The position numbers and the translations under genes were made by a program. A stretch of 64,000 nt of DNA from Gigantopelta aegis (taxonomy: Eukaryota; Mollusca; Gastropoda; Neomphalida; Peltospiridae). The notes under the pieces were generated by a model, which saw only the letters and a list, made by a program, of their open reading frames with translations, was not told where the DNA came from and did no database searches. The stretch is taken from contig NC_054704.1 of assembly GCF_016097555.1 (NCBI RefSeq), forward strand, positions 50,913,000 to 50,976,999, written 5' to 3'. Of the stretch, positions 1 through 64,000 are shown one piece after another (position 1 is the stretch's first letter; every line of letters begins with the position of its first letter).

Positions 1-115
1 TGTGTATATTGCCTGAAATATTTAGGCAATATACAGATTGCCTGAGTGAATCAGTTACTTTACAGATTGCCTGAAATTTTCAGGCATTCTACAGATTGCC
101 TGGTTTTACACATTG
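1..115. repeat. short repeats of ACAGATTGCCTG
   Basis: The 12-mer ACAGATTGCCTG occurs four times at 30-40 base spacing (near 31, 62, 91). Small palindromes such as CCTGAAATTTTCAGG lie between copies. It appears to be the end of a tandem array that begins left of the window. Confidence 0.6.
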
Positions 116-122
116 ACTGTAA

Positions 123-233
<111 letters not shown>

Positions 234-266
234 GGCTTAATTTCCCCCTTTGGGTCATAATTATAC

Positions 267-433
267 GGGTGGGACGTAGCCCAGTGGTATTTAGCGCCCG
301 CTTGATGCGCAGTCGGTCTGGGGTCGATCCCCGTCAGTGGGCCTATTGGGCTATTTCTCATCCTAGCCAGTGCACCACGACTAGTATATTAAAGGACATG
401 GTATGTGCTGTCCTGTGGGATGGTGCATATAAT
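267..433 (+). mobile_element. tRNA-derived SINE, GGGACGTAGCCCAG head, truncated
   Basis: The head reads GGGACGTAGCCCAGTGGT (box A-like), with GGTCGATCCCC (box B-like) about 40 bases on. This is a tRNA-type internal RNA polymerase III promoter. The body matches the copy at 21396-21722 (TATTGGGCTATTTCTC, GGATGGTGCATATAA) but stops before the usual AAAGATCCCTTGCTG segment, so the 3' half is missing. Confidence 0.8.
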
Positions 434-689
434 TTCAATCTAATTAAAATTAGCTCCACTATTAGATGTGGATCTAACACCAGCCAGTTGGAGCTCATGT
501 TCACCAATCAAAACCTTACTTGCAGAATCATGCAAGTGATTTAAAAATAATTTGAAAATATTCCGAATTATCCTGAGGGTATACGACATGTTTCGTGTGA
601 ATTACGAATGCCTTAAAACATGTTTTATTTTATAAAATAAATAATTTGTAATGTAAAACTGAAGACTGATTTAGGTTTTTTTTGATGGA

Positions 690-1196
690 AGACAGCGTGT
701 GTACCGCCGTAGGGGAGAACGAGTGGCGGCTTCTTGCGTTCAGGAGGTCGTGCCATATGGTGGAGGGAGTGTCATGGTGTGGGGAGGTATCTGTGCACAG
801 GAAATGACACCATTGGTCATCGTTCACGGAAACTTGACAGCTCAACGTTACAGGGATGACATTCTTCGTCCAACTGCAATACCAACGGCAGCCACGTGGT
901 GTAATTTTTCAGCAAGACAACGTCAGACCTCATACAGCCAGAATCGTACAGAACTTCCTTAGAGCCAACAACGTAAACGTATTGCCGTGGCCTGCACGCT
1001 CCCCAGACATGTCCCCCATAGAACACCTCTGGGATGTTTTGGACAACACCATCCAGCCAACCAACAGGAACTGATCCAGGCCCTTCAAGAAGAATGGCAA
1101 CGTGTCCCACGTGACCTCATCAGACGACTGATTTTTTCTATGCGTCGGAGAATTATTGCTTGTATTGGGGCAAGGGGTGGTCACACACGCTATTAA
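690..1196 (+). pseudogene. Tc1/mariner transposase, C-terminal half, frameshifted
   Basis: Conceptual translation gives the second half of a Tc1-family DDE transposase, the enzyme that cuts and inserts a TA-flanked DNA transposon. Successive frames show YRRRGERVAASC, then GGGSVMVWGGI, then FQQDNVRPHTA with a catalytic Asp, then SPDMSPIEHLWD with the third acidic residue region, then a basic tail ending at a stop at 1196. The frame changes near 855-875 and again near 1060-1075, so no intact enzyme is encoded. The N-terminal DNA-binding half is absent. The piece at 24130-24345 belongs to the same family and covers the segment just upstream of this one. Family assignment is firm from the motifs; it is a dead relic. 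Confidence 0.9.
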
Positions 1197-2933
1197 TGTG
1201 ACTTGTTATTGGACTTGAGTGATTGTCTGTATGCTTTGCATGTCATCCATGAAGTTGAAAGCTCGATTTATGTACACCACCTCGCTTTGGGAAAATGTGA
1301 CGTCATTATCAGATGCTGAATGACACTCATTTTTAGTTATGTTAATGTTGACATATTGATCTAGTCAATATATTTTACCTCATGCGACTATCTTTTGTTG
1401 TTTTTACACCAGAGTAATTTAAAACTATGGTAAAGTTTCTTTTGGCCTTCAGTTTATTTTGTTGCCCACATCATAATTATTATAATATTAATAATTATCT
1501 TATTATTTCAAAGTTGTTAAAATTTATAATTAATATTACCTGAAAATTGCATCAACAAAAAATTATATTCTGCCCAACCTACCTCTAGTCGGATCCCCTC
1601 GACATACTAGATATACGGAAACACGTAGGTAATAAATATAGATTGTACTAATTCAGATTCCCGTTGTTCGCTACTGTTATATGATAACCCAAGCTGCTAT
1701 AATATTCATAAGACATGCTGCAACTATGTGTTAGCTACAGAACATAAATGACAATATGCAAGGCATACAAAAAGTTAATATGATAATTTTATTCTATGTA
1801 AAACAGTAATCACTAAGGCTTTGCTTCACCCCCAAATACCCGGATGATCGGTAACTAGGCCGTGTGACGTCACGCGGGTTCCGAGAATTAGCTTACCAGA
1901 ATTGGAATGATTTAATGGTCATCTTATACAAAAGCATTTAATTAGACCTACAGATTGCCAATCAACTAAATTTATTAATGGAATAAAATTGTTTTAAAAA
2001 ACAGGCTATGAGTAACTGCATTACAGGTAGGTTTATTAAAATATGATATTTTATTACATAATGAAAATATATCTGTATTCTTATTGGTGGTCAAAAACCA
2101 GTCACATGACCTTCTGTAAATAATGATATTGCCCAGAGACGGTCCCACCGGTCCATCAAAAGTGATATTGCCCTGACCAATGAAAATAAAGATGAGACGA
2201 AATTCTATCCAATTAATAGTATGTAACGTAATGCAACGTCAACTGCTAATTCTAATGTAACCAAGTACAAACTTGTGTCAAAATGTTTTGCTGTCCTTCA
2301 ACAAAAAGATAACATCTTTAGTCATACTGAGTATAATGGTATTAATGTTTTGCATTTAGCTCCCTTTCTCTATGCATTTTAAGTCATTGTTGCACCTGTT
2401 GATGTTCATTCCAATCCAAGATAAAAATATGTAAAACTAATTAATATTTAACTGAAATTACTTTTCGTTTTAGTATCATTTGAGCCAAAAACAATGTTAG
2501 TGGATCATAATTTTTTTTTGTACTTTGTATGTTTATCATTCATACTAGCATGATCGAAAAAATAATCATGGTCAAATATTATAGTTTAGTTTAGTTCATA
2601 ATTTAATAAAAATGTATGTCTGCATTTTTTTTTGGAGGGGAGGGTGGAGGTTGGTGGAGGGGGCACATTAAGTATGTTTGTAGTGTAAAAATATGAAGTT
2701 ATTAAGTTATAAAATACTGGAAACATTTGGTTAAGCGAAAACACATTAGATGAAAAAAGAAATTTAGACTGATGTGTAATTTTAGTTGTTGAGCAAGCTC
2801 TATTAGCTGTAATCATCTAGTTCGAGGTGATCCGGTTACACAATTTGCCCAACATGTTCTTTTTCTTTTTCTATTTGCAAGATTTTTAGTTGTTTTAATT
2901 TGACATTCTTGGGTTGTTTTTAGTCTTCTTTAG
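1197..2933. other. AT-rich noncoding stretch
   Basis: No coding similarity or complete element recognised. There is a short purine-rich G tract at about 2635-2662. The stretch probably includes NUP133 intron sequence upstream of the first recognised exon, although no earlier exon could be found. Confidence 0.5.
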
Positions 2934-3028
2934 TTACAAGTCATTCGAAGATCGCTGAAATGAGTGTCAGTGATGACCGATACACACGTCTGAAAGCTGC
3001 TTTTATCAACTCTCTCGGTGGACACCTG
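2934..3028 (+). CDS. NUP133: NUP133 exon (first seen), partial gene
   Basis: Nup133 is a scaffold subunit of the Y-shaped (Nup107-160) complex of the nuclear pore. Translation from this exon ends RLKAAFINSLGGHL, matching the LLKAAF segment of vertebrate NUP133 that opens the part of the helical domain covered here (from memory of the human protein). The donor is CTG|GTACAT and leaves phase 0, which joins in frame to the next exon to give HL-QDAQ. The 5' edge is uncertain: acceptors at 2921-2923 (TAG after a T-run) and 2931-2933 (TAG) both leave the frame open. Exons for the N-terminal beta-propeller were not found and probably lie left of the window. Confidence 0.75.
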
Positions 3029-3268
3029 GTACATTAAGTAATTACTTCTATTATTTGCTTACTAACAATGTAAAACCATATGTTCTTGTAATCTCTTACT
3101 TGGGAATGCCATAAAGACATCCCACCACATGATAACAATTTCACTGAAACTATATTTTGATTTATTGCTTTGAATAAAAACTCTAAAACTAATCACTCTT
3201 CTAGTTTAATTTCTAATTTCCAAAAGAAACAGTGGTATGAGACATTACAACTGTACTTGATTTTTCAG

Positions 3269-3424
3269 CAAGATGCGCAGACTGCTGTTGAAACCTTTTT
3301 CCTTCACTGTGCAATGAAAGTGAGGCACACACTGACATGGATGAGCTGGTCGTGGCATTAAGTGTTGATCTTATTGATGACTGCCTGACATCTGACCCCA
3401 GATGCGTGGAAAGCTTACGACAAG
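3269..3424 (+). CDS. NUP133: NUP133 exon with internal frameshift
   Basis: The acceptor is TTTTTCAG|CAAGATG and the donor is CAAG|GTAACC (phase 1). The exon starts in frame as QDAQTAVE and then needs a one-base shift near 3291-3296 (GAAACC) to continue as LFPSLCNESEAHTDMDELVV and VALSVDLIDDCLTSDPR. The latter aligns well with the ISVDLMDDYPASDPRW region of vertebrate NUP133. Both halves match the family on either side of the break, so one A has apparently been lost from an A-run. It could be a true lesion or a homopolymer error in the assembly. Splice sites and downstream phase are intact. Confidence 0.85.
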
Positions 3425-4890
3425 GTAACCATGTTTAATTGAACACCACGTCACTTAAGTCATTTTCCATCACTAAAACAAGTAAGCTTGATATTTATAA
3501 ATGTTTTGACACATTAGTAGGATCCGATACCAAAACTTTGTATTTTTTTGGCAACAACAAATTGATTATGTACTGGTTTCTCTCTTAAAGTTGACTTAAC
3601 TTTTGTGTTCGTAATAACTGTGTCATATTCATCATTTGATTTTCGATTAAACCTTTGGATCATATAAAAATATTTTGTTTGGAAATTGTAAAGTACGTTC
3701 ACCTTTTGTACATGTGTTAATATTGCTGTGAACCTGCTGCGAGCTTAAAGGAGTAGTAGTATGTAAAATGAAGTTCTTTTTTGGAAAGATGCCTCTCCAA
3801 AGTTCCTATTTCAATATACGTATTTACAAATAGAAAAATTGCACGGCCAGAATTTGTAAAAAAAAACCCGGATTATTTCTACTTTATGGATATGGCCATC
3901 TTTATAAAAAGGAATTGTCTTCCCCATAAGCGGATGTAACGTGAAAGCTGGAATACGATTACTTGACCTTCAGTATACATAGCACGACAAAGAAGCCATT
4001 AAAAAAATTAATCAATTCCAAGACCAATTTCTTAAGCAACAGCGATCGTGGTGAATTTTTGAATAAAAACACTGTTTATGGGCAATATATACTGCAGTCA
4101 TTTCAGTTTAAGCCTGCATTTAACAAGAACAAACTACCGTGTAACAATGAGATGATAAAACCCAATATGTGGGTGTTGCAGATAATGGCTGTGTAGCAAA
4201 ACAACCGAGTAATGCAAGTTGGTGTTTATATGGCTACTATGCCTTTATATGGTCGCAAATAGAATGTGTTTGTTGTCTGATGTCACAGAACTAATGCACT
4301 GACCAGTCACTAGGTGACGTTCATTGTTAAAGATTACAAAATAGTGAAAGTATCAGTATTTTGATCGTTATTTAATTAAATATGCCTTTTTTAAATTATT
4401 GTTATGGAAAAATTGTGTTAAATACGTATATAGTAGATTAAAATATGTAGCAGTGAAAAAGCCTTAATTTAGCCTTCCTTTAAATAATGCAAAGTTGTAG
4501 TTATGCTCCAGTGATTGATTATAATCAAAAAGTTATCGGTTGGGCTCTATCGATGTGATGATTGTTTATAAATATTAATTATCAGTTGTTGTGGAAACTG
4601 TTAGCTGTACAGTTTAGTTGTTTCAACTAATGTTAATATGCTGGTGTTTGAGTTTGTTGTCTCAAAGTGTACACATAAAAAACCTCAGATACTGTATAGG
4701 TACCAAAGATAAAATTAGTTATTTGTTAGGTCTATTCCTTTTTAAGTTCATATAATTATAACCAATTGCATGATCAAAAGTTGATCGGTTGGTACAAACC
4801 ATTGATAACCTATGATCGATCATGAAGTTCTATTTGGTTCCCAACAAGTGCTACAAAGTTGTTTCGATTGATCATTTGTTGTCATTACAG
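3425..4890. other. NUP133 intron, no element recognised
   Basis: AT-rich intron sequence between two matched exons. Around 4500-4870 are several short palindromic ATCGATCAT-type motifs, but no complete element with clear ends was seen. Confidence 0.5.
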
Positions 4891-4994
4891 ATGCAGCTGT
4901 CAGTTCATCACTAATTATCCAGCAACAGTTGAGAGACAAGGACAAAGCACATGATTGTGTTTATTTTCATTACAAATGTCCATTTGGTGTTTTG
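4891..4994 (+). CDS. NUP133: NUP133 exon
   Basis: The acceptor is GTCATTACAG|ATGCAG and the donor TTTTG|GTAATA. The exon has 104 bases: two complete the codon split at the previous donor, followed by 34 codons. The translation SSSLIIQQQLRDKDKAHDC aligns with the SLIILHQLEDKMKAHSF helix of vertebrate NUP133. It ends CPFGVL, where the vertebrate protein has QVGLFGRL. The exon is undamaged and ends in phase 0, matching the next one. Confidence 0.88.
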
Positions 4995-5147
4995 GTAATA
5001 CCCCACATTAGTGCAGACTTAACAAACCAAACTTATTAATAACATTGATCATACAGCATTAGCAATGAGTGAAAATAAGTCGGCACAAAAACGGATAAAA
5101 AACCTACCCTGTCCCAGAGGTCGAGTTTCTTGAGAAAGCTAATCAAA

Positions 5148-5340
5148 TTAAGATGATGTTACTTCTCAACACTGGTGATGTCATCGGCTGTACTAGTTTG
5201 GTCTTACCAGTTATCAGTGTTGTAGAAGTTAAGATGATGTTACTTCTCCAACACTGGTGATGTTATCGGCTGTACTAGTTTGGTCTTATCAGTTATCAGT
5301 ATTGTAGAAGGTTACTTCTCTAACACTGGTGATGTCATTG
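5148..5340. repeat. 79-base tandem repeat, about 2.5 copies
   Basis: A unit beginning TTAAGATGATGTTACTTCTC and containing AACACTGGTGATGT and GGCTGTACTAGTTTGG is repeated, with the last copy shortened. It lies in an intron of NUP133. Confidence 0.85.
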
Positions 5341-5689
5341 GCTTTTCGTTAACTGTTTGATTATTGCCGCTTCTATCAATCACTCGGGAGGAATTCATCA
5401 GAGGATCCTGGAGATATCTCTTTGGTCATTCCCATTGGTTAAAGCAATACCAATACATCCAGTTCACAAAGCCAGGCACATTACAAGCGTGTTCGAATGT
5501 GTTGGCAATAGTTACATTAACTACTAATGACTTTTCAAGAATCCTCACCATTTATATTATGCCTACCAAATTTTACTTGTGCATTCTGTTGATAGTCGAG
5601 GAGGAATGGAGAATGTGTTGCTGTCGTGATTGGAAGTGGCTTCTTTAGATACAGGGCAAGCGTATAGCTATTTTCTTGCTTGTTGCACC

Positions 5690-5925
5690 TCAGGGGATGA
5701 ATTCTGTCAGTATGGTTTTCCCATCCCAACCATTGGCCCATGACTATAGTACATCAAAAGCCATGTTGTCCTGTCTTTAGGGAAGTGCATATAAAAGATC
5801 CTTTGCTGCTAATGGAAACATGTTACAGGTTTTTTTGTAAGACTGTGTCATAAATTACCACATTTTTGACATGATTAATTAATCAGTATGCTCTAATGGT
5901 GTTGTTAAACAAAACAAAAACCCCA
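5690..5925 (+). mobile_element. SINE fragment with GTTAAACAAAACAAA-type tail
   Basis: The segment contains GCATATAAAAGATCCTTTGC, the body shared by the local SINEs. It ends in AATTAATCAGTATGCTCTAATGG and GTTGTTAAACAAAACAAA. The copy at 62840-62998 has the same tail. The tRNA-like head is degraded. Confidence 0.7.
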
Positions 5926-6346
5926 CTTTACCTTTGGCTGGCTGTTGGGATGTTCAGATTTGGGGGCAAACTCTGCACTTGGTGAGAACTCATGAATTCA
6001 TGAAAATAGAAGAATAATTACTTTTCACTATTTTGGTAAATGTTTCGAGTCGTGTATATAATCAGTTTACAATGCTATATGATTTTTATACAGATTGTGT
6101 CTTGTTGTACATGAAATAGCCATGCTTATAGTTTAAAATATGCCGAGATGTTATTAAATATTCCTTTCCTTGTTATAGTCATTTCATAGTGAATTTCATT
6201 TATTGTCTTCCTATTGATTTTCTTACATACAACACACACTCATGGTTAAATAAAGATATTAAATAATCTAAACATGAAGCTTGCCAACAGGTAGCCTTGA
6301 ACTGATTATTAAGTTCTGTTTGACTAACAGTCTTGTTTGTTTCCAG

Positions 6347-6453
6347 CTCTGTGGTGTGGTCATGCGAGAGACGGTGATGTCTACCAGATTGTTCCTCTGT
6401 GAACATGCCGAGAAGCTACAGGCTGCGATTGCATTGCGAGAATTACACAGCGA
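6347..6453 (+). CDS. NUP133: NUP133 exon bordering the minisatellite
   Basis: The acceptor is TTTCCAG|CTCTGTGG in phase 0. The translation [20 protein letters not shown] matches the [20 protein letters not shown] block of vertebrate NUP133 almost residue for residue, which is the clearest identification in the window. The 3' end is ambiguous because the donor region is duplicated: CACAGCGA|GTGTTA (exon end 6453) and ACAGCGA|GTATGT (exon end 6467), 14 bases apart. The second, stronger-looking donor is also the start of the minisatellite unit. The family segment that should follow (about 75 residues, SDLVNTAI onward in vertebrates) was not found before the next exon at 12315. Confidence 0.9.
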
Positions 6454-6547
6454 GTGTTACACAGCGAGTATGTCGTTCTGTTGTAAACTGTCACATGAGG
6501 TAGTCGATTGTCACCAGGCAGCGAGTACGTCATTCTGTTGTAAACAG

Positions 6548-6938
6548 AAAGAAAGAAATGTTTTATTTAACGATGCACTCAACACATTTTTATTTACGGT
6601 TATATGGCGTCAGGCATATGGTTAAGGACCACACAGATTTTTAGAGGAAACCCGCTGTCGCCACTACATGGGCTACTCTTTCCGATTAGCAGCAAGGGAT
6701 CTTTTATTTGCGCTTCCCACAGGCAGGATAACACAAACCATGGCCTTTGTTGAACCAGTTATGGATTACTGGTCGGTGTAAGTGGTTTACACCTACCCAC
6801 TGAGCCTTGCGGAGCACTCACTCAGGGTTTGGAGTCAGTATCTGGATTAAAAATCCCATGCCTTGACTGGGATCCGAACCCAGTACCTACCAGCCTGTAG
6901 ACCGATGGCCTAACCACGACGCCACTGAGGCCAGGCTA
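6548..6938 (-). mobile_element. tRNA-derived SINE, GGCCTCGGTGGCGTCG head
   Basis: In reverse it begins at the tRNA-like head (TGGCGTCGTGGTTAGGCCAT, then GGTTCGGATCCCAG as box B). It runs through the TAAAAGATCCCTTGCTGC body and ends CGTTAAATAAAACATTTC. It is flanked by the duplication TTGTAAACAG (6538-6547 and 6939-6948), so it inserted into a minisatellite unit. Full-length relatives are at 11638, 29842, 42909 and 52349. Confidence 0.92.
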
Positions 6939-6968
6939 TTGTAAACAGTGTCACATGAGGTAGTCGAT

Positions 6969-7432
6969 GTTGGGAGAAATGGTTGAATCTTTTTGCTTGA
7001 AAATTGGAGAATTAATCGATACTACTTTCTTCAATGTCATAACTGCACATTTTATTAACCTAAAGGAAAATCTGGGCTTGCTTGGATATACAAAAACTTC
7101 AGTAGAACCAGAAAACCAATCTTAATCTACAATACGAGGAAATAATACATGCTTCTTTCTCTCTTTTTTAGTTTCTGTTTATTTTTCCTCTTTTTTTTCC
7201 CATTCATTTCATCTGTCCATTCTGTCTCCCCGTCCCCATCAGATCAAAACCATTATTGTATTCATATTTATGTATTGTTTTTAAACAAATTCAAATGTAC
7301 ATGTGTATGTAACTAGAAGATATGAATATATACATGTATTTTTGTAAGGCATTGATTCAAGGCTTCCCAACCTTGACACTGTCAACTGATCTGGGGGCAA
7401 TAAACTCATTTAAAAAAAAAAAAAAAAAAAAA
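6969..7432 (+). mobile_element. non-LTR retrotransposon 3' end with poly(A)
   Basis: The stretch has no coding sequence and ends GGGGGCAATAAACTCATTT followed by about 20 A. It is bounded by a direct repeat GGTAGTCGAT (6959-6968 and 7433-7442) that is a piece of the minisatellite unit. The poly(A) tail plus target duplication is the signature of LINE-type insertion with 5' truncation. The specific LINE family is not identified. Confidence 0.8.
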
Positions 7433-9785
7433 GGTAGTCGATTGTCACCAGGCAGCGAGTATGTCATTCTGTTGTAAACAGTGTCACATGAGGTAGTCGA
7501 TTGTCACCAGGCAGCAAGTACATGTACGTCATTCTATTGTAAACAGTGTCACATGAGGTAGTCGATTGTCACCAGGCAGCAAGTACATGTACGTCATTCT
7601 ATTGTAAACAGTGTCACATGAGGTAGTCGATTGTCACCAGGCAGCAAGTACATGTACGTCATTCTATTGTAAACAGTGTCACATGAGGTAGTCGATTGTC
7701 ACCAGGCAGCAAGTACATGTACGTCATTCTATTGTAAACAGTGTCACATGAGGTAGTCGATTGTCACCAGGCAGCAAGTACATGTACGTCATTCTATTGT
7801 AAACAGTGTCACATGAGGTAGTCGATTGTCACCAGGCAACAAGTACATGTACGTCATTCTATTGTAAACAGTGTCACATGAGGTAGTCGATTGTCACCAG
7901 GCAGCAAGTACATGTACGTCATTCTATTGTAAACAGTGTCACATGAGGTAGTCGATTGTCACCAGGCAGCAAGTACATGTACGTCATTCTATTGTAAACA
8001 GTGTCACATGAGGTAGTCGATTGTCACCAGGCAACAAGTACATGTACGTCATTCTATTGTAAACAGTGTCACATGAGGTAGTCGATTGTCACCAGGCAGC
8101 GAGTATGTCATTCTATTGTAAACAGTGTCACATGAGGTAGTCGATTGTCACCAGGCAGCAAGTACATGTACGTCATTCTATTGTAAACAGTGTCACATGA
8201 GGTAGTCGATTGTCACCAGGCAGCAAGTACATGTACGTCATTCTATTGTAAACAGTGTCACATGAGGTAGTCGATTGTCACCAGGCAACAAGTACATGTA
8301 CGTCATTCTATTGTAAACAGTGTCACATGAGGTAGTCGATTGTCACCAGGCAGCGAGTATGTCATTCTATTGTAAACAGTGTCACATGAGGTAGTCGATT
8401 GTCACCAGGCAGCGAGTATGTCATTCTATTGTAAACAGTGTCACATGAGGTAGTCGATTGTCACCAGGCAGCGAGTATGTCATTCTATTGTAAACAGTGT
8501 CACATGAGGTAGTCGATTGTCACCAGGCAGCAAGTACATGTACGTCATTCTATTGTAAACAGTGTCACATGAGGTAGTCGATTGTCACCAGGCAACAAGT
8601 ACATGTATGTCATTCTATTGTAAACAGTGTCACATGAGGTAGTCGATTGTCACCAGGCAGCAAGTACATGTACGTCATTCTATTGTAAACAGTGTCACAT
8701 GAGGTAGTCGATTGTCACCAGGCAGCAAGTACATGTACGTCATTCTATTGTAAACAGTGTCACATGAGGTAGTCGATTGTCACCAGGCAACAAGTACATG
8801 TACGTCATTCTATTGTAAACAGTGTCACATGAGGTAGTCGATTGTCACCAGGCAGCGAGTATGTCATTCTGTTGTAAACAGTGTCACATGAGGTAGTCGA
8901 TTGTCACCAGGCAGCGAGTATGTCATTCTATTGTAAACAGTGTCACATGAGGTAGTCGATTGTCACCAGGCAGCGAGTATGTCATTCTATTGTAAACAGT
9001 GTCACATGAGGTAGTCGATTGTCACCAGGCAGCAAGTACATGCACGTCATTCTATTGTAAACAGTGTCACATGAGGTAGTCGATTGTCACGAGGCAACAA
9101 GTACATGTACGTCATTCTATTGTAAACAGTGTCACATGAGGTAGTCGATTGTCACCAGGCAGCGAGTATGTCATTCTATTGTAAACAGTGTCACATGAGG
9201 TAGTCGATTGTCACCAGGCAGCGAGTATGTCATTCTATTGTAAACAGTGTCACATGAGGTAGTCGATTGTCACCAGGCAGCGAGTATGTCATTCTATTGT
9301 AAACAGTGTCACATGAGGTAGTCGATTGTCACCAGGCAGCAAGTACATGTATGTCATTCTATTGTAAACAGTGTCACATGAGGTAGTCGATTGTCACCAG
9401 GCAGCAAGTACATGTACGTCATTCTATAATTGTAAACAGTGTCACATGAGGTAGTCGATTGTCACCAGGCAGCAAGTACATGTACGTCATTCTGTTGTAA
9501 ACAGTGTCACATGAGGTAGTTGATTGTCACCAGGCAGCGAGTATGTCATTCTATTGTAAACAGTGTCACATGAGGTAGTCGATTGTCACCAGGCAACAAG
9601 TACATGTACGTCATTCTATTGTAAATCGTGTCACATGAGGTAGTTGATTGTCACCAGGCAGCGAATATGTCATTCTATTGTAAACAGTGTCACATGAGGT
9701 AGTCGATTGTCACCAGGCAACAAGTACATGTACGTCATTCTATTGTAAACAGTGTCACATGAGGTAGTCGATTGTCACCAGGCCT

Positions 9786-11637
9786 CAATCTAGAATGATA
9801 AACTAGAAAAAGTTACTTTCTTCCCAGGAGAAGGATGAGAAGTTTGATAGAAATAGGCGAAGTGAACATTTATTGGTACATTTCATAATGATTCATCATA
9901 TATTGTGCTTTCTTTTGGAAAGGTTCCGAATTATACACTCCGTTTGGTGGACTGCCAGATAATTAGTTTTTGAAATTAATTAATTGAACAAAATAATTAT
10001 AAATAAATCTGCGAACAGAAATGTTTCTTAGAAAATACTATATAATAATTATTTAGTGTTGTGTATGGAAGTGCAACATTAGCAATAACCCGTTGTGTCG
10101 TTACAGACTTCTAAAGCTTACTGTTATGTAATTTAACAAGTACTGTAACAGCCTCTACAAAATACCATACCTATGTTCTTTTGTTTATTTCACACAAAAT
10201 AACAGTTATACTGTATTTGTATGCTGATAACGTCTTGATTTAATTTTTTATCGGCAATCTTCTACCGAAACCAATAATTTGGCACCAGATTTGTCATGTG
10301 ATGACTGTCTTTCCTACATTCGACCAGAACAGTGATTACATATTTTGTCCTCTGTCACAGATTTAGTTGGTCATAACTGATGATTTTTACTTACTGTCAT
10401 TTGTTTATTCTGCAAAAGATTATAATTGGGGTGATATGACCGCTTATAAAAACAATAGAAGTGGCAGGTTTCAACGGTACAATTATATACTGTGGGTCTA
10501 AATAATGTTTACACTGCCTTTATAAAAATGAAACTAGGTGTGTGTATGTACGATACTAGTAATTTGTTTTGTTTGAGGAAGTTAGAAATAAAACAACAGA
10601 ACAGTGTTATCTCACATTAGGGGATTGCTTTTAAAATAGTATTTGTACTTTGATTGGTTTGTTCACCAAGACGAGAGACCGCGATTTACCCTCTTGAACG
10701 ACAGCTCAACATCCATATATTATATCTAACATATATTTGTATCTACTTTTTAGTGCCAGATACTAAGGGAAAATCTAAGGGGTCTGTCTATCCAGTATCA
10801 GCTGTAGGTGGCATTAAGAAATGTTATTGGAGAGGGTGGGGAAGGTACAAATGTATTTGAATTCTTTTACTAAGGGGTACTAGACAAATTTGTTGGTGAT
10901 TATACCATCAGAAATAAGTTACATGCAGTTACATTTGAAGATACTGTATGGGGTAGGGAACATTTTGAGTTAAGGTGTACTAGACACATTTTGTAGATGA
11001 TCATACCATGAGAATCGTTTTTAAAGCAAGTGCATGTGAAGCTATTGTATTAAGTCTAAAGCAGCAGTAGCATTGTTGAACATACCTGAATTAAGAAGCA
11101 GTAGATTTAATTGTTTAAAAGGTACAGTACTAGCATATACGAATCTTTCAATTTTGGGCTACCATAACATGTATTCTGGGCTATCACATTTTAGATACCT
11201 GGTAGTCCAGGGGAAATGTAAAAGTTTTTCAACCCTGCCTAACAGTTCTACACTAAGCTGTTAAAACTGACTGGATTGGAGCCAGTACTAGAATGCCAGA
11301 CCTTTTAAAATACATTGTAAATACATTTACATTCATCAGGGTATGAACTAAAAAAACCCTGAAAACTGAATGGGCAAAGCTGTTTACATATAAGTTTGTG
11401 AATGCATCAGATACAAAGTTTCCCGACAGGCATTTTTACGTTCATCAACACATGAAATTAACCTGCTTTAATGCTTCTAATTTTAATGAATATAATGGAA
11501 AGTTAATTATTTGTTTGTAACTCGGTGGGCTCATCCTCCACTGTTCTTTTTACATGTTCAACTATAATCACTGATGTCATGACTTGTGGGGTTATATTAG
11601 GTGTCAGTATATAATATTAGTGTTCTTATTTCTAGGG
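9786..11637. other. NUP133 intron, noncoding
   Basis: AT-rich sequence. The segment 9805-9900 (GGCGAAGTGAACATTTATTGG) is a diverged copy of 12640-12720, so it is a dispersed repeat. I searched here for the missing NUP133 segment and found no open stretch resembling it. Confidence 0.55.
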
Positions 11638-12032
11638 ACCGGCCTCGGTGGCGTCGTGGTTAGGCCATCTGTCTACAGGCTGGTAGGTAATGGGTTCGGA
11701 TCCCAGTCGAGGCATGGGATTTTTAATCCAGATACTGACTCCAAACCCTGAGTGAGTGCTCTGCAAGGCTCAATGGGTAGGTGTAAACCACTTGCACCGA
11801 CCAGTGATCCATAACTGGTTCAACAAAGGCCATGGTTTGTGCTATCCTGCCTGTGGGAAGCGCAAATAAAAGATCCCTTGCTGCTAATCGGAAACAGTAG
11901 CCCATGTAGTGGCAACAGTGGGTTTCCTCTCAAAATCTGTGTGGTCCGTAACCATATGTCTGATGCCATATAACCGTACATAAAATGTGTTGAGTGCGTC
12001 GTTAAATAAAACATTTCTTTTTTTCTTTCTTT
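11638..12032 (+). mobile_element. full-length tRNA-derived SINE
   Basis: Starts ACCGGCCTCGGTGGCGTCG, has box B GGTTCGGATCCCAG, the AAAGATCCCTTGCTGC body and the tail GTCGTTAAATAAAACATTTC followed by a T/C-rich end. Same family as 6548-6938 and about 390 bases long. Confidence 0.93.
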
Positions 12033-12314
12033 CAACTGAAATGCAGTTGTTTGCAGGAATAGTTGCTTTCTAAACTGTCTATCCAGTGTCTCATGACTGG
12101 TGCTTGTAACGCCTAGGGACCTAATTCACTAAACTCTCGCAACTTTGAGATATCACAGTGCAATGCCAAAAGATTTGCAAAGAGGATGCTTCGTGGTCTA
12201 GCAGAGCCTGGTTTCTTGTCTGTTTCCTTTCCTTAATCCACTGTGTTTGTTGTTTTTTCGTGTGTATGTTTAGGATCACTGATGTCAACACTTGTTTGGG
12301 TTGTGTTTCCACAG

Positions 12315-12458
12315 GGAGTTCTGAGTAGTGCTCTGCAGTATCGCCAGTGTAAGGCGGCAGTGTTCCAGTCGGTGGCGGATGAGCTGTCTGATTTTGAGTA
12401 CGTTCCGTGGACCTCGTCTGGTGGAAGCAGGGGCCTCTGCACTCTCATATCAAAACAG
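12315..12458 (+). CDS. NUP133: NUP133 exon
   Basis: The acceptor is TTTCCACAG|GGAGTT and the donor AAACAG|GTGTCA. It is 144 bases, exactly 48 codons, in phase 0. The translation ALQYRQCKAAVFQ and FEYVPWTSSGGSRGL aligns with ASHYRQNRNSLY and PEYVPWTATSGPGG of vertebrate NUP133. The EYVPWT block is diagnostic. No lesion is seen. It corresponds to the stretch immediately after the segment missing upstream. Confidence 0.9.
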
Positions 12459-13426
12459 GTGTCAACTACAGCTTGTTCTCATAACAAACTGCAGGCAAAC
12501 TGGGAAAAGAAGGAATTTCTAAGGCTCAAATGAATACTTTTCACTTACATTTTGTTATTTTTGTAGATGGAGACACATCAGACGTTAATTAAACATTAAA
12601 CCTGGCCCTAATCAAGAATTGAAAAAGTAGGATAAGTGACTTCTCCCTTTCTAGAAGAAAGGGGAGAAGTTTTATAAAAATAGGCGAATTGAACATTTAT
12701 CGGTACATTTGATAATGTTTAGCCATGTTCCATGTTGATAGGATACAGATTTATAACTTTTGCTCACATATTTTCATTTAAATGTTTATACACGTAAATA
12801 CATAAAATAATGTTCATATATGAACAGGTAAGTATTACTTTTGTGGGGTTTTCTAATTGTTATGATATTTTATTCCAGTTAATGTTGATTAAAATTAGGC
12901 AAAAAAATCTATAAAGTTGCATTTACTTACACACATTTGTGGCCAGTTGTCCAGTATTTATGTCCATTATTCCCAATAACTGTTTTTCTGACCAGAATTT
13001 GTTTTTAAAAACAAACTATGATTCATATCCCAATATTTTGTGATATTCATTGTTGGTAAAACGGTCAAATTTAATATCAAATAGCTGTCACACTCGGCTA
13101 TCAATTCCTGAAAATGACTGCGTAGTGCCGCAATTGTTTTCAGGCGAAAATACTTGCTGAAAACCACATTTACAACTCAAAATTCAGTGGCCACCTATAT
13201 TTAGCATCTTCTTTTGACTACACCCATTGGTCTAAATGTATATGCATATTTTAATAGCTTTGTTGTGATATAATATTTATTGAGTACTTTCTTAAGAACG
13301 ATTTTCATTAATACATTGAGTTTTACTTTGTCTCCAAATTGATCAGCCCAGTGTGTGGGGCGAGTGACATATGGGGGAGGGTTAGGCTTTTCAGCTCCGA
13401 TGACTTGTAATATTTCTGTTTTACAG
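12459..13426. other. NUP133 intron with dispersed repeat
   Basis: The part at 12630-12870 is a repeat related to 9805-9900 and, in its second half (CTCACATATTTTCA onward), to 24470-24600. No coding content seen on either strand. Confidence 0.5.
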
Positions 13427-13645
13427 TTTAACATTACACTAGAAAGCGGTGTGCCAGAAGCAAAGAACGTGGAGGGTAGAGGTGTGTTGTTTGAACAAGT
13501 GCTTCGAATGGCTGATCTCTTGTTAGATGGCTACAGTTGTCAGCTGGAATCTCTTCGACAGAATCCAGAAAAGTCTGAACAGTATCAACAGTTGAAATAT
13601 GAACAAGAATGATCCAAGCTGATTTCAGATCTCACCTCTGTGTTA
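13427..13645 (+). CDS. NUP133: NUP133 exon with an in-frame TGA
   Basis: The acceptor is GTTTTACAG|TTTAAC and the donor GTGTTA|GTATTC. It is 219 bases, 73 codons, phase 0 at both ends. The translation (LLLDGYSCQLESLRQNPEKS, QYQQLKYEQE, stop, SKLISDLTSVL) follows vertebrate NUP133 ([33 protein letters not shown]). The stop at 13610-13612 stands where an Arg-like position is expected and reads on in the same frame, so a single CGA to TGA change explains it. The splice sites and phases are otherwise intact, which suggests a recent lesion, a polymorphism or a sequence error. Confidence 0.88.
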
Positions 13646-15184
13646 GTATTCTTGCTCTACAATCAGTTGGCTTTGTTTTTTTGTGTGTTTTTTCCACAGT
13701 TTTAGCCTCTGACAATTGTGAAAACAATAGTTTAATTCACACATTACTCATGTAAATCTAATTTTGCATAACCTATTTTTTGTTATCGCGTTAGATTTAG
13801 AACATATTTACATGGACATATTGGGTTACATAAAAAGGAGATGGTTTACCTGAATTCAATGTTCTTGCTAATCCGTTTGGAGGGAGGTGGGGTCACTGTG
13901 ACCTTTCATGTTTTGCTTCCCTGTTTCATGTTTTGTCATTCCTCCTTTTTATTTTATGTGTCACGCTATATTTTTCTGCATAATACTATATTTTATACTA
14001 TAACTTGTCCATGATATCCACGTCATAAACCCATGTCATAATTTAGTGTATTAACCCGTGTAATAATGGTATGCAAATTTGCAAGGTATCTTGGTAATAA
14101 TGTTGCTGTTAATGTGTCATTTGTTTACAAGGCACCAAGACCTGTATATCTGAGCTTAACATTTTTATAAGATTTAGTTCAAATTTGTGACGTCGTACGA
14201 ATTTGTGCTAATCGTGATGACGTCATATTGCCGATGGAGGTGACTTTACTCTTTAGTACTGTGATTTACTAAATATCAAATGGAAATGTTATTTTAGAAG
14301 TTTTATATGATGAATACAATTCACTACTCGTGTTTTTTAATATACAAAATATCAACCTCGTCTAGTTAATTGGTATTTGTCTCAGCAGAACCTAAAAAAA
14401 TACTGATTAACATAGACTCAGTTGATATTTATCATATTAAAAAAACTTGTGACAAATCCTCTATTTACCACACACAGCTTCAGTTATACCCACTCTGCTA
14501 TTTAAAAAAAAAACAAATTTAACACTTAATTTTTTTTTATCTTTGTAAGTTTGTACACTAGATATCAAAGGAAACGAACCTTGGTACATACAGAAACACA
14601 ACAAACAAAAACTTATTGGCCATTCCAATCTGTTTAACAGCCTCTGTTATGTTCAATACCTGTATCCATTTGTCTGTTTGATACACAATAAAACATAATT
14701 TTTGAGGAATAAACAAAATATTTATTTCATTTTTGTCATGTCGCCAGTCTCCGGCTAAAACCACTTATTTGGAGTCACATTTGTCACATCATCAGAATGA
14801 CCATGTTTTTTTTGTGTCTGATAGTTTGTCCTCATAATTGGTCATAACTGATAATTTTTTTATTTACTGACATTTGTTTATTCTTTATTCCTAATTAAAA
14901 AGAAAGGAAACTTTTCATTTTGTTAGGGATATCTCCACTTACATGTATAAAAATAATGAAGTGGTAGTGTTCATGATTACTGTTATCTGTCTTGGGTTCC
15001 AAATATTATTTAAACCGTCTTTATAAGTCAGCTTATTGATCGTACCAACCATTTTGTACTGGATATTGAAGGACAAAATAACAGGTAGGCTTATCCACAA
15101 TTGGCTAACACACAACACTATATGGTAACCAAGCAAATGTTATTAAGGTTTTTTTTTTCATGGTTTTTTCTTCTTTATTTTACT

Positions 15185-15216
<32 letters not shown>

Positions 15217-15576
15217 TGCTTTTCTGGTTATTTGGAGAGGTGGGGATCACGCCCCCTTTAATTTTCATCCAGTGAGAACACTGAATTTATGCAAATTTAT
15301 AGGTTATGCAAATTTTCAATACTCTGAGGCCTGTATTGATTATAAGCTCAAAAAAGAGTAATTTTAAGAACTGAGTTTTCAGGCAAAGCTTTAGATTGTC
15401 ATTTTCATTAACCAAATAATTTAACAAATTTAAATGTATTTTTCATTTACTTTAATTTATATTTTACCTATGGAATTTATAAATTTTGTTCCTATGCCAT
15501 AGAAAGTTATTAATTTTAAATGCTAGGCTATAACTATAATTGTACTACAATGCTTGTTTTCAGTGGACTATAACAG
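13646..15576. other. NUP133 intron, noncoding
   Basis: AT-rich, with a pure G run of about 20 bases at 15196-15217. No element with recognisable ends and no coding similarity seen. Confidence 0.5.
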
Positions 15577-15696
15577 TATGAGCGTGCAGCGTCACTGGCA
15601 GAGAAGTACTTTGACTTCGATGCTCTCATTCAAATAAGTGAAATAACCGACAACAAAGAGCGCCTTCAGTGCTACATTACACAGTTTGCTGATAGG
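15577..15696 (+). CDS. NUP133: NUP133 exon
   Basis: The translation [20 protein letters not shown] and [13 protein letters not shown] matches [18 protein letters not shown] and SRLQRYMTQFADQ of vertebrate NUP133. The donor is AGG|GTAAGA in phase 0. Using the acceptor ATAACAG| at 15571-15576 gives 40 clean codons in the phase left by the previous exon, two residues shorter than the vertebrate protein. The more typical acceptor TTTTCAG| at 15563 would add 13 bases and shift the frame, so if that one is used there is a one-base deletion in this exon. Confidence 0.88.
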
Positions 15697-15995
15697 GTAA
15701 GAAGTGGCAGTTTTAAAATCATGTATCACAGAAAGTGCTGCTTGTCATTTCCATGCTTCATACTGGTATGTAAGTGACATGTACACCTGCATCAGGTGAA
15801 ATGAACTTGCTTGATGTACAAATCGAAACTTGTACATCTACACTTCATCATCAATCCACCTTCTTTTCTAGCCTTCTCTCCCAAAGTATTTTCTGTGCGG
15901 GCTAAGATTAGTGTTGTGACAGCTGAAAATTATTTCATGTTCGACAAAAACATGATACGAAATAGAAGCTTGTTTAATATCCTATATCATATATA

Positions 15996-17927
15996 CAGTG
16001 AAACCTGTCTGAACCGGACCCTGAAAATATCAAAATCCTGTCAAAACTGGCCAAATTTCATGGTTTTGAATTTTCTCTTACTTAAACCATGTATTAAAAA
16101 CCTTGACTTAATTTGTATTTTATACACTAAATACAAACAGAAAATTGTATTTGTTTTCAACTTCACCTGTCCTCAAAACAAATGCACATTCCCCTAAGGA
16201 TAGTAGTCTAGTTTGAACATCCCAACAGCCAATGGGATGGCCTGAAATTCTTCTACTGCGTACTCCATCCTGTTACGTCACCACTCCTCAAGGGTTTATT
16301 AATTGTCAAGCCTCCCCGCTTCAATTCTTCGTTCGATTATCATTAAAAGTTAAAGTTACAATGTCTGATGAGTATCTAGTAGTAGAATCTTTTAGGTCAT
16401 CCCATTGGCTGTTGGCGGGTTCGAACCCCATGAACTATACATTTGTTTTGAGGACAGGTGAAGTATTCGATAAACGATCTATCACTACTGTGTCTCTTCA
16501 CCGGCGGAAAATGCAGATATTTTAAGCCGACCGTCATCAGATTTTGATGAAACTTGGTAGCTACTTGTGATTGGATCCCACAGCACTAAGAAGCCAAGAA
16601 GCAAAAGACGTTTTGTGGCTGTATGACAATGAGGCATTACCATGGGCTGGTTGAGGACATTTCAGAAGAGCATGGTTACTTGATCAGCAGCTTCCATGCG
16701 CCCGTCACGGACCTTCTAAGTTATTTCACTGGCTTCAAACGAAGCCTACACTTGTTGGTTTTCGTCGTGAAGGGGACATCTTCTGTGTCATTGATACACC
16801 AACAATTGCATCTTCTCACGGATGTACTCTGGAGAAAAGTCGACCGATGCTACCCATTGCAGACTATGGTGGAAGCCGGTGACCAAATGATTCTGTGACT
16901 GCTGAACTGGAGAAAGGCAATCAGGGAAGTCTTGAATATCATCATATGATGGGGAGCCGTAGGACCTACAATGTATTACTTGATGTTCAAGAGAGATGGT
17001 GATCGACTAGCATCAGGAATTGGTTATTCAGGTTTACTTCAGTATACGATAATCAGACGTTACTGGCTTCAAAGGTGTTATTTTCATGGACATGCAATTT
17101 TGGAGATGTGTACCATGGCTAAACAAAGAATCTTCCACCTCTGAAACTTTTACCGGTCTTGGGGAGTTACAAACATGTGGGAGTATTAAATTTCAAGAAA
17201 GGTCATCTCAATGTGCATGTGTTTCCAGGAAGGTGAATTTCAAAAGAAATAACAAAAAACGGTCAGTGTTTTCAACATTCTCCAATACTGAACAATAATT
17301 ACCTTTCCAACAATACCAATTTTATGAAGATTGGCCCAGTAGTTCCTGAGATATGAGGGTTCAAAGGTTGGTGGCCACACCCATTTTGGCCGAAAATCTC
17401 AAAATTTGGGGGGCCATATCTCCCACACCACTGGTCCGATTGGTGTGGGATCCCAATCAACAAGTATACCAAGTTTCATAAAAATCTGAGACGGTCGGGT
17501 TTAACTCATTGGGTGATTTGACACAGAATGACCCAAAAGAGAAAACACCTAAAATATACTACATTTTGTCTGCGACAGAAACAAGATGATACACATGCTG
17601 AATTTTGCTAAGAAAGATCGAAAATGTCTTGGCAACCATAGGCTAGAGGTAGGCGTGCAGAATTATTGTTTATGTTTTACTCTCAGTTCATAAATAAGAA
17701 CGATACGTTGCAAAATTGGGATATACATGTAGCGACATTATTATTAGTCCTTGTCGCTCTGACATTCACATTCATTCAGCAATTATTGGACATGTTCGTT
17801 CAGTTATGAATTCGATGTCAAGGGAAATAACTATTCTAAAACGCAACCCTCTAAACACTGGATCCTTTGTAAACCGGATAAATATTAGGTCTCCAGCAGT
17901 GTGATCTGGTTTAGACCGGTTTTATTG
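15996..17927. mobile_element. Tigger/pogo-like non-autonomous element
   Basis: The left end CAGTGAAACCTGTCTGAACC and the inverted right end (read backwards CAATAAAACCGGTCTAAACC) form imperfect terminal inverted repeats, each next to TA. This is the pogo/Tigger style of end. No transposase is seen in the 1.9 kb between them. The interior includes a foldback at 16158-16462 and repeats such as ACCAAGTTTCATAAAAATC. The two ends may belong to separate elements. Confidence 0.5.
16158..16462. repeat. foldback (long inverted repeat) element
   Basis: CTTCACCTGTCCTCAAAACA at 16158 is exactly inverted at 16439-16462, 24 bases in all. Further in, CCAACAGCCAATGGGATG (about 16220) is inverted as CATCCCATTGGCTGTTGG (about 16400). 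The arms, roughly 110 bases each with mismatches, enclose a short loop, giving a MITE-like hairpin of about 305 bases. Confidence 0.8.
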
Positions 17928-18063
17928 TACTTACCAAGTGAACACTAACTAAAGTACATCGGGTGATTCATAAACATCGTTAAATAGTGAGGAAACATGC
18001 AACAGAAAAGTATAAATTTGCACAAAGCCAATTTATTATGTTGTCTGTCGTTGGTCAATATAT

Positions 18064-18215
18064 ATACAGAATTTCACATACGTTTTATTGCACAAGTTTA
18101 TTTTGGGCAGGAGTATATACCATGAGACTGCTACACGGTCTCGTGGTATGTTCTTTCGCAAAATAAACGAGTGCAATAAATAGGAAGCGAAAACAACGTA
18201 TGTGAAGTTCTGTAT
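18064..18215. repeat. hairpin element
   Basis: CAGAATTTCACATACGTT (about 18067) is inverted as AACGTATGTGAAGTTCTG (about 18194). Inside it are GAGACTGCTACACGGTCTC and two copies of a CAAAATAAAC-type arm. It is a compact palindromic element of about 150 bases. Confidence 0.7.
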
Positions 18216-19387
18216 TTTTTTACATACCTTCTTTTATGTTTTATAAAAACTGTTTTTAATTTAAGGTCACAACAACACTTTGTTAAATCTATTATCAAAA
18301 CTCCTTTCATGGATTTGCTTAACTTTAAGAATCATGCTCTGCGGCAGCCTTGTGTAATGTTTCAAATACGATGTGACATCATTTGTAAATCATATATGAC
18401 GTCAGTAAATAAAAGGCGCTAACTGCAGTAAAAATAAAAAGGGAATTCCCCATTTAAAAGTTCCGGTCCAGATTGCACATTATGTGCGATACAAAATAAA
18501 ATGTATTACACAGTTTGAAAATGTCTTTATCACTATAGTAAGATTGAATAGGTATGTAATAAATCTCAGTATTACTTATGTACTAAAAATCATGGTCGAT
18601 TGGCCTACAATCTTCTGCAACCGATTGCATTCTTTTTAATCCCCCAGGATGAAATGCACTTCTTTGCTTTTTGAGTTCTTTTCCTAATATATTGACATTC
18701 CCCGGTTTTTTAATGTCACCTGACTGGAAACTTATGGTCTGTTTAATATGGGAATCTCTCTCAGAAAACTTCACAATATTATAATTTAAAAAATGAAATA
18801 TCAAAATGTTGATGGAAAAAATAAAAAATAGTTCTCAGAATGGTGGGCCGGTAACTTTTAACCATTTACAATTACTTCATTGATTTACAAATTAACAAGA
18901 TGGCTATTATAATATATAACAAAATATCATTTTAAAATTTGTGTCTGATTACCTCACATCAATCAGTATCCACATTAATATAATGTCATTACAGGATGTC
19001 AAATTTCATGGGAAACACTTTTTCGGTTCCGTGCCTTGTGATCATGGGAACCCATCGGAAACTGTTTTAAGGTTCCGTGAAAACAAGTCATAGGAGCCCA
19101 TTTTTAATACCATTGATTTAAATTATTATTATATCAAAACTCTGTTCAAAAAGACATGTTTTTAAACTCAATATAAAGTTGAATTCCGACATGCCTTCTC
19201 CATTATATGCATGCTGTTTTGACAGCTAAATAAAAATAATAGTTTAGGCCTACATCATTTCCACCCATAATAAAACTACAGGAAATAGTGGGGCCTATTT
19301 GATTGCCACCTTCAGTACTTAAGCACATGCGTGACATCGACTTTTTTCGACTTCAGTGATAGTAGTCAGAAAATTAAATATTTTCTA

Positions 19388-20045
19388 CAACTCCGTGGTC
19401 TAGTGGATAAGCCGCTGGACAATCAAACTGACGACAAGTGGTTCAAATCCCGTCAAAGCTGGCTCACACATTCATTCATTTTTCTCATCTATCACCCTCT
19501 GCCTATCATTCTCATTATCTTAATATAAGAAACACTTTCCAATTTCTCCCACGATTTAAATATGTTTTGACCCTTTCTGTCAGTTTCCTCCGACTCTGTC
19601 TTCTGAGCTGTCCACACCATCACCTACCTGTCTCAACTTCCTCCACTGGTGCAGTCTCTGTGTATTTCCCTGCACCCACCTGGCATCCTCGTCCTCTGCC
19701 GCTAATAAAGCTGGTCTGACCCACGGCACTAACTAACGACCACCGTTAGTAGGGGTGCATAGTAGGTGGTTACAAGTGCCTCTTTACAATGCCAGAAGTA
19801 ACTACTGAACACTCCCCGAAGTGGTCAGACTAAGCCCACAGCTAAAAGCTGATGGGGAATGGCAGGTGTGTGGCACAGATAGCCACAAGAGACAAGCACC
19901 TGTCGTAGTTGGAGAGACAAGGACTGGGAGGTGGAGGTGGACAGCGAAAGAAGTTGAAAGATAGGAGGAGTTGCCAGATCGGGAAGAAATGAGATGGAAT
20001 TCAAAGGAGAGAAAGGAAAGGGGACAGTGGGATTAAAAAAATAAA
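19388..20045 (+). mobile_element. long tRNA-derived SINE of a different family
   Basis: The head CGTGGTCTAGTGGATAAGCC (box A) and GGTTCAAATCCCG (box B) are tRNA-like. About 550 bases of unrelated body follow (CCCACGGCACTAACTAACG, AGCTAAAAGCTGATGGGG), and the end is A-rich (AAAAAAATAAATTAATAAAT). Its body shares nothing with the other SINEs here. It is not a functional tRNA gene because the cloverleaf cannot be completed. Confidence 0.7.
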
Positions 20046-21328
20046 TTAATAAATAAAAATTTCTACAAAATTATATTTAAATACTATTTCTTGACCCCTA
20101 TATTTAAGAGATACACTACAAATAATTAGTGCCAGTTATTTTGGTTCAGATGTGTAAAGTGTTTGATTGAGCTTGTGTTCGAACACTGATTCGGGTTTAC
20201 CTGAACCGGAACACTGAGAAGTTTGGTTAACACAACAATGCAAATTGGGTTTTGTGATTACAAGTGTGATTCACACTCTTTAGTAAAGTGATATTAGAAA
20301 CAATTTTTTTTTAAATAATAATTATATATATATGTTATTTTCGTTGAATAGTCGTAGTCGATATAATTATCATGGGAAACGAAATTTTGGTTCTATGTTT
20401 TTACCGTCATGCTACCAACAAGGTACTGGAAACGATCGTTACCATAAAATCCAAAGGCCTGATATTACCAACAACGTCATATTAAGCACAAGCATGCGAT
20501 ATCCCATGTGAGATAAAAATTTCTTACATAGCTTTCTTTCATGGGATAGGTCTGTCTCATATACCCTGTATACACATGTACATGAGGATGAGAGAAATAA
20601 TTTTTTTGCTGTTCAGAAACAAATGTTTTCTGGATTTATCTGGAATTCCAGCTTTTTAATCTTCTGTACAATGTTTTTGGATTTTTCTACCGTTTGTCAA
20701 AAATGTTCCATATTCTCTGATATACATGTACACTGTAAATGATATTTTGCACATTTGGAGTAACTTGAGGCTGGACAGAGTGAGGACATTGATGACGTAT
20801 AACACATTGCTGGTTCTTACATGTTCTTGTTTCCGTTTACACTGGCAATCACAACATCAGCTGATTCTATTTAACATGAATTTGCACCGTAAAACATATA
20901 TGATTTTCTCTTTTCATCTAGTCTACTAAAAGTCTACTCCGATTTGTTAATTTTGTTTGTACCGATATTGATGATTGGCCTGCATGCATCATATAGCCAT
21001 ATTGTTGTGTTACGTTTACGAAGTTAAAAGGTGAGATAGAGGTACTACTTTTCTGGCAGAAGCGGCGATGACATCAACCTTTGCATTTAGTTCTATTTTT
21101 CATAATCTATCAATGAAACTTTTTTTGTAGTTGTACCCAAGGAGGGGGAGTGAATTAAAATTAAATTAAAATTTTAATTGAATTTTTCTTTAACTTTAAT
21201 TTTGTTTTGTTTTCTTACATGCATTGACATGAATATCTTTTGAATGTAAATTTTGTTCTATCAGTGACACCAAATACGTTTATGGTAGGCAAGACATTTA
21301 ATTGTGTGAATTGTGGGGTTTTTTCTAG
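20046..21328. other. NUP133 intron, noncoding
   Basis: AT-rich sequence without a recognisable element or coding similarity. The stretches 17928-18063 and 18216-19387 of the same intron are likewise featureless. Confidence 0.5.
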
Positions 21329-21368
21329 GGGTTCTCCAAGTTTCTATTTGACTGGTACACGAAAGAAG
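21329..21368 (+). CDS. NUP133: NUP133 short exon, last on + strand
   Basis: The acceptor is TTTTTTCTAG|GGGTTC and the donor GAAG|GTAAGTACAG, a near-consensus donor. The 40 bases encode GFSKFLFDWYTKE plus one base (phase 1), aligning with NFSDFLFRWYLEKG of vertebrate NUP133. The next exon by family order, starting GKRG, is not downstream on this strand. It occurs at 29687-29809 on the opposite strand with exactly complementary phase, beyond the assembly gap. Confidence 0.88.
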
Positions 21369-21395
21369 GTAAGTACAGGATATTGTGTATAAAAT

Positions 21396-21722
21396 GGGGA
21401 CGGGACGTAGCCCAGTGGTAAAACCCTCGCTTGATGCGCGGTCAGTTTAAGATCAATCCTCGTTGGTGGCCTCATTGGGCTATTTCTCGTTCCAGCCAGT
21501 GTTCCACAACTGGTGTAACAAAGGCCATAGTATGTACTATCCTGTCTGTGGGATGGTGCATATAAAAGATCCCTTGCTGTTAATCGAAAAGAGTAGCCCA
21601 TGAAGTGGCGACAGCGGAATTCCTCTCTCTATCTGTGTGGTCCTTAACCATATATCTGATGCCATATAACTGTAAATAAAAATGTGTTGAGTGCGTCGTT
21701 AAATAAAACATTTCCTTCCTTA
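21396..21722 (+). mobile_element. SINE with GGGACGTAGCCCAG head and shared tail
   Basis: The head is GGGACGTAGCCCAGTGGT, followed by the same body and tail (AAAGATCCCTTGCTG, GTCGTTAAATAAAACATTTC) as the GGCCTCGG-headed SINEs. It is bounded by TGTATAAAAT duplications (21386-21395 and 21723-21732). It inserted 18 bases past the NUP133 donor at 21368. Confidence 0.9.
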
Positions 21723-22525
21723 TGTATAAAATAATCATAGTACAACAATCATCATAAACTGTGATGATCAATAACTTCTCTTGAAATTCCATTTAACAGC
21801 TGGACGTAGCTTAATGTTGTAAGTTAGGATGATATTTTACATTATTACTCCAGTGGTCATTTTAACGGGGGAAATATTTTACATATATTCTCAGTGACAA
21901 ATATTCTGTATTGGTGTAATGAACAATAATATTGGACAATCTGATGCTTACTATACCAATGACCTTGTCTGTACTAAATATGAAGTCATCACGATTTTGC
22001 AAACACACAACATGATGTCATGTAGTTTAAAAGATTTTGCATTTACGGCTTTCTGTTTTCAATGTTAAGCTTGTAATAAAATATTAGTTTATGCAATTCA
22101 TTTTTGAAAATTATCTGTGAATGTGATTAAAATACAAAGTTTTAGCAATACTCAGAAAGTGTGTAAAATAGTTTACATCGTTTCTATATAGACTACATGT
22201 ACATGGGGTAATAAATAGAATAACAAACTTGATACCAGTTATTATCAAATTTATGTCCCTCGTGAAATAATTTTTGACTTGTCACTCGCTTTAAGAAAGG
22301 TACAAACTCATTTGTATTAAAATTGATCTAGTCAGTACATAACACTCGCTGTTCGATAAAAAACTTTAAAAAAATACACTGTAAATCTTTAAATATTAGC
22401 AAACTTAAAATTTAGCAAAAATCCGAATATGAGACATATTAGTGACTTAAAACTTTAGCGAGGTGGACATATCAGCAACCCAACAAAAACAGAGGCTTAA
22501 GTTGTATAATCAGCTAAAATACTAC

Positions 22526-22725
22526 NNNNNNNNNNNNNNNNNNNNNNNNNNNNNNNNNNNNNNNNNNNNNNNNNNNNNNNNNNNNNNNNNNNNNNNNNNN
22601 NNNNNNNNNNNNNNNNNNNNNNNNNNNNNNNNNNNNNNNNNNNNNNNNNNNNNNNNNNNNNNNNNNNNNNNNNNNNNNNNNNNNNNNNNNNNNNNNNNNN
22701 NNNNNNNNNNNNNNNNNNNNNNNNN
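22526..22725. other. assembly gap (200 N)
   Basis: Exactly 200 N, the usual arbitrary spacer for a scaffold join of unknown size. The NUP133 exons on either side are in opposite orientations, so the join orientation is suspect. Confidence 0.98.
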
Positions 22726-22734
22726 CAATTCTAA

Positions 22735-23410
22735 TTAATTTCTGAACACTTATAACTTTTTCAAGTGCGCCACATAAACGCAGTCGTTCAGCTAAGAAAT
22801 CGTCAATATGTATTTCTGGTAAGAAAGATTCTGTCAGTTTTCTAAGTCCTGTGGATACCTATTAAACGTTCCGAGCATGTGACAGTCATCATACATACAC
22901 CATCTAATGATTTCCTTAAAAATCTCGTTTGGTAAAGCCTGTCCGTCACCGCACTCCCCTTTGTTAGATGCATTAATTATACCGGTGTTGCTAATTAGAC
23001 ATTCCGTATCACCGTCAGTTACTGGTGTGGAATGTGTTACAAGAGAAGGATACTCGTGATCATCATCTAATATAGAATCATCGTCGGACTGTAAACGATG
23101 CTAGTGTCATGAACTATTTCGGCTGATTACTTAAACTGACGTAATGTTCCCCGTGACCTTCAGCAATATGACCAAGAACGAGTGTTGGCAATGCTGGATT
23201 AAAATGAGTTGAGGGAGATAGTAAGGTTGTTGCATTAGGTCCGAGACTAGAAAATATTAAAATGTTCACAAAGGACAATTGCGCAGCTCGCTGCAGGGTG
23301 ATATGATCACCGAAAGTACCACTATTATCCATATTAGTAAGCTTATCAGCACAGCATATATACACAGTATGTATAAACGCACAAGAGAATTCAATTAGTA
23401 TATTCATCAA
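22735..23410 (-). pseudogene. OTU-type protease/F-box-like gene fragment
   Basis: On the minus strand 23410-23114 encodes SGTFGDHITLQRAAQL, then PTLVLGHIAEGHGEHYVSL. This is the second half of an OTU-fold cysteine protease domain with its catalytic His (HYVSL); OTU enzymes cleave ubiquitin chains. The segment with the catalytic Cys is not present. After a stop at 23114 the coding signal resumes, with an acidic linker (DDDSILDDDHEYPSL) followed by ALPNEIFKEIIRWCMYDD and, after a one-base shift near 22865, LRKLTESFLPEIHIDDFLAE. That part resembles an F-box-like helical segment. OTU plus F-box-like proteins are expanded in mollusc genomes (recall). The fragment is cut by the assembly gap. Domain assignment rests on motifs only, and it could be part of a mobile element. 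Confidence 0.65.
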
Positions 23411-23926
23411 TTACACGCTTTTGGTTTTCATGTTAGGTATACAATGAAATATATAAAATAAAAAATTACCTACATGTATAAAAGTATTACATTCACAAAC
23501 AGTATAAAAGAAAAGTGACAACTAGTATGCTTTTAGACAAGAGAGTGCCTTAACTTATAATTTTTATGCCAAACTAATACACTTATCAATATTAATTAAA
23601 TCTTTAATGTATGCTTCTTTAACATTACAAAGTATTTTAATCAGCTGTTGCTGTTCCGATAATTATGATACAGACTACCCACACAAGCTACTATTTTTGA
23701 TACACAGCTGTAGAACATACTTGGTTCTTCATACCCCAACCGAATAGCACTGGTTGGAACAAGAAAACAATGTATATTTATAGGGTTAGCGTTAGAAATT
23801 TCGTATCCCAGGCGAACCATCGACCATCGAAATAAATCTAAACACAAAGTTTAATATTATTTCACTTTGTATATATTAAACAAAGGCCTACACCTATGTT
23901 GTAATCTGACGTTTTAAGCCTTTATT

Positions 23927-24128
23927 ACAGAATGGGCATTTTTTTATTACAAAATGGGCACCTATTTATTATTACAAAATGGGTCCGATTTTATTACAAA
24001 ATGGGTACCTACGTTTATTACAGAATGGGTCGTTTTTTATTACAAAATAGGTACATATTACAAAATGGGTCGTTTTTTATTACAAAATGGGTACATATTA
24101 CAAAATGGGTCGTTTATTACAAAATGGG
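23927..24128. repeat. irregular TTACAAAATGGGT tandem repeat
   Basis: The motif TTATTACAAAATGGGT recurs about nine times at 18-30 base spacing with variable linkers (CATTTTT, ACCTA, ACATA). The open frame over it (MG..L.QNG repeats) is a product of the repeat. It abuts the Tc1 fragment at 24130. Confidence 0.85.
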
Positions 24129-24129
24129 C

Positions 24130-24345
24130 CTCAACAGACGTCCTTACGTCGGATGCGTTTTAACGCAACGTCATCGTCTAAATCGGGCACGTGTACACAC
24201 TCGTTGGATACGGCGACGCTGGAATACCGTTCTTTTTTCGGATGAATCCAGATTTTCTTTACAACGTGGTGATGGCAGGGTGCGTTTTTACCGTAGGAGA
24301 AATGAACGCTATGCTGACTGTTGTGTTCTTGAACGAGATTGTAAA
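24130..24345 (+). pseudogene. Tc1/mariner transposase middle fragment
   Basis: Encodes LNRARVHTRWIRRRWNTV, VLFSDESRFSLQRGDGRVR and VRFYRRRNERYADCCV. The FSDESRF block carries the first catalytic Asp of the DDE triad of Tc1 elements, and the following RRRNERYAD segment is typical. The N-terminal DNA-binding part and everything after CVLERD are missing, so it is an inactive internal fragment. The copy at 690-1196 begins at the homologous RRRGERVA, so the two fragments overlap slightly and are separate copies of one family. Confidence 0.88.
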
Positions 24346-24415
24346 ATTTTGTGTAGTAATCTACTTATGAAAACACAAACATGGAAATGCACATTTTCTT
24401 GTGTTAACCTTTAGA

Positions 24416-27400
24416 CTACTGGATTAATTTTTGACAAAAACCACGTTGAGTGTGTACAAGTTTATAATTTATACTCACATATATTCACTTAAATATTTTA
24501 TAAATATATAAAATAAAGTTGATATTTGAATCGGCAAGTATAATTTTCGTGGATTTTTCAAATTTTAACAATATTTTAGATCAGTTAAAGGACTACATTT
24601 ATCAAAACATAATTCACTATTGTTTGGTATCTACGTATACCTTTTACAATATATATGAAGTATCAATAAAATAATGTATCTGAAAAGGTTAAAGTGCATG
24701 ACTGATTGTGTTAATGGAAAGCGGGTCATGTAACTAAAGTCTGGGGACTGCAAATGTCTTCAGGGTGGATGAATTAAAAGCATAGGACTGGCTTTTCTTC
24801 CCAGTGCGAGCTTCAACTCCGCAATGTTTTACCAAGAGTGGTGGTAGTGGTGGTGGTGGTGGTGGGGGGGGGGGGGGGGCTCTACCACAAAGGGGGTGGG
24901 GCTCTACCACAAAGCTACATAACAAGGATAAATCTCAAATGAACAAGGATCAATCTCTAATGAACATACGAGTGAATTTACCTTCACTGTGTGCAAGGTC
25001 AACCATTTTGAAGAACACTGTTTGTCTGTTACATTCCATGGGATCTCTCGTTGACATTCGACTCCAACTAGGAAAAAAGTGTAAATTGTGGCTGAAAGAT
25101 ATTTACTTAAACAAAGGTTTTCTTGTTAGCAACATGTTAAATCACAAGAGAAAAAACTCTTTTTTGGGGGGTCATATTTTCTGTTCATAAGATTCAAATT
25201 AGCTTTAACGTACAGCTGAAGTAGAAATGAACTGGAGAAAAGGTACATAGAAAGAAATTCATAAATGCATAATTATAATGCTAATATGTTTGATTCCAAA
25301 TTAAAGGTTTAATGTCCATAAAAGTGCCATTACATGTAGCTAGAAATATGGTATAATGCTGAAGAGAGAAACATGCAGCATCAAAGTGACTGTTTCACAA
25401 TGATCAACAGTTCCACGAGAGTACAAACCATATGCTAGGGAGTGGAAGGGCATTCATGTTGGCATACTCTTTTAAACGTACAAAAACGTCAATCTACTTC
25501 ATTGATGTACACTATTAGGAGAAGGTGGGTGGGCAGTGTTAGCAAAACAGAGTATGCTTTGTATATTTGTGAAAATGCTGACAATTGTGTCCCACCACTT
25601 AGATAACTGAAATAAATGCATTACTTGTCTCGTAAGATGGCATGATACCAGATGTGAATTTTAAGTTGATCGTAGTTTGAAGATGGTCCATCCTGAAATC
25701 AAAACAAAAGCAACAGCAGCATATCAGGATCACAATAAAATAAATATAAAGGTGCAGATCTAAAAGATGGGGTGCTGGAGCGACACTAACCCACCCCGAG
25801 ACTTGGAGGTGCACCTGAAATCCAGTGTTTAATGCATAAATATAATTATTTCATTTTTGTGTGGGATGTGGCTGATTGTCGTATGTGTTACTATCACTAA
25901 TCGCCTGTCCAAGGAGAAGTGCATATAAGAGATTCCAAGGTGATTTACTGGTTAGGAGTAACCTACGTGGTGGTGCTTGCTGTGGCTTTCTTTGTTTATA
26001 TCAACAGACCAAATATTGAAATTACCAAGCAGCCATAATTTAAAATGTGCCAAGGTGCCAGGAAATAATAAAACAATTCCTTTCCAATTTGATGTTAGGT
26101 AGTGTAATATTTTCGTTGGAAGGGGTTTTCTGGGGAATGTTGCCTTTGACGTCACGGACACAGGTTATTCTGGTGGACCCTTCTGTCTCACTACACAGAT
26201 GACTTCTGGGTGAGAGTTGATTGATGACGGTCCACTATAGTTCCTAATTGTGACACATGTTATGGTTTACATATTCACTTCCAGGAAATGGTGAAGAATT
26301 AAAACAATATGTATGTTTAATGGTAAGCCTTCTGGCTGTATTTTGCCCATGTTATTTTGTAATATTGTGCATTGACCTTTTGGGACAAGGGTGTATAGCG
26401 CAAGAGACAGAGGGAGTGAATCGGTTAATGAACCACCTGTTTCGGACTGGTACTACAACCAGATGCGGTCATACAACAAAAAATTGAGAAGGAAATGTTC
26501 TCAATCTTGGGAGTGAAAATAAATACGATATAATTTGTGTTCGCAATGGTGTATGTTGTTAGTGCCAATGAGAACCCTTTCTACCTTAATCTTCATTTGA
26601 AGTTGGGCAATTTAACATGGGTTTCAATGGCAGATGACATCTGTGTAGTGAGACCTAAACAAAATCTTTCTGTGAAACATAGCGTAGTGAAAAGTGACGA
26701 GTTGTTCCAATTGTAACTAAATGGAAAGTAAAGACGTACATGATCGAGGTGTTCCAACTGAACCTACGAATACATTTACGTGGCCGAGGTTTTCTGAATA
26801 CATAATCAAAACCGGCCAAGGCATTCCGAATGGTTTTAGACTGTTCGATAGACTGGGGAAGTAATCGCTATTATGTCCTATATGTGTTTGGTTGCACAGA
26901 TACTAATAGGAAACCAATTGAAAACAATAAATCAAAAATAACTTTCCGATCTCTTACAAACATTAGTTTGCATTTTTATACATAATACAATATACAGAAA
27001 TTTTCGGTTGCCAGACGAGTGACACGTGATAAGGTTTTGACTTGCCTGACGCTATTTTGATCGGGCGACCGTAAAGTGCACACCCTGACAAAGTGAAATA
27101 TTAATTGTGTGGTTTTAGTGTTTACATGAATGATTTTCTTCAGTAGTTCAGATACAAATGAAAAGGTTAATGGGCAACAATGTCCAAACAAGAATCTCAG
27201 ATGAGCAATTTTCGTAGCTTTATATAAATATGAAAATATACTTTTTGTGTGCAGGACCAACTTAAAAGCTACCAGGCGAAAATAAAAATTAGGTTTGTTT
27301 GTCCTAACCCGATCAACCCATGAAAATCGACACATGTCAACATCTTTTTTTACCTCTTTTGGGGAAGAATGTTTTTGTTAATATTTAACCAATTTGACAA

Positions 27401-28312
27401 TGTAGGCTTAAACAAGAATAATATATAATATAATGTAGATGATATTTGTCAAACATTTTAAAACCTCAATATAATTTAACAAAAATGTATTAATGTCAGT
27501 TTGGATTCATTGGAAATTAGAAATTCTGTAAATGCTATTCATAGTAACGAGAACACTATTTTCCCACGACAGTGGCACAAGATCTAGTACACCGCGGTGC
27601 ATGTTCGTAATACATGGTACATGCTCTTGTGACAGGCAAAATGGGTTTTAAACTAAATCAATCTTACGGTAGCTGCACAGATACCTTCGCGTGAGCCAGT
27701 TGAGGCTATGTATATTGGCATGCTTTGACAGTCACAAAGTTAATACTAGCAGTCATTTTGTCCGATATTAGATACAGTCGCTAGAGTGTCATCGCATTTG
27801 CTATTAATAGACCAGATTCAGTCCGAAAGAAGCTATACAAGTGTTGAACTCCGCAGAGAATCCGTAATCGGCCAACTTATTCTGATTGGCTTGGAAAAGC
27901 GGTGAGAGAGATTTTTCATGACAGAATTCTACAATTTTTTAAATATATTTTGTTTTCATCAGTGTCATTAATTTGCATCGGTATATAATATAATAATCTA
28001 ATAAACTACCCATAAAGGTTTTGTGACGTGCTTCAAACACTGAATATCATGACTCAGGAGTTTGAGAATTTCAGCAAACTTACGTGAATTGTAAATATGT
28101 CGATGGCGTACTAATGCAGGAAGCATTTTATAACGAAAGTACAAAATGTAGGTGATGGCCGTGAAGGAAATAGCTGGACACATTGAACGATGGAGCAAAA
28201 GCTGGTTAGAACATTACCATCAAGCACATATGACGTGCATCTAGGTCAGGGATTTCACACTGCACAGTTTTCCAAAACACTGATGATATTAGCCAACATA
28301 CGTTTGATGAGT
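24416..28312. other. noncoding, repeat-derived stretch
   Basis: Holds a dispersed repeat (24470-24600, related to 12750-12870), a GGT/G-run microsatellite (24838-24880) and a SINE remnant (about 25858-25950, GTGGGATGTGGC then AGTGCATATAAGAGATTCC). I looked on the minus strand for NUP133 exons following 29687 and found none. Confidence 0.5.
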
Positions 28313-28955
28313 GATTACAGCTTTTGCACGAACGATCCGTTTATGTTGATATTCAATTGGTTTTGCATAACCTACCGACGAACAACAAAATCGTTTGTGC
28401 CAAATTCTATGCACTGCAATTTATTTTTTGTTCCACCCGCTAAACGAAATTTGAAATAATTAAGTCATAGGTAATCCCGAATGTTTTTATGTGTAGCTTT
28501 TTACATTTAAAACATGTTTAAGATAAGATATTGTTTAAAAAAAATTAAGAAAAAGTAGGACATATCTTTATTTTGTTAGGGAGATGGGGGGACAGAACTC
28601 TTGCTATGGCTAAAACTCAGAACAGTCCCTTTAATTTCCGAACAGCATATGATTTTGTGCACGTAGCGAAATGATCAAAGGGAACATGTAACTATGTTAC
28701 TAAACTTTTTCAAGACTTCTAAACACAGCGTCAATTTTGTATCACTGCGGTGCCAACTTTTTATCGACTGTGATGCTAATTTCAAACGGATACACTGTAT
28801 CTTTTTCACACCGGCAATGTAGGCTCATTTAAATAAAATAAAAATTGACGAAGGATTACAGCTTTTGCAAGAACGATCCATCATTTATGTTGATATCGGT
28901 TTTGCATAACCGACAGATGAACGACAAAATTGTGCGTGCCAAATTTTATGCCCTG
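28313..28955. repeat. two direct copies of a ~100-base element end
   Basis: A segment starting GATTACAGCTTTTGCACGAA with GGTTTTGCATAACC occurs at 28313-28425 and again at 28853-28955 in the same direction, with substitutions and small indels. The second copy directly adjoins the transposase remnant at 28957-29391, so the segment is probably that element's terminal noncoding region, duplicated. Confidence 0.7.
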
Positions 28956-28956
28956 G

Positions 28957-29391
28957 TTACCGTTGAGAATGGTGTGGTCTCATGTTGTCGTCTACATAGA
29001 CCAGTCTGGCAGCAAGATGATATGACCAGTGGATCATTCTCCATGATCTCAGGATCCAGTTAAAGTTTGCCCATTGGTATCTGATTGACGATCTCACAGC
29101 ACAGGACACACCATACTTCACTTCAAACCTGCTCATATGAGTGGATTTCTCTGCGTCCATGATGACAAATGTCTATGGGTCATTCAGTTCTCCTTCAGAA
29201 AAGAGCTTGTGGCAAAGGGTTGTTGCCTAATCAAATGGAACATTAGTCTGTCAATGTTTCTGTGCCAATCTACTGTTAACTGAATGGTGGCAACCAAGTT
29301 GACGACCAACAGCTCTGTAGGAAATTCCTGTATTACTCATGACTATTATCCACCATTTTTCACCATCAGATAATCTTTTATGAGCCATGTT
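28957..29391 (-). pseudogene. Tc1/mariner deletion derivative
   Basis: On the minus strand the start at 29391 reads MAHKRLSDGEKWWIIVM and continues SYRAVGRQLGCHHSVNSRL, the paired helix-turn-helix DNA-binding region of a Tc1-like transposase. After stops and frameshifts the sequence jumps to a short piece with DDNMRPHHSQR, resembling the QDNARPH catalytic segment. The central catalytic domain is largely deleted. It is a dead internally deleted copy that may still be mobilised in trans if its ends are intact. Confidence 0.75.
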
Positions 29392-29686
29392 GAACAAGAA
29401 TTAATTTGTACATGAATTTAGGGTTGACCAGTTGTGTGTGGCTTGTTTCATGTGCACGTTTTTCATGACAGAACCTCAAGTAAACATTAACATCTTAGTT
29501 ATGGATATCTGTATGTATCATTATCAAAATGATTTTACCAATTACAATGATTAACCTTTTAAGGGGCACTTAACTTTCTTCCCGGTGTATATTTACCAAT
29601 GTATAAAGTGGCTGTTATTTGTAAACATTATTTGTATATCAGTAGAGGTGTCATTAAAGCCCCACCCAATGTTTGAACACATACAC

Positions 29687-29809
29687 CAAGATAGTTGTCC
29701 GAGTTGATATCGTGAAGCCAGCTGAGGTACTTGTTGTTATCGGAGTTGAGGAACATCTGTAGTTCTTCACTCTGTATGCCAGGCTAACACAGCAGGCAGC
29801 CTCGCTTTC
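29687..29809 (-). CDS. NUP133: NUP133 exon on opposite strand, with in-frame TAG
   Basis: On the minus strand the acceptor is TTCTTTGCAG|GAAAGC and the donor CTTG|GTGTATG, 123 bases. Joined to phase 1 of exon 21329-21368 it reads KEGKRGCLLC, stop, PGIQSEELQMFLNSDNN and KYLSWLHDINSDNYL. This matches [20 protein letters not shown] and HLSWLHEINSQELEKA of vertebrate NUP133. The stop TAG (29784-29786) stands where the family has Gln, so CAG to TAG explains it. The strand is opposite to the other eight exons, yet the phase fits perfectly, which points to an inverted contig or a genomic inversion. No further NUP133 exon was found toward 22726. Confidence 0.88.
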
Positions 29810-29841
29810 CTGCAAAGAACAAAACACACAATAGTACAAAA

Positions 29842-30228
29842 AGAAAGAAAGAAATGTTTTATTTAACGATGCACTCAACACATTTTATTTACGGTTATAT
29901 GGCATCAGACATATGGTTAAGGACCACACACATTTTGAGAGGAAACCCGCTGTCGCCACTATATGGGCTACTCTTCCGATTAGCAGCAAGGGATCTTTTA
30001 TTTGAGCTTCCCACAGGCAGGATAGCACAAACCATGGCCTTTGTTGCACCAGTTATGGATCACTGGTCAGTGCAAGTGGTTTACACCTACCCACTGAGCC
30101 TTGCGGACCACTCACTCAGGGTTTGGAGTCGGTATCTGGATTAAAAATCCCATGCCTCAACTGGGATCCGAACCCAGTACCTACCAGCCTGTAGACCGAT
30201 GGCCTACCACGACGCCACCGAGGCCGGT
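29842..30228 (-). mobile_element. full-length tRNA-derived SINE
   Basis: Same GGCCTCGG-headed family as 11638-12032, in reverse. It has a 15-base target duplication beginning CACAATAGTACAAAA (29827 and 30229), so the boundaries are exact and the insertion is fairly young. Confidence 0.94.
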
Positions 30229-30368
30229 CACAATAGTACAAAACACTCTCAGCTCATCCTGCCTCTACAGCTAACTTACACATCAGTGTTAAAATGCTTA
30301 ATAAATGGACTGATACATATTAACAAAACTAGCAGTCCACTCAGTTTTGTTTGGAAACATGCGAGGAG

Positions 30369-30481
30369 CTGGGCCCCGTTCCACGAAGCGATCTTAGCCC
30401 TAAGATTACCGTAAGTGCATAGCTACCCTATGCACTTAAGTTGATCTTAGGGCTAAGATCGCTTCGTAGAACGGGGCCCAG
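30369..30481. repeat. 113-base palindromic MITE
   Basis: CTGGGCCCCGTTCCACGAAG at the left is inverted at the right end (CTTCGTAGAACGGGGCCCAG). The arms continue through GCGATCTTAGCCCTAAGAT for about 50 bases each, with a small loop around GTGCATAGCTACCCTATGCAC. It is an almost perfect hairpin. Confidence 0.9.
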
Positions 30482-31504
30482 GTTTAGCTTGCTGATAGAG
30501 TGCTAGTCTGAGATGCTACGAGTGGCAGGATCACTTACCCTCAATGGACTTCAACACACACACACACAGGACAACACCTACCATGATCACTCTATTTTCA
30601 GAAAGCACTGGTATCCAATAGCTTACATATACATTGTGTACATGTACTGCTAAACTCACTAATTTCAATTATAAAAGTCTGCTAGTCAAAACCACAAAGC
30701 TTCTGACTTCAATTGGTTCTCGATCTCAAACCCCTTTATCTATAAAGACTAATATTACTGAGCTCTAGTACGATAAGGTGACCATGTTTTTTTGGTTTGA
30801 ATTAATCACTCTTACCACATGTTTTATTTTGTCAGTCATCTTCCTCACAATACTGTTGATGCTGTTGTAGATATATATATATATATCTCATATTCAGATG
30901 CACATAAAAATGTATGACTGCGCACGAGTTAATGAAGAATCAACCGAATTGCTGAACTATTTCAAATTGCAGGTTAATTCAGCAATAAAATAACAGAGTA
31001 TTACATTATATACAATGATGGTCGAAATAACAACCTACTATTTATTTTTATTTTTTAAATTGTACCGTAAAATAGTGTACATTATTCCTTCAAAGCAACA
31101 CAGCATTCTTTGAATAACACCCATTTTTTAAATAACCAAATATTCATGGCACCAAAATTATCAAACAAATATTCATTTCATTTCTCCACACAGGCACCTA
31201 ACTGAAACCAGTGGGTTATTTTCTCAAAGGCTTTGGTATGTGCTGCAATGTACATGTATCTTGTCTGCATACTAGTATATGGTGGCAACAGGTGTTTTAT
31301 TTAAATCTCAAGTGTTGCAATAACTGTATGTTAAACACTTAAAGGCCTTTAAGTAATACAAGGGGCTGTCATTAAATATATAAATTCATTTTCTTATTTC
31401 CAGAAAATCTGTCCCCTTCAAAACAACAACAAAAATCCCCACAGAAACCCCCAACAAATTAGTTCATACTGGATATAGAGAAAAGTTATTTTTAAAAATA
31501 CCAT
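30482..31504. other. noncoding stretch
   Basis: Short (CA)n and (TA)n runs at 30552-30567 and 30870-30886; nothing else recognised. Confidence 0.5.
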
Positions 31505-34500
31505 AACACCATCATAAACATGTAAGACAGAGACAAGATACACAAACATGTAAGACAGAGACAAGATACGCCATCATGTAAGACAGAGACAAGATACACC
31601 ATCATAAACATGTAAGACAGAGACAAGATACACCATCATAAACATGTAAGACAGAGACAAGATACGCCATCATAAACATGTAAGACAGAGACAAGATACG
31701 CCATCATAAACATGTAAGACAGAGACAAGATACACCATCATAAACATGTAAGACAGAGACAAGATACACCATCATAAACATGTAAGACAGAGACAAGATA
31801 CACCATCATAAACATGTAAGACAGAGACAAGATACACTATCATAAACATGTAAGACAGAGACAAGATACACCATCATAAACATGTAAGACAGACAAAATA
31901 CACCATCATAAACATGTAAGACAGAGACAAGATACACCATCATAAACATGTAAGACAGAGACAAGATACACCATCATAAACATGTAAGACAGAGACAAGA
32001 TACACCATCATAAACATGTAAGACAGAGACAAGATACGCCATCATAAACATGTAAGACAGAGACAAGATACACCATCATAAACATGTAAGACAGAGACAA
32101 GATACACTATCATAAACATGTAAGACAGAGACAAGATACACACCATCATAAACATGTAAGACAGACAAAATACACCATCATAAACATGTAAGACAGAGAC
32201 AAGATACGCCATCATAAACATGCAAGACAGAGACAAGATACACCATCATAAACATGTAAGACAGAGACAAGATACACCATCATAAACATGTAAGACAGAG
32301 ACAAGATACACCATCATACACCATCAAAACATGTAAGACAGAGACAAGATACACCATCATAAACATGTAAGACAGAGACAAGATACACCATCATAAACAT
32401 GCAAGACAGAGACAAGATACACCATCATAAACATGTAAGACAGAGACAAGATACACCATCATAAACATGTAAGACAGAGACAAGATACACCATCATAAAC
32501 ATGTAAGACAGAGACAAGATACACCATCATAAACATGTAAGACAGAGACAAGATACACCATCATAAACATGTAAGACAGAGACAAGATACACCATCATAA
32601 ACATGTAAGACAGAGACAAGATACACCATCATAAACATGTAAGACAGAGACAAGATACACTATCATAAACATGTAAGACAGAGACAAGATACACCATCAT
32701 AAACATGTAACATGTAAGACAGAGACAAGATACACCATCATAAACATGTAAGACAGAGACAAGATACACCATCATAAACATGCAAGACAGAGACAAGATA
32801 CACCATCATAAACATGTAAGACAGAGACAAGATACACTATCATAAACATGTAAGACAGAGACAAGATACACCATCATAAACATGTAAGACAGAGACAAGA
32901 TACACCATCATAAACATGTAAGACAGAGACATCATAAACATACAGAGACAAGATACACCATCATAAACATGTAAGACAGAGACAAGATACATCATATCAT
33001 AAACATGTAAGACAGAGACAAGATACATGTAAGACCATCATAAACATGTAAGACAGAGACAAGATACACCATCATAAACATGCAAGACAGAGACAAGATA
33101 CACCATCATAAACATGCAAGACAGAGACAAGATACACCATCATAAACATGTAAGACAGAGACAAGATACACAAACATGTAAGACAGAGACAAGATACACC
33201 ATCATAAACATGTAAGACAGAGACAAGATACACCATCATAAACATGCAAGACAGAGACAAGATACACCATCATAAACATGTAAGACAGAGAAGACAGAGA
33301 CAAGATACACCATCATAAACATGCAAGACAGAGACAAGATACACCATCATAAACATGCAAGACAGAGACAAGATACACCATCATAAACATGCAAGACAGA
33401 GACAAGATACACCATCATAAACATGTAAGACAGAGAAGACAGAGACAAGATACACCATCATAAACATGTAAGACAGAGACAAGATACACCATCATAAACA
33501 TGTAAGACAGAGACAAGATACACTATCATAAACATGTAAGACAGAGACAAGATACACCATCATAAACATGTAAGACAGAGATACACCATCATAAACATGA
33601 TACACCATCATAAACATGTAAGACAGAGAAGACAGAGACAAGATACACCATCATAAACATGTAAGACAGAGACAAGATACACAAACATGTAAGACAGAGA
33701 CAAGATACACCATCATAAACATGCAAGACAGAGACAAGATACACCATCATAAACATGCAAGACAGAGACAAGATACACCATCATAAACATGTAAGACAGA
33801 GACAAGATACACCATCATAAACATGTAAGACAGAGACAAGATACACCATCATAAACATGTAAGACAGAGACAATACAAACATGTAAGACAGAGACAAGAT
33901 ACACCATCATAAACATGCAAGACAGAGACAAGATACACCATCATAAACATGTAAGACAGAGACAAGATACACCATCATAAACATGCAAGACAGAGACAAG
34001 ATACACCATCATAAACATGTAAGACAGAGACAAGATACACCATCATAAACATGTAAGACAGAGAAAATACACCATCATAAACATGTAAGACAGAGACAAG
34101 ATACACCATCATAAACATGTAAGACAGACACAAGATACACCATCATAAACATGTAAGACAGAGACAAGATACACCATCATAAACATGTAAGACAGAGACA
34201 AGATACACCATCATAAACATGTAAGACAGAGACAAGATACATAAACATGTAAGACAGAGACAAGATACACTATCATAAACATGTAAGACAGAGACAAGAT
34301 ACACCATCATAAACATGTAAGACAGAGACAAGATACACCATCATAAACATGTAAGACAGAGACAAGATACACCATCATAAACATGTAAGACAGAGACAAG
34401 ATACGCCATCATAAACATGTAAGACAGAGACAAGATACGCCATCATAAACATGTAAGACAGAGACAAGATACGCCATCATAAACATGTAAGACAGAGACA

Positions 34501-36190
34501 AGATACACCATCATAAACATGTAAGACAGAGACAAGATACACTATCATAAACATGTAAGACAGAGACAAGATACACTATCATAAACATGTAAGACAGAGA
34601 CAAGATACACTATCATAAACATGTAAGACAGACAAGATACACCATCATAAACATGTAAGACAGACAAGATACACCATCATAAACATGTAAGACAGAGACA
34701 AGATACACCATCATAAACATGTAAGACAGAGACAAGATACACACCATCATAAACATGTAAGACAGAGACAAGATACACCATCATAAACATGTAAGACAGA
34801 GACAAGATACACCATCATAAACATGTAAGACAGAGACAAGATACGCCATCATAAACATGTAAGACAGAGACAAGATACACCATCATAAACATGTAAGACA
34901 GAGACAAGATACACCATCATAAACATGCAAGACAGAGACAAGATACACCATCATAAACATGTAAGACAGAGACAAGATACACCATCATAAACATGTAAGA
35001 CAGAGACAAGATACACCATCATAAACATGTAAGACAGACAAGATACACCATCATAAACATGTAAGACAGAGACAAGATACACCATCATAAACATGTAAGA
35101 CAGACAAAATACACCATCATAAACATGTAAGACAGAGACAAGATACACCATCATAAACATGTAAGACAGAGACAAGATACGCCATCATAAACATGTAAGA
35201 CAGAGACAAGATACACCATCATAAACATGTAAGACAGAGACAAGATACACCATCATAAACATGTAAGACAGAGACAAGATACGCCATCATAAACATGTAA
35301 GACAGAGACAAGATACACTATCATAAACATGTAAGACAGACAAGATACACCATCATAAACATGTAAGACAGACAAGATACACCATCATAAACATGTAAGA
35401 CAGAGACAAGATACACCATCATAAACATGTAAGACAGACAAAATACACCATCATAAACATGTAAGACAGACAAGATACACCATCATAAACATGTAAGACA
35501 GAGACAAGATACACCATCATAAACATGTAAGACAGACAAAATACACCATCATAAACATGTAAGACAGACAAGATACACTATCATAAACATGTAAGACAGA
35601 GACAAGATACGCCATCATAAACATGCAAGACAGAGACAAAATACACCATCATAAACATGTAAGACAGAGACAAGATACACCATCATAAACATGTAAGACA
35701 GAGACAAGATACGCCATCATAAACATGTAAGACACACAACATACACCATCATAAACATGTAAGACAGAGACAAGATACACCATCATAAACATGCAAGACA
35801 GAGACAAGATACACCATGATAAACATGTAAGACAGACAAGATACACCATCATAAACATGCAAGACAGAGACAAGATACACCATCATAAACATGTAAGACA
35901 GACCAAATACACCATCATAAACATGCAAGACAGAGACAAGATACACCATCATAAACATGTAAGACAGAGACAAGATACGCCATCATAAACATGTAAGACA
36001 GACAAAATACACCATCATAAACATGTAAGACAGACAAGATACACTATCATAAACATGTAAGACAGAGACAAGATACGCCATCATAAACATGTATGACAGA
36101 GACAAGATACACACCATCATAAACATGTAAGACACACAACATACACCATCATAAACATGTAAGACAGAGACAAGATACACTATCATAAAC
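31505..36190. repeat. 34-base minisatellite, about 135-140 copies
   Basis: The unit is ACACCATCATAAACATGTAA then GACAGAGACAAGAT. Variants include GTAAGACAGACAAGAT (minus GA), TATCAT for CCATCAT, ATACGCC for ATACACC, and GCAAGAC for GTAAGAC. A few units are truncated or partly duplicated. Because 34 is not a multiple of 3, every strand-frame cycles through a 102-base repeat, producing spurious 60-75-residue open frames (VYLVSVLHVYDG). The array starts and ends abruptly. Copies are so uniform that the true length is probably uncertain. Confidence 0.97.
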
Positions 36191-38204
36191 TTAATATTTG
36201 TGAGGTCATTTTATAGTTTAATTGTTTTTGTTGTGTAACGTTAATCGTTTTTATAATAAAATATGTGTTTGTCATATTATTTAACTTTAATCCTATATCA
36301 AAGAATCATGAAGGCCATTTCACTTTGATCACATATTAAAGATCACAGTATGGGATCATTGGACTAATACTAATTACCATAAAGAGCATGAAATCACCAT
36401 TGTGCAACTAAGCCCCGATTACATTACTTATGTTCATTATAATCTTAATTGTTTATGTAATACAATATTTTTATATTGGTTTGAGATACAAAATAATAGG
36501 GATTATCTCCCCTTCATGTAAAATTCTTTAATCTCATTGGTTGTTTGCCGCTGGACAAATCCTTTATACCCCTGTGGGCGGAGCCAAATTCTCTTATACC
36601 CCATCTGTAATTTCCAACAGTTTCCAGCCACCCCAGTTAATGCTAAAGCAATAATTAGATTATAAATAACATTGATAATCAATCAATATTGCAATAATTT
36701 CGTATTACGAACATTTGAAGTTAAAAACTCGTTTATCGAAGGAACTATTTTTCGCCACTGGCAAGTGGTTTCGTTCGCATCCGCTTGGTACGGCTCCATT
36801 AATAAATTGTTAACAATTATTGTCTGGCGTTATTTTGATTATTTGGCTATATGGTTTAACATGTCGGCAAGATAAATTCGTTGTAGAAGTATCTCTCGGG
36901 GTATATGGCTTTTTATGTACCCTCTGTGTGCTCTTTTACCCCCTCGTCTTCAGCTCAGGGTAAAAGAACACACAGAGGGTACATAAAAAGCCATATATAC
37001 CCATCGTGATGCTTCTACAATTTATATTGTCCCACTATGAACTGGGGATGTCACTTTTTCACACTGTAGGCAAACTGAGTGTAGGCATACTGGGTTGTTG
37101 GCTAAATGGGTGTAGGCAAAGTGGGTTGTAAGCAGAATGGGAGGGAACCATTTAGGATGCCCACTGCCTCAAAGGTAATACAAATGCGTGACTTGTGTCT
37201 CACTTGACTGATCGCAGCTAATCCTTGCATTTGTTAAACAAATTCTGTGAAAAATAAACTACCATAGGATGGTTTGGTATTTGCTTTCATAAAAATATGT
37301 TTCTCTGTGTATCTGTTACTTTTCAATATTATTGTGTGCAATACAATAAAATGACTGTGCACTGTACCTTCCAGAAATCAACTATGACTTCCTAGTTTGA
37401 AAGTAATACCTTTGTCTTTACTTTCCAACTAAATAAATACATGTATAAGACTATTTAATTACTAGTCCGAGCAACACATAATAATACAAGCAACTTTAAC
37501 ACCATAGCATGGACAACAAGGCAAGATTAAACCACATGTCACATGATAGGTAAATGTGGTGGTCTCATTTGTAAGGTCAAAATGCACTGAAAACTACCAT
37601 TGGGTCTGACTTTACTGGTCGTAATCTGTAATAGCAGGGTGGTCTTAATACTTGGTAGTTTTACTCTAAATTAATAAGGAAATATTCCAGACTTTGGGGT
37701 GGTCTTATCACCAGGGTGGTTGTTAGGTGGGGTTTTACTGTATATAATTAGTATGCTGTTATGTAACAGTGACATAATTAACTAACAATTACGAACAATG
37801 GAAACATGCCATAAACATATGCTCAATCACAACACTTAATATATTTCCTAGCATGTGCTGCATATAATCTGCTGACCTATCAACAACGGTTCATTTCTTG
37901 AAAACACAGAGGTTATACACATGTAGATGCAACAACGAGGAAGCCGGATCCAACTTTTAACCAATGAGATTTTTACATCCATATTATTGGTTAAACACTT
38001 AAATGTATTTTAGTATGGGCAATAATGGTTGCATATTTTAAAATACTTTTGATGTGTTGACTCAATATGCAGATTTATGGCAATTTGTATGCTCACACCA
38101 AGGTCGGTGCACACTGCTCCAAACAAGCAGTTCCTCTCAGCAGTCCTACTACACATCTTAACCATAAAACAAATCATAAATCACTTTTAAAAAAGAGAGT
38201 AAAG
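36191..38204. other. noncoding stretch around a hairpin element
   Basis: Apart from the hairpin at 36881-37020 nothing coding is recognised. Sequence 36520-36880 (GGTACGGCTCCATTAATAAA region) has an open frame but no family match I know and is probably repeat-derived. The rest is AT-rich. Confidence 0.45.
36881..37020. repeat. 140-base hairpin element
   Basis: TTGTAGAAGTATC at the left is inverted at the right (GATGCTTCTACAA). The long inner arm TATGGCTTTTTATGTACCCT is inverted as AGGGTACATAAAAAGCCATA. The loop lies around CCCTCGTCTTCAGCTCAGGG. It is a nearly perfect inverted repeat, MITE-like. Confidence 0.9.
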
Positions 38205-38300
38205 ATTTGTTTTATTTAACGACACCACTTGAACACATTGATTTTTTTTAATCTTATCATCGGCTATTGGACACCAAATACTTTGTTTTGAATGGATACT
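38205..38300 (-). mobile_element. SINE tail fragment
   Basis: In reverse it reads AGCCGATGATAAGATT, then TGTGTTCAAGTGGTGTCGTT and AAATAAAACAAA. This is the second SINE tail type, as at 5690-5925 and 62840-62998. Only about 95 bases remain. Confidence 0.7.
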
Positions 38301-38730
38301 CACTTTGTTTTGATTTACACATTTGTCAACAGGATTAAACAGGAGTCTTATAGATAATGGGTTAGTAAATTAATATCACGACATTATATGTAAATAAATT
38401 TAGTTAAAAACATTCTGATAACACAAAACTTTTTTTGTGTCAGCATGGCAAGAATGTTTCAAAACTAAAACATAATTTTGAGACCATTAAATGGAAAGAA
38501 AAGGAATATTTGATCATATAACACCTAAGCACATTTTATAATTTTTGTGGATGTAATAAAATAAAAATGGATGCCACAAGTATTATGTAACCTTTATGCC
38601 TGAATGCCAATATACAAAACAGATTAGTAACATGTTTATTCAAGTAATCTGATCAGTGGGACTTTTGAACAGATCAGGATGCAGTTAAAAAGTTACATAA
38701 CCTATTCAGTGCATATCTACAGATCTTTTA

Positions 38731-39088
38731 GGTAGTACTAAACCAAATAACTTCCGGCTGGGTCAAAGTTCGAGGTGCACCCAACTTTTGATAGAGAAGT
38801 GAACACCACAAGTCCTGTGATTGGTTATAAATATGAGTGTGTTGGTTGTAAAAAATAATAGTTTCATCTGGGTAAAAAAAATTAGCAATTTTATTTCATC
38901 TAGTACCAATGTGTCAAGTAGCCTTGTGCTTGAAACATGTATGGGGTACCTGTAAAAAAACAGTAATCGAATTTTGTGTGAAACTAGGGTAGTCATAGAC
39001 GCTACCCGTTATCTCAGAAACGAGCAGCTTGACCCCCATTTTTTTCTGATTCAATTAAAGTGTAAGGGGTGGTAGTATTTATATCCGT
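38731..39088 (+). repeat. 358-base dispersed repeat, copy 1
   Basis: Begins TAGGTAGTACTAAACCAAAT and ends GGTAGTATTTATATCCGTGG. It is matched by 42357-42713 in the same direction with roughly 90% identity by eye. Direct copies 3.6 kb apart around a gag-like block (39545-40456) could be LTRs, but the ends lack TG..CA, so an ordinary dispersed repeat is equally likely. Confidence 0.85.
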
Positions 39089-39544
39089 GGCGTTTATGTC
39101 GGTTGATACGTTGCAGGTAGGAGTTTTAGCCACATATGTTACTATTGTCGTCTATGGGATTTGATTTGGTAGTATACACCCTATAAAGCTACAGTCCTGC
39201 ATAACCATACTATACCATGATCATTTACCACTGCAAAATACAAACACAATTTCAGTCTTAATACACTCTACTGTGTTATCAATATCACTGGGTATTATCA
39301 GCAGTCTTATACAACATAACAGTATGTTGCCATTTTAAAATAAATACTTTGTAACAAAAACCTCCTGAATAAAACCCAAATTTTCAGTTAAAATGGAGAA
39401 GAATGGGTTTTTAATGATGTGACTAACAGTTACAGCTGAATGATATCAAAGAATGAAGTGCAATGATAAGAAAATTAAAGTGGTTGTTCTATTACAGAAA
39501 GAAAATGAGCAGGAAATGCATGTCAGGGGCAGTACAGGGGGAAT

Positions 39545-40456
39545 CAAAGCTGGTGGCTCAACCACCAGTGGCGATCACTTCTGCGACACCGCCCCTTAGG
39601 ACGACAGAACCAGTATCACCAGGAATGGCTTGAGGGAGGGATCCGACTTCTGCGACACTGCGCCTTAGGACAACAGAACCAGTATCACCAGGAGTGGCTT
39701 GAGGGAGGGATCCCACTTCTGCGACACCGCCCCTTAGGACGACAGAACCAGTATCACCAGGAGTGGCTTGAGGGAGGGATCCCACTTCTGCGACACCGCA
39801 CCTTAGGATGACAGAACCAGTATCACCAGGAGTGGCTTGAGGGAGGGATCCCACTCCTGCAGTTCAACTGTCAGAGGCGGTTCCAACACCCACGCCAACC
39901 CCACTGAGGACTACTTCTTCGATGGCACCACGGAAGGCAACTAGGAAGGACCAAATTGATCACGTTATCAGCGTAGACGACCCAGCCACTCCTCCCAGAG
40001 TAGTTGCGGCAGTACCATCGGCCCCCGCTCCTAGAGGTGGACAAGCGGCATAAACTCCAATAGGACACCTCAGCGTGGAGCCTACAGGTCAACAAAATCA
40101 GACCCCAGTATACCAGTTTACTGGTAGGCGACACCTCAGACGTCTCTCATCTGACAGGCGGCTACCAAAGACTGTTTCAAGCCCATTCTGCAAACCTTTG
40201 GTGAGGGCGACTTTGGTATCCACCTTACCATATCGGACTCTGGTAAGACAGCTGTAGAGTCACCCACTGCTGCCAAGGTATCTTCAGACAAGGACTTCTG
40301 CTCACATCTATGGACATGCAATCAGACGATCCACACAATCACCAAGATCATCTTCGGTAGCACCTACGTCTACGTGGTAAAGTACCTTTGCTTTTGGAGG
40401 GAACATCTTCCACACTACAGCTCGCAGGAACAGATCCAGTCGCCTTAGATGCCAAC
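39545..40456 (+). pseudogene. degenerate coding-like block, probably retroelement
   Basis: Long open stretches in shifting + frames encode low-complexity, Pro/Thr/Ala-rich protein: SKLVAQPPVAITSATPPLR, later AVPTPTPTPLRTTSSMAPRK and PPRVVAAVPSAPAPRGGQA. After a frame change comes a more globular part (DCFKPILQTFGEGDFGIHL, KTAVESPTAAKVSSDKDF, ending at a TAG at about 40456). The start resembles the block at 50255-50545 (NLAAQPPGAAPSALKRTTR), including its GGTGGCTCAACC motif, and the following noncoding sequences also look related. No enzyme motif is visible. A gag-like origin is a guess. Confidence 0.4.
39577..39860. repeat. 69-base tandem repeat, four copies
   Basis: The unit begins ACTTCTGCGACACCGCCCCT and contains AACCAGTATCACCAGG. 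Copies start at 39577, 39646, 39715 and 39784. The period is a multiple of 3, so on the minus strand it gives four 23-residue repeats (GSLPQATPGDTGSVVLRGGV). On the + strand, in frame with the surrounding block, each unit contains a TGA. The minus-strand frame is therefore likely a by-product. Confidence 0.9.
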
Positions 40457-41518
40457 CTTTCTGCCAGCCTTTGCCTCTGGAGTTAGGGCTTAGTCGGACT
40501 TAAAATCTTTTTGGCTTTTGATCAAAATTATTAATGTAATTTTTTTGTAAATAGCCCGACACTTTATTTAGGCAGCCTGTCAAAATTGCTCAAATCACTA
40601 GAAGTATTTCCGGCCGAGCAGTCTAAGTTTATTTTTGGCCTAACTTCTAACTTGGTATTTCAAATTCCACCCACTTGAAACTTCACCTCCCACCTCCTTG
40701 TCCTGGACTGGTGAAGTCAAAGGTTAAGCTTGGGATGGGTGTGCCTGAAACCTTTGTGATATATAGGCATGCTAATAGTTATGAGTTCAGTTTACTCTTC
40801 ATGAATACTTAACCTGACCTTTAACAGTAATGCATCCCTCCCTTAACTTATGGACTGGTCTGTACACAATAGCCAGTCAGATGACTTCCACTGTTAAGGG
40901 GGAATAATTTTTGGGCATGTAACTTACACTTCATTATTTTTCATTCACTTATTTTATTTTTATTTTATTTTTGTTCTCAGTACTAGTTTCAATCTACAAA
41001 CGCTACAACCCCACTTCCACAAACACACACCTCAAAAAAGAAAACCCCTAAAAAAACCCACCCACACATCCAGCTAAAAAAGAAGAAAAAAAAAGTAAAC
41101 AACAACCCACCAGTATTTAAAGAAATAAACACTGTCCTGTATTAATGCCAATCAGAGCTATATCTACTTTTACATTGGTCACTGTATCTTTAATATGACC
41201 TTATAGGCAGGCTGACACGAGGGCAAAATCATAGAGCGAAGTCACTTCTCTCTCACACTTTTGAGAGGGCGAAGTTTTTAACAGGAGGAAGACTTGACTT
41301 TTTAATCTAAAAAAAACCCCAAAACCCCCAAAAGAGTTATATTAACGCAAGACAGTCAAACCTGTATTAAACGGTGACACATGTGGGTAGTCAAAAGCGA
41401 CTGCTTAAGACAAGTCGCTGCTGCATACAGGTGCAACTTTTACAGTCTGTAAACAAATTTCAAACACACTAATAATTTAACCATTTGGAATTCATTCTCT
41501 CACGAGTTTGTCTTCTCT
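40457..41518. other. noncoding stretch
   Basis: The first 250 bases resemble the sequence after the related block at 50545, so they may be the element's 3' region. The rest is AT/A-rich with no recognised feature. Confidence 0.45.
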
Positions 41519-41665
41519 TTTCATTTAATTACTACACCACACAGTGTATTGTCCTAATGGATTGATCTACCAACGTCAAGCTTCATTTCGTTTCATTTAA
41601 TTACTACACCACACAGTGTATTGTCCTAATGGATTGATCTACCAACGTCAAGCTTCGTTTCATTT
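41519..41665. repeat. 72-base tandem duplication
   Basis: Two copies of a unit starting TTTCATTTAATTACTACACC and ending ACCAACGTCAAGCTTC, almost identical. A third fragment, CGTCAAGCTTCG, reappears at about 41919, after the neighbouring SINE. Confidence 0.9.
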
Positions 41666-41689
41666 CATTTCATTTCAACTTATTTTCAT

Positions 41690-41922
41690 GCTTATATCCA
41701 GTTAAGGTTCAAGCACGCTGTCCTGGGCACACACTTCAGCTATCTGGGTTGTCTGTCCAGGACAGTTGGTTAGTTGTTAGTTGGTTAGTGGTTAGTGAAA
41801 GAGAAGAGGGTATAGTGGTCTTACACCTACCCATTAAACCCTCGCTGTGAGTGGGAGCCGGTACCGGGCTGCGAACCCTGTAGTCCGATGACTTAACCAC
41901 TGCGCCACCAAGGCCGGTCGTC
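41690..41922 (-). mobile_element. tRNA-derived SINE, third head type
   Basis: In reverse it begins GACCGGCCTTGGTGGCGCAG, with TGGTTAAGTCATCGGACTAC as box A region and GGTTCGCAGCCCGGTACCGG as box B region. It then continues TTTAATGGGTAGGTGTAAG. It is related to the GGCCTCGG family in the head but diverges in the body. GTCAAGCTTC flanks both sides, a plausible target duplication. Confidence 0.75.
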
Positions 41923-42356
41923 AAGCTTCGGTTACCCAGAGCCAATTAAATGCATTCCATGGTCACAATTTCTTAACTGATACACAGTGAAGATTGCTTA
42001 TTTGCTGCACCTTGTCGCTGTATAATTTCCAGCAGACATGCCTGACAATAGAATTAAAGTTACACGCTTCAACAGTCAGTAGCATATGTAGGCCCTACAT
42101 TTAGTACCAGACACGGGTGTTGTATACGCCTGTCGCATGATTTTGTGGCACCAGTGTCGCTTCGAACTCTCAGATACATAACACTTAATTATTATCTACA
42201 TGTATGAATAGGTGTTCGTCAAGTTCTTCACCATTTATCCGTGATTGTCTACAAAAAGCGACACCGATTTCGCCTTGTAGTGACTGGCATGGTGAAGTCA
42301 AGCTGGTCAAAGCAAAGTTTGGGCTCATTTCGCCCGCTCATGCGAGTCCTGCTTAT
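41923..42356. other. noncoding stretch
   Basis: No element or coding similarity recognised. Confidence 0.45.
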
Positions 42357-42713
42357 AGGTAGTACTATACCAAATAACTTCCGGCTGGGTCAAAGTTGGA
42401 GGTGCACCAAACTTTTGACAGAGAAGTTAATACCACAAGTCCTGTGATTGGTGATAAATGTGAGTGTGTTAGTTGTGAAAAAAAATAAGTTTCATTTGGG
42501 CAAAAAATGTGTGCAATTTTATTTCATCTAGTACCACTGTGTCAAGTAGCCTTGGGCTTCAAACATGTATGGGGTACCTGTAAAAAAAAGTATTCAAATT
42601 TTGTGCAGAACTAGGGTAGTCATAGACGCTACCCGTTAGCTCTGAAATGAGCAGCTTCACCCCCAATCTTTTCTGATTCACTTTAAGGGTGAGGGGTGGT
42701 AGTACTTATATCC
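42357..42713 (+). repeat. 358-base dispersed repeat, copy 2
   Basis: Second copy of 38731-39088, from TAGGTAGTACTATACCAAAT to TAGTACTTATATCCGTGA, same orientation. Confidence 0.85.
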
Positions 42714-42908
42714 GTGAGTTTTCGAAGATCGTTATTACTAGTTTGTATAACAACTTGGCTGGGACTTTTTTTTAAAACATCTCACTGCCACTTTTTCTTT
42801 CTCAATTTTGAATTGCACTCCATGACTTCTACAGACCTATCAACCTTCCCGGATTCTGCATTAGACTCTAAACTTGATCAACCCAATAATGCCTCTGACT
42901 TGTAAAAA

Positions 42909-43250
42909 AACCGGCCTCGGTGGCGTCGTGGTTAGGCCATCGGTCTACAGGCTGGTAGGTACTGGGTTCGGATCCCAGTCGAGGCATGGGATTTTTAATC
43001 TAGATACCGACTCCAAACCCTGAGTGAGTGCTCCGCAAGGCTCAATGGGTAGGTGTAAACCACTTGCACCGACCAGTGATCCATAACTGGTTCAACAAAG
43101 GCCATGGTTTGTGCTATCCTGCCTGTGGGAAGCGCAAATAAAAGATCCCTTGCTGCTAATCGGAAGAGTAGCCCATGTAGTGGCGACAGTGGGTTTCCTC
43201 TCAAAATCTGTGTGGTCCTTAACCATATGTCTGACCCATATAACCGTAAA
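42909..43250 (+). mobile_element. tRNA-derived SINE cut by assembly gap
   Basis: GGCCTCGG-headed SINE as at 11638. It runs to CATATAACCGTAAA, where the N gap begins, so only the last 40 or so bases are missing. The contig end inside a high-copy SINE explains why the assembly broke here. Confidence 0.93.
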
Positions 43251-43450
43251 NNNNNNNNNNNNNNNNNNNNNNNNNNNNNNNNNNNNNNNNNNNNNNNNNN
43301 NNNNNNNNNNNNNNNNNNNNNNNNNNNNNNNNNNNNNNNNNNNNNNNNNNNNNNNNNNNNNNNNNNNNNNNNNNNNNNNNNNNNNNNNNNNNNNNNNNNN
43401 NNNNNNNNNNNNNNNNNNNNNNNNNNNNNNNNNNNNNNNNNNNNNNNNNN
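43251..43450. other. assembly gap (200 N)
   Basis: Exactly 200 N, a placeholder scaffold join. The sequence to the left ends within a SINE; the sequence to the right does not resume it. Confidence 0.98.
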
Positions 43451-43794
43451 CTGTCCAGCATTCAGAAAACAAAAAAACGTTACGGACTATCTAGTGTATT
43501 TTGATGTAAGGACCTCCAAAATGACGTCATTCGTTTGACGTCATTTCCATTCAAAAAGACATCGCCCCACATATTCTTACGTCATTTGAATATCTAGTAA
43601 TGGTGGACTGGAAGTAAAGTTGCGTGTACAGTTTACAAAAAAACATATATTAAGCTTGAGATAATAAAGAGATTATTACCCCTATGTGTTTTGGTATCAT
43701 TAATATGATATCTTAGGAATAAAAATAATGTCTAATACAATTTTTATTCCTAATATATGATATTGATGATACCGAAAAATACTTTGGTAATAAC
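43451..43794. other. noncoding, upstream of Penelope-like element
   Basis: Contains TGACGTCATTCG and TTGACGTCATTTCC, and an imperfect inverted repeat (ATGATATCTTAGGAATAAAA and TTTTTATTCCTAATATATGA, about 43705-43760). Whether this belongs to the element downstream is unclear. Confidence 0.45.
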
Positions 43795-45075
43795 ATATAT
43801 ATACTGCCCTACAGTTCGCATCCAAATTCGACGATATTTCTAGCGATGAGATGGAAATAGTATTACAAGCAAGAAATTCACTGCTATTTAACAACAGCAA
43901 AGCATGGTGCAAAAGAGGCAAACAATCACGGTTTGATGTAACTATGGGTAGTTATGATGGAGCAGAAATTTGCGAAATTGTCGGGCTCTTTTTTCTTTCA
44001 GAACTACAAGCATGGGCGGGTCCAAGGGGGGGGGGGGGGACCAGGGGGACGCGTCCCCCCAAAAAAAAATTGTTCAAGTGCCCTCAAAATGTCCAAGTGC
44101 CCTTTTTGTTTGTAGAATTTTTTTTTTTTTTAAGTAAACAATAATTATATTGTAGATAAATGAAATCAAGATTTTCGTGTACATGCGCAAGCTTGCAGAT
44201 ATGTGTCTGTGTTATTGAGTCTCAATGGGGCCCCATTGAGGTTCTAACGCGAGTGACGCCAATTTACTTCATTATTGCTAGTATATTATGACGTAGAACT
44301 GTAGGAATTCATATTAATTGTAAATATCAAAACTTGTAGTAAGGTGCCCTTTTGACGAGTCAATGTGCCCTTCTTTATTGGTCCCCCCCCCCTAAAAATA
44401 TTTCCTGGATCCGCCCATGACAAGCCAAATACGGCAACAATATAGGACTATATCGCGACGATGGCCTAGCCGCATTCAATGAGTCACCGAGAACCATAGA
44501 GATAATCAAAAAAGATATTTGCAGAATATTTGCAAACCATAAACTCAAGATCACCATAGTCGCCAACAAATAATCTGTAGATTACTTAGACGTAACTCTA
44601 GATCTTGAAAAGAGCTCAGTCAAACCCTATATGAAACCAAACAACACACCTTTATACATCCACAACAAGAGCAACCACCCTCCAAATATCATCCGCAGTA
44701 TACCAAAAACAATAAATAAAAGACTTTCTGATATATCTTCGAATGAGTGCATCTTTGAAGAAGCGATACGCCCATATAAGGAAGCCTTACTCAAGAGCGG
44801 ATATAACTATAACCTCAAATACACCCCAACAGCAGAAAACAACAGACGCAGAAACAACCGCAATAGGAACATCACCTGGTACAACCCACCATATAGCTCC
44901 AACGTGAAAACCAACGTAGGTCACCAGTTCCTCAGATTACTCGATGAGTGCTTTCCCAAAAGCAACCCTCTCCACAAAATTATAAATCGAAACACCGTTA
45001 AAATTAGCTATAGCTGCATGCCTAATGTTGGGAAAATAATTTCAGCGCATAACAAAACTCTACTTCAACAACACA
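43795..45075 (+). pseudogene. Penelope-like element, reverse transcriptase part
   Basis: Penelope-like elements are retrotransposons with a telomerase-related reverse transcriptase and, usually, a C-terminal GIY-YIG endonuclease. Read around the 409-base insertion at 44011-44419, the + strand encodes ARNSLLFNNSKAWCKRG, FDVTMGSYDGAEICEIVGLF, then [15 protein letters not shown] with the catalytic YRDD box. It continues SVDYLDVTLDLEKSS and KPNNTPLYIHNKSNHPPNII, both characteristic of this class. The N-terminal fingers region is missing (5' truncation), a TAA interrupts the frame at 44571-44573, and two inverted-repeat elements split it, so it is inactive. The motif set makes the class assignment strong. 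Confidence 0.85.
44011..44419. mobile_element. ~409-base TIR element inside the Penelope RT, copy 1
   Basis: Ends CATGGGCGGGTCCA at the left and TGGATCCGCCCATG at the right are terminal inverted repeats. ACAAG is duplicated at 44006-44010 and 44420-44424. The interior has no coding capacity and carries GTGCCCT repeats and G/C runs. Nearly identical to 45076-45480. Confidence 0.9.
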
Positions 45076-45480
45076 CATGGGCGGATCCAAGGGGGGGGGA
45101 AACCAGGGGGACGCGTCCCCCCCCCAAAAAAAAATTGTTCAAGTGCCCTCAAAATGTCCAAGTGCCCTTTTTGTTTGTAGAATTTTTTTTTTTTTAAGTA
45201 AACAATAATTATATTGTAGATAAATGAAATCAAGATTTTCGTGTACATGCGCAAGCTTGCAGATATGTGTCTGTGTTATTGAGTCTCAATGGGGCCCCAT
45301 TGAGGTTCTAACGCGAGTGACGCCAATTTACTTCATTATTGCTAGTATATTATGACGTAGAACTGTAGGAATTCATATCAATTGTAAATATCAAAACTTG
45401 TAGTAAGGTGCCCTTTTGACGAGTCAATGTGCCCTTCTTTTTTGGTCCCCCCCTAAAAATATTTCCTGGATCCGCCCATG
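45076..45480. mobile_element. ~405-base TIR element inside the Penelope element, copy 2
   Basis: Same element and orientation as copy 1, with target duplication AACACA (45070-45075 and 45481-45486). The two copies differ by homopolymer lengths and only about three substitutions (for example CATATTAATT against CATATCAATT). Confidence 0.92.
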
Positions 45481-46014
45481 AACACAGAGACAAAGACGCC
45501 GTTCCCTCCAGAGAATGCAACTGCAGACGAAGAGCTGAGTGTCCACTTGAGGCTAAATGCTTGCAGAAAGGAGTAATATATCAAGCTACCGTTAATACAC
45601 TCGTTGACAACAAGCAAGAAACATACGTTGGTTTGACCGAGAACACATTTAAGACGAGATATACCGCGCACACGAGCAGTTTTCAAAACGCAACACAGAA
45701 GAACGCAACAGCGCTAAGTCAGTACATTTGGACACTGAAGGATAGATTCACCCCATACACCATTAAGTGGAAAATTTTATCCAAAGCAAAGACATACTCT
45801 CCAGCGAGCAAAAGATGTAACCTCTGCCTGAAGGAAAAACTGTTCATAATGTATAAACCTGAAACCAGTACACTAAACTCCAAGAATGAACTCGTATCAG
45901 CATGTCGACACAGACGCAAATACCTACTGTGCGCATACCACACATCACCTATAGACCTGCATAGTGACGTAACCTCGACGTCACAGTCCATTACGTCATC
46001 AGCTTTCCGTTGAC
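45481..46014 (+). pseudogene. Penelope-like element, GIY-YIG endonuclease part
   Basis: Continuation of the element after insertion copy 2. A cysteine-rich linker (CNCRRRAECPLEAKCLQKG) precedes VIYQA, then ETYVGLTENTFKTRYTAH. These are the IY and YVG halves of a GIY-YIG nuclease core with its conserved Arg in KTRY. It continues TALSQYIWTLK, YTIKWKILSKAK and NLCLKEKLFIM, as in other Penelope-like endonucleases. It ends at a stop at about 46014. This part is open from 45482 to the end and by itself looks intact. The enzyme nicks target DNA for priming; here it is cut off from the RT by insertion. Confidence 0.87.
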
Positions 46015-46026
46015 GGTGTAATTAAA

Positions 46027-46085
46027 TCTACATCTGATGAGTGAGAGCAATTCAACTCTCTCACGAAACAAGCCTGTCATGTAGA
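46027..46085 (+). ncRNA. hammerhead ribozyme (type I) at Penelope 3' end
   Basis: All hammerhead parts are present in order: stem I 5' TCTACAT (46027-46033); core CTGATGA (46034-46040); stem II GTGAGAG (46041-46047) with CTCTCAC (46058-46064); core GAAA (46065-46068); a minimal stem III of A-T, C-G, A-T around the loop AGCC; then TC with cleavage expected after C46078; and stem I 3' ATGTAGA (46079-46085), seven perfect pairs. Hammerheads with this short stem III are established components of Penelope-like elements, where they self-cleave the transcript. It lies 13 bases after the element's stop codon. Confidence 0.93.
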
Positions 46086-46105
46086 GATAAACATACACTT
46101 TTAAC

Positions 46106-46159
46106 GATATATATATATATATATATATATATATCTATCTATATCTATCTATCTATCTA

Positions 46160-46226
<67 letters not shown>
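46106..46226. repeat. (TA)n/(TATC)n microsatellite
   Basis: A long TA run interrupted by a CTATCTAT block, directly after the Penelope element's 3' end; possibly its insertion target. Confidence 0.95.
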
Positions 46227-46228
<2 letters not shown>

Positions 46229-46269
46229 AATAAAAGTAAATAAAAGAATAATTTTTATTTAAAAATGTA

Positions 46270-47050
46270 TTTTTTCATTTATTTACCAAATATTTGGGCC
46301 AAAGACTAAATTGAATCTGCCTATGATTCGCCCAAACACATGGAATATATACGATAGATCCATTTGTGTTTAAATGTACAATTTGTATTTGGAGGAGTGG
46401 ACATAGATGTCAGAACACAAATATCAATGTTTTCACCACAACAGTGTCTTCTTATATGTCGGTCATTGCCTCATATATGACTTCCAGAAAGGGTTCTGAT
46501 ATTTATAAAGTGGAGGACATCCTGTGCGAGTGGTCCCTATCCATTATGTACTAAAACATGCGTTTATTCGACTACTTATGACTCACCATTCGTCAAAAAT
46601 CAATATGGGAAAATTCGGTCCAAAACATTTTTTTTTTTCATTTATTTACCAAATATTTCGGCCCAGGACTAAAATGAATCTGCCTATGATTATGTGTTTA
46701 AATGTACAACTTTTATTTGGAGGGATGGAATGATATAGATGTCAGAACACAAATATCAATATTTTCACCACTATAGTGCCTTCTTCTATGTCGGTCGTTG
46801 CCTCATATACTGACTTCCAGAAAGGGTTCTGATATTTATAACAGTGGAGGATACCCCGTGCGAGTGGACCCTATCCATTATGTACTATAACCTGCGTTTG
46901 TTCGACTACTTATGACTCACCATTCGTGAAAATTCAACACTGGAAAATTCGGCCCCTAAATTTATGTTTTCATTTATTTACCAAATATTTGGGGCTAGGA
47001 CTAAAATTAATCTGCCTATGATTTGCCCACACAGGGAATACATACTATCG
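46270..47050. repeat. satellite, ~330-365-base units (block 1)
   Basis: Each unit starts near CATTTATTTACCAAATATTT and contains AATCTGCCTATGATT, ATAGATGTCAGAACACAAAT, CAGAAAGGGTTCTGATATTT and CGACTACTTATGACTCACC. Units start at about 46275, 46639 and 46971. The third breaks off at about 47046 where the Gypsy-containing block begins. Confidence 0.9.
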
Positions 47051-47107
47051 TGTTATGTTCGTTTGGGCTTAGGTTCTGAGTCCTTGCAACATATATGACC
47101 TAAACAA

Positions 47108-47265
47108 AAGAGGAAACATTTGTTGGTAGTAACTTTTATCCGTGCGTCCACCATTATAGGCCGGGGTGAAAACCCCGGATGTAATCCGTATGACGTAAGC
47201 AAATAATGTTAGATACTCTCTAACCTTACTCTCCCCCCCCCCCCCTTCTTTCTCTAATTTTAAAG
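47108..47265. repeat. direct repeat flanking the Gypsy element, left (possible LTR)
   Basis: AGAGGAAACATTTGTTGGTA through CCCCGGATGTAATCCGTATG to CTCTAATTTTAAA, repeated at 50689-50833. The two lie either side of the Gypsy coding region and just inside the broken satellite. They could be remnants of LTRs, although 150 bases is short and clear TG..CA ends are not visible. Confidence 0.6.
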
Positions 47266-47463
47266 CTTAAAACTATTCTCTCCTTTCCCAAGCAACACCC
47301 TAACATTTGCTTTAGTGTTTAAATGAGAAACTGGATAACTAATAAAACTTCAAAGAAAAACTAATTTCCAGCGGTTCTTTCCTTCTTCAAAACAGTTCAA
47401 CTTTAACGTTAGTGTTCAACTGGAAAAACCTGAATGATTACTTAAACTTATTAAAACACCTAT

Positions 47464-47990
47464 CTACTGTGACTTTATTTTAGACAGCTTAGGCCAATCA
47501 GAAATAAGCAAGGTAGGGACGACTGGAACTCTCGTCCTCAGACAGCGGCCCATGGACATTTCAGCTGAACTGAAACCACACTGGAGTGGAGTTGCTCTAT
47601 AGTTAAGTAGGGTCAGATAGGAATCCTCAGCTTTCAGCAGAAAGTTCTTGACAGTCTGTACAGCTCTCTCCACTTCCCCATTCGCTTGAGAATAATGAGG
47701 ACTACTAGTTTCATGGGTGAATCCATAGTCCGTAGCAAATCGAGTAAATTTGTTTGATGAAAACTGCGGTCCATTATCTGAATGAAAGACTTCAGGAATA
47801 CCATGACGAAGAAGATACTCTTGCAGTGCGAGATAACAGTCGCTGAAGAGGTCGAGGACTGTAAGTGTGCCAATTCAAAGTTGCGAGAGAAATAATCAAC
47901 CACCAGTAGATATTGCTGACCACGCCAGTCAAATAAGTCCATTCCCACTCTTTGCCAAGGGTAATCACGAACACTACTCGGCTTCAACGG
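47464..47990 (-). pseudogene. Ty3/Gypsy integrase, frameshifted
   Basis: On the minus strand: WQRVGMDLFDWRGQQYLLVV and VDYFSRNFELAHL (start of the integrase catalytic core with the first Asp), then a frameshifted stretch, then MERAVQTVKNFLLKAEDSYL and RATPLQCGFSSAEMSMGRCL, the C-terminal part of the Gypsy integrase core. At least two frame changes separate them. Integrase inserts the DNA copy of the retrotransposon; this copy cannot make it. It follows the RNase H part at 48167-48373 in normal Gypsy order. Confidence 0.9.
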
Positions 47991-48166
47991 TTCAGGTCTA
48001 GCGTTTCTCTCTTTTTAACAAGTCCCACAGTTTTCTACCATGGATTGAATCTGCTGAGATATTCCTGGCCACCACACAGAACACCTGGCCAGTGCTCTGC
48101 ACTTTACGATGCCTTGATGACCATAGTGAATTCTGGTCAAAATATATTTCCTTAGTCCTGCTGGGA

Positions 48167-49718
48167 TCAAGTCAAGTTCTTACCCTCTGTGTACATCACA
48201 TCATAGCTGTACCGCATAAGGCGCATACGAAACCTCTGTATTCGTGGCGATAGCCCATTCAAGCCTTTTGACTTCAAAAGTGCCAATAATGGTCTATGGT
48301 CAGTCTCATTGGTGAATGATGGGAGTCCCAGTGAGAAATCTGCAAATTTCGCACATGCCCATGTAGATGCCAATGCCTCCTTCTCAACCTGCGCATAACG
48401 TTACTCTGTCATGGATCTAGAAGCATAGAAGACAGGACGCCATGTACCCTCCTTCTCCTGCAGCAGGACTGCTCTCAGCCCATAGGATGATGCATCTGCC
48501 GACACTTTTGTAGGTCGATCTGGACTATAATGAACTAGCACTGGTGGTGAACTCAACTGCTCTTTCAGATTGACAAATGCTTGTTCCTGTGCATCTCCCC
48601 AGAACCATTGAATGTCTTTTCTTAGCAACTCACGGAGAGGTCTTGTCTGGTCATCGAGGTCTGGAGCAAACTTCTGCACAAAGTGCAACATGCCCAGAAT
48701 ACGTCGCAATTCTGGCACATTGTGGGGACGAGGCAATTTCTGGATCGCCTCCACTTTTGCTGGATCCATTTGCACACCTTTCTTCGAGATGATATGTCCC
48801 AGAAACATGATACTGTTCTGACTGAAAACACACTTTTCATTTAGGGTTACACCTGCACCTTCCAATCTCTGAAGATTGCCTCTGATCATGTTCCTGCTGT
48901 GTGCGTTCTGACACAAGGACATCATTATGACAGATCACCCCAGGGATATTAGACAGCCTGAAGAAATTCCGAAAGGTAACCGCTTGTAACAAAAGTGTCC
49001 AAACGGAGTGATAAATGTTGTTAGCTCCTGCGAACATTCATCTAGTGGCACTTGATAAAAAAACACTATTACAATCCAGTTTGGTAAACACAGTCACTCC
49101 AGCCAGCTGTGCCAACAGCTGTCCATGTAAGAAAGTGGGTAGTTTTCTCGCTTGACACTCGTTCAACTTTGTGAAATCTACACACAACCGGATAATGTCG
49201 TTCCTCTGTTTTGGCACCACTACTATTGGTGCACACCAGTCTGTTTGTGCAGTCACCTGATGAATCACATCCAAATCTTCCAAGCGTTTCAGTTTCATTT
49301 TCACTTTTATCTGCAGTGGCAGTGGTACCCGTCTTGGAGCAGAGACGGTATATGGTACAGCATTCTCTCTCAGCCAAATCTTGTAGGTTTCCTTTGTTCT
49401 ACCTAGACCCGAGAAGAGCTTCGGATATACCTCTCTGTAACTATTGGATGTACTCTGAACAGAATGTATGCGTTGAACCAGTTGTAGTGCTTCTATCGCT
49501 GGCCTACCTAACAGTGGCTCTTGCAAATTCTGCACAACATAGATATCTTGGGTTGTGATAGCACCTTTGCATTTCATCTTTGCGCTAAACTTGCCCAACA
49601 CATTCAGTGAGTTTCGGCCAGGGCCAAACAGTTCTTTCATAGATTTTTGGAGTGGAGTTTTCATCTTCGGAATACAGCTTTCTCGGATCACAGTCACATC
49701 TGCACCCGTGGCACACAC
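48167..49718 (-). pseudogene. Ty3/Gypsy protease-RT-RNase H, disabled
   Basis: Minus strand. 49718-49038 contains the retroviral-type aspartic protease active-site region, but it reads CATGADVTVI, with Ala where the catalytic Asp of D(T/S)G should be. The reverse transcriptase start follows (IRLCVDFTKLNECQ, VTVFTKLD). The YxDD catalytic box falls in a frame-broken stretch (49037-48837), reading as VICHNDVLV, and is corrupt. 48925-48401 has RT thumb and RNase H (FLGHIISKKGVQMDPAK, KVSADASSYGLRAVLLQEK). 48373-48167 has the RNase H end (FTNETDHRPLLALLK). Several frameshifts and two damaged active sites make it a decayed copy. Confidence 0.92.
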
Positions 49719-49978
49719 TTTGCCACATTAACACGCCAAGACTCAACCCCTGTCGTCTTGGAAACTGCACCTAGAAATGCATTTTCTTCTTCATCTTGGG
49801 TCAGACCACCAACGTCTCTGTGAGGTCTGGCTTTCTGTCTACCAGGCTTTCCAACCTTACTGTAACACATTGCAGCATAATGTCCCTTTCCGGAACACTT
49901 GCGGCATGCAGCGTCTTTGGCTGGACACACATCCTGTGGTTTATGTGGCCTTCCACATTTCTTGCATTTCTTTTGCTA
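49694..49978 (-). pseudogene. Ty3/Gypsy gag nucleocapsid (zinc knuckles)
   Basis: Minus strand encodes CKKCGRPHKPQDVC and CRKCSGKGHYAAMC; the second is a standard CX2CX4HX4C zinc knuckle and the first is a variant. Together they form the RNA-binding nucleocapsid end of a Gypsy gag. It is followed by an Arg/Lys-rich linker and overlaps the start of the protease segment in another frame, as expected for gag-pol. The rest of gag was not found toward 50250. Confidence 0.85.
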
Positions 49979-50199
49979 TATATGTTTGGTTCCCGTGCTA
50001 TTTCTCCGACTCACTTGATCTACGATCCCTGGTGCACTGCTTGTAATTGCGTTTGCTTGAATGTGTGAGGAGGACTCATGAGCTCGACACACTTCAGTGC
50101 ATGACGACAAGGTTAACTTTCTACCCTCTAAAAGTTTCACTTCTACACCAACTCTGGAACGATGAAGTTGTGTTGCGCGAACGTGGATATTTTTCTCTT

Positions 50200-50545
50200 C
50201 CCCCCCCCCCCCCCCCCCCCCCCCACCCCACCCTAAGGGCTGTGCTACGGGAACTTGGGCCTTTGTCTAAGTACCGCGTGGAGCTCAATGGAGGCTCGGC
50301 AGTATCCACGTTGTTTTACGGCTTTGACAAGCCGCGACGGTCAACAAGTAGAAGAAGGAGGAGGCGACCGAAGGGTTCACAGGGTGGGGGAGCCTAACCT
50401 GGCGGCTCAACCGCCAGGGGCGGCCCCATCTGCTTTGAAGAGGACGACGAGACTGACAGTGGCAAACCCGGTGGCTCAACCAACTTTTATAAATAGTCCA
50501 ACGCATATTACTTTGCCGACCGTTCAACTGCTCAAATCACCTTAA
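50200..50545 (+). other. coding-like fragment related to the 39.5-kb block
   Basis: After a C run (50200-50224), + frames give LSKYRVELNGGSAVSTLFYG, then an Arg-rich stretch (RRSTSRRRRRRPKGSQGG). In the next frame NLAAQPPGAAPSALKRTTRL ends at a TAA at 50545. It shares the LVAQPP..RTT pattern with 39545-39640. No known domain is recognised. It sits between the Gypsy gag and the right flanking repeat but on the opposite strand, so it is a separate insertion or an antisense artefact. Confidence 0.35.
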
Positions 50546-50688
50546 AACCTTTTAGGCTGAGCATTAAAAAATACTTTTTGGATTTAATTTCTCAGTCCAG
50601 ACATGTGTAGGATCAGCAGGTTTTTCACTTTAGGACTTAGGTCTTTGACCGACCACTAAATGTTTTATTCCAAATTCTGCCCACCTCA

Positions 50689-50833
50689 AGAGGAAACATT
50701 TGTTGGTAGTAACTTTTATCAGTGCGTCCACTATTACAGGCCTGGGGTGAGAACCCCGGATGTACTTCGTATGACGTAAGCAAATAATGTTAGATACTCT
50801 CTAACCTTACTCCCCCCTTTCTCTAATTTTAAA
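50689..50833. repeat. direct repeat flanking the Gypsy element, right (possible LTR)
   Basis: Right copy of 47108-47265, lacking about 15 bases of the C-rich part. The satellite resumes immediately afterward at TAAATATTTGGGCC. Confidence 0.6.
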
Positions 50834-51372
50834 TATTTGGGCCTAGGACTAAAATGAATCTGCCTATGATTCCCACACACAGGGAATATATACGATAGAT
50901 GCATTTGTGTTTCAATGTACAATTTTTATTTGGAGCGTTGGGGTAACATAGACGTCAGAACACAAATATCAATGTTTTCACAAATATAGTGCCTTCTTGT
51001 ATGTCAGTCATTGCCTCATATACTGACTTCGAGAAAGGGTTTTGATATTTATAGAGTGGAGGAAACCCTATGCGAGTGATCCCTATCCATTTTGTACTAA
51101 AACCTGCGTTTTTTCGACTACTTTTGACTCACCATTCGTGAAAATTCAATATGGAAAAATTCGGCCCCAAAATTTATTTTTTAATTTATTTACCAAAAGT
51201 TTGGTCCAAGGACTAAAATGAATCTGCCTATGATTCGCCCACACGGGGAATACATACGATAGAGGCATGTGTGTTTAAATATACAACTTTTATTTGGAGG
51301 GTTGGGGTGACATAGATGTCAGAACACAAATATCAATGTTTTCACCACTATAGTGCCTTCTTATATGTCGGT

Positions 51373-51434
<62 letters not shown>
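50829..51434. repeat. satellite (block 2) ending in (TA)n
   Basis: One full and one partial ~355-base unit of the satellite of 46270-47050. The second is cut after TATGTCGGTCAT by a TA microsatellite (51375-51434). Confidence 0.9.
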
Positions 51435-51437
<3 letters not shown>

Positions 51438-52348
51438 CTATGTTGTATTGTATTGTAGGCCTATTATTTATGTTATGTGGAAGGAGTCCACAGAAATCCT
51501 CCGATTCTAAACATGTTCAGAGAACTTTATCAACAGTGTTAGTTTATAGAATTCTGTGTCATATGCGACTAACTATATGGATACAAAAAAAAAAACACCA
51601 AATAAATAAATAAAAACAAAACCAAAGCCTTACTATTTACTGGAAAGAAAAAACAATTTGATAGTAACAGTCTATCCAATTTTAAAGCAAAAAACAAAAC
51701 AAAACAAACAAAAAACCTGTTTGTTTTGTTGTTTTTACAAACAGTTTTTTTAGTTGTTGGTTCCATTTTTTCTTTATAGTCAAGTGTTTTTTTAGGTGCC
51801 TTACCAGCCACACGTTCAGCCAGCAAACGTTTCGCTAACGTGCGCAAACTATTTGATTGGTTTCCAGTGTGGCCATTTGGTTTACCGTGAACCGCACAAA
51901 CCAGTCGGGCGGACGTTTTTCTGCTCGATCTGGCTGAACGCAGCCCATTACTTTTCGAAGATTGCTTATTCGTAAACAGCGCATGGGATACTTTTGCCGA
52001 TGTATCTTGCGCATTGGTTCAATGTTTGTATGGATATTACAGAAACACATTTCCACAACCGACAAAAAAGATGTATTGATTAAAAAGAGCAGGTGATTCA
52101 AGGTTTGGAACATAATATCAGCGAACTAACATAAAAAGGTCTGATGTATTACTAATTTTGGGAACACTTAATTACTGTCTATTGTTATTATGTAAGAACT
52201 GAACAAACATTTTCCTTTCGGTTCTCTTCGTTGACAATTTGGTTCATAGAAATGGGCTAACCACCGCTTGGCTCCAGGCCAGACTAGTCTCGATAAACCG
52301 TTATGTTTCGAACATGCACGGATTCGAATGTATGCTATGCTTTTGAAG
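51435..52348. other. noncoding stretch
   Basis: Begins with AACTATGTT..TTGTAGGCCTATTATTT, which recurs after the other satellite-linked TA run at 53245. The rest is A/T-rich with no recognised element or gene. Confidence 0.5.
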
Positions 52349-52710
52349 AAGAAGAAGAAGAAAGAAGAAATGTTTTATTTAACGACGCACTCAACACATT
52401 TTATTTACGGTTATATGGCGTCAGACATATGGTTAAGGACCACACAGATATTGAGGGAGGAAACCCGCTGTCACCACGTCATGGGCTACTCTTTCCGATT
52501 AGCAGCAAGGGATCTTTTATTTGCGCTTCCACAGGCAGGATAGCACAAACCATGGCCTTTGTTGAACCACTTATGGATCACTGGTCGGTGCAAGTGGGTT
52601 ACACCTATCCATTGAGCCTTGCGGAGCACTCACTCAGGGTTTGGAGTCGGTATCTGGATTAAAAATCCCATGCCTCGACTGGGATCCGAACCCAGTACCT
52701 ACCAGCCTGT
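52349..52710 (-). mobile_element. 5'-truncated tRNA-derived SINE
   Basis: GGCCTCGG-family SINE in reverse, ending at ACCAGCCTGT and so lacking the first ~30 bases of the head. A perfect 16-base target duplication TGCTATGCTTTTGAAG (52333-52348 and 52711-52726) proves it inserted in truncated form. Confidence 0.95.
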
Positions 52711-52944
52711 TGCTATGCTTTTGAAGCCAGTTTAAACTGAAGCTTGATAACCAGACTATTTTTTATATTTTTTTTATATTATTATGATTTTTTTTTAATT
52801 CGGTAACGTTTTACTCACTGATTATTCAATTTAATGAATTTTTGGAAATGTTTCACGCGAATCCAAATAGATTCGGATGTTTTATGCTTGCGCGAATCCT
52901 GGCGCGAATCGGATTCGGAGATTCGCGCGAATTTTTAGCCCTAC

Positions 52945-53185
52945 TAAAAGCTGCGTTTATTCGACTACCTATGACTCGCCATTCATAAAAAATCAATATG
53001 GGAAAATTTAGCCCCCAATTTTTGTTTTCATTTATTTACCAAATATTTGGGCCCACACAGGGAATACATACGATAGATGCATTTGTGTTTAAATGTACAA
53101 CTTGTATTTGGAGGGGTTGGGTGACATAGATGTCAGAACACAAATATCAATGTTTTCACCACTATAGTGACTTCTTATATGTCGG

Positions 53186-53244
<59 letters not shown>
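52945..53244. repeat. satellite (block 3) ending in (TA)n
   Basis: A fragment of the same satellite (CGACTACCTATGACTCGCC, then CATTTATTTACCAAATATTT to TATGTCGGTCAT), again followed at the identical position by a TA microsatellite (53189-53244). Confidence 0.88.
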
Positions 53245-54563
<1,319 letters not shown>

Positions 54564-54570
54564 GCGGGCA

Positions 54571-55519
54571 TTAGCCCGAGTACTCTGACTGTAAGAGAGC
54601 TAGACGGACATTTGGACATAAACACGCTCTCATTACAGTCAGAGACCAACCTATGTCTTTTTTTGGCAATTCCTGACTACCAAACGGTAGGCAACGAGTC
54701 CCGCTCTAATTCCACAACAATCCTATATTTGACGTCAAATACCTTTACATCAATCATTTTCGAGTTAAGTGATAAAAAAAAATCCACATATTAATCACTA
54801 ATACACATACTACAGAAAGAAACCCGACAGCACCCACATTCAGCTACGCTTCGTGACACTCCGTCGCAACAATTACAAAGCTCGGCGATCTATTTCGAGA
54901 CTGGGCGATTCCGCCTTGTGCAGCAGTTACAGGGGTCGTCTCATAAGAGGAGGCAGTACGTAGCACATACTTTTGCCGTATCTTGTCGATAACACCCCAA
55001 ATGTATCCTTCAAATTCAAAATGGAATCAATAATGTGTAATTGTTTTGGTTTAATGACGTAATGAAATCCAAATTCATCCAAAACGGCATTAGCCAACTC
55101 TTCCATGTTGTAACTTCGCTTGATATGAGACGGCCCCTGTAACTGCTGCACAAGGCGGAATCGCCCAGTGCGCGATCACGTGGTCTACGTCTCGAAATAG
55201 ATCGCCGAGCTTTGCAATTGTTGCGACGGAGTGTCACGAAGCGTAGCTGAATGTGGGTGCTGTCGGGTTTCTTTCTGTAGTAAGTGTATTAGTGATTAAT
55301 ATGTGGATTTTTTTGTATCACTTAACTCGAAAATGATTGATGTAAAGGTATTTGACGTCAAACATAGGATTGTTGTGGTATTAGAGCGGGACTCGTTGCC
55401 TACCGTCTGGTAGTCAGGAATTGCCAAAAAAAGACATAGGTTGGTCTCTGACTGTAATGAGAGCGTGTTTATGTCCAAATGTCCGTCTAGCTCTCTTACA
55501 GTCAGAGTACTCGGGCTAA
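54571..55519. mobile_element. 949-base element with ~380-base TIRs and captured helicase piece
   Basis: The left arm (54571-54945) begins TTAGCCCGAGTACTCTGACT and is inverted as the right arm (55124-55519), about 95% identical by eye. The right arm has 21 extra bases (within CGCGATCACGTGGTCTACG). GCGGGCA is duplicated at 54564-54570 and 55520-55526, a 7-base target-site duplication. Only 178 bases lie between the arms, and these encode part of a RecQ-like helicase. There is no transposase. The structure is that of a Pack-type or foldback non-autonomous DNA transposon. TSD length alone does not settle the superfamily. Confidence 0.9.
54927..55151 (-). pseudogene. RecQ-like helicase N-terminal fragment
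   Basis: Minus strand: LDEFGFHYVIKPKQLHIIDS, then VLSTRYGKSMCYVLPPLM. This is the Q-motif-like KP.Q...I region followed by the Walker A (motif I) of a RecQ-family DNA helicase (typically PTGYGKSLCYQLP). The first Gly of the P-loop is Arg here. Only about 60 residues exist, both edges run into the inverted repeats and no helicase core motifs II-VI are present. It is therefore a fragment carried by the element, not a working helicase. Helicase identity is likely from the motif pair. Confidence 0.7.
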
Positions 55520-55526
55520 GCGGGCA

Positions 55527-57481
55527 TATGTCTGGAGAAGTTGACATTGTTTTATAGAGTAAATTGACATTTAAAATATCGGTGAAAGTGCAGAAACATG
55601 AACTTTTGATGCATTACTAGTGACAGCAAAAGTGTAAGTAATTTGATTGTAATATTATGTTTACAGACACGTGCTATAGTTTTGAATGAATTAATATAAA
55701 AATGTAAAACATGTTTAATGAGCAACATAAATTTAAGTCAGAATAGCAAGAGTCATGTAATCACAGTAAATTGCTGAATAATGATGTATCCTGGACCTAT
55801 TGAATTATGTTCTATTACCAGGAAATCGCAACTGCGACAACCAGATAAATTTAACAACATCATTGTTTACCTTGTCCAGTACAAAGTAAAATAATAATAA
55901 TATTTGTGTAATTACACAGTTTACCTTTGTTGTCAATGAATGTAAAATTCCAACCAGGAAGTGTATGTTAGTAATTTTTTTAACACTATTGAAATCCGTC
56001 CCATGTGAACGTCACAAACGTGGAATGTATGCCAGTATGGAAGACCATATCCGTCACCAAATTGAGGAAACAAGAACACAACAGATTGTCAAGGAAGCAA
56101 ATGTAAATTAATTATGAATATATCTACACGATTTTAATCAATTGATGGACATTGGTTGTCGACCAGCCCCACTGTGTTCGAGATTAGAAAGTTCACCTTG
56201 CTTTTTTGTTCTTTAGAGTTTGTTTTAGATTGGATTTTTTTAGATGCTTTGTAAACAATCATGCCACTCTTCACGGCTTTCCAAGTAGTCAAATGTTTTT
56301 TATGAATATAGGAAAATGGTTTTCTTGTGCTAACAACTTTTATAGGTGGCGAAAAAAGGAAGAAAAATCGACTAATGTTTCTCGATAACAATTGTGGATC
56401 TGACACAGCCTTCCATACATCACCTCCCACTATAAGAGTGTCAGTCATGTGACTTTTAACTAAATATAGACAAAACTAATGTAGACTACAGTCATTACCG
56501 ATCTGTCAAGTCTAGTCTCTTTGTGTATACAGGTTTTAATCTATTATAACCTTTGCATATGGTTTCTGTATGCAATAATAGAATTACCGCTAATGTACAA
56601 GGGACAAACACACTTTAAAAACTCTTTCCACCCTCATTTTCCATTTTGATCGATCAAGGCTTGGTTAGTTGATACATATGCAGTATAATTAAAGTTCGTG
56701 CTTGCGCAGTGTGATTAGAAAGAGTGCGGAAGTGAAATGGGACGGAGTTCGATAGTTTAGGATATATGATTAATTATGCTGGGTGGGATGTAGCCCAATC
56801 AGGCCTCTTAAAAATTGCGATCGTTTTGCGAATTTGGCGAGTGTCAGAGCTAGCCCTGCTAATAGTCCAGGTGTAGATGGAGGGGGTTGTCACCTGAAAA
56901 AGGGGAATTCTTGTGTAGCTGACACCTTCCTGTAGTATGATCTGTCTGTTGATCGCACCAACTTCAGGGCAAACTACTAGTTTGACCCCTTTCTTTGATG
57001 TTACCCGGCCTATTTTATGACTTTTGTTTCGCTATCGATGTGAAGGTTTATAGGCATTTACTCCATCTCCAAATAAGTTATGTTAATAACCTTGGTACCA
57101 TTGGATACCTAGATACAACAGCTTTCCAATGAATATAAACATTTAATCAACAATGCATGGTGTATATACGAATACACTCAAAAAGAAACCCTACCCCTCA
57201 ATTTTGTGGCATTTTTTGGGGGGGAAATCACATTTTGAATGATATAATTATAAAAGTTTGGAGTCTTTGTCTATAATTTTATGTTTATTACCAAGGCCAG
57301 TATGTTAGCAATAAAATGCATATATAGTGTGGAAATATCTTTGAATTTAGAACGCTATTAACATCAAAAACTAAAGTATACCCCTCATCTCAGAATTGGG
57401 TTATTTGGACACACTGTGAAGTATGTAGCCATATTTTTTCATTAAAACCAAAGCAAAGATTTGCAAATGTGGTCTCAGATA
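55527..57481. other. noncoding stretch
   Basis: AT-rich. Holds a SINE head scrap at about 56779-56800 (GGGTGGGATGTAGCCCAATC). No other gene or element with ends recognised; open frames near 56134-56448 have no recognisable motif. Confidence 0.5.
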
Positions 57482-57839
57482 CACTGCAGATATATAGCTG
57501 TCAAAACCATGGGAGGTTACACAATTTCAGACTGGGGGGTGGGTGGCAGGGGGCGGGGTGGTGGTTAGAGATAATTATTTTGGGAGGGGGCTAAACTACA
57601 CAAAAAACATTGACATATGGGTTTTAGAGGTGAGTCCCCATATACCACCCCAGAAAGGTGTCACAAAGGGACTAACACTGTTCTGTTTCAGCGATATGAA
57701 AAAATAAGTATAATTTTAGCTGCAAATGTTTCAGTGGCAAAAATTTGGCATTTGTAACTCAGTTCAGTTTTCGTTAAATCACTCATGGCTCAGTATGTTG
57801 ATTCAGATGTATTCATCATCATATGGGTAGGCCATTATA

Positions 57840-59475
57840 TCATCTTGTGATTCTTCTTTATCTAGTGCAGCATCATCAGAGTCTTCGCCTTCACAACAGA
57901 GAAGTGACATAATGTCATCCCGAAATAGTTTTTGTTCACTGAATAGACATGTCGTCTATCTAACCATACAACGTTGGGTTTGGAGCATCGAAATCGGCAA
58001 CAGACGATAATCTCCATATGTGGCACACATAGTTGGCTCTCTGGATGTGTAAGGCCAAGTTCTCCTTGTTGGGTGATAGCAGAGACAGGTCAACTATTTG
58101 TCCGTGTTTGTTGTATTTTTCCTAGAATATTTGCTGTCGTGGCGTGTTGACAATCTCGGTGCGCTTTCTGCCATATAACTTGCAAACAGTCTTCCAATAT
58201 GCTCAGTATTCTGTCATCCAAATTCCAGTCACTTTTAAGCTCAGCAAAAGCTTCAATGTACTTGGTATCCTTTTGTATGAGTATGAAGCACATCTTCTTT
58301 CCTTTTCGAAAAAAGGCAGACACATAATCATTTCCTGTGAATGAGTATAGTCCAATCAAAGCATTCTTGAAAGGCAACAGACAGTTCACAGCTGGATGTT
58401 GTATATATCTTTCTGCTGTTCCCATGACCATTATCCAGGTACATGCCATATTCAGCATCATGAATAACTGGTATGTCAATGTCTCCAGATGGTGATCGGA
58501 TAATGATGGGACCAGGAATGGTTGTGAGTGCATGTTGAACATGAAGAGATATTTTGAAATCGGCTTCTTCATGATCAGAAGAAAGGATCTTAACAACTTT
58601 TTAGCTTCATTTGTGACCAGGTAACAGTTGTCAGTCTTAGAGAAGTAAATAGTTTGATCACCCACTAATCGAGAACAATTATTTCCCCAAACCTGCATGA
58701 TCAGATCAATCAGTCATTCCTTGTTCGAGCCGTTTGAAAGGAAATGACTGAAGTTTCTTAGTACTTTCGTCTTTGAGCCTTTCATGAAGTACTGGTCACT
58801 ATATCCCTTGCGATTTCTTTCTGCCTCCTTGATTGACTTATCTCTGTATGTATCAGCAACGATGTCAATTCTTTTGTATCCAACAGGAAGAAGGTTGAAT
58901 ATCTTCATGGCCAATTGTTCAAACATCTTGCGTAATAGCCATCAGGTCAATGATATAAGCAGAGACAGATTCCTTTGCTGGCAGTTTGGCTGGGTCCAAA
59001 ACCTGGCAGTTCTCACTGAAGATATCTAGTAGCTTACTTTTTATTGTTGTTCTTCTTGTTCCATCTGGATGTGCCAAACACAGAGGAACAGGACCAAGAC
59101 AGTTGGACAAAACTTTGTAGGTATCCACCGGAGCATTGTACTTATTTGAAAGCACCACAAGTCTACCCAGAATGTCTCTTTCAGTTGTCAGTTCTTTAAC
59201 GCATAGATTCACCATTTTGTTTGCATCCTTGAATGTTCAAATAGGTGCTGTTGCAATTGGCATGAAGGACTTGGTTTTGGTTTCTTCTAACCTATCTTTG
59301 GCAAAGTTTCAGCTAGTCGTTTTCCTCGGTCCATCAAACTAGTGAGACTTTCTTCAATTTTGGTTGCAACAGGTGCTTCTAATCTTATCGACAAGCCATT
59401 GATCAAGCTGGGGAGCATACTTACAATCAAAGTGCAAAAGTTCCAGGCGGAATAAAACAGTTTGCTGGTAACCAA
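57840..59475 (-). pseudogene. FEN1/PIN-nuclease-like gene of an unnamed family, broken
   Basis: Minus strand, N to C: TVTSKLF/MVTSKLFYSAWNFCTL region (59475-59287); CLAHPDGTRRTTIKSKLLDI and AKESVSAYIIDLMAITQ (59215-58919); FEQLAMKIFNLLPVGYKRID and VADTYRDKSIKEAERNRKG (58926-58714). Next, in shifting frames, come SSDHEEADFKISLH and IIIRSPSGDIDIPVI, then NALIGLYSFTGNDYVSAFFR and GKKMCF (58698-58090), and finally YVCHIWRLSSVADFDAPNP and an acidic tail near 57850-58070. The acidic clusters (EEAD, SGDID) and the GNDY..FF.KGK block resemble the metal-binding core of XPG/FEN1/PIN nucleases. I recognise this protein as a recurrent uncharacterised family of cnidarian and mollusc genomes (recall). Frameshifts near 58450-58600 and 58920, plus stops, make this copy dead. 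Confidence 0.65.
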
Positions 59476-59690
59476 GGGGCCTATGAGAAATGGATGTTAA
59501 ATCGTCCACACCTCGCCAAATTTAAAGGTGCTCTGTTGGAAATAACTGGCCTTCAAAGTTCATCAGAGACATGCAGGCCATCTGAAATTAAGAAATTGGT
59601 AACAGCGGGTGCAAACAATACTGAAGTCCTGGTCAACGAATTTATCATTCCTTTCAGCACTGACCTTGACGTGTTACGGTTAATCAGTTA
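59400..59690 (+). pseudogene. second coding fragment in the TIR element
   Basis: The + strand reads GEHTYNQSAKVPGGIKQFAG, YEKWMLNRPHLAKFKGALLE and CRPSEIKKLVTAGANN, ending at a TAA at about 59691, just inside the right inverted repeat. The SAK..GGI......Y.KW.L pattern is one I associate with proteins that accompany the nuclease-like family, but here it is on the opposite strand and overlaps the minus-strand frame at 59400-59475. It may be a rearranged piece of the same gene. No function can be assigned. Confidence 0.4.
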
Positions 59691-60011
59691 AGTGCAACGC
59701 TCTGGTGGACATCGAAAAATTTTTAACTACTGTCTTGGCCCTGTTCCTTGCCACTGAAACATTTGCAGCTAAAATTATACTTATTTTTTCATGTCGCTGA
59801 AACAGAACAGTGTTAGTCCCTTTGTGACACCTTTCTGGGGTGGTATATGGGGACTCACCTCTAAAAGCTATATGTTAATGGGGTGGGTTTTTTTGTAGTT
59901 TAGCCCCCCTCCCAAAATAATTATCTCTAACCACCACCCCACTTCCCACCACCCACCCCAATCTGAAATTGTGTAACCTCCCCTGGTTTTGATAGCTATG
60001 TATCTGCAGTG

Positions 60012-61138
60012 TATTATACAATAAAAGCATATTTTTTCAGGCCATAATATATAAATTATGCTTTATACAATCAAATACAGGTTTGATACATGATACACCC
60101 ATTGCAGTTACATGATATGTTATGTTTGTAATTCTTGGTTAAATAGACCACCTAGCACAATGTAACGCGAGTAACCGAAATAGCTATTTTTTCCTCTCTA
60201 TCATTTATTTCTTGTTTCTAACAAACAACACTTGATACTTTCCTACACTAATACATACTACAGGTAGGGAAACCACAAATGTTTCACAATAGTGACATGA
60301 AACATGACACGGATACATCAAAAATTGTAATGCAAGTAACGGAAAAATATGTAATGCGAGCTGCCAACATTTTATTTTAATAGAACAATACCAGTGTGTG
60401 AATAATTATGCCAGCATACTTCTCACTAACACCAAGTTAGTTTTTGGTGCCACTTACTGGCTAATAAGCCTAAATATATATGTGCAATTCCAGGGTTACT
60501 CACGTTACATTTTTACCATACTAATTTGTTTTATTTGCTCAGGATTAATAATTATATACATTCAACACTTATTTTCTTTATTACATTTTATTAGTTAAAT
60601 AATCAATGTATATTATAAAAAAAAAAGAAGAGGAAATATGCTGATTAGTTTTCATACTTCGGTTACTCGCATTACGAAAAAAGAACACCATTAAAATCCA
60701 AGTCATTCTCCTCATACTGTAACAGCTATGATAAAAGTGGATATATTGGTGTATAGCTATGATGTTTAAGTATCTTTATGTGATAAGAGTTTTAAAAGTA
60801 TACAATTAATACATTTTTGGTTATCAAAATAGTCGGTTACTTGCATTACAATTTGGCCGCTATTTGGTAATGGCTGAAAAACGTAGATTTTAAAGAAAAA
60901 TAACAGTTTTTAAATGTCAAACTTTTATCGAAAGAAACATCAGAAAGTCACACAAATCAACTGGGTAAATATTACCCAAAATTTTAAACTTACAACAAGT
61001 TAAATAATGAATAAATTAATCATTTTGGGGAATTAATGTCAATTTTTAGAAAATTGAAATTTGAATTGTCTATTTTATATTTGAATATCCTGCCCCCTAC
61101 CCCCCACCCTCACCCCCAGTATTAGTGTTTTTAAGCTA
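60012..61138. other. noncoding, with recurring GTAAYGCGAGTAACCG motif
   Basis: No gene recognised. The motif GTAACGCGAGTAACCG or its inverse occurs, with variation, at 60161, 60326, 60350, 60493 (inverse), 60660 (inverse) and 60833 (inverse). Forward copies lie left and inverse copies right, like nested ends of a palindromic element. Confidence 0.6.

Positions 61139-61223
<85 letters not shown>
61139..61223. repeat. (TC)n microsatellite
   Basis: About 42 TC repeats without interruption. Confidence 0.97.
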
Positions 61224-61224
<1 letters not shown>

Positions 61225-61768
61225 GGTGACATATCTGATTATTACTGTTATTTAGTAAAATTGTATTAACTTAAATTAAAGTAGGGCTTGTGATTTTTTA
61301 ATTGTGGTTAGTAAATTTTCAAAATCACTGATCCCATGGCTAGTGGATTTTATAAAATTTCTAGAAGCCTTGAAAAATCAATGGGTCTGCATGTTTTGGG
61401 GGGTTTTTTCCCACCATTTCCTAACCTAAATAAAGTAGTCTGTTTTGCTGTGGCAAGTTTACAAAATAAATTCAGAGGGGTAAACATGTATGGATGATAT
61501 ATTGATGCCTGAAAAATACAATTATTTTTACATTGTTTTGTGAGAGAAAATACTAACTGGTTTTATAAAGGTGAACGAATAACTACAGTGCGTACAAGTT
61601 CTGCAAATGCCCATGGCAATCTGCTTTGTGGACAATATTAAAAAACAATTCATGGCATGTTTCTTTAGTCCCCTGCCGCATCAAACAGGGGACACTAGAT
61701 TTTGTCTACATCCTTCTGTCTGTCCCATGTTTAGTTTTTCAGGTGTTTTTTTCACAATGTCTCAAGAC

Positions 61769-62210
61769 AGATCAAGTTACCATGTACTGTTACAGATCAA
61801 GTTATCATGTACTGTTACAGATCAAGTTGCCATGTACTGTTAAAGATCAAGTTGCCATGTACTGTTACAGATCAAGTTTGACTTTCAGGGCGATTTACCT
61901 ATTTTTGACAAGAGTTATGGCCCTGGAACTTAGGAGATGCAAGAAAAACAATCTGGAATTATTTTGCCATGCCTCCAGATATTTAACTGAAATTTGGTGT
62001 ATAGCTTTTTCATGTTCTGTTATAGATAAAGTTTGACTTTCATAGCATTTACCCATTTTTGACAGAGTTATGGCCTTTGAACTTAGGAGATATAAAATTG
62101 TGTGTATACATAGCTTTATTATGTACTGTTACAGATCAAGTTTAACTATCATGACAATTTACTCAGTTTTTATGGAGTTATGGCCCATAAACTTAGGGCA
62201 TACAAAAAAA
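61769..62210. repeat. 25-base tandem repeat leading into diverged longer repeats
   Basis: Five copies of AGATCAAGTTACCATGTACT + GTTAC (starts at 61769, 61794, 61819, 61844, 61869). The last runs into a longer segment (AGTTTGACTTTCAGGGCGAT, GAGTTATGGCC, AACTTAGGAGAT) that repeats, diverged, from about 62019 and 62130. A short inverted pair CCCCTGCCGCATCAAACAGGGG precedes it at 61670-61691. Confidence 0.8.
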
Positions 62211-62839
62211 TATTTGGGCCCAATAGTAAATATATGTGTATTGCTTTAGCAGTACTCTCAAAATGATTATTCCTGTGGACATTTTCTTAATTGCAGGGGT
62301 TGACATATTATACATATATGTACATGTGTACACGTTGATGTAGATATAAATATTTAATGTTTATCTTGAGAGGGAATTAATTAACTGGCAATAGCGTGAC
62401 TGTTGTGCATAGTTTGTATACATGTAGTAAAATATGGAGTTTGTGTGTAACTATAAACAGCCACACAACACTGGCACCAGGCCATGTTTATGTATGGTAT
62501 GGGAAGTTCCGAAAATTATACGTTAACCTGGTGGGTCTGGGAGGGACTTTCTTTCAAGGCAGAGTGAGACGGATTACTAAGCAAACTGAAAGTTTGTCAT
62601 TCATTTACAGACTGAAAAATTGCATTCATTGTATACAAAACATTGCTCTAGTGCTCATCACCAAAAAAAAATCATAAATATATGTTACAGGGATGCTGTA
62701 TCCAAACATAACTCTTTCGTGGAGCAAGACTGAATATATACATATATGTACATTGTATATATTTGTTTTCCTTGCTACTTGCAGGCAGTCCCCTCTCCCA
62801 CCCACCCCAAACACCTTTCCTGTCCCATGACAGGCGTGT

Positions 62840-62998
62840 GCTACAACAGCTTGCTCTGAATGTGCATGTAAACTCCTATTAAGAAAAAATGTAGCGGGTT
62901 TCCTCTCGGAGACTATGTCAAAATTACCAAATGTTTGACATCCAGTAGCCAATGATTAATAAATCAGTGTGCTCTAGTTGTTAAAAACAAAACAAACT
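62840..62998 (+). mobile_element. SINE 3' fragment, second tail type
   Basis: AAATGTAGCGGGTTTCCTCT, then ATTACCAAATGTTTGACATC, AATAAATCAGTGTGCTCTAG and AAACAAAACAAACTTT. Matches the tail of 5690-5925. The head is missing. Confidence 0.75.
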
Positions 62999-63040
62999 TT
63001 AACTTTCGTCATGAGCAAAAAGATCACTCTCCTAAGTACC

Positions 63041-63448
63041 TTAAAGGGACATACCCTAGTTTTTAAACACTAACACATATTTTTCACTATTAGAGTCGTT
63101 TATAATCACTGAAATCAAACATTACTTATATTTTATTGTTTAGATTATCCATTTCCATACAACTGAAGTGTTTCTGGTTATCCTGGAGTTTCTATTACCA
63201 CAAAAGGCATTTTTCATATTTAAAAAAAAAATTATGTGCGTCTGAGAAGTAACTGTTATGGAATCGCGTTTTAGTCTACTTTTAAGGGTATTTCAATGTC
63301 ACAGACTCTTGTTTCTCTCTCTTATATCCAAATGTGTTACAGGTTTGTAAATTAACCAAACTTGGTGTCCATTTTTACGGGTTGAAACTAGAATCTAGGG
63401 GGAAATTATGCCTAAGTAGTATTTAAAAACTACGGTCTGTCCCTTTAA
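63041..63448. mobile_element. 408-base MITE with ~31-base TIRs
   Basis: The left end TTAAAGGGACATACCCTAGT..TTTTAAACACT and the right end inverted (AGTATTTAAAAACTACGGTC..TGTCCCTTTAA) match at about 28 of 31 positions. TTAA at both ends may be the target site. The interior is noncoding. Confidence 0.85.
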
Positions 63449-63554
63449 ATAATGCCTGGTGAGCAATCACATGAGCTTTCAAATGAAATTGGAAAAAAAA
63501 TTAATTGCAAGGCAATCAGTAAGCAGCTCTCCTAACATTTTTCAGGTGAGCGTA

Positions 63555-63722
63555 AGTGATCACTTGCCATTCCTTGCGACGACTGTACAGTACCTGTAGT
63601 TGTGGTCACTTGCCATTCCTGGCGACGACTGTACAGTACCTGTAGTTGTGGTCACTTGCCATTCCTGGCGACGACTGTACAGTACCTGTAGTTGTGGTCA
63701 CTTGCCATTCCTGGCGACGACC
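63555..63722. repeat. 46-base tandem repeat, 3.6 copies
   Basis: Unit GTGGTCACTTGCCATTCCTG + GCGACGACTGTACAGTACCT + GTAGTT. Copies start at about 63556, 63602, 63648 and 63694 and are nearly identical. The rest of the window (63723-64000) has no recognised feature. Confidence 0.93.
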
Positions 63723-64000
63723 AACTATTAATAAAATATGTTGCTTCTCCCTTGTTTAATTATTACATACATGTACATGTTCGTTATTGATTGATAACCC
63801 CAGAAAGGCAGGGCTCGAAACGGCCTGTGGCCAGGTTGCCAAATGCGACCAATGTCCTGTTTGGGCGACTTAAATATTAAAACATAATGGCGTTAGGCGC
63901 CAAAATAATAATATGTGGGCGATCTTCTTTAGAGGTATAACATATGAGCCACTATTAATATTTGTATTCTACATTAAAATCATGCTCGTGGTTCTCTTAT

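What the first reader, a model, noticed from the sequence alone, without database searches (positions are those of the whole stretch)
57482..60011. Candidate unclassified transposon: long TIRs, TA flanks and a FEN1/PIN-like protein
Seen: ~260-base inverted repeats whose similarity ends exactly at flanking TA, enclosing 2 kb that is almost wholly coding relic of one family with EEAD, SGDID and GNDYVSAFFRKGK blocks. Known: XPG/FEN1 and PIN nucleases use clusters of Asp/Glu like these. Inference: this widespread uncharacterised family may be the mobility protein, or a regular passenger, of a TA-targeting DNA element with no DDE transposase. That would be a new kind of element.
Basis: partly seen in the sequence, partly recalled or inferred. 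Interest (0 to 1): 0.78.

Follow-up and report, generated by a model that had tools for sequence, protein, structure and literature searches.

The report
Broken palindromic relic of known-type transposon
The flagged stretch is a damaged, mirror-image leftover of a DNA transposon whose intact relatives carry a transposase-like region and a FEN1/XPG-like nuclease in one protein, so it is most likely not a new kind of element.

The parts
56863..60014 (.). Truncated palindromic element; complete left terminus, right terminus missing
   Evidence: TAGTCC begins at 56863; common stop of homology; no outer arm further right in the window
56863..57741 (+). Left arm, complete to its terminus
   Evidence: Conserved in other genomic copies
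59748..60014 (-). Right arm, truncated at 60014; carries only the inner 267 bases
   Evidence: 91% to 57480-57741; the only one of 26 arm ends without the conserved outer flank
57806..59383 (-). Relic of the C-terminal, XPG/FEN1-like gene half (about residue 243 to the C-terminus, P0012 numbering), broken over several frames
   Evidence: tblastn matches 286-398, 405-660 and 662-743 of P0012; frames
58553..58585 (-). EEAD block of the nuclease domain
   Evidence: invariant acids in relatives
59389..59689 (+). Second gene fragment, opposite orientation (about residues 140-241 of P0012)
   Evidence: same piece in native order in L030
59689..59747 (+). Further part of the second fragment, joined by an internal deletion; inverted 79% copy of 59084-59144
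59383..59389 (.). Centre junction of the palindrome
   Evidence: Same junction region, with small insertions or deletions, in L010, L011, L012, L013 and L031

Best explanation
The stretch is a truncated copy (about 56863-60014) of a non-autonomous, palindromic (foldback-like) family derived from a cut-and-paste DNA transposon of AcademX-like type. The parent type encodes one long protein (about 1300-1550 aa in relatives): an N-terminal part, a region with an invariant D..D..E that is most likely the DDE transposase core, and a C-terminal XPG/FEN1-type nuclease domain; its ends read TAGTCCA and insertion duplicates 3 bp. SHOWN: the palindromic structure and shared centre junction; the shared termini; 3-bp duplications in most resolvable pairs; both regions in one protein in full-length relatives; the XPG/FEN1-like predicted fold. 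INFERRED: (a) one event copied the gene's 3' half and its end in inverted orientation and lost the D..D..E half; (b) the palindrome was then mobilised in trans by full-length relatives, since copies at different sites have different flanks yet share the centre; (c) in the window, deletions at 59689 and at 59747/59748 and loss of the sequence beyond 60014 left the apparent 'TIR-TA' element. The nuclease is thus one domain of the mobility protein, not a passenger or a stand-alone recombinase.
For: Outer arm conserved to about 56862 in other copies; outer-end search gives 41 matches, 31 starting at query base 1-4. Palindromes L010, L011, L015. Shared centre junction. Exact 3-bp duplications with TAGTCC as terminus: L010 ATA, L011 AGT, L027 TAA; longer relatives L029 TGA, L032 TAT, L033 CAG. 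Intact 1550-aa ORF in L029. D..D..E and H invariant in 68 of 68 full-length rows; nuclease acids in 67 or 68 of 68. XPG/FEN1-type fold. L030 keeps the D..D..E region in native order with the window's residues.
Against: L015 has no duplication and L020 has CAA against AAA. Other phases also allow repeats (L010 5 bp, L011 up to 9 bp inside a CAG-like repeat). The right termini of L012, L017 and L022 could not be read. The D..D..E region had no fold match and no Pfam family. No reference Academ sequence was available. No copy with these arms and a D..D..E half was found; L025 has two distant relics left of its only arm that I cannot place. Arms did not group by half in the tree.
Confidence: 0.82

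Rival explanations
1. One reading: a TA-targeting element whose FEN1/PIN-like protein is itself the mobility enzyme, with no DDE transposase.
For: TA lies at both edges of the 91% repeat and the protein is nuclease-like. No D..D..E half was found between these arms: among 21 arm regions (L009-L028, L031) only L025 gave D..D..E-region matches, distant ones.
Against: The TA is inside the arm; true ends lie about 620 bp further out; duplications are 3 bp and vary; relatives fuse the nuclease to a D..D..E region.
Confidence: 0.03
2. A non-autonomous element of another superfamily that captured fragments of a host nuclease gene (Pack-TIR style); the gene is only cargo.
For: Two gene fragments lie between arms in the window, with no transposase.
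Against: The gene's 3' end lies next to the arm in the other copies. Three longer relatives carry the gene between ends sharing TAGTCCA. The gene family is itself mobile-like and abundant: 1779 first-look candidates, 35 scored.
Confidence: 0.1
3. The two opposed fragments are a rearrangement private to the window (for example two nested insertions), not a family structure.
For: Two pieces in opposite orientation with 79% identity where they overlap.
Against: The same centre junction region occurs at five other loci, and those with readable ends have different flanks.
Confidence: 0.03

Closest known systems
AcademX lineage of Academ DNA transposons
   Same: Encodes a nuclease and makes 3 or 4 bp duplications (PMC10045372, passages); 3-bp duplications here. 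Curated bivalve Academ elements average 5565 bp (PMC10294476, passages); L029, L032 and L033 are 5887, 5890 and 6404 bp. That the nuclease is of XPG type is recalled.
   Different: The window family lacks the D..D..E half and is palindromic; no AcademX sequence was available for comparison.
AcademH lineage
   Same: Sister Academ lineage (PMC10045372).
   Different: Encodes a helicase and makes 9 or 10 bp duplications; duplications here are 3 bp.
Galileo / Foldback-like elements of Drosophila
   Same: Long inverted repeats and copies with extended TIRs of varying structure (PMC4168063, abstract and passages).
   Different: P superfamily with 7-bp duplications (passage).
XPG/FEN1/EXO1/XRN nucleases
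   Different: Sequence identity 9-15% in those alignments; fused to a D..D..E region; no activity tested.

Membership tests
AcademX | 3 or 4 bp target-site duplication | tested here: met
   Exact 3 bp in 3 of 5 resolvable pairs of the window family and 3 of 3 longer relatives; the window copy itself cannot be tested (right end lost)
AcademX | DDD/E transposase core with RNase H-like fold | tested here: inconclusive
   D..D..E invariant in 68 of 68, region absent from the window copy; no fold match, region not covered
AcademX | Encodes a nuclease (XPG type, recalled) | tested here: met
   Predicted fold of relatives; relic motifs in the window
AcademX | Homology to reference AcademX proteins | not testable with these tools
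   Kojima 2020 not held; no Repbase access
   True ends differ from the TA edges; 2-bp TA is not the duplication in any of the 7 pairs at the TAGTCC terminus
Foldback-type element | Long inverted repeats making up most of the element | tested here: met
   L010, L011, L015; window copy partly deleted
XPG/FEN1 nuclease family | Fold plus conserved acidic active site | tested here: met
   Fold. Acids: D1123 and D1164 in 67 of 68; E1261, E1262, D1264, D1287, D1289, D1345 in 68 of 68. The match to named FEN1 residues is by eye from recall
AcademH | 9 or 10 bp duplication | tested here: not met
   only L011 also fits 9 bp, inside a simple repeat

The most novel reading that the evidence does not exclude
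Both active sites of this widespread protein are needed for transposition: the D..D..E core joins ends while the XPG/FEN1 domain cleaves or trims the 5' strand or flap. A failure of that second step during repair makes palindromic 3'-end derivatives, which then spread as a foldback family. That would be a naturally coupled DDE + flap-nuclease transposition system.
Probability: 0.2. Interest if true: 0.5.

Novelty: new member of a known kind. Interest (0 to 1): 0.25.

Why it matters
It removes a false lead for a DDE-free TA element. It also gives a concrete anatomy for an abundant, mostly unnamed animal protein family: a D..D..E region plus an XPG/FEN1-type domain in one protein, TAGTCCA ends and 3-bp duplications. 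No Pfam family reached its cut-off in the proteins I scanned. The palindromic family records how such elements lose their transposase half yet, by inference, keep spreading.

Tried and rejected
TA-flanked element of 2.5 kb: rejected once other copies were read. Viral and bacterial collections: alignment A1 gave 60 pattern matches in viral contigs and 37 in genome contigs, none confirmed as a relative; tblastn of P0012 in phages found none. Pfam: no family above its cut-off for 4 window pieces, 9 long relatives or the L029 ORF; for the 34 aligned relatives only scattered one-member matches, E 0.013 or worse, cut-offs not shown. In the list, 4 of 120 proteins carry a precomputed Pfam accession (P0221, P0223, P0224, P0231); not followed up. 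PDB by sequence: nothing convincing. L027 looked like a copy with a native 5' end, but its middle holds another family member and nested repeats, so it was dropped as evidence for the 5' end. Tree of arms: no split of the two halves. Literature: searches; I saw no paper on palindromic Academ derivatives in those listings, which cover open-licence papers only and show at most 20 titles each.

Full report
WHAT WAS REPORTED AND WHAT IS THERE. The reported arms exist: 57480-57741 against 59748-60014, 91% identity over 268 columns, E about 3e-105. The interior carries a frame-broken relic on the minus strand and a smaller + strand piece of the same protein family. The piece 59689-59748 is a 79% inverted copy of 59084-59144, so two copies of one gene region are present in opposite orientation.

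THE LIMITS ARE WRONG. The host genome is held (1.149 Gb; the window is G000:C6:50913000-50976999). The arm 57480-57740 has 39 matches there, the window's own two included (a lower bound). I fetched 20 regions around these matches. In 25 of 26 arm ends examined by eye, the sequence outside the reported edge is conserved (in L015 left and L023 with a small deletion at the edge itself); the one exception is the window's own right end. With window 55001-57740 as query, 19 arm ends in 15 of 20 regions stop matching at 56849-56864; a twentieth (L020 right) ran to the edge of the fetched piece and was read later (L034). Eight other ends stop further in, at 56877 to 57195 (L013, L019, L024, L025, L026 and the right ends of L012, L017, L022); of these, L013 and L024 do carry the terminal motif. 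The terminus is TAGTCCAGGTGTAGATGGA, T at 56863; the motif without its T, with up to 4 substitutions, is found in 17 of the 20 regions. A search with 56862-57240 gave 41 matches (62 candidates, 40 scored), of which 31 begin at query base 1 to 4. Nothing of the outer arm exists further right in the window.

THE FAMILY IS PALINDROMIC. Mapping the window element onto the copies shows, for L010, arm plus gene in one orientation (423-2758) and then the same in the other (2693-5589): the same 3' end on both sides. L011, L012 and L015 are variants with deletions; L013 and L031 show the centre but only one arm in the fetched stretch. The centre (window 59383/59389) is the same junction region in L010, L011, L012, L013 and L031, with insertions or deletions of a few to about 16 bases, so these copies derive from one founder by inference. 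Within-element arm identity is 92.0-93.5% in the five elements tested (260 to 897 columns); between elements the mean is 90.8% (81.5-95.4, 248 pairs). The arms did not group by half in the tree, which neither supports nor excludes the founder model.

TARGET-SITE DUPLICATIONS. With TAGTCC as the first bases, exact 3-bp duplications flank L010 (ATA), L011 (AGT, inside a CAG-like repeat that also fits 9 bp) and L027 (TAA). L015 has none. L020 has CAA against AAA, read by eye (left flank, right flank). L012, L017 and L022 have no readable right terminus (in L022 that stretch reads N). The longer relatives L029, L032 and L033 have TGA, TAT and CAG. Shifting the assumed terminus by 1-3 bases gives other short matches in all seven pairs (for example 5 bp in L010); 3 bp at TAGTCC is the one length shared by six of those seven.

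THE PROTEIN. The relic's relatives (79; 74, where only 7998 candidates were scored) include proteins of 1309-1345 aa in which the nuclease-like part is the C-terminal half (P0083, P0088). In the window's genome P0083 had 1779 first-look candidates, 35 scored, 39 matches, the best with an open frame of 1553 codons and no stop. That locus, L029, has a 1550-aa ORF between inverted ends 941-1077 / 6703-6829 beginning TAGTCCATGAGC. L032 and L033 have the same terminal TAGTCCATGAG; their frames are broken (open stretches of at most 597 and 1216 codons). The window arm has no match at E 0.01 in L029, L032 or L033, and one chance-like match of 46 bases in L030. A search with residues 440-760 of the L029 ORF gave 154 proteins; the 120 listed include entries from Branchiostoma, Mercenaria, corals, Nymphon and a fish, named only as uncharacterised, hypothetical, unnamed or Tesmin/TSO1-like CXC proteins where a name was shown. 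Of those 120, I aligned the 68 of 1400-1600 aa: D467, D631, H660 and E714 are identical in 68 of 68, the nuclease-domain acids D1123 and D1164 in 67 of 68 and six more in 68 of 68. These rows were picked by similarity to L029, so near-identity is partly expected; P0083 and P0088 share all of them although the best genomic match of P0083 is only 28% identical.

THE PARENTAL ORDER. L030 carries a relic of the D..D..E region (P0083 142-362 and 387-536; P0137 296-541 and 531-947) and then the residues that the window shows on its + strand (75% DNA identity), directly followed by the sequence with which the window's minus strand gene begins (61 bp at 75%; 85% to L010). Among the 21 fetched arm regions (L009-L028, L031), the D..D..E region was matched only in L025, at 23-26% identity, left of its only arm; I treat those as separate elements but cannot show it. 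The palindromes therefore lost the transposase half and, if they moved, moved with help from full-length relatives. That is inference.

FILING. AcademX is described as making 3 or 4 bp duplications and AcademH 9 or 10 bp, a difference tied to the nuclease and helicase that they encode (PMC10045372, passages). Curated bivalve Academ elements average 5565 bp (PMC10294476, passages). Architecture, size and duplication length fit AcademX; direct sequence comparison was impossible. The long-arm form has a precedent in Galileo, where some copies have extended TIRs (PMC4168063, abstract and passages). I therefore call it a new non-autonomous family of a known kind.

Noticed in passing
54612-54794 (+), 55296-55547 (-), 54927-55151 (-): Two nearly identical peptides on opposite strands flank a short helicase-like relic (Pfam DEAD, E 0.0024, 18 bits, below its cut-off of 26): perhaps another small inverted-repeat element.
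   Followed up: partly
32001-36000: Extreme AT skew (0.54-0.56) over 4 kb with negative GC skew, suggesting a strand-asymmetric repeat array.
   Followed up: no
60156-60855: A motif of about 20 bases (GTAACGCGAGTAACCGA-like) recurs several times in both orientations just right of the element.
   Followed up: no
L025:1038-3503 and 4836-5946: Two distant relics (about 22-32% identity) of the same D..D..E plus nuclease superfamily near one arm copy.
   Followed up: partly
L033:71-666 and 5890-6476: A longer relative has terminal inverted repeats of about 597 bp, 92% identical, while L029 and L032 have about 140 bp at 70%: TIR length varies widely within the superfamily.
   Followed up: partly
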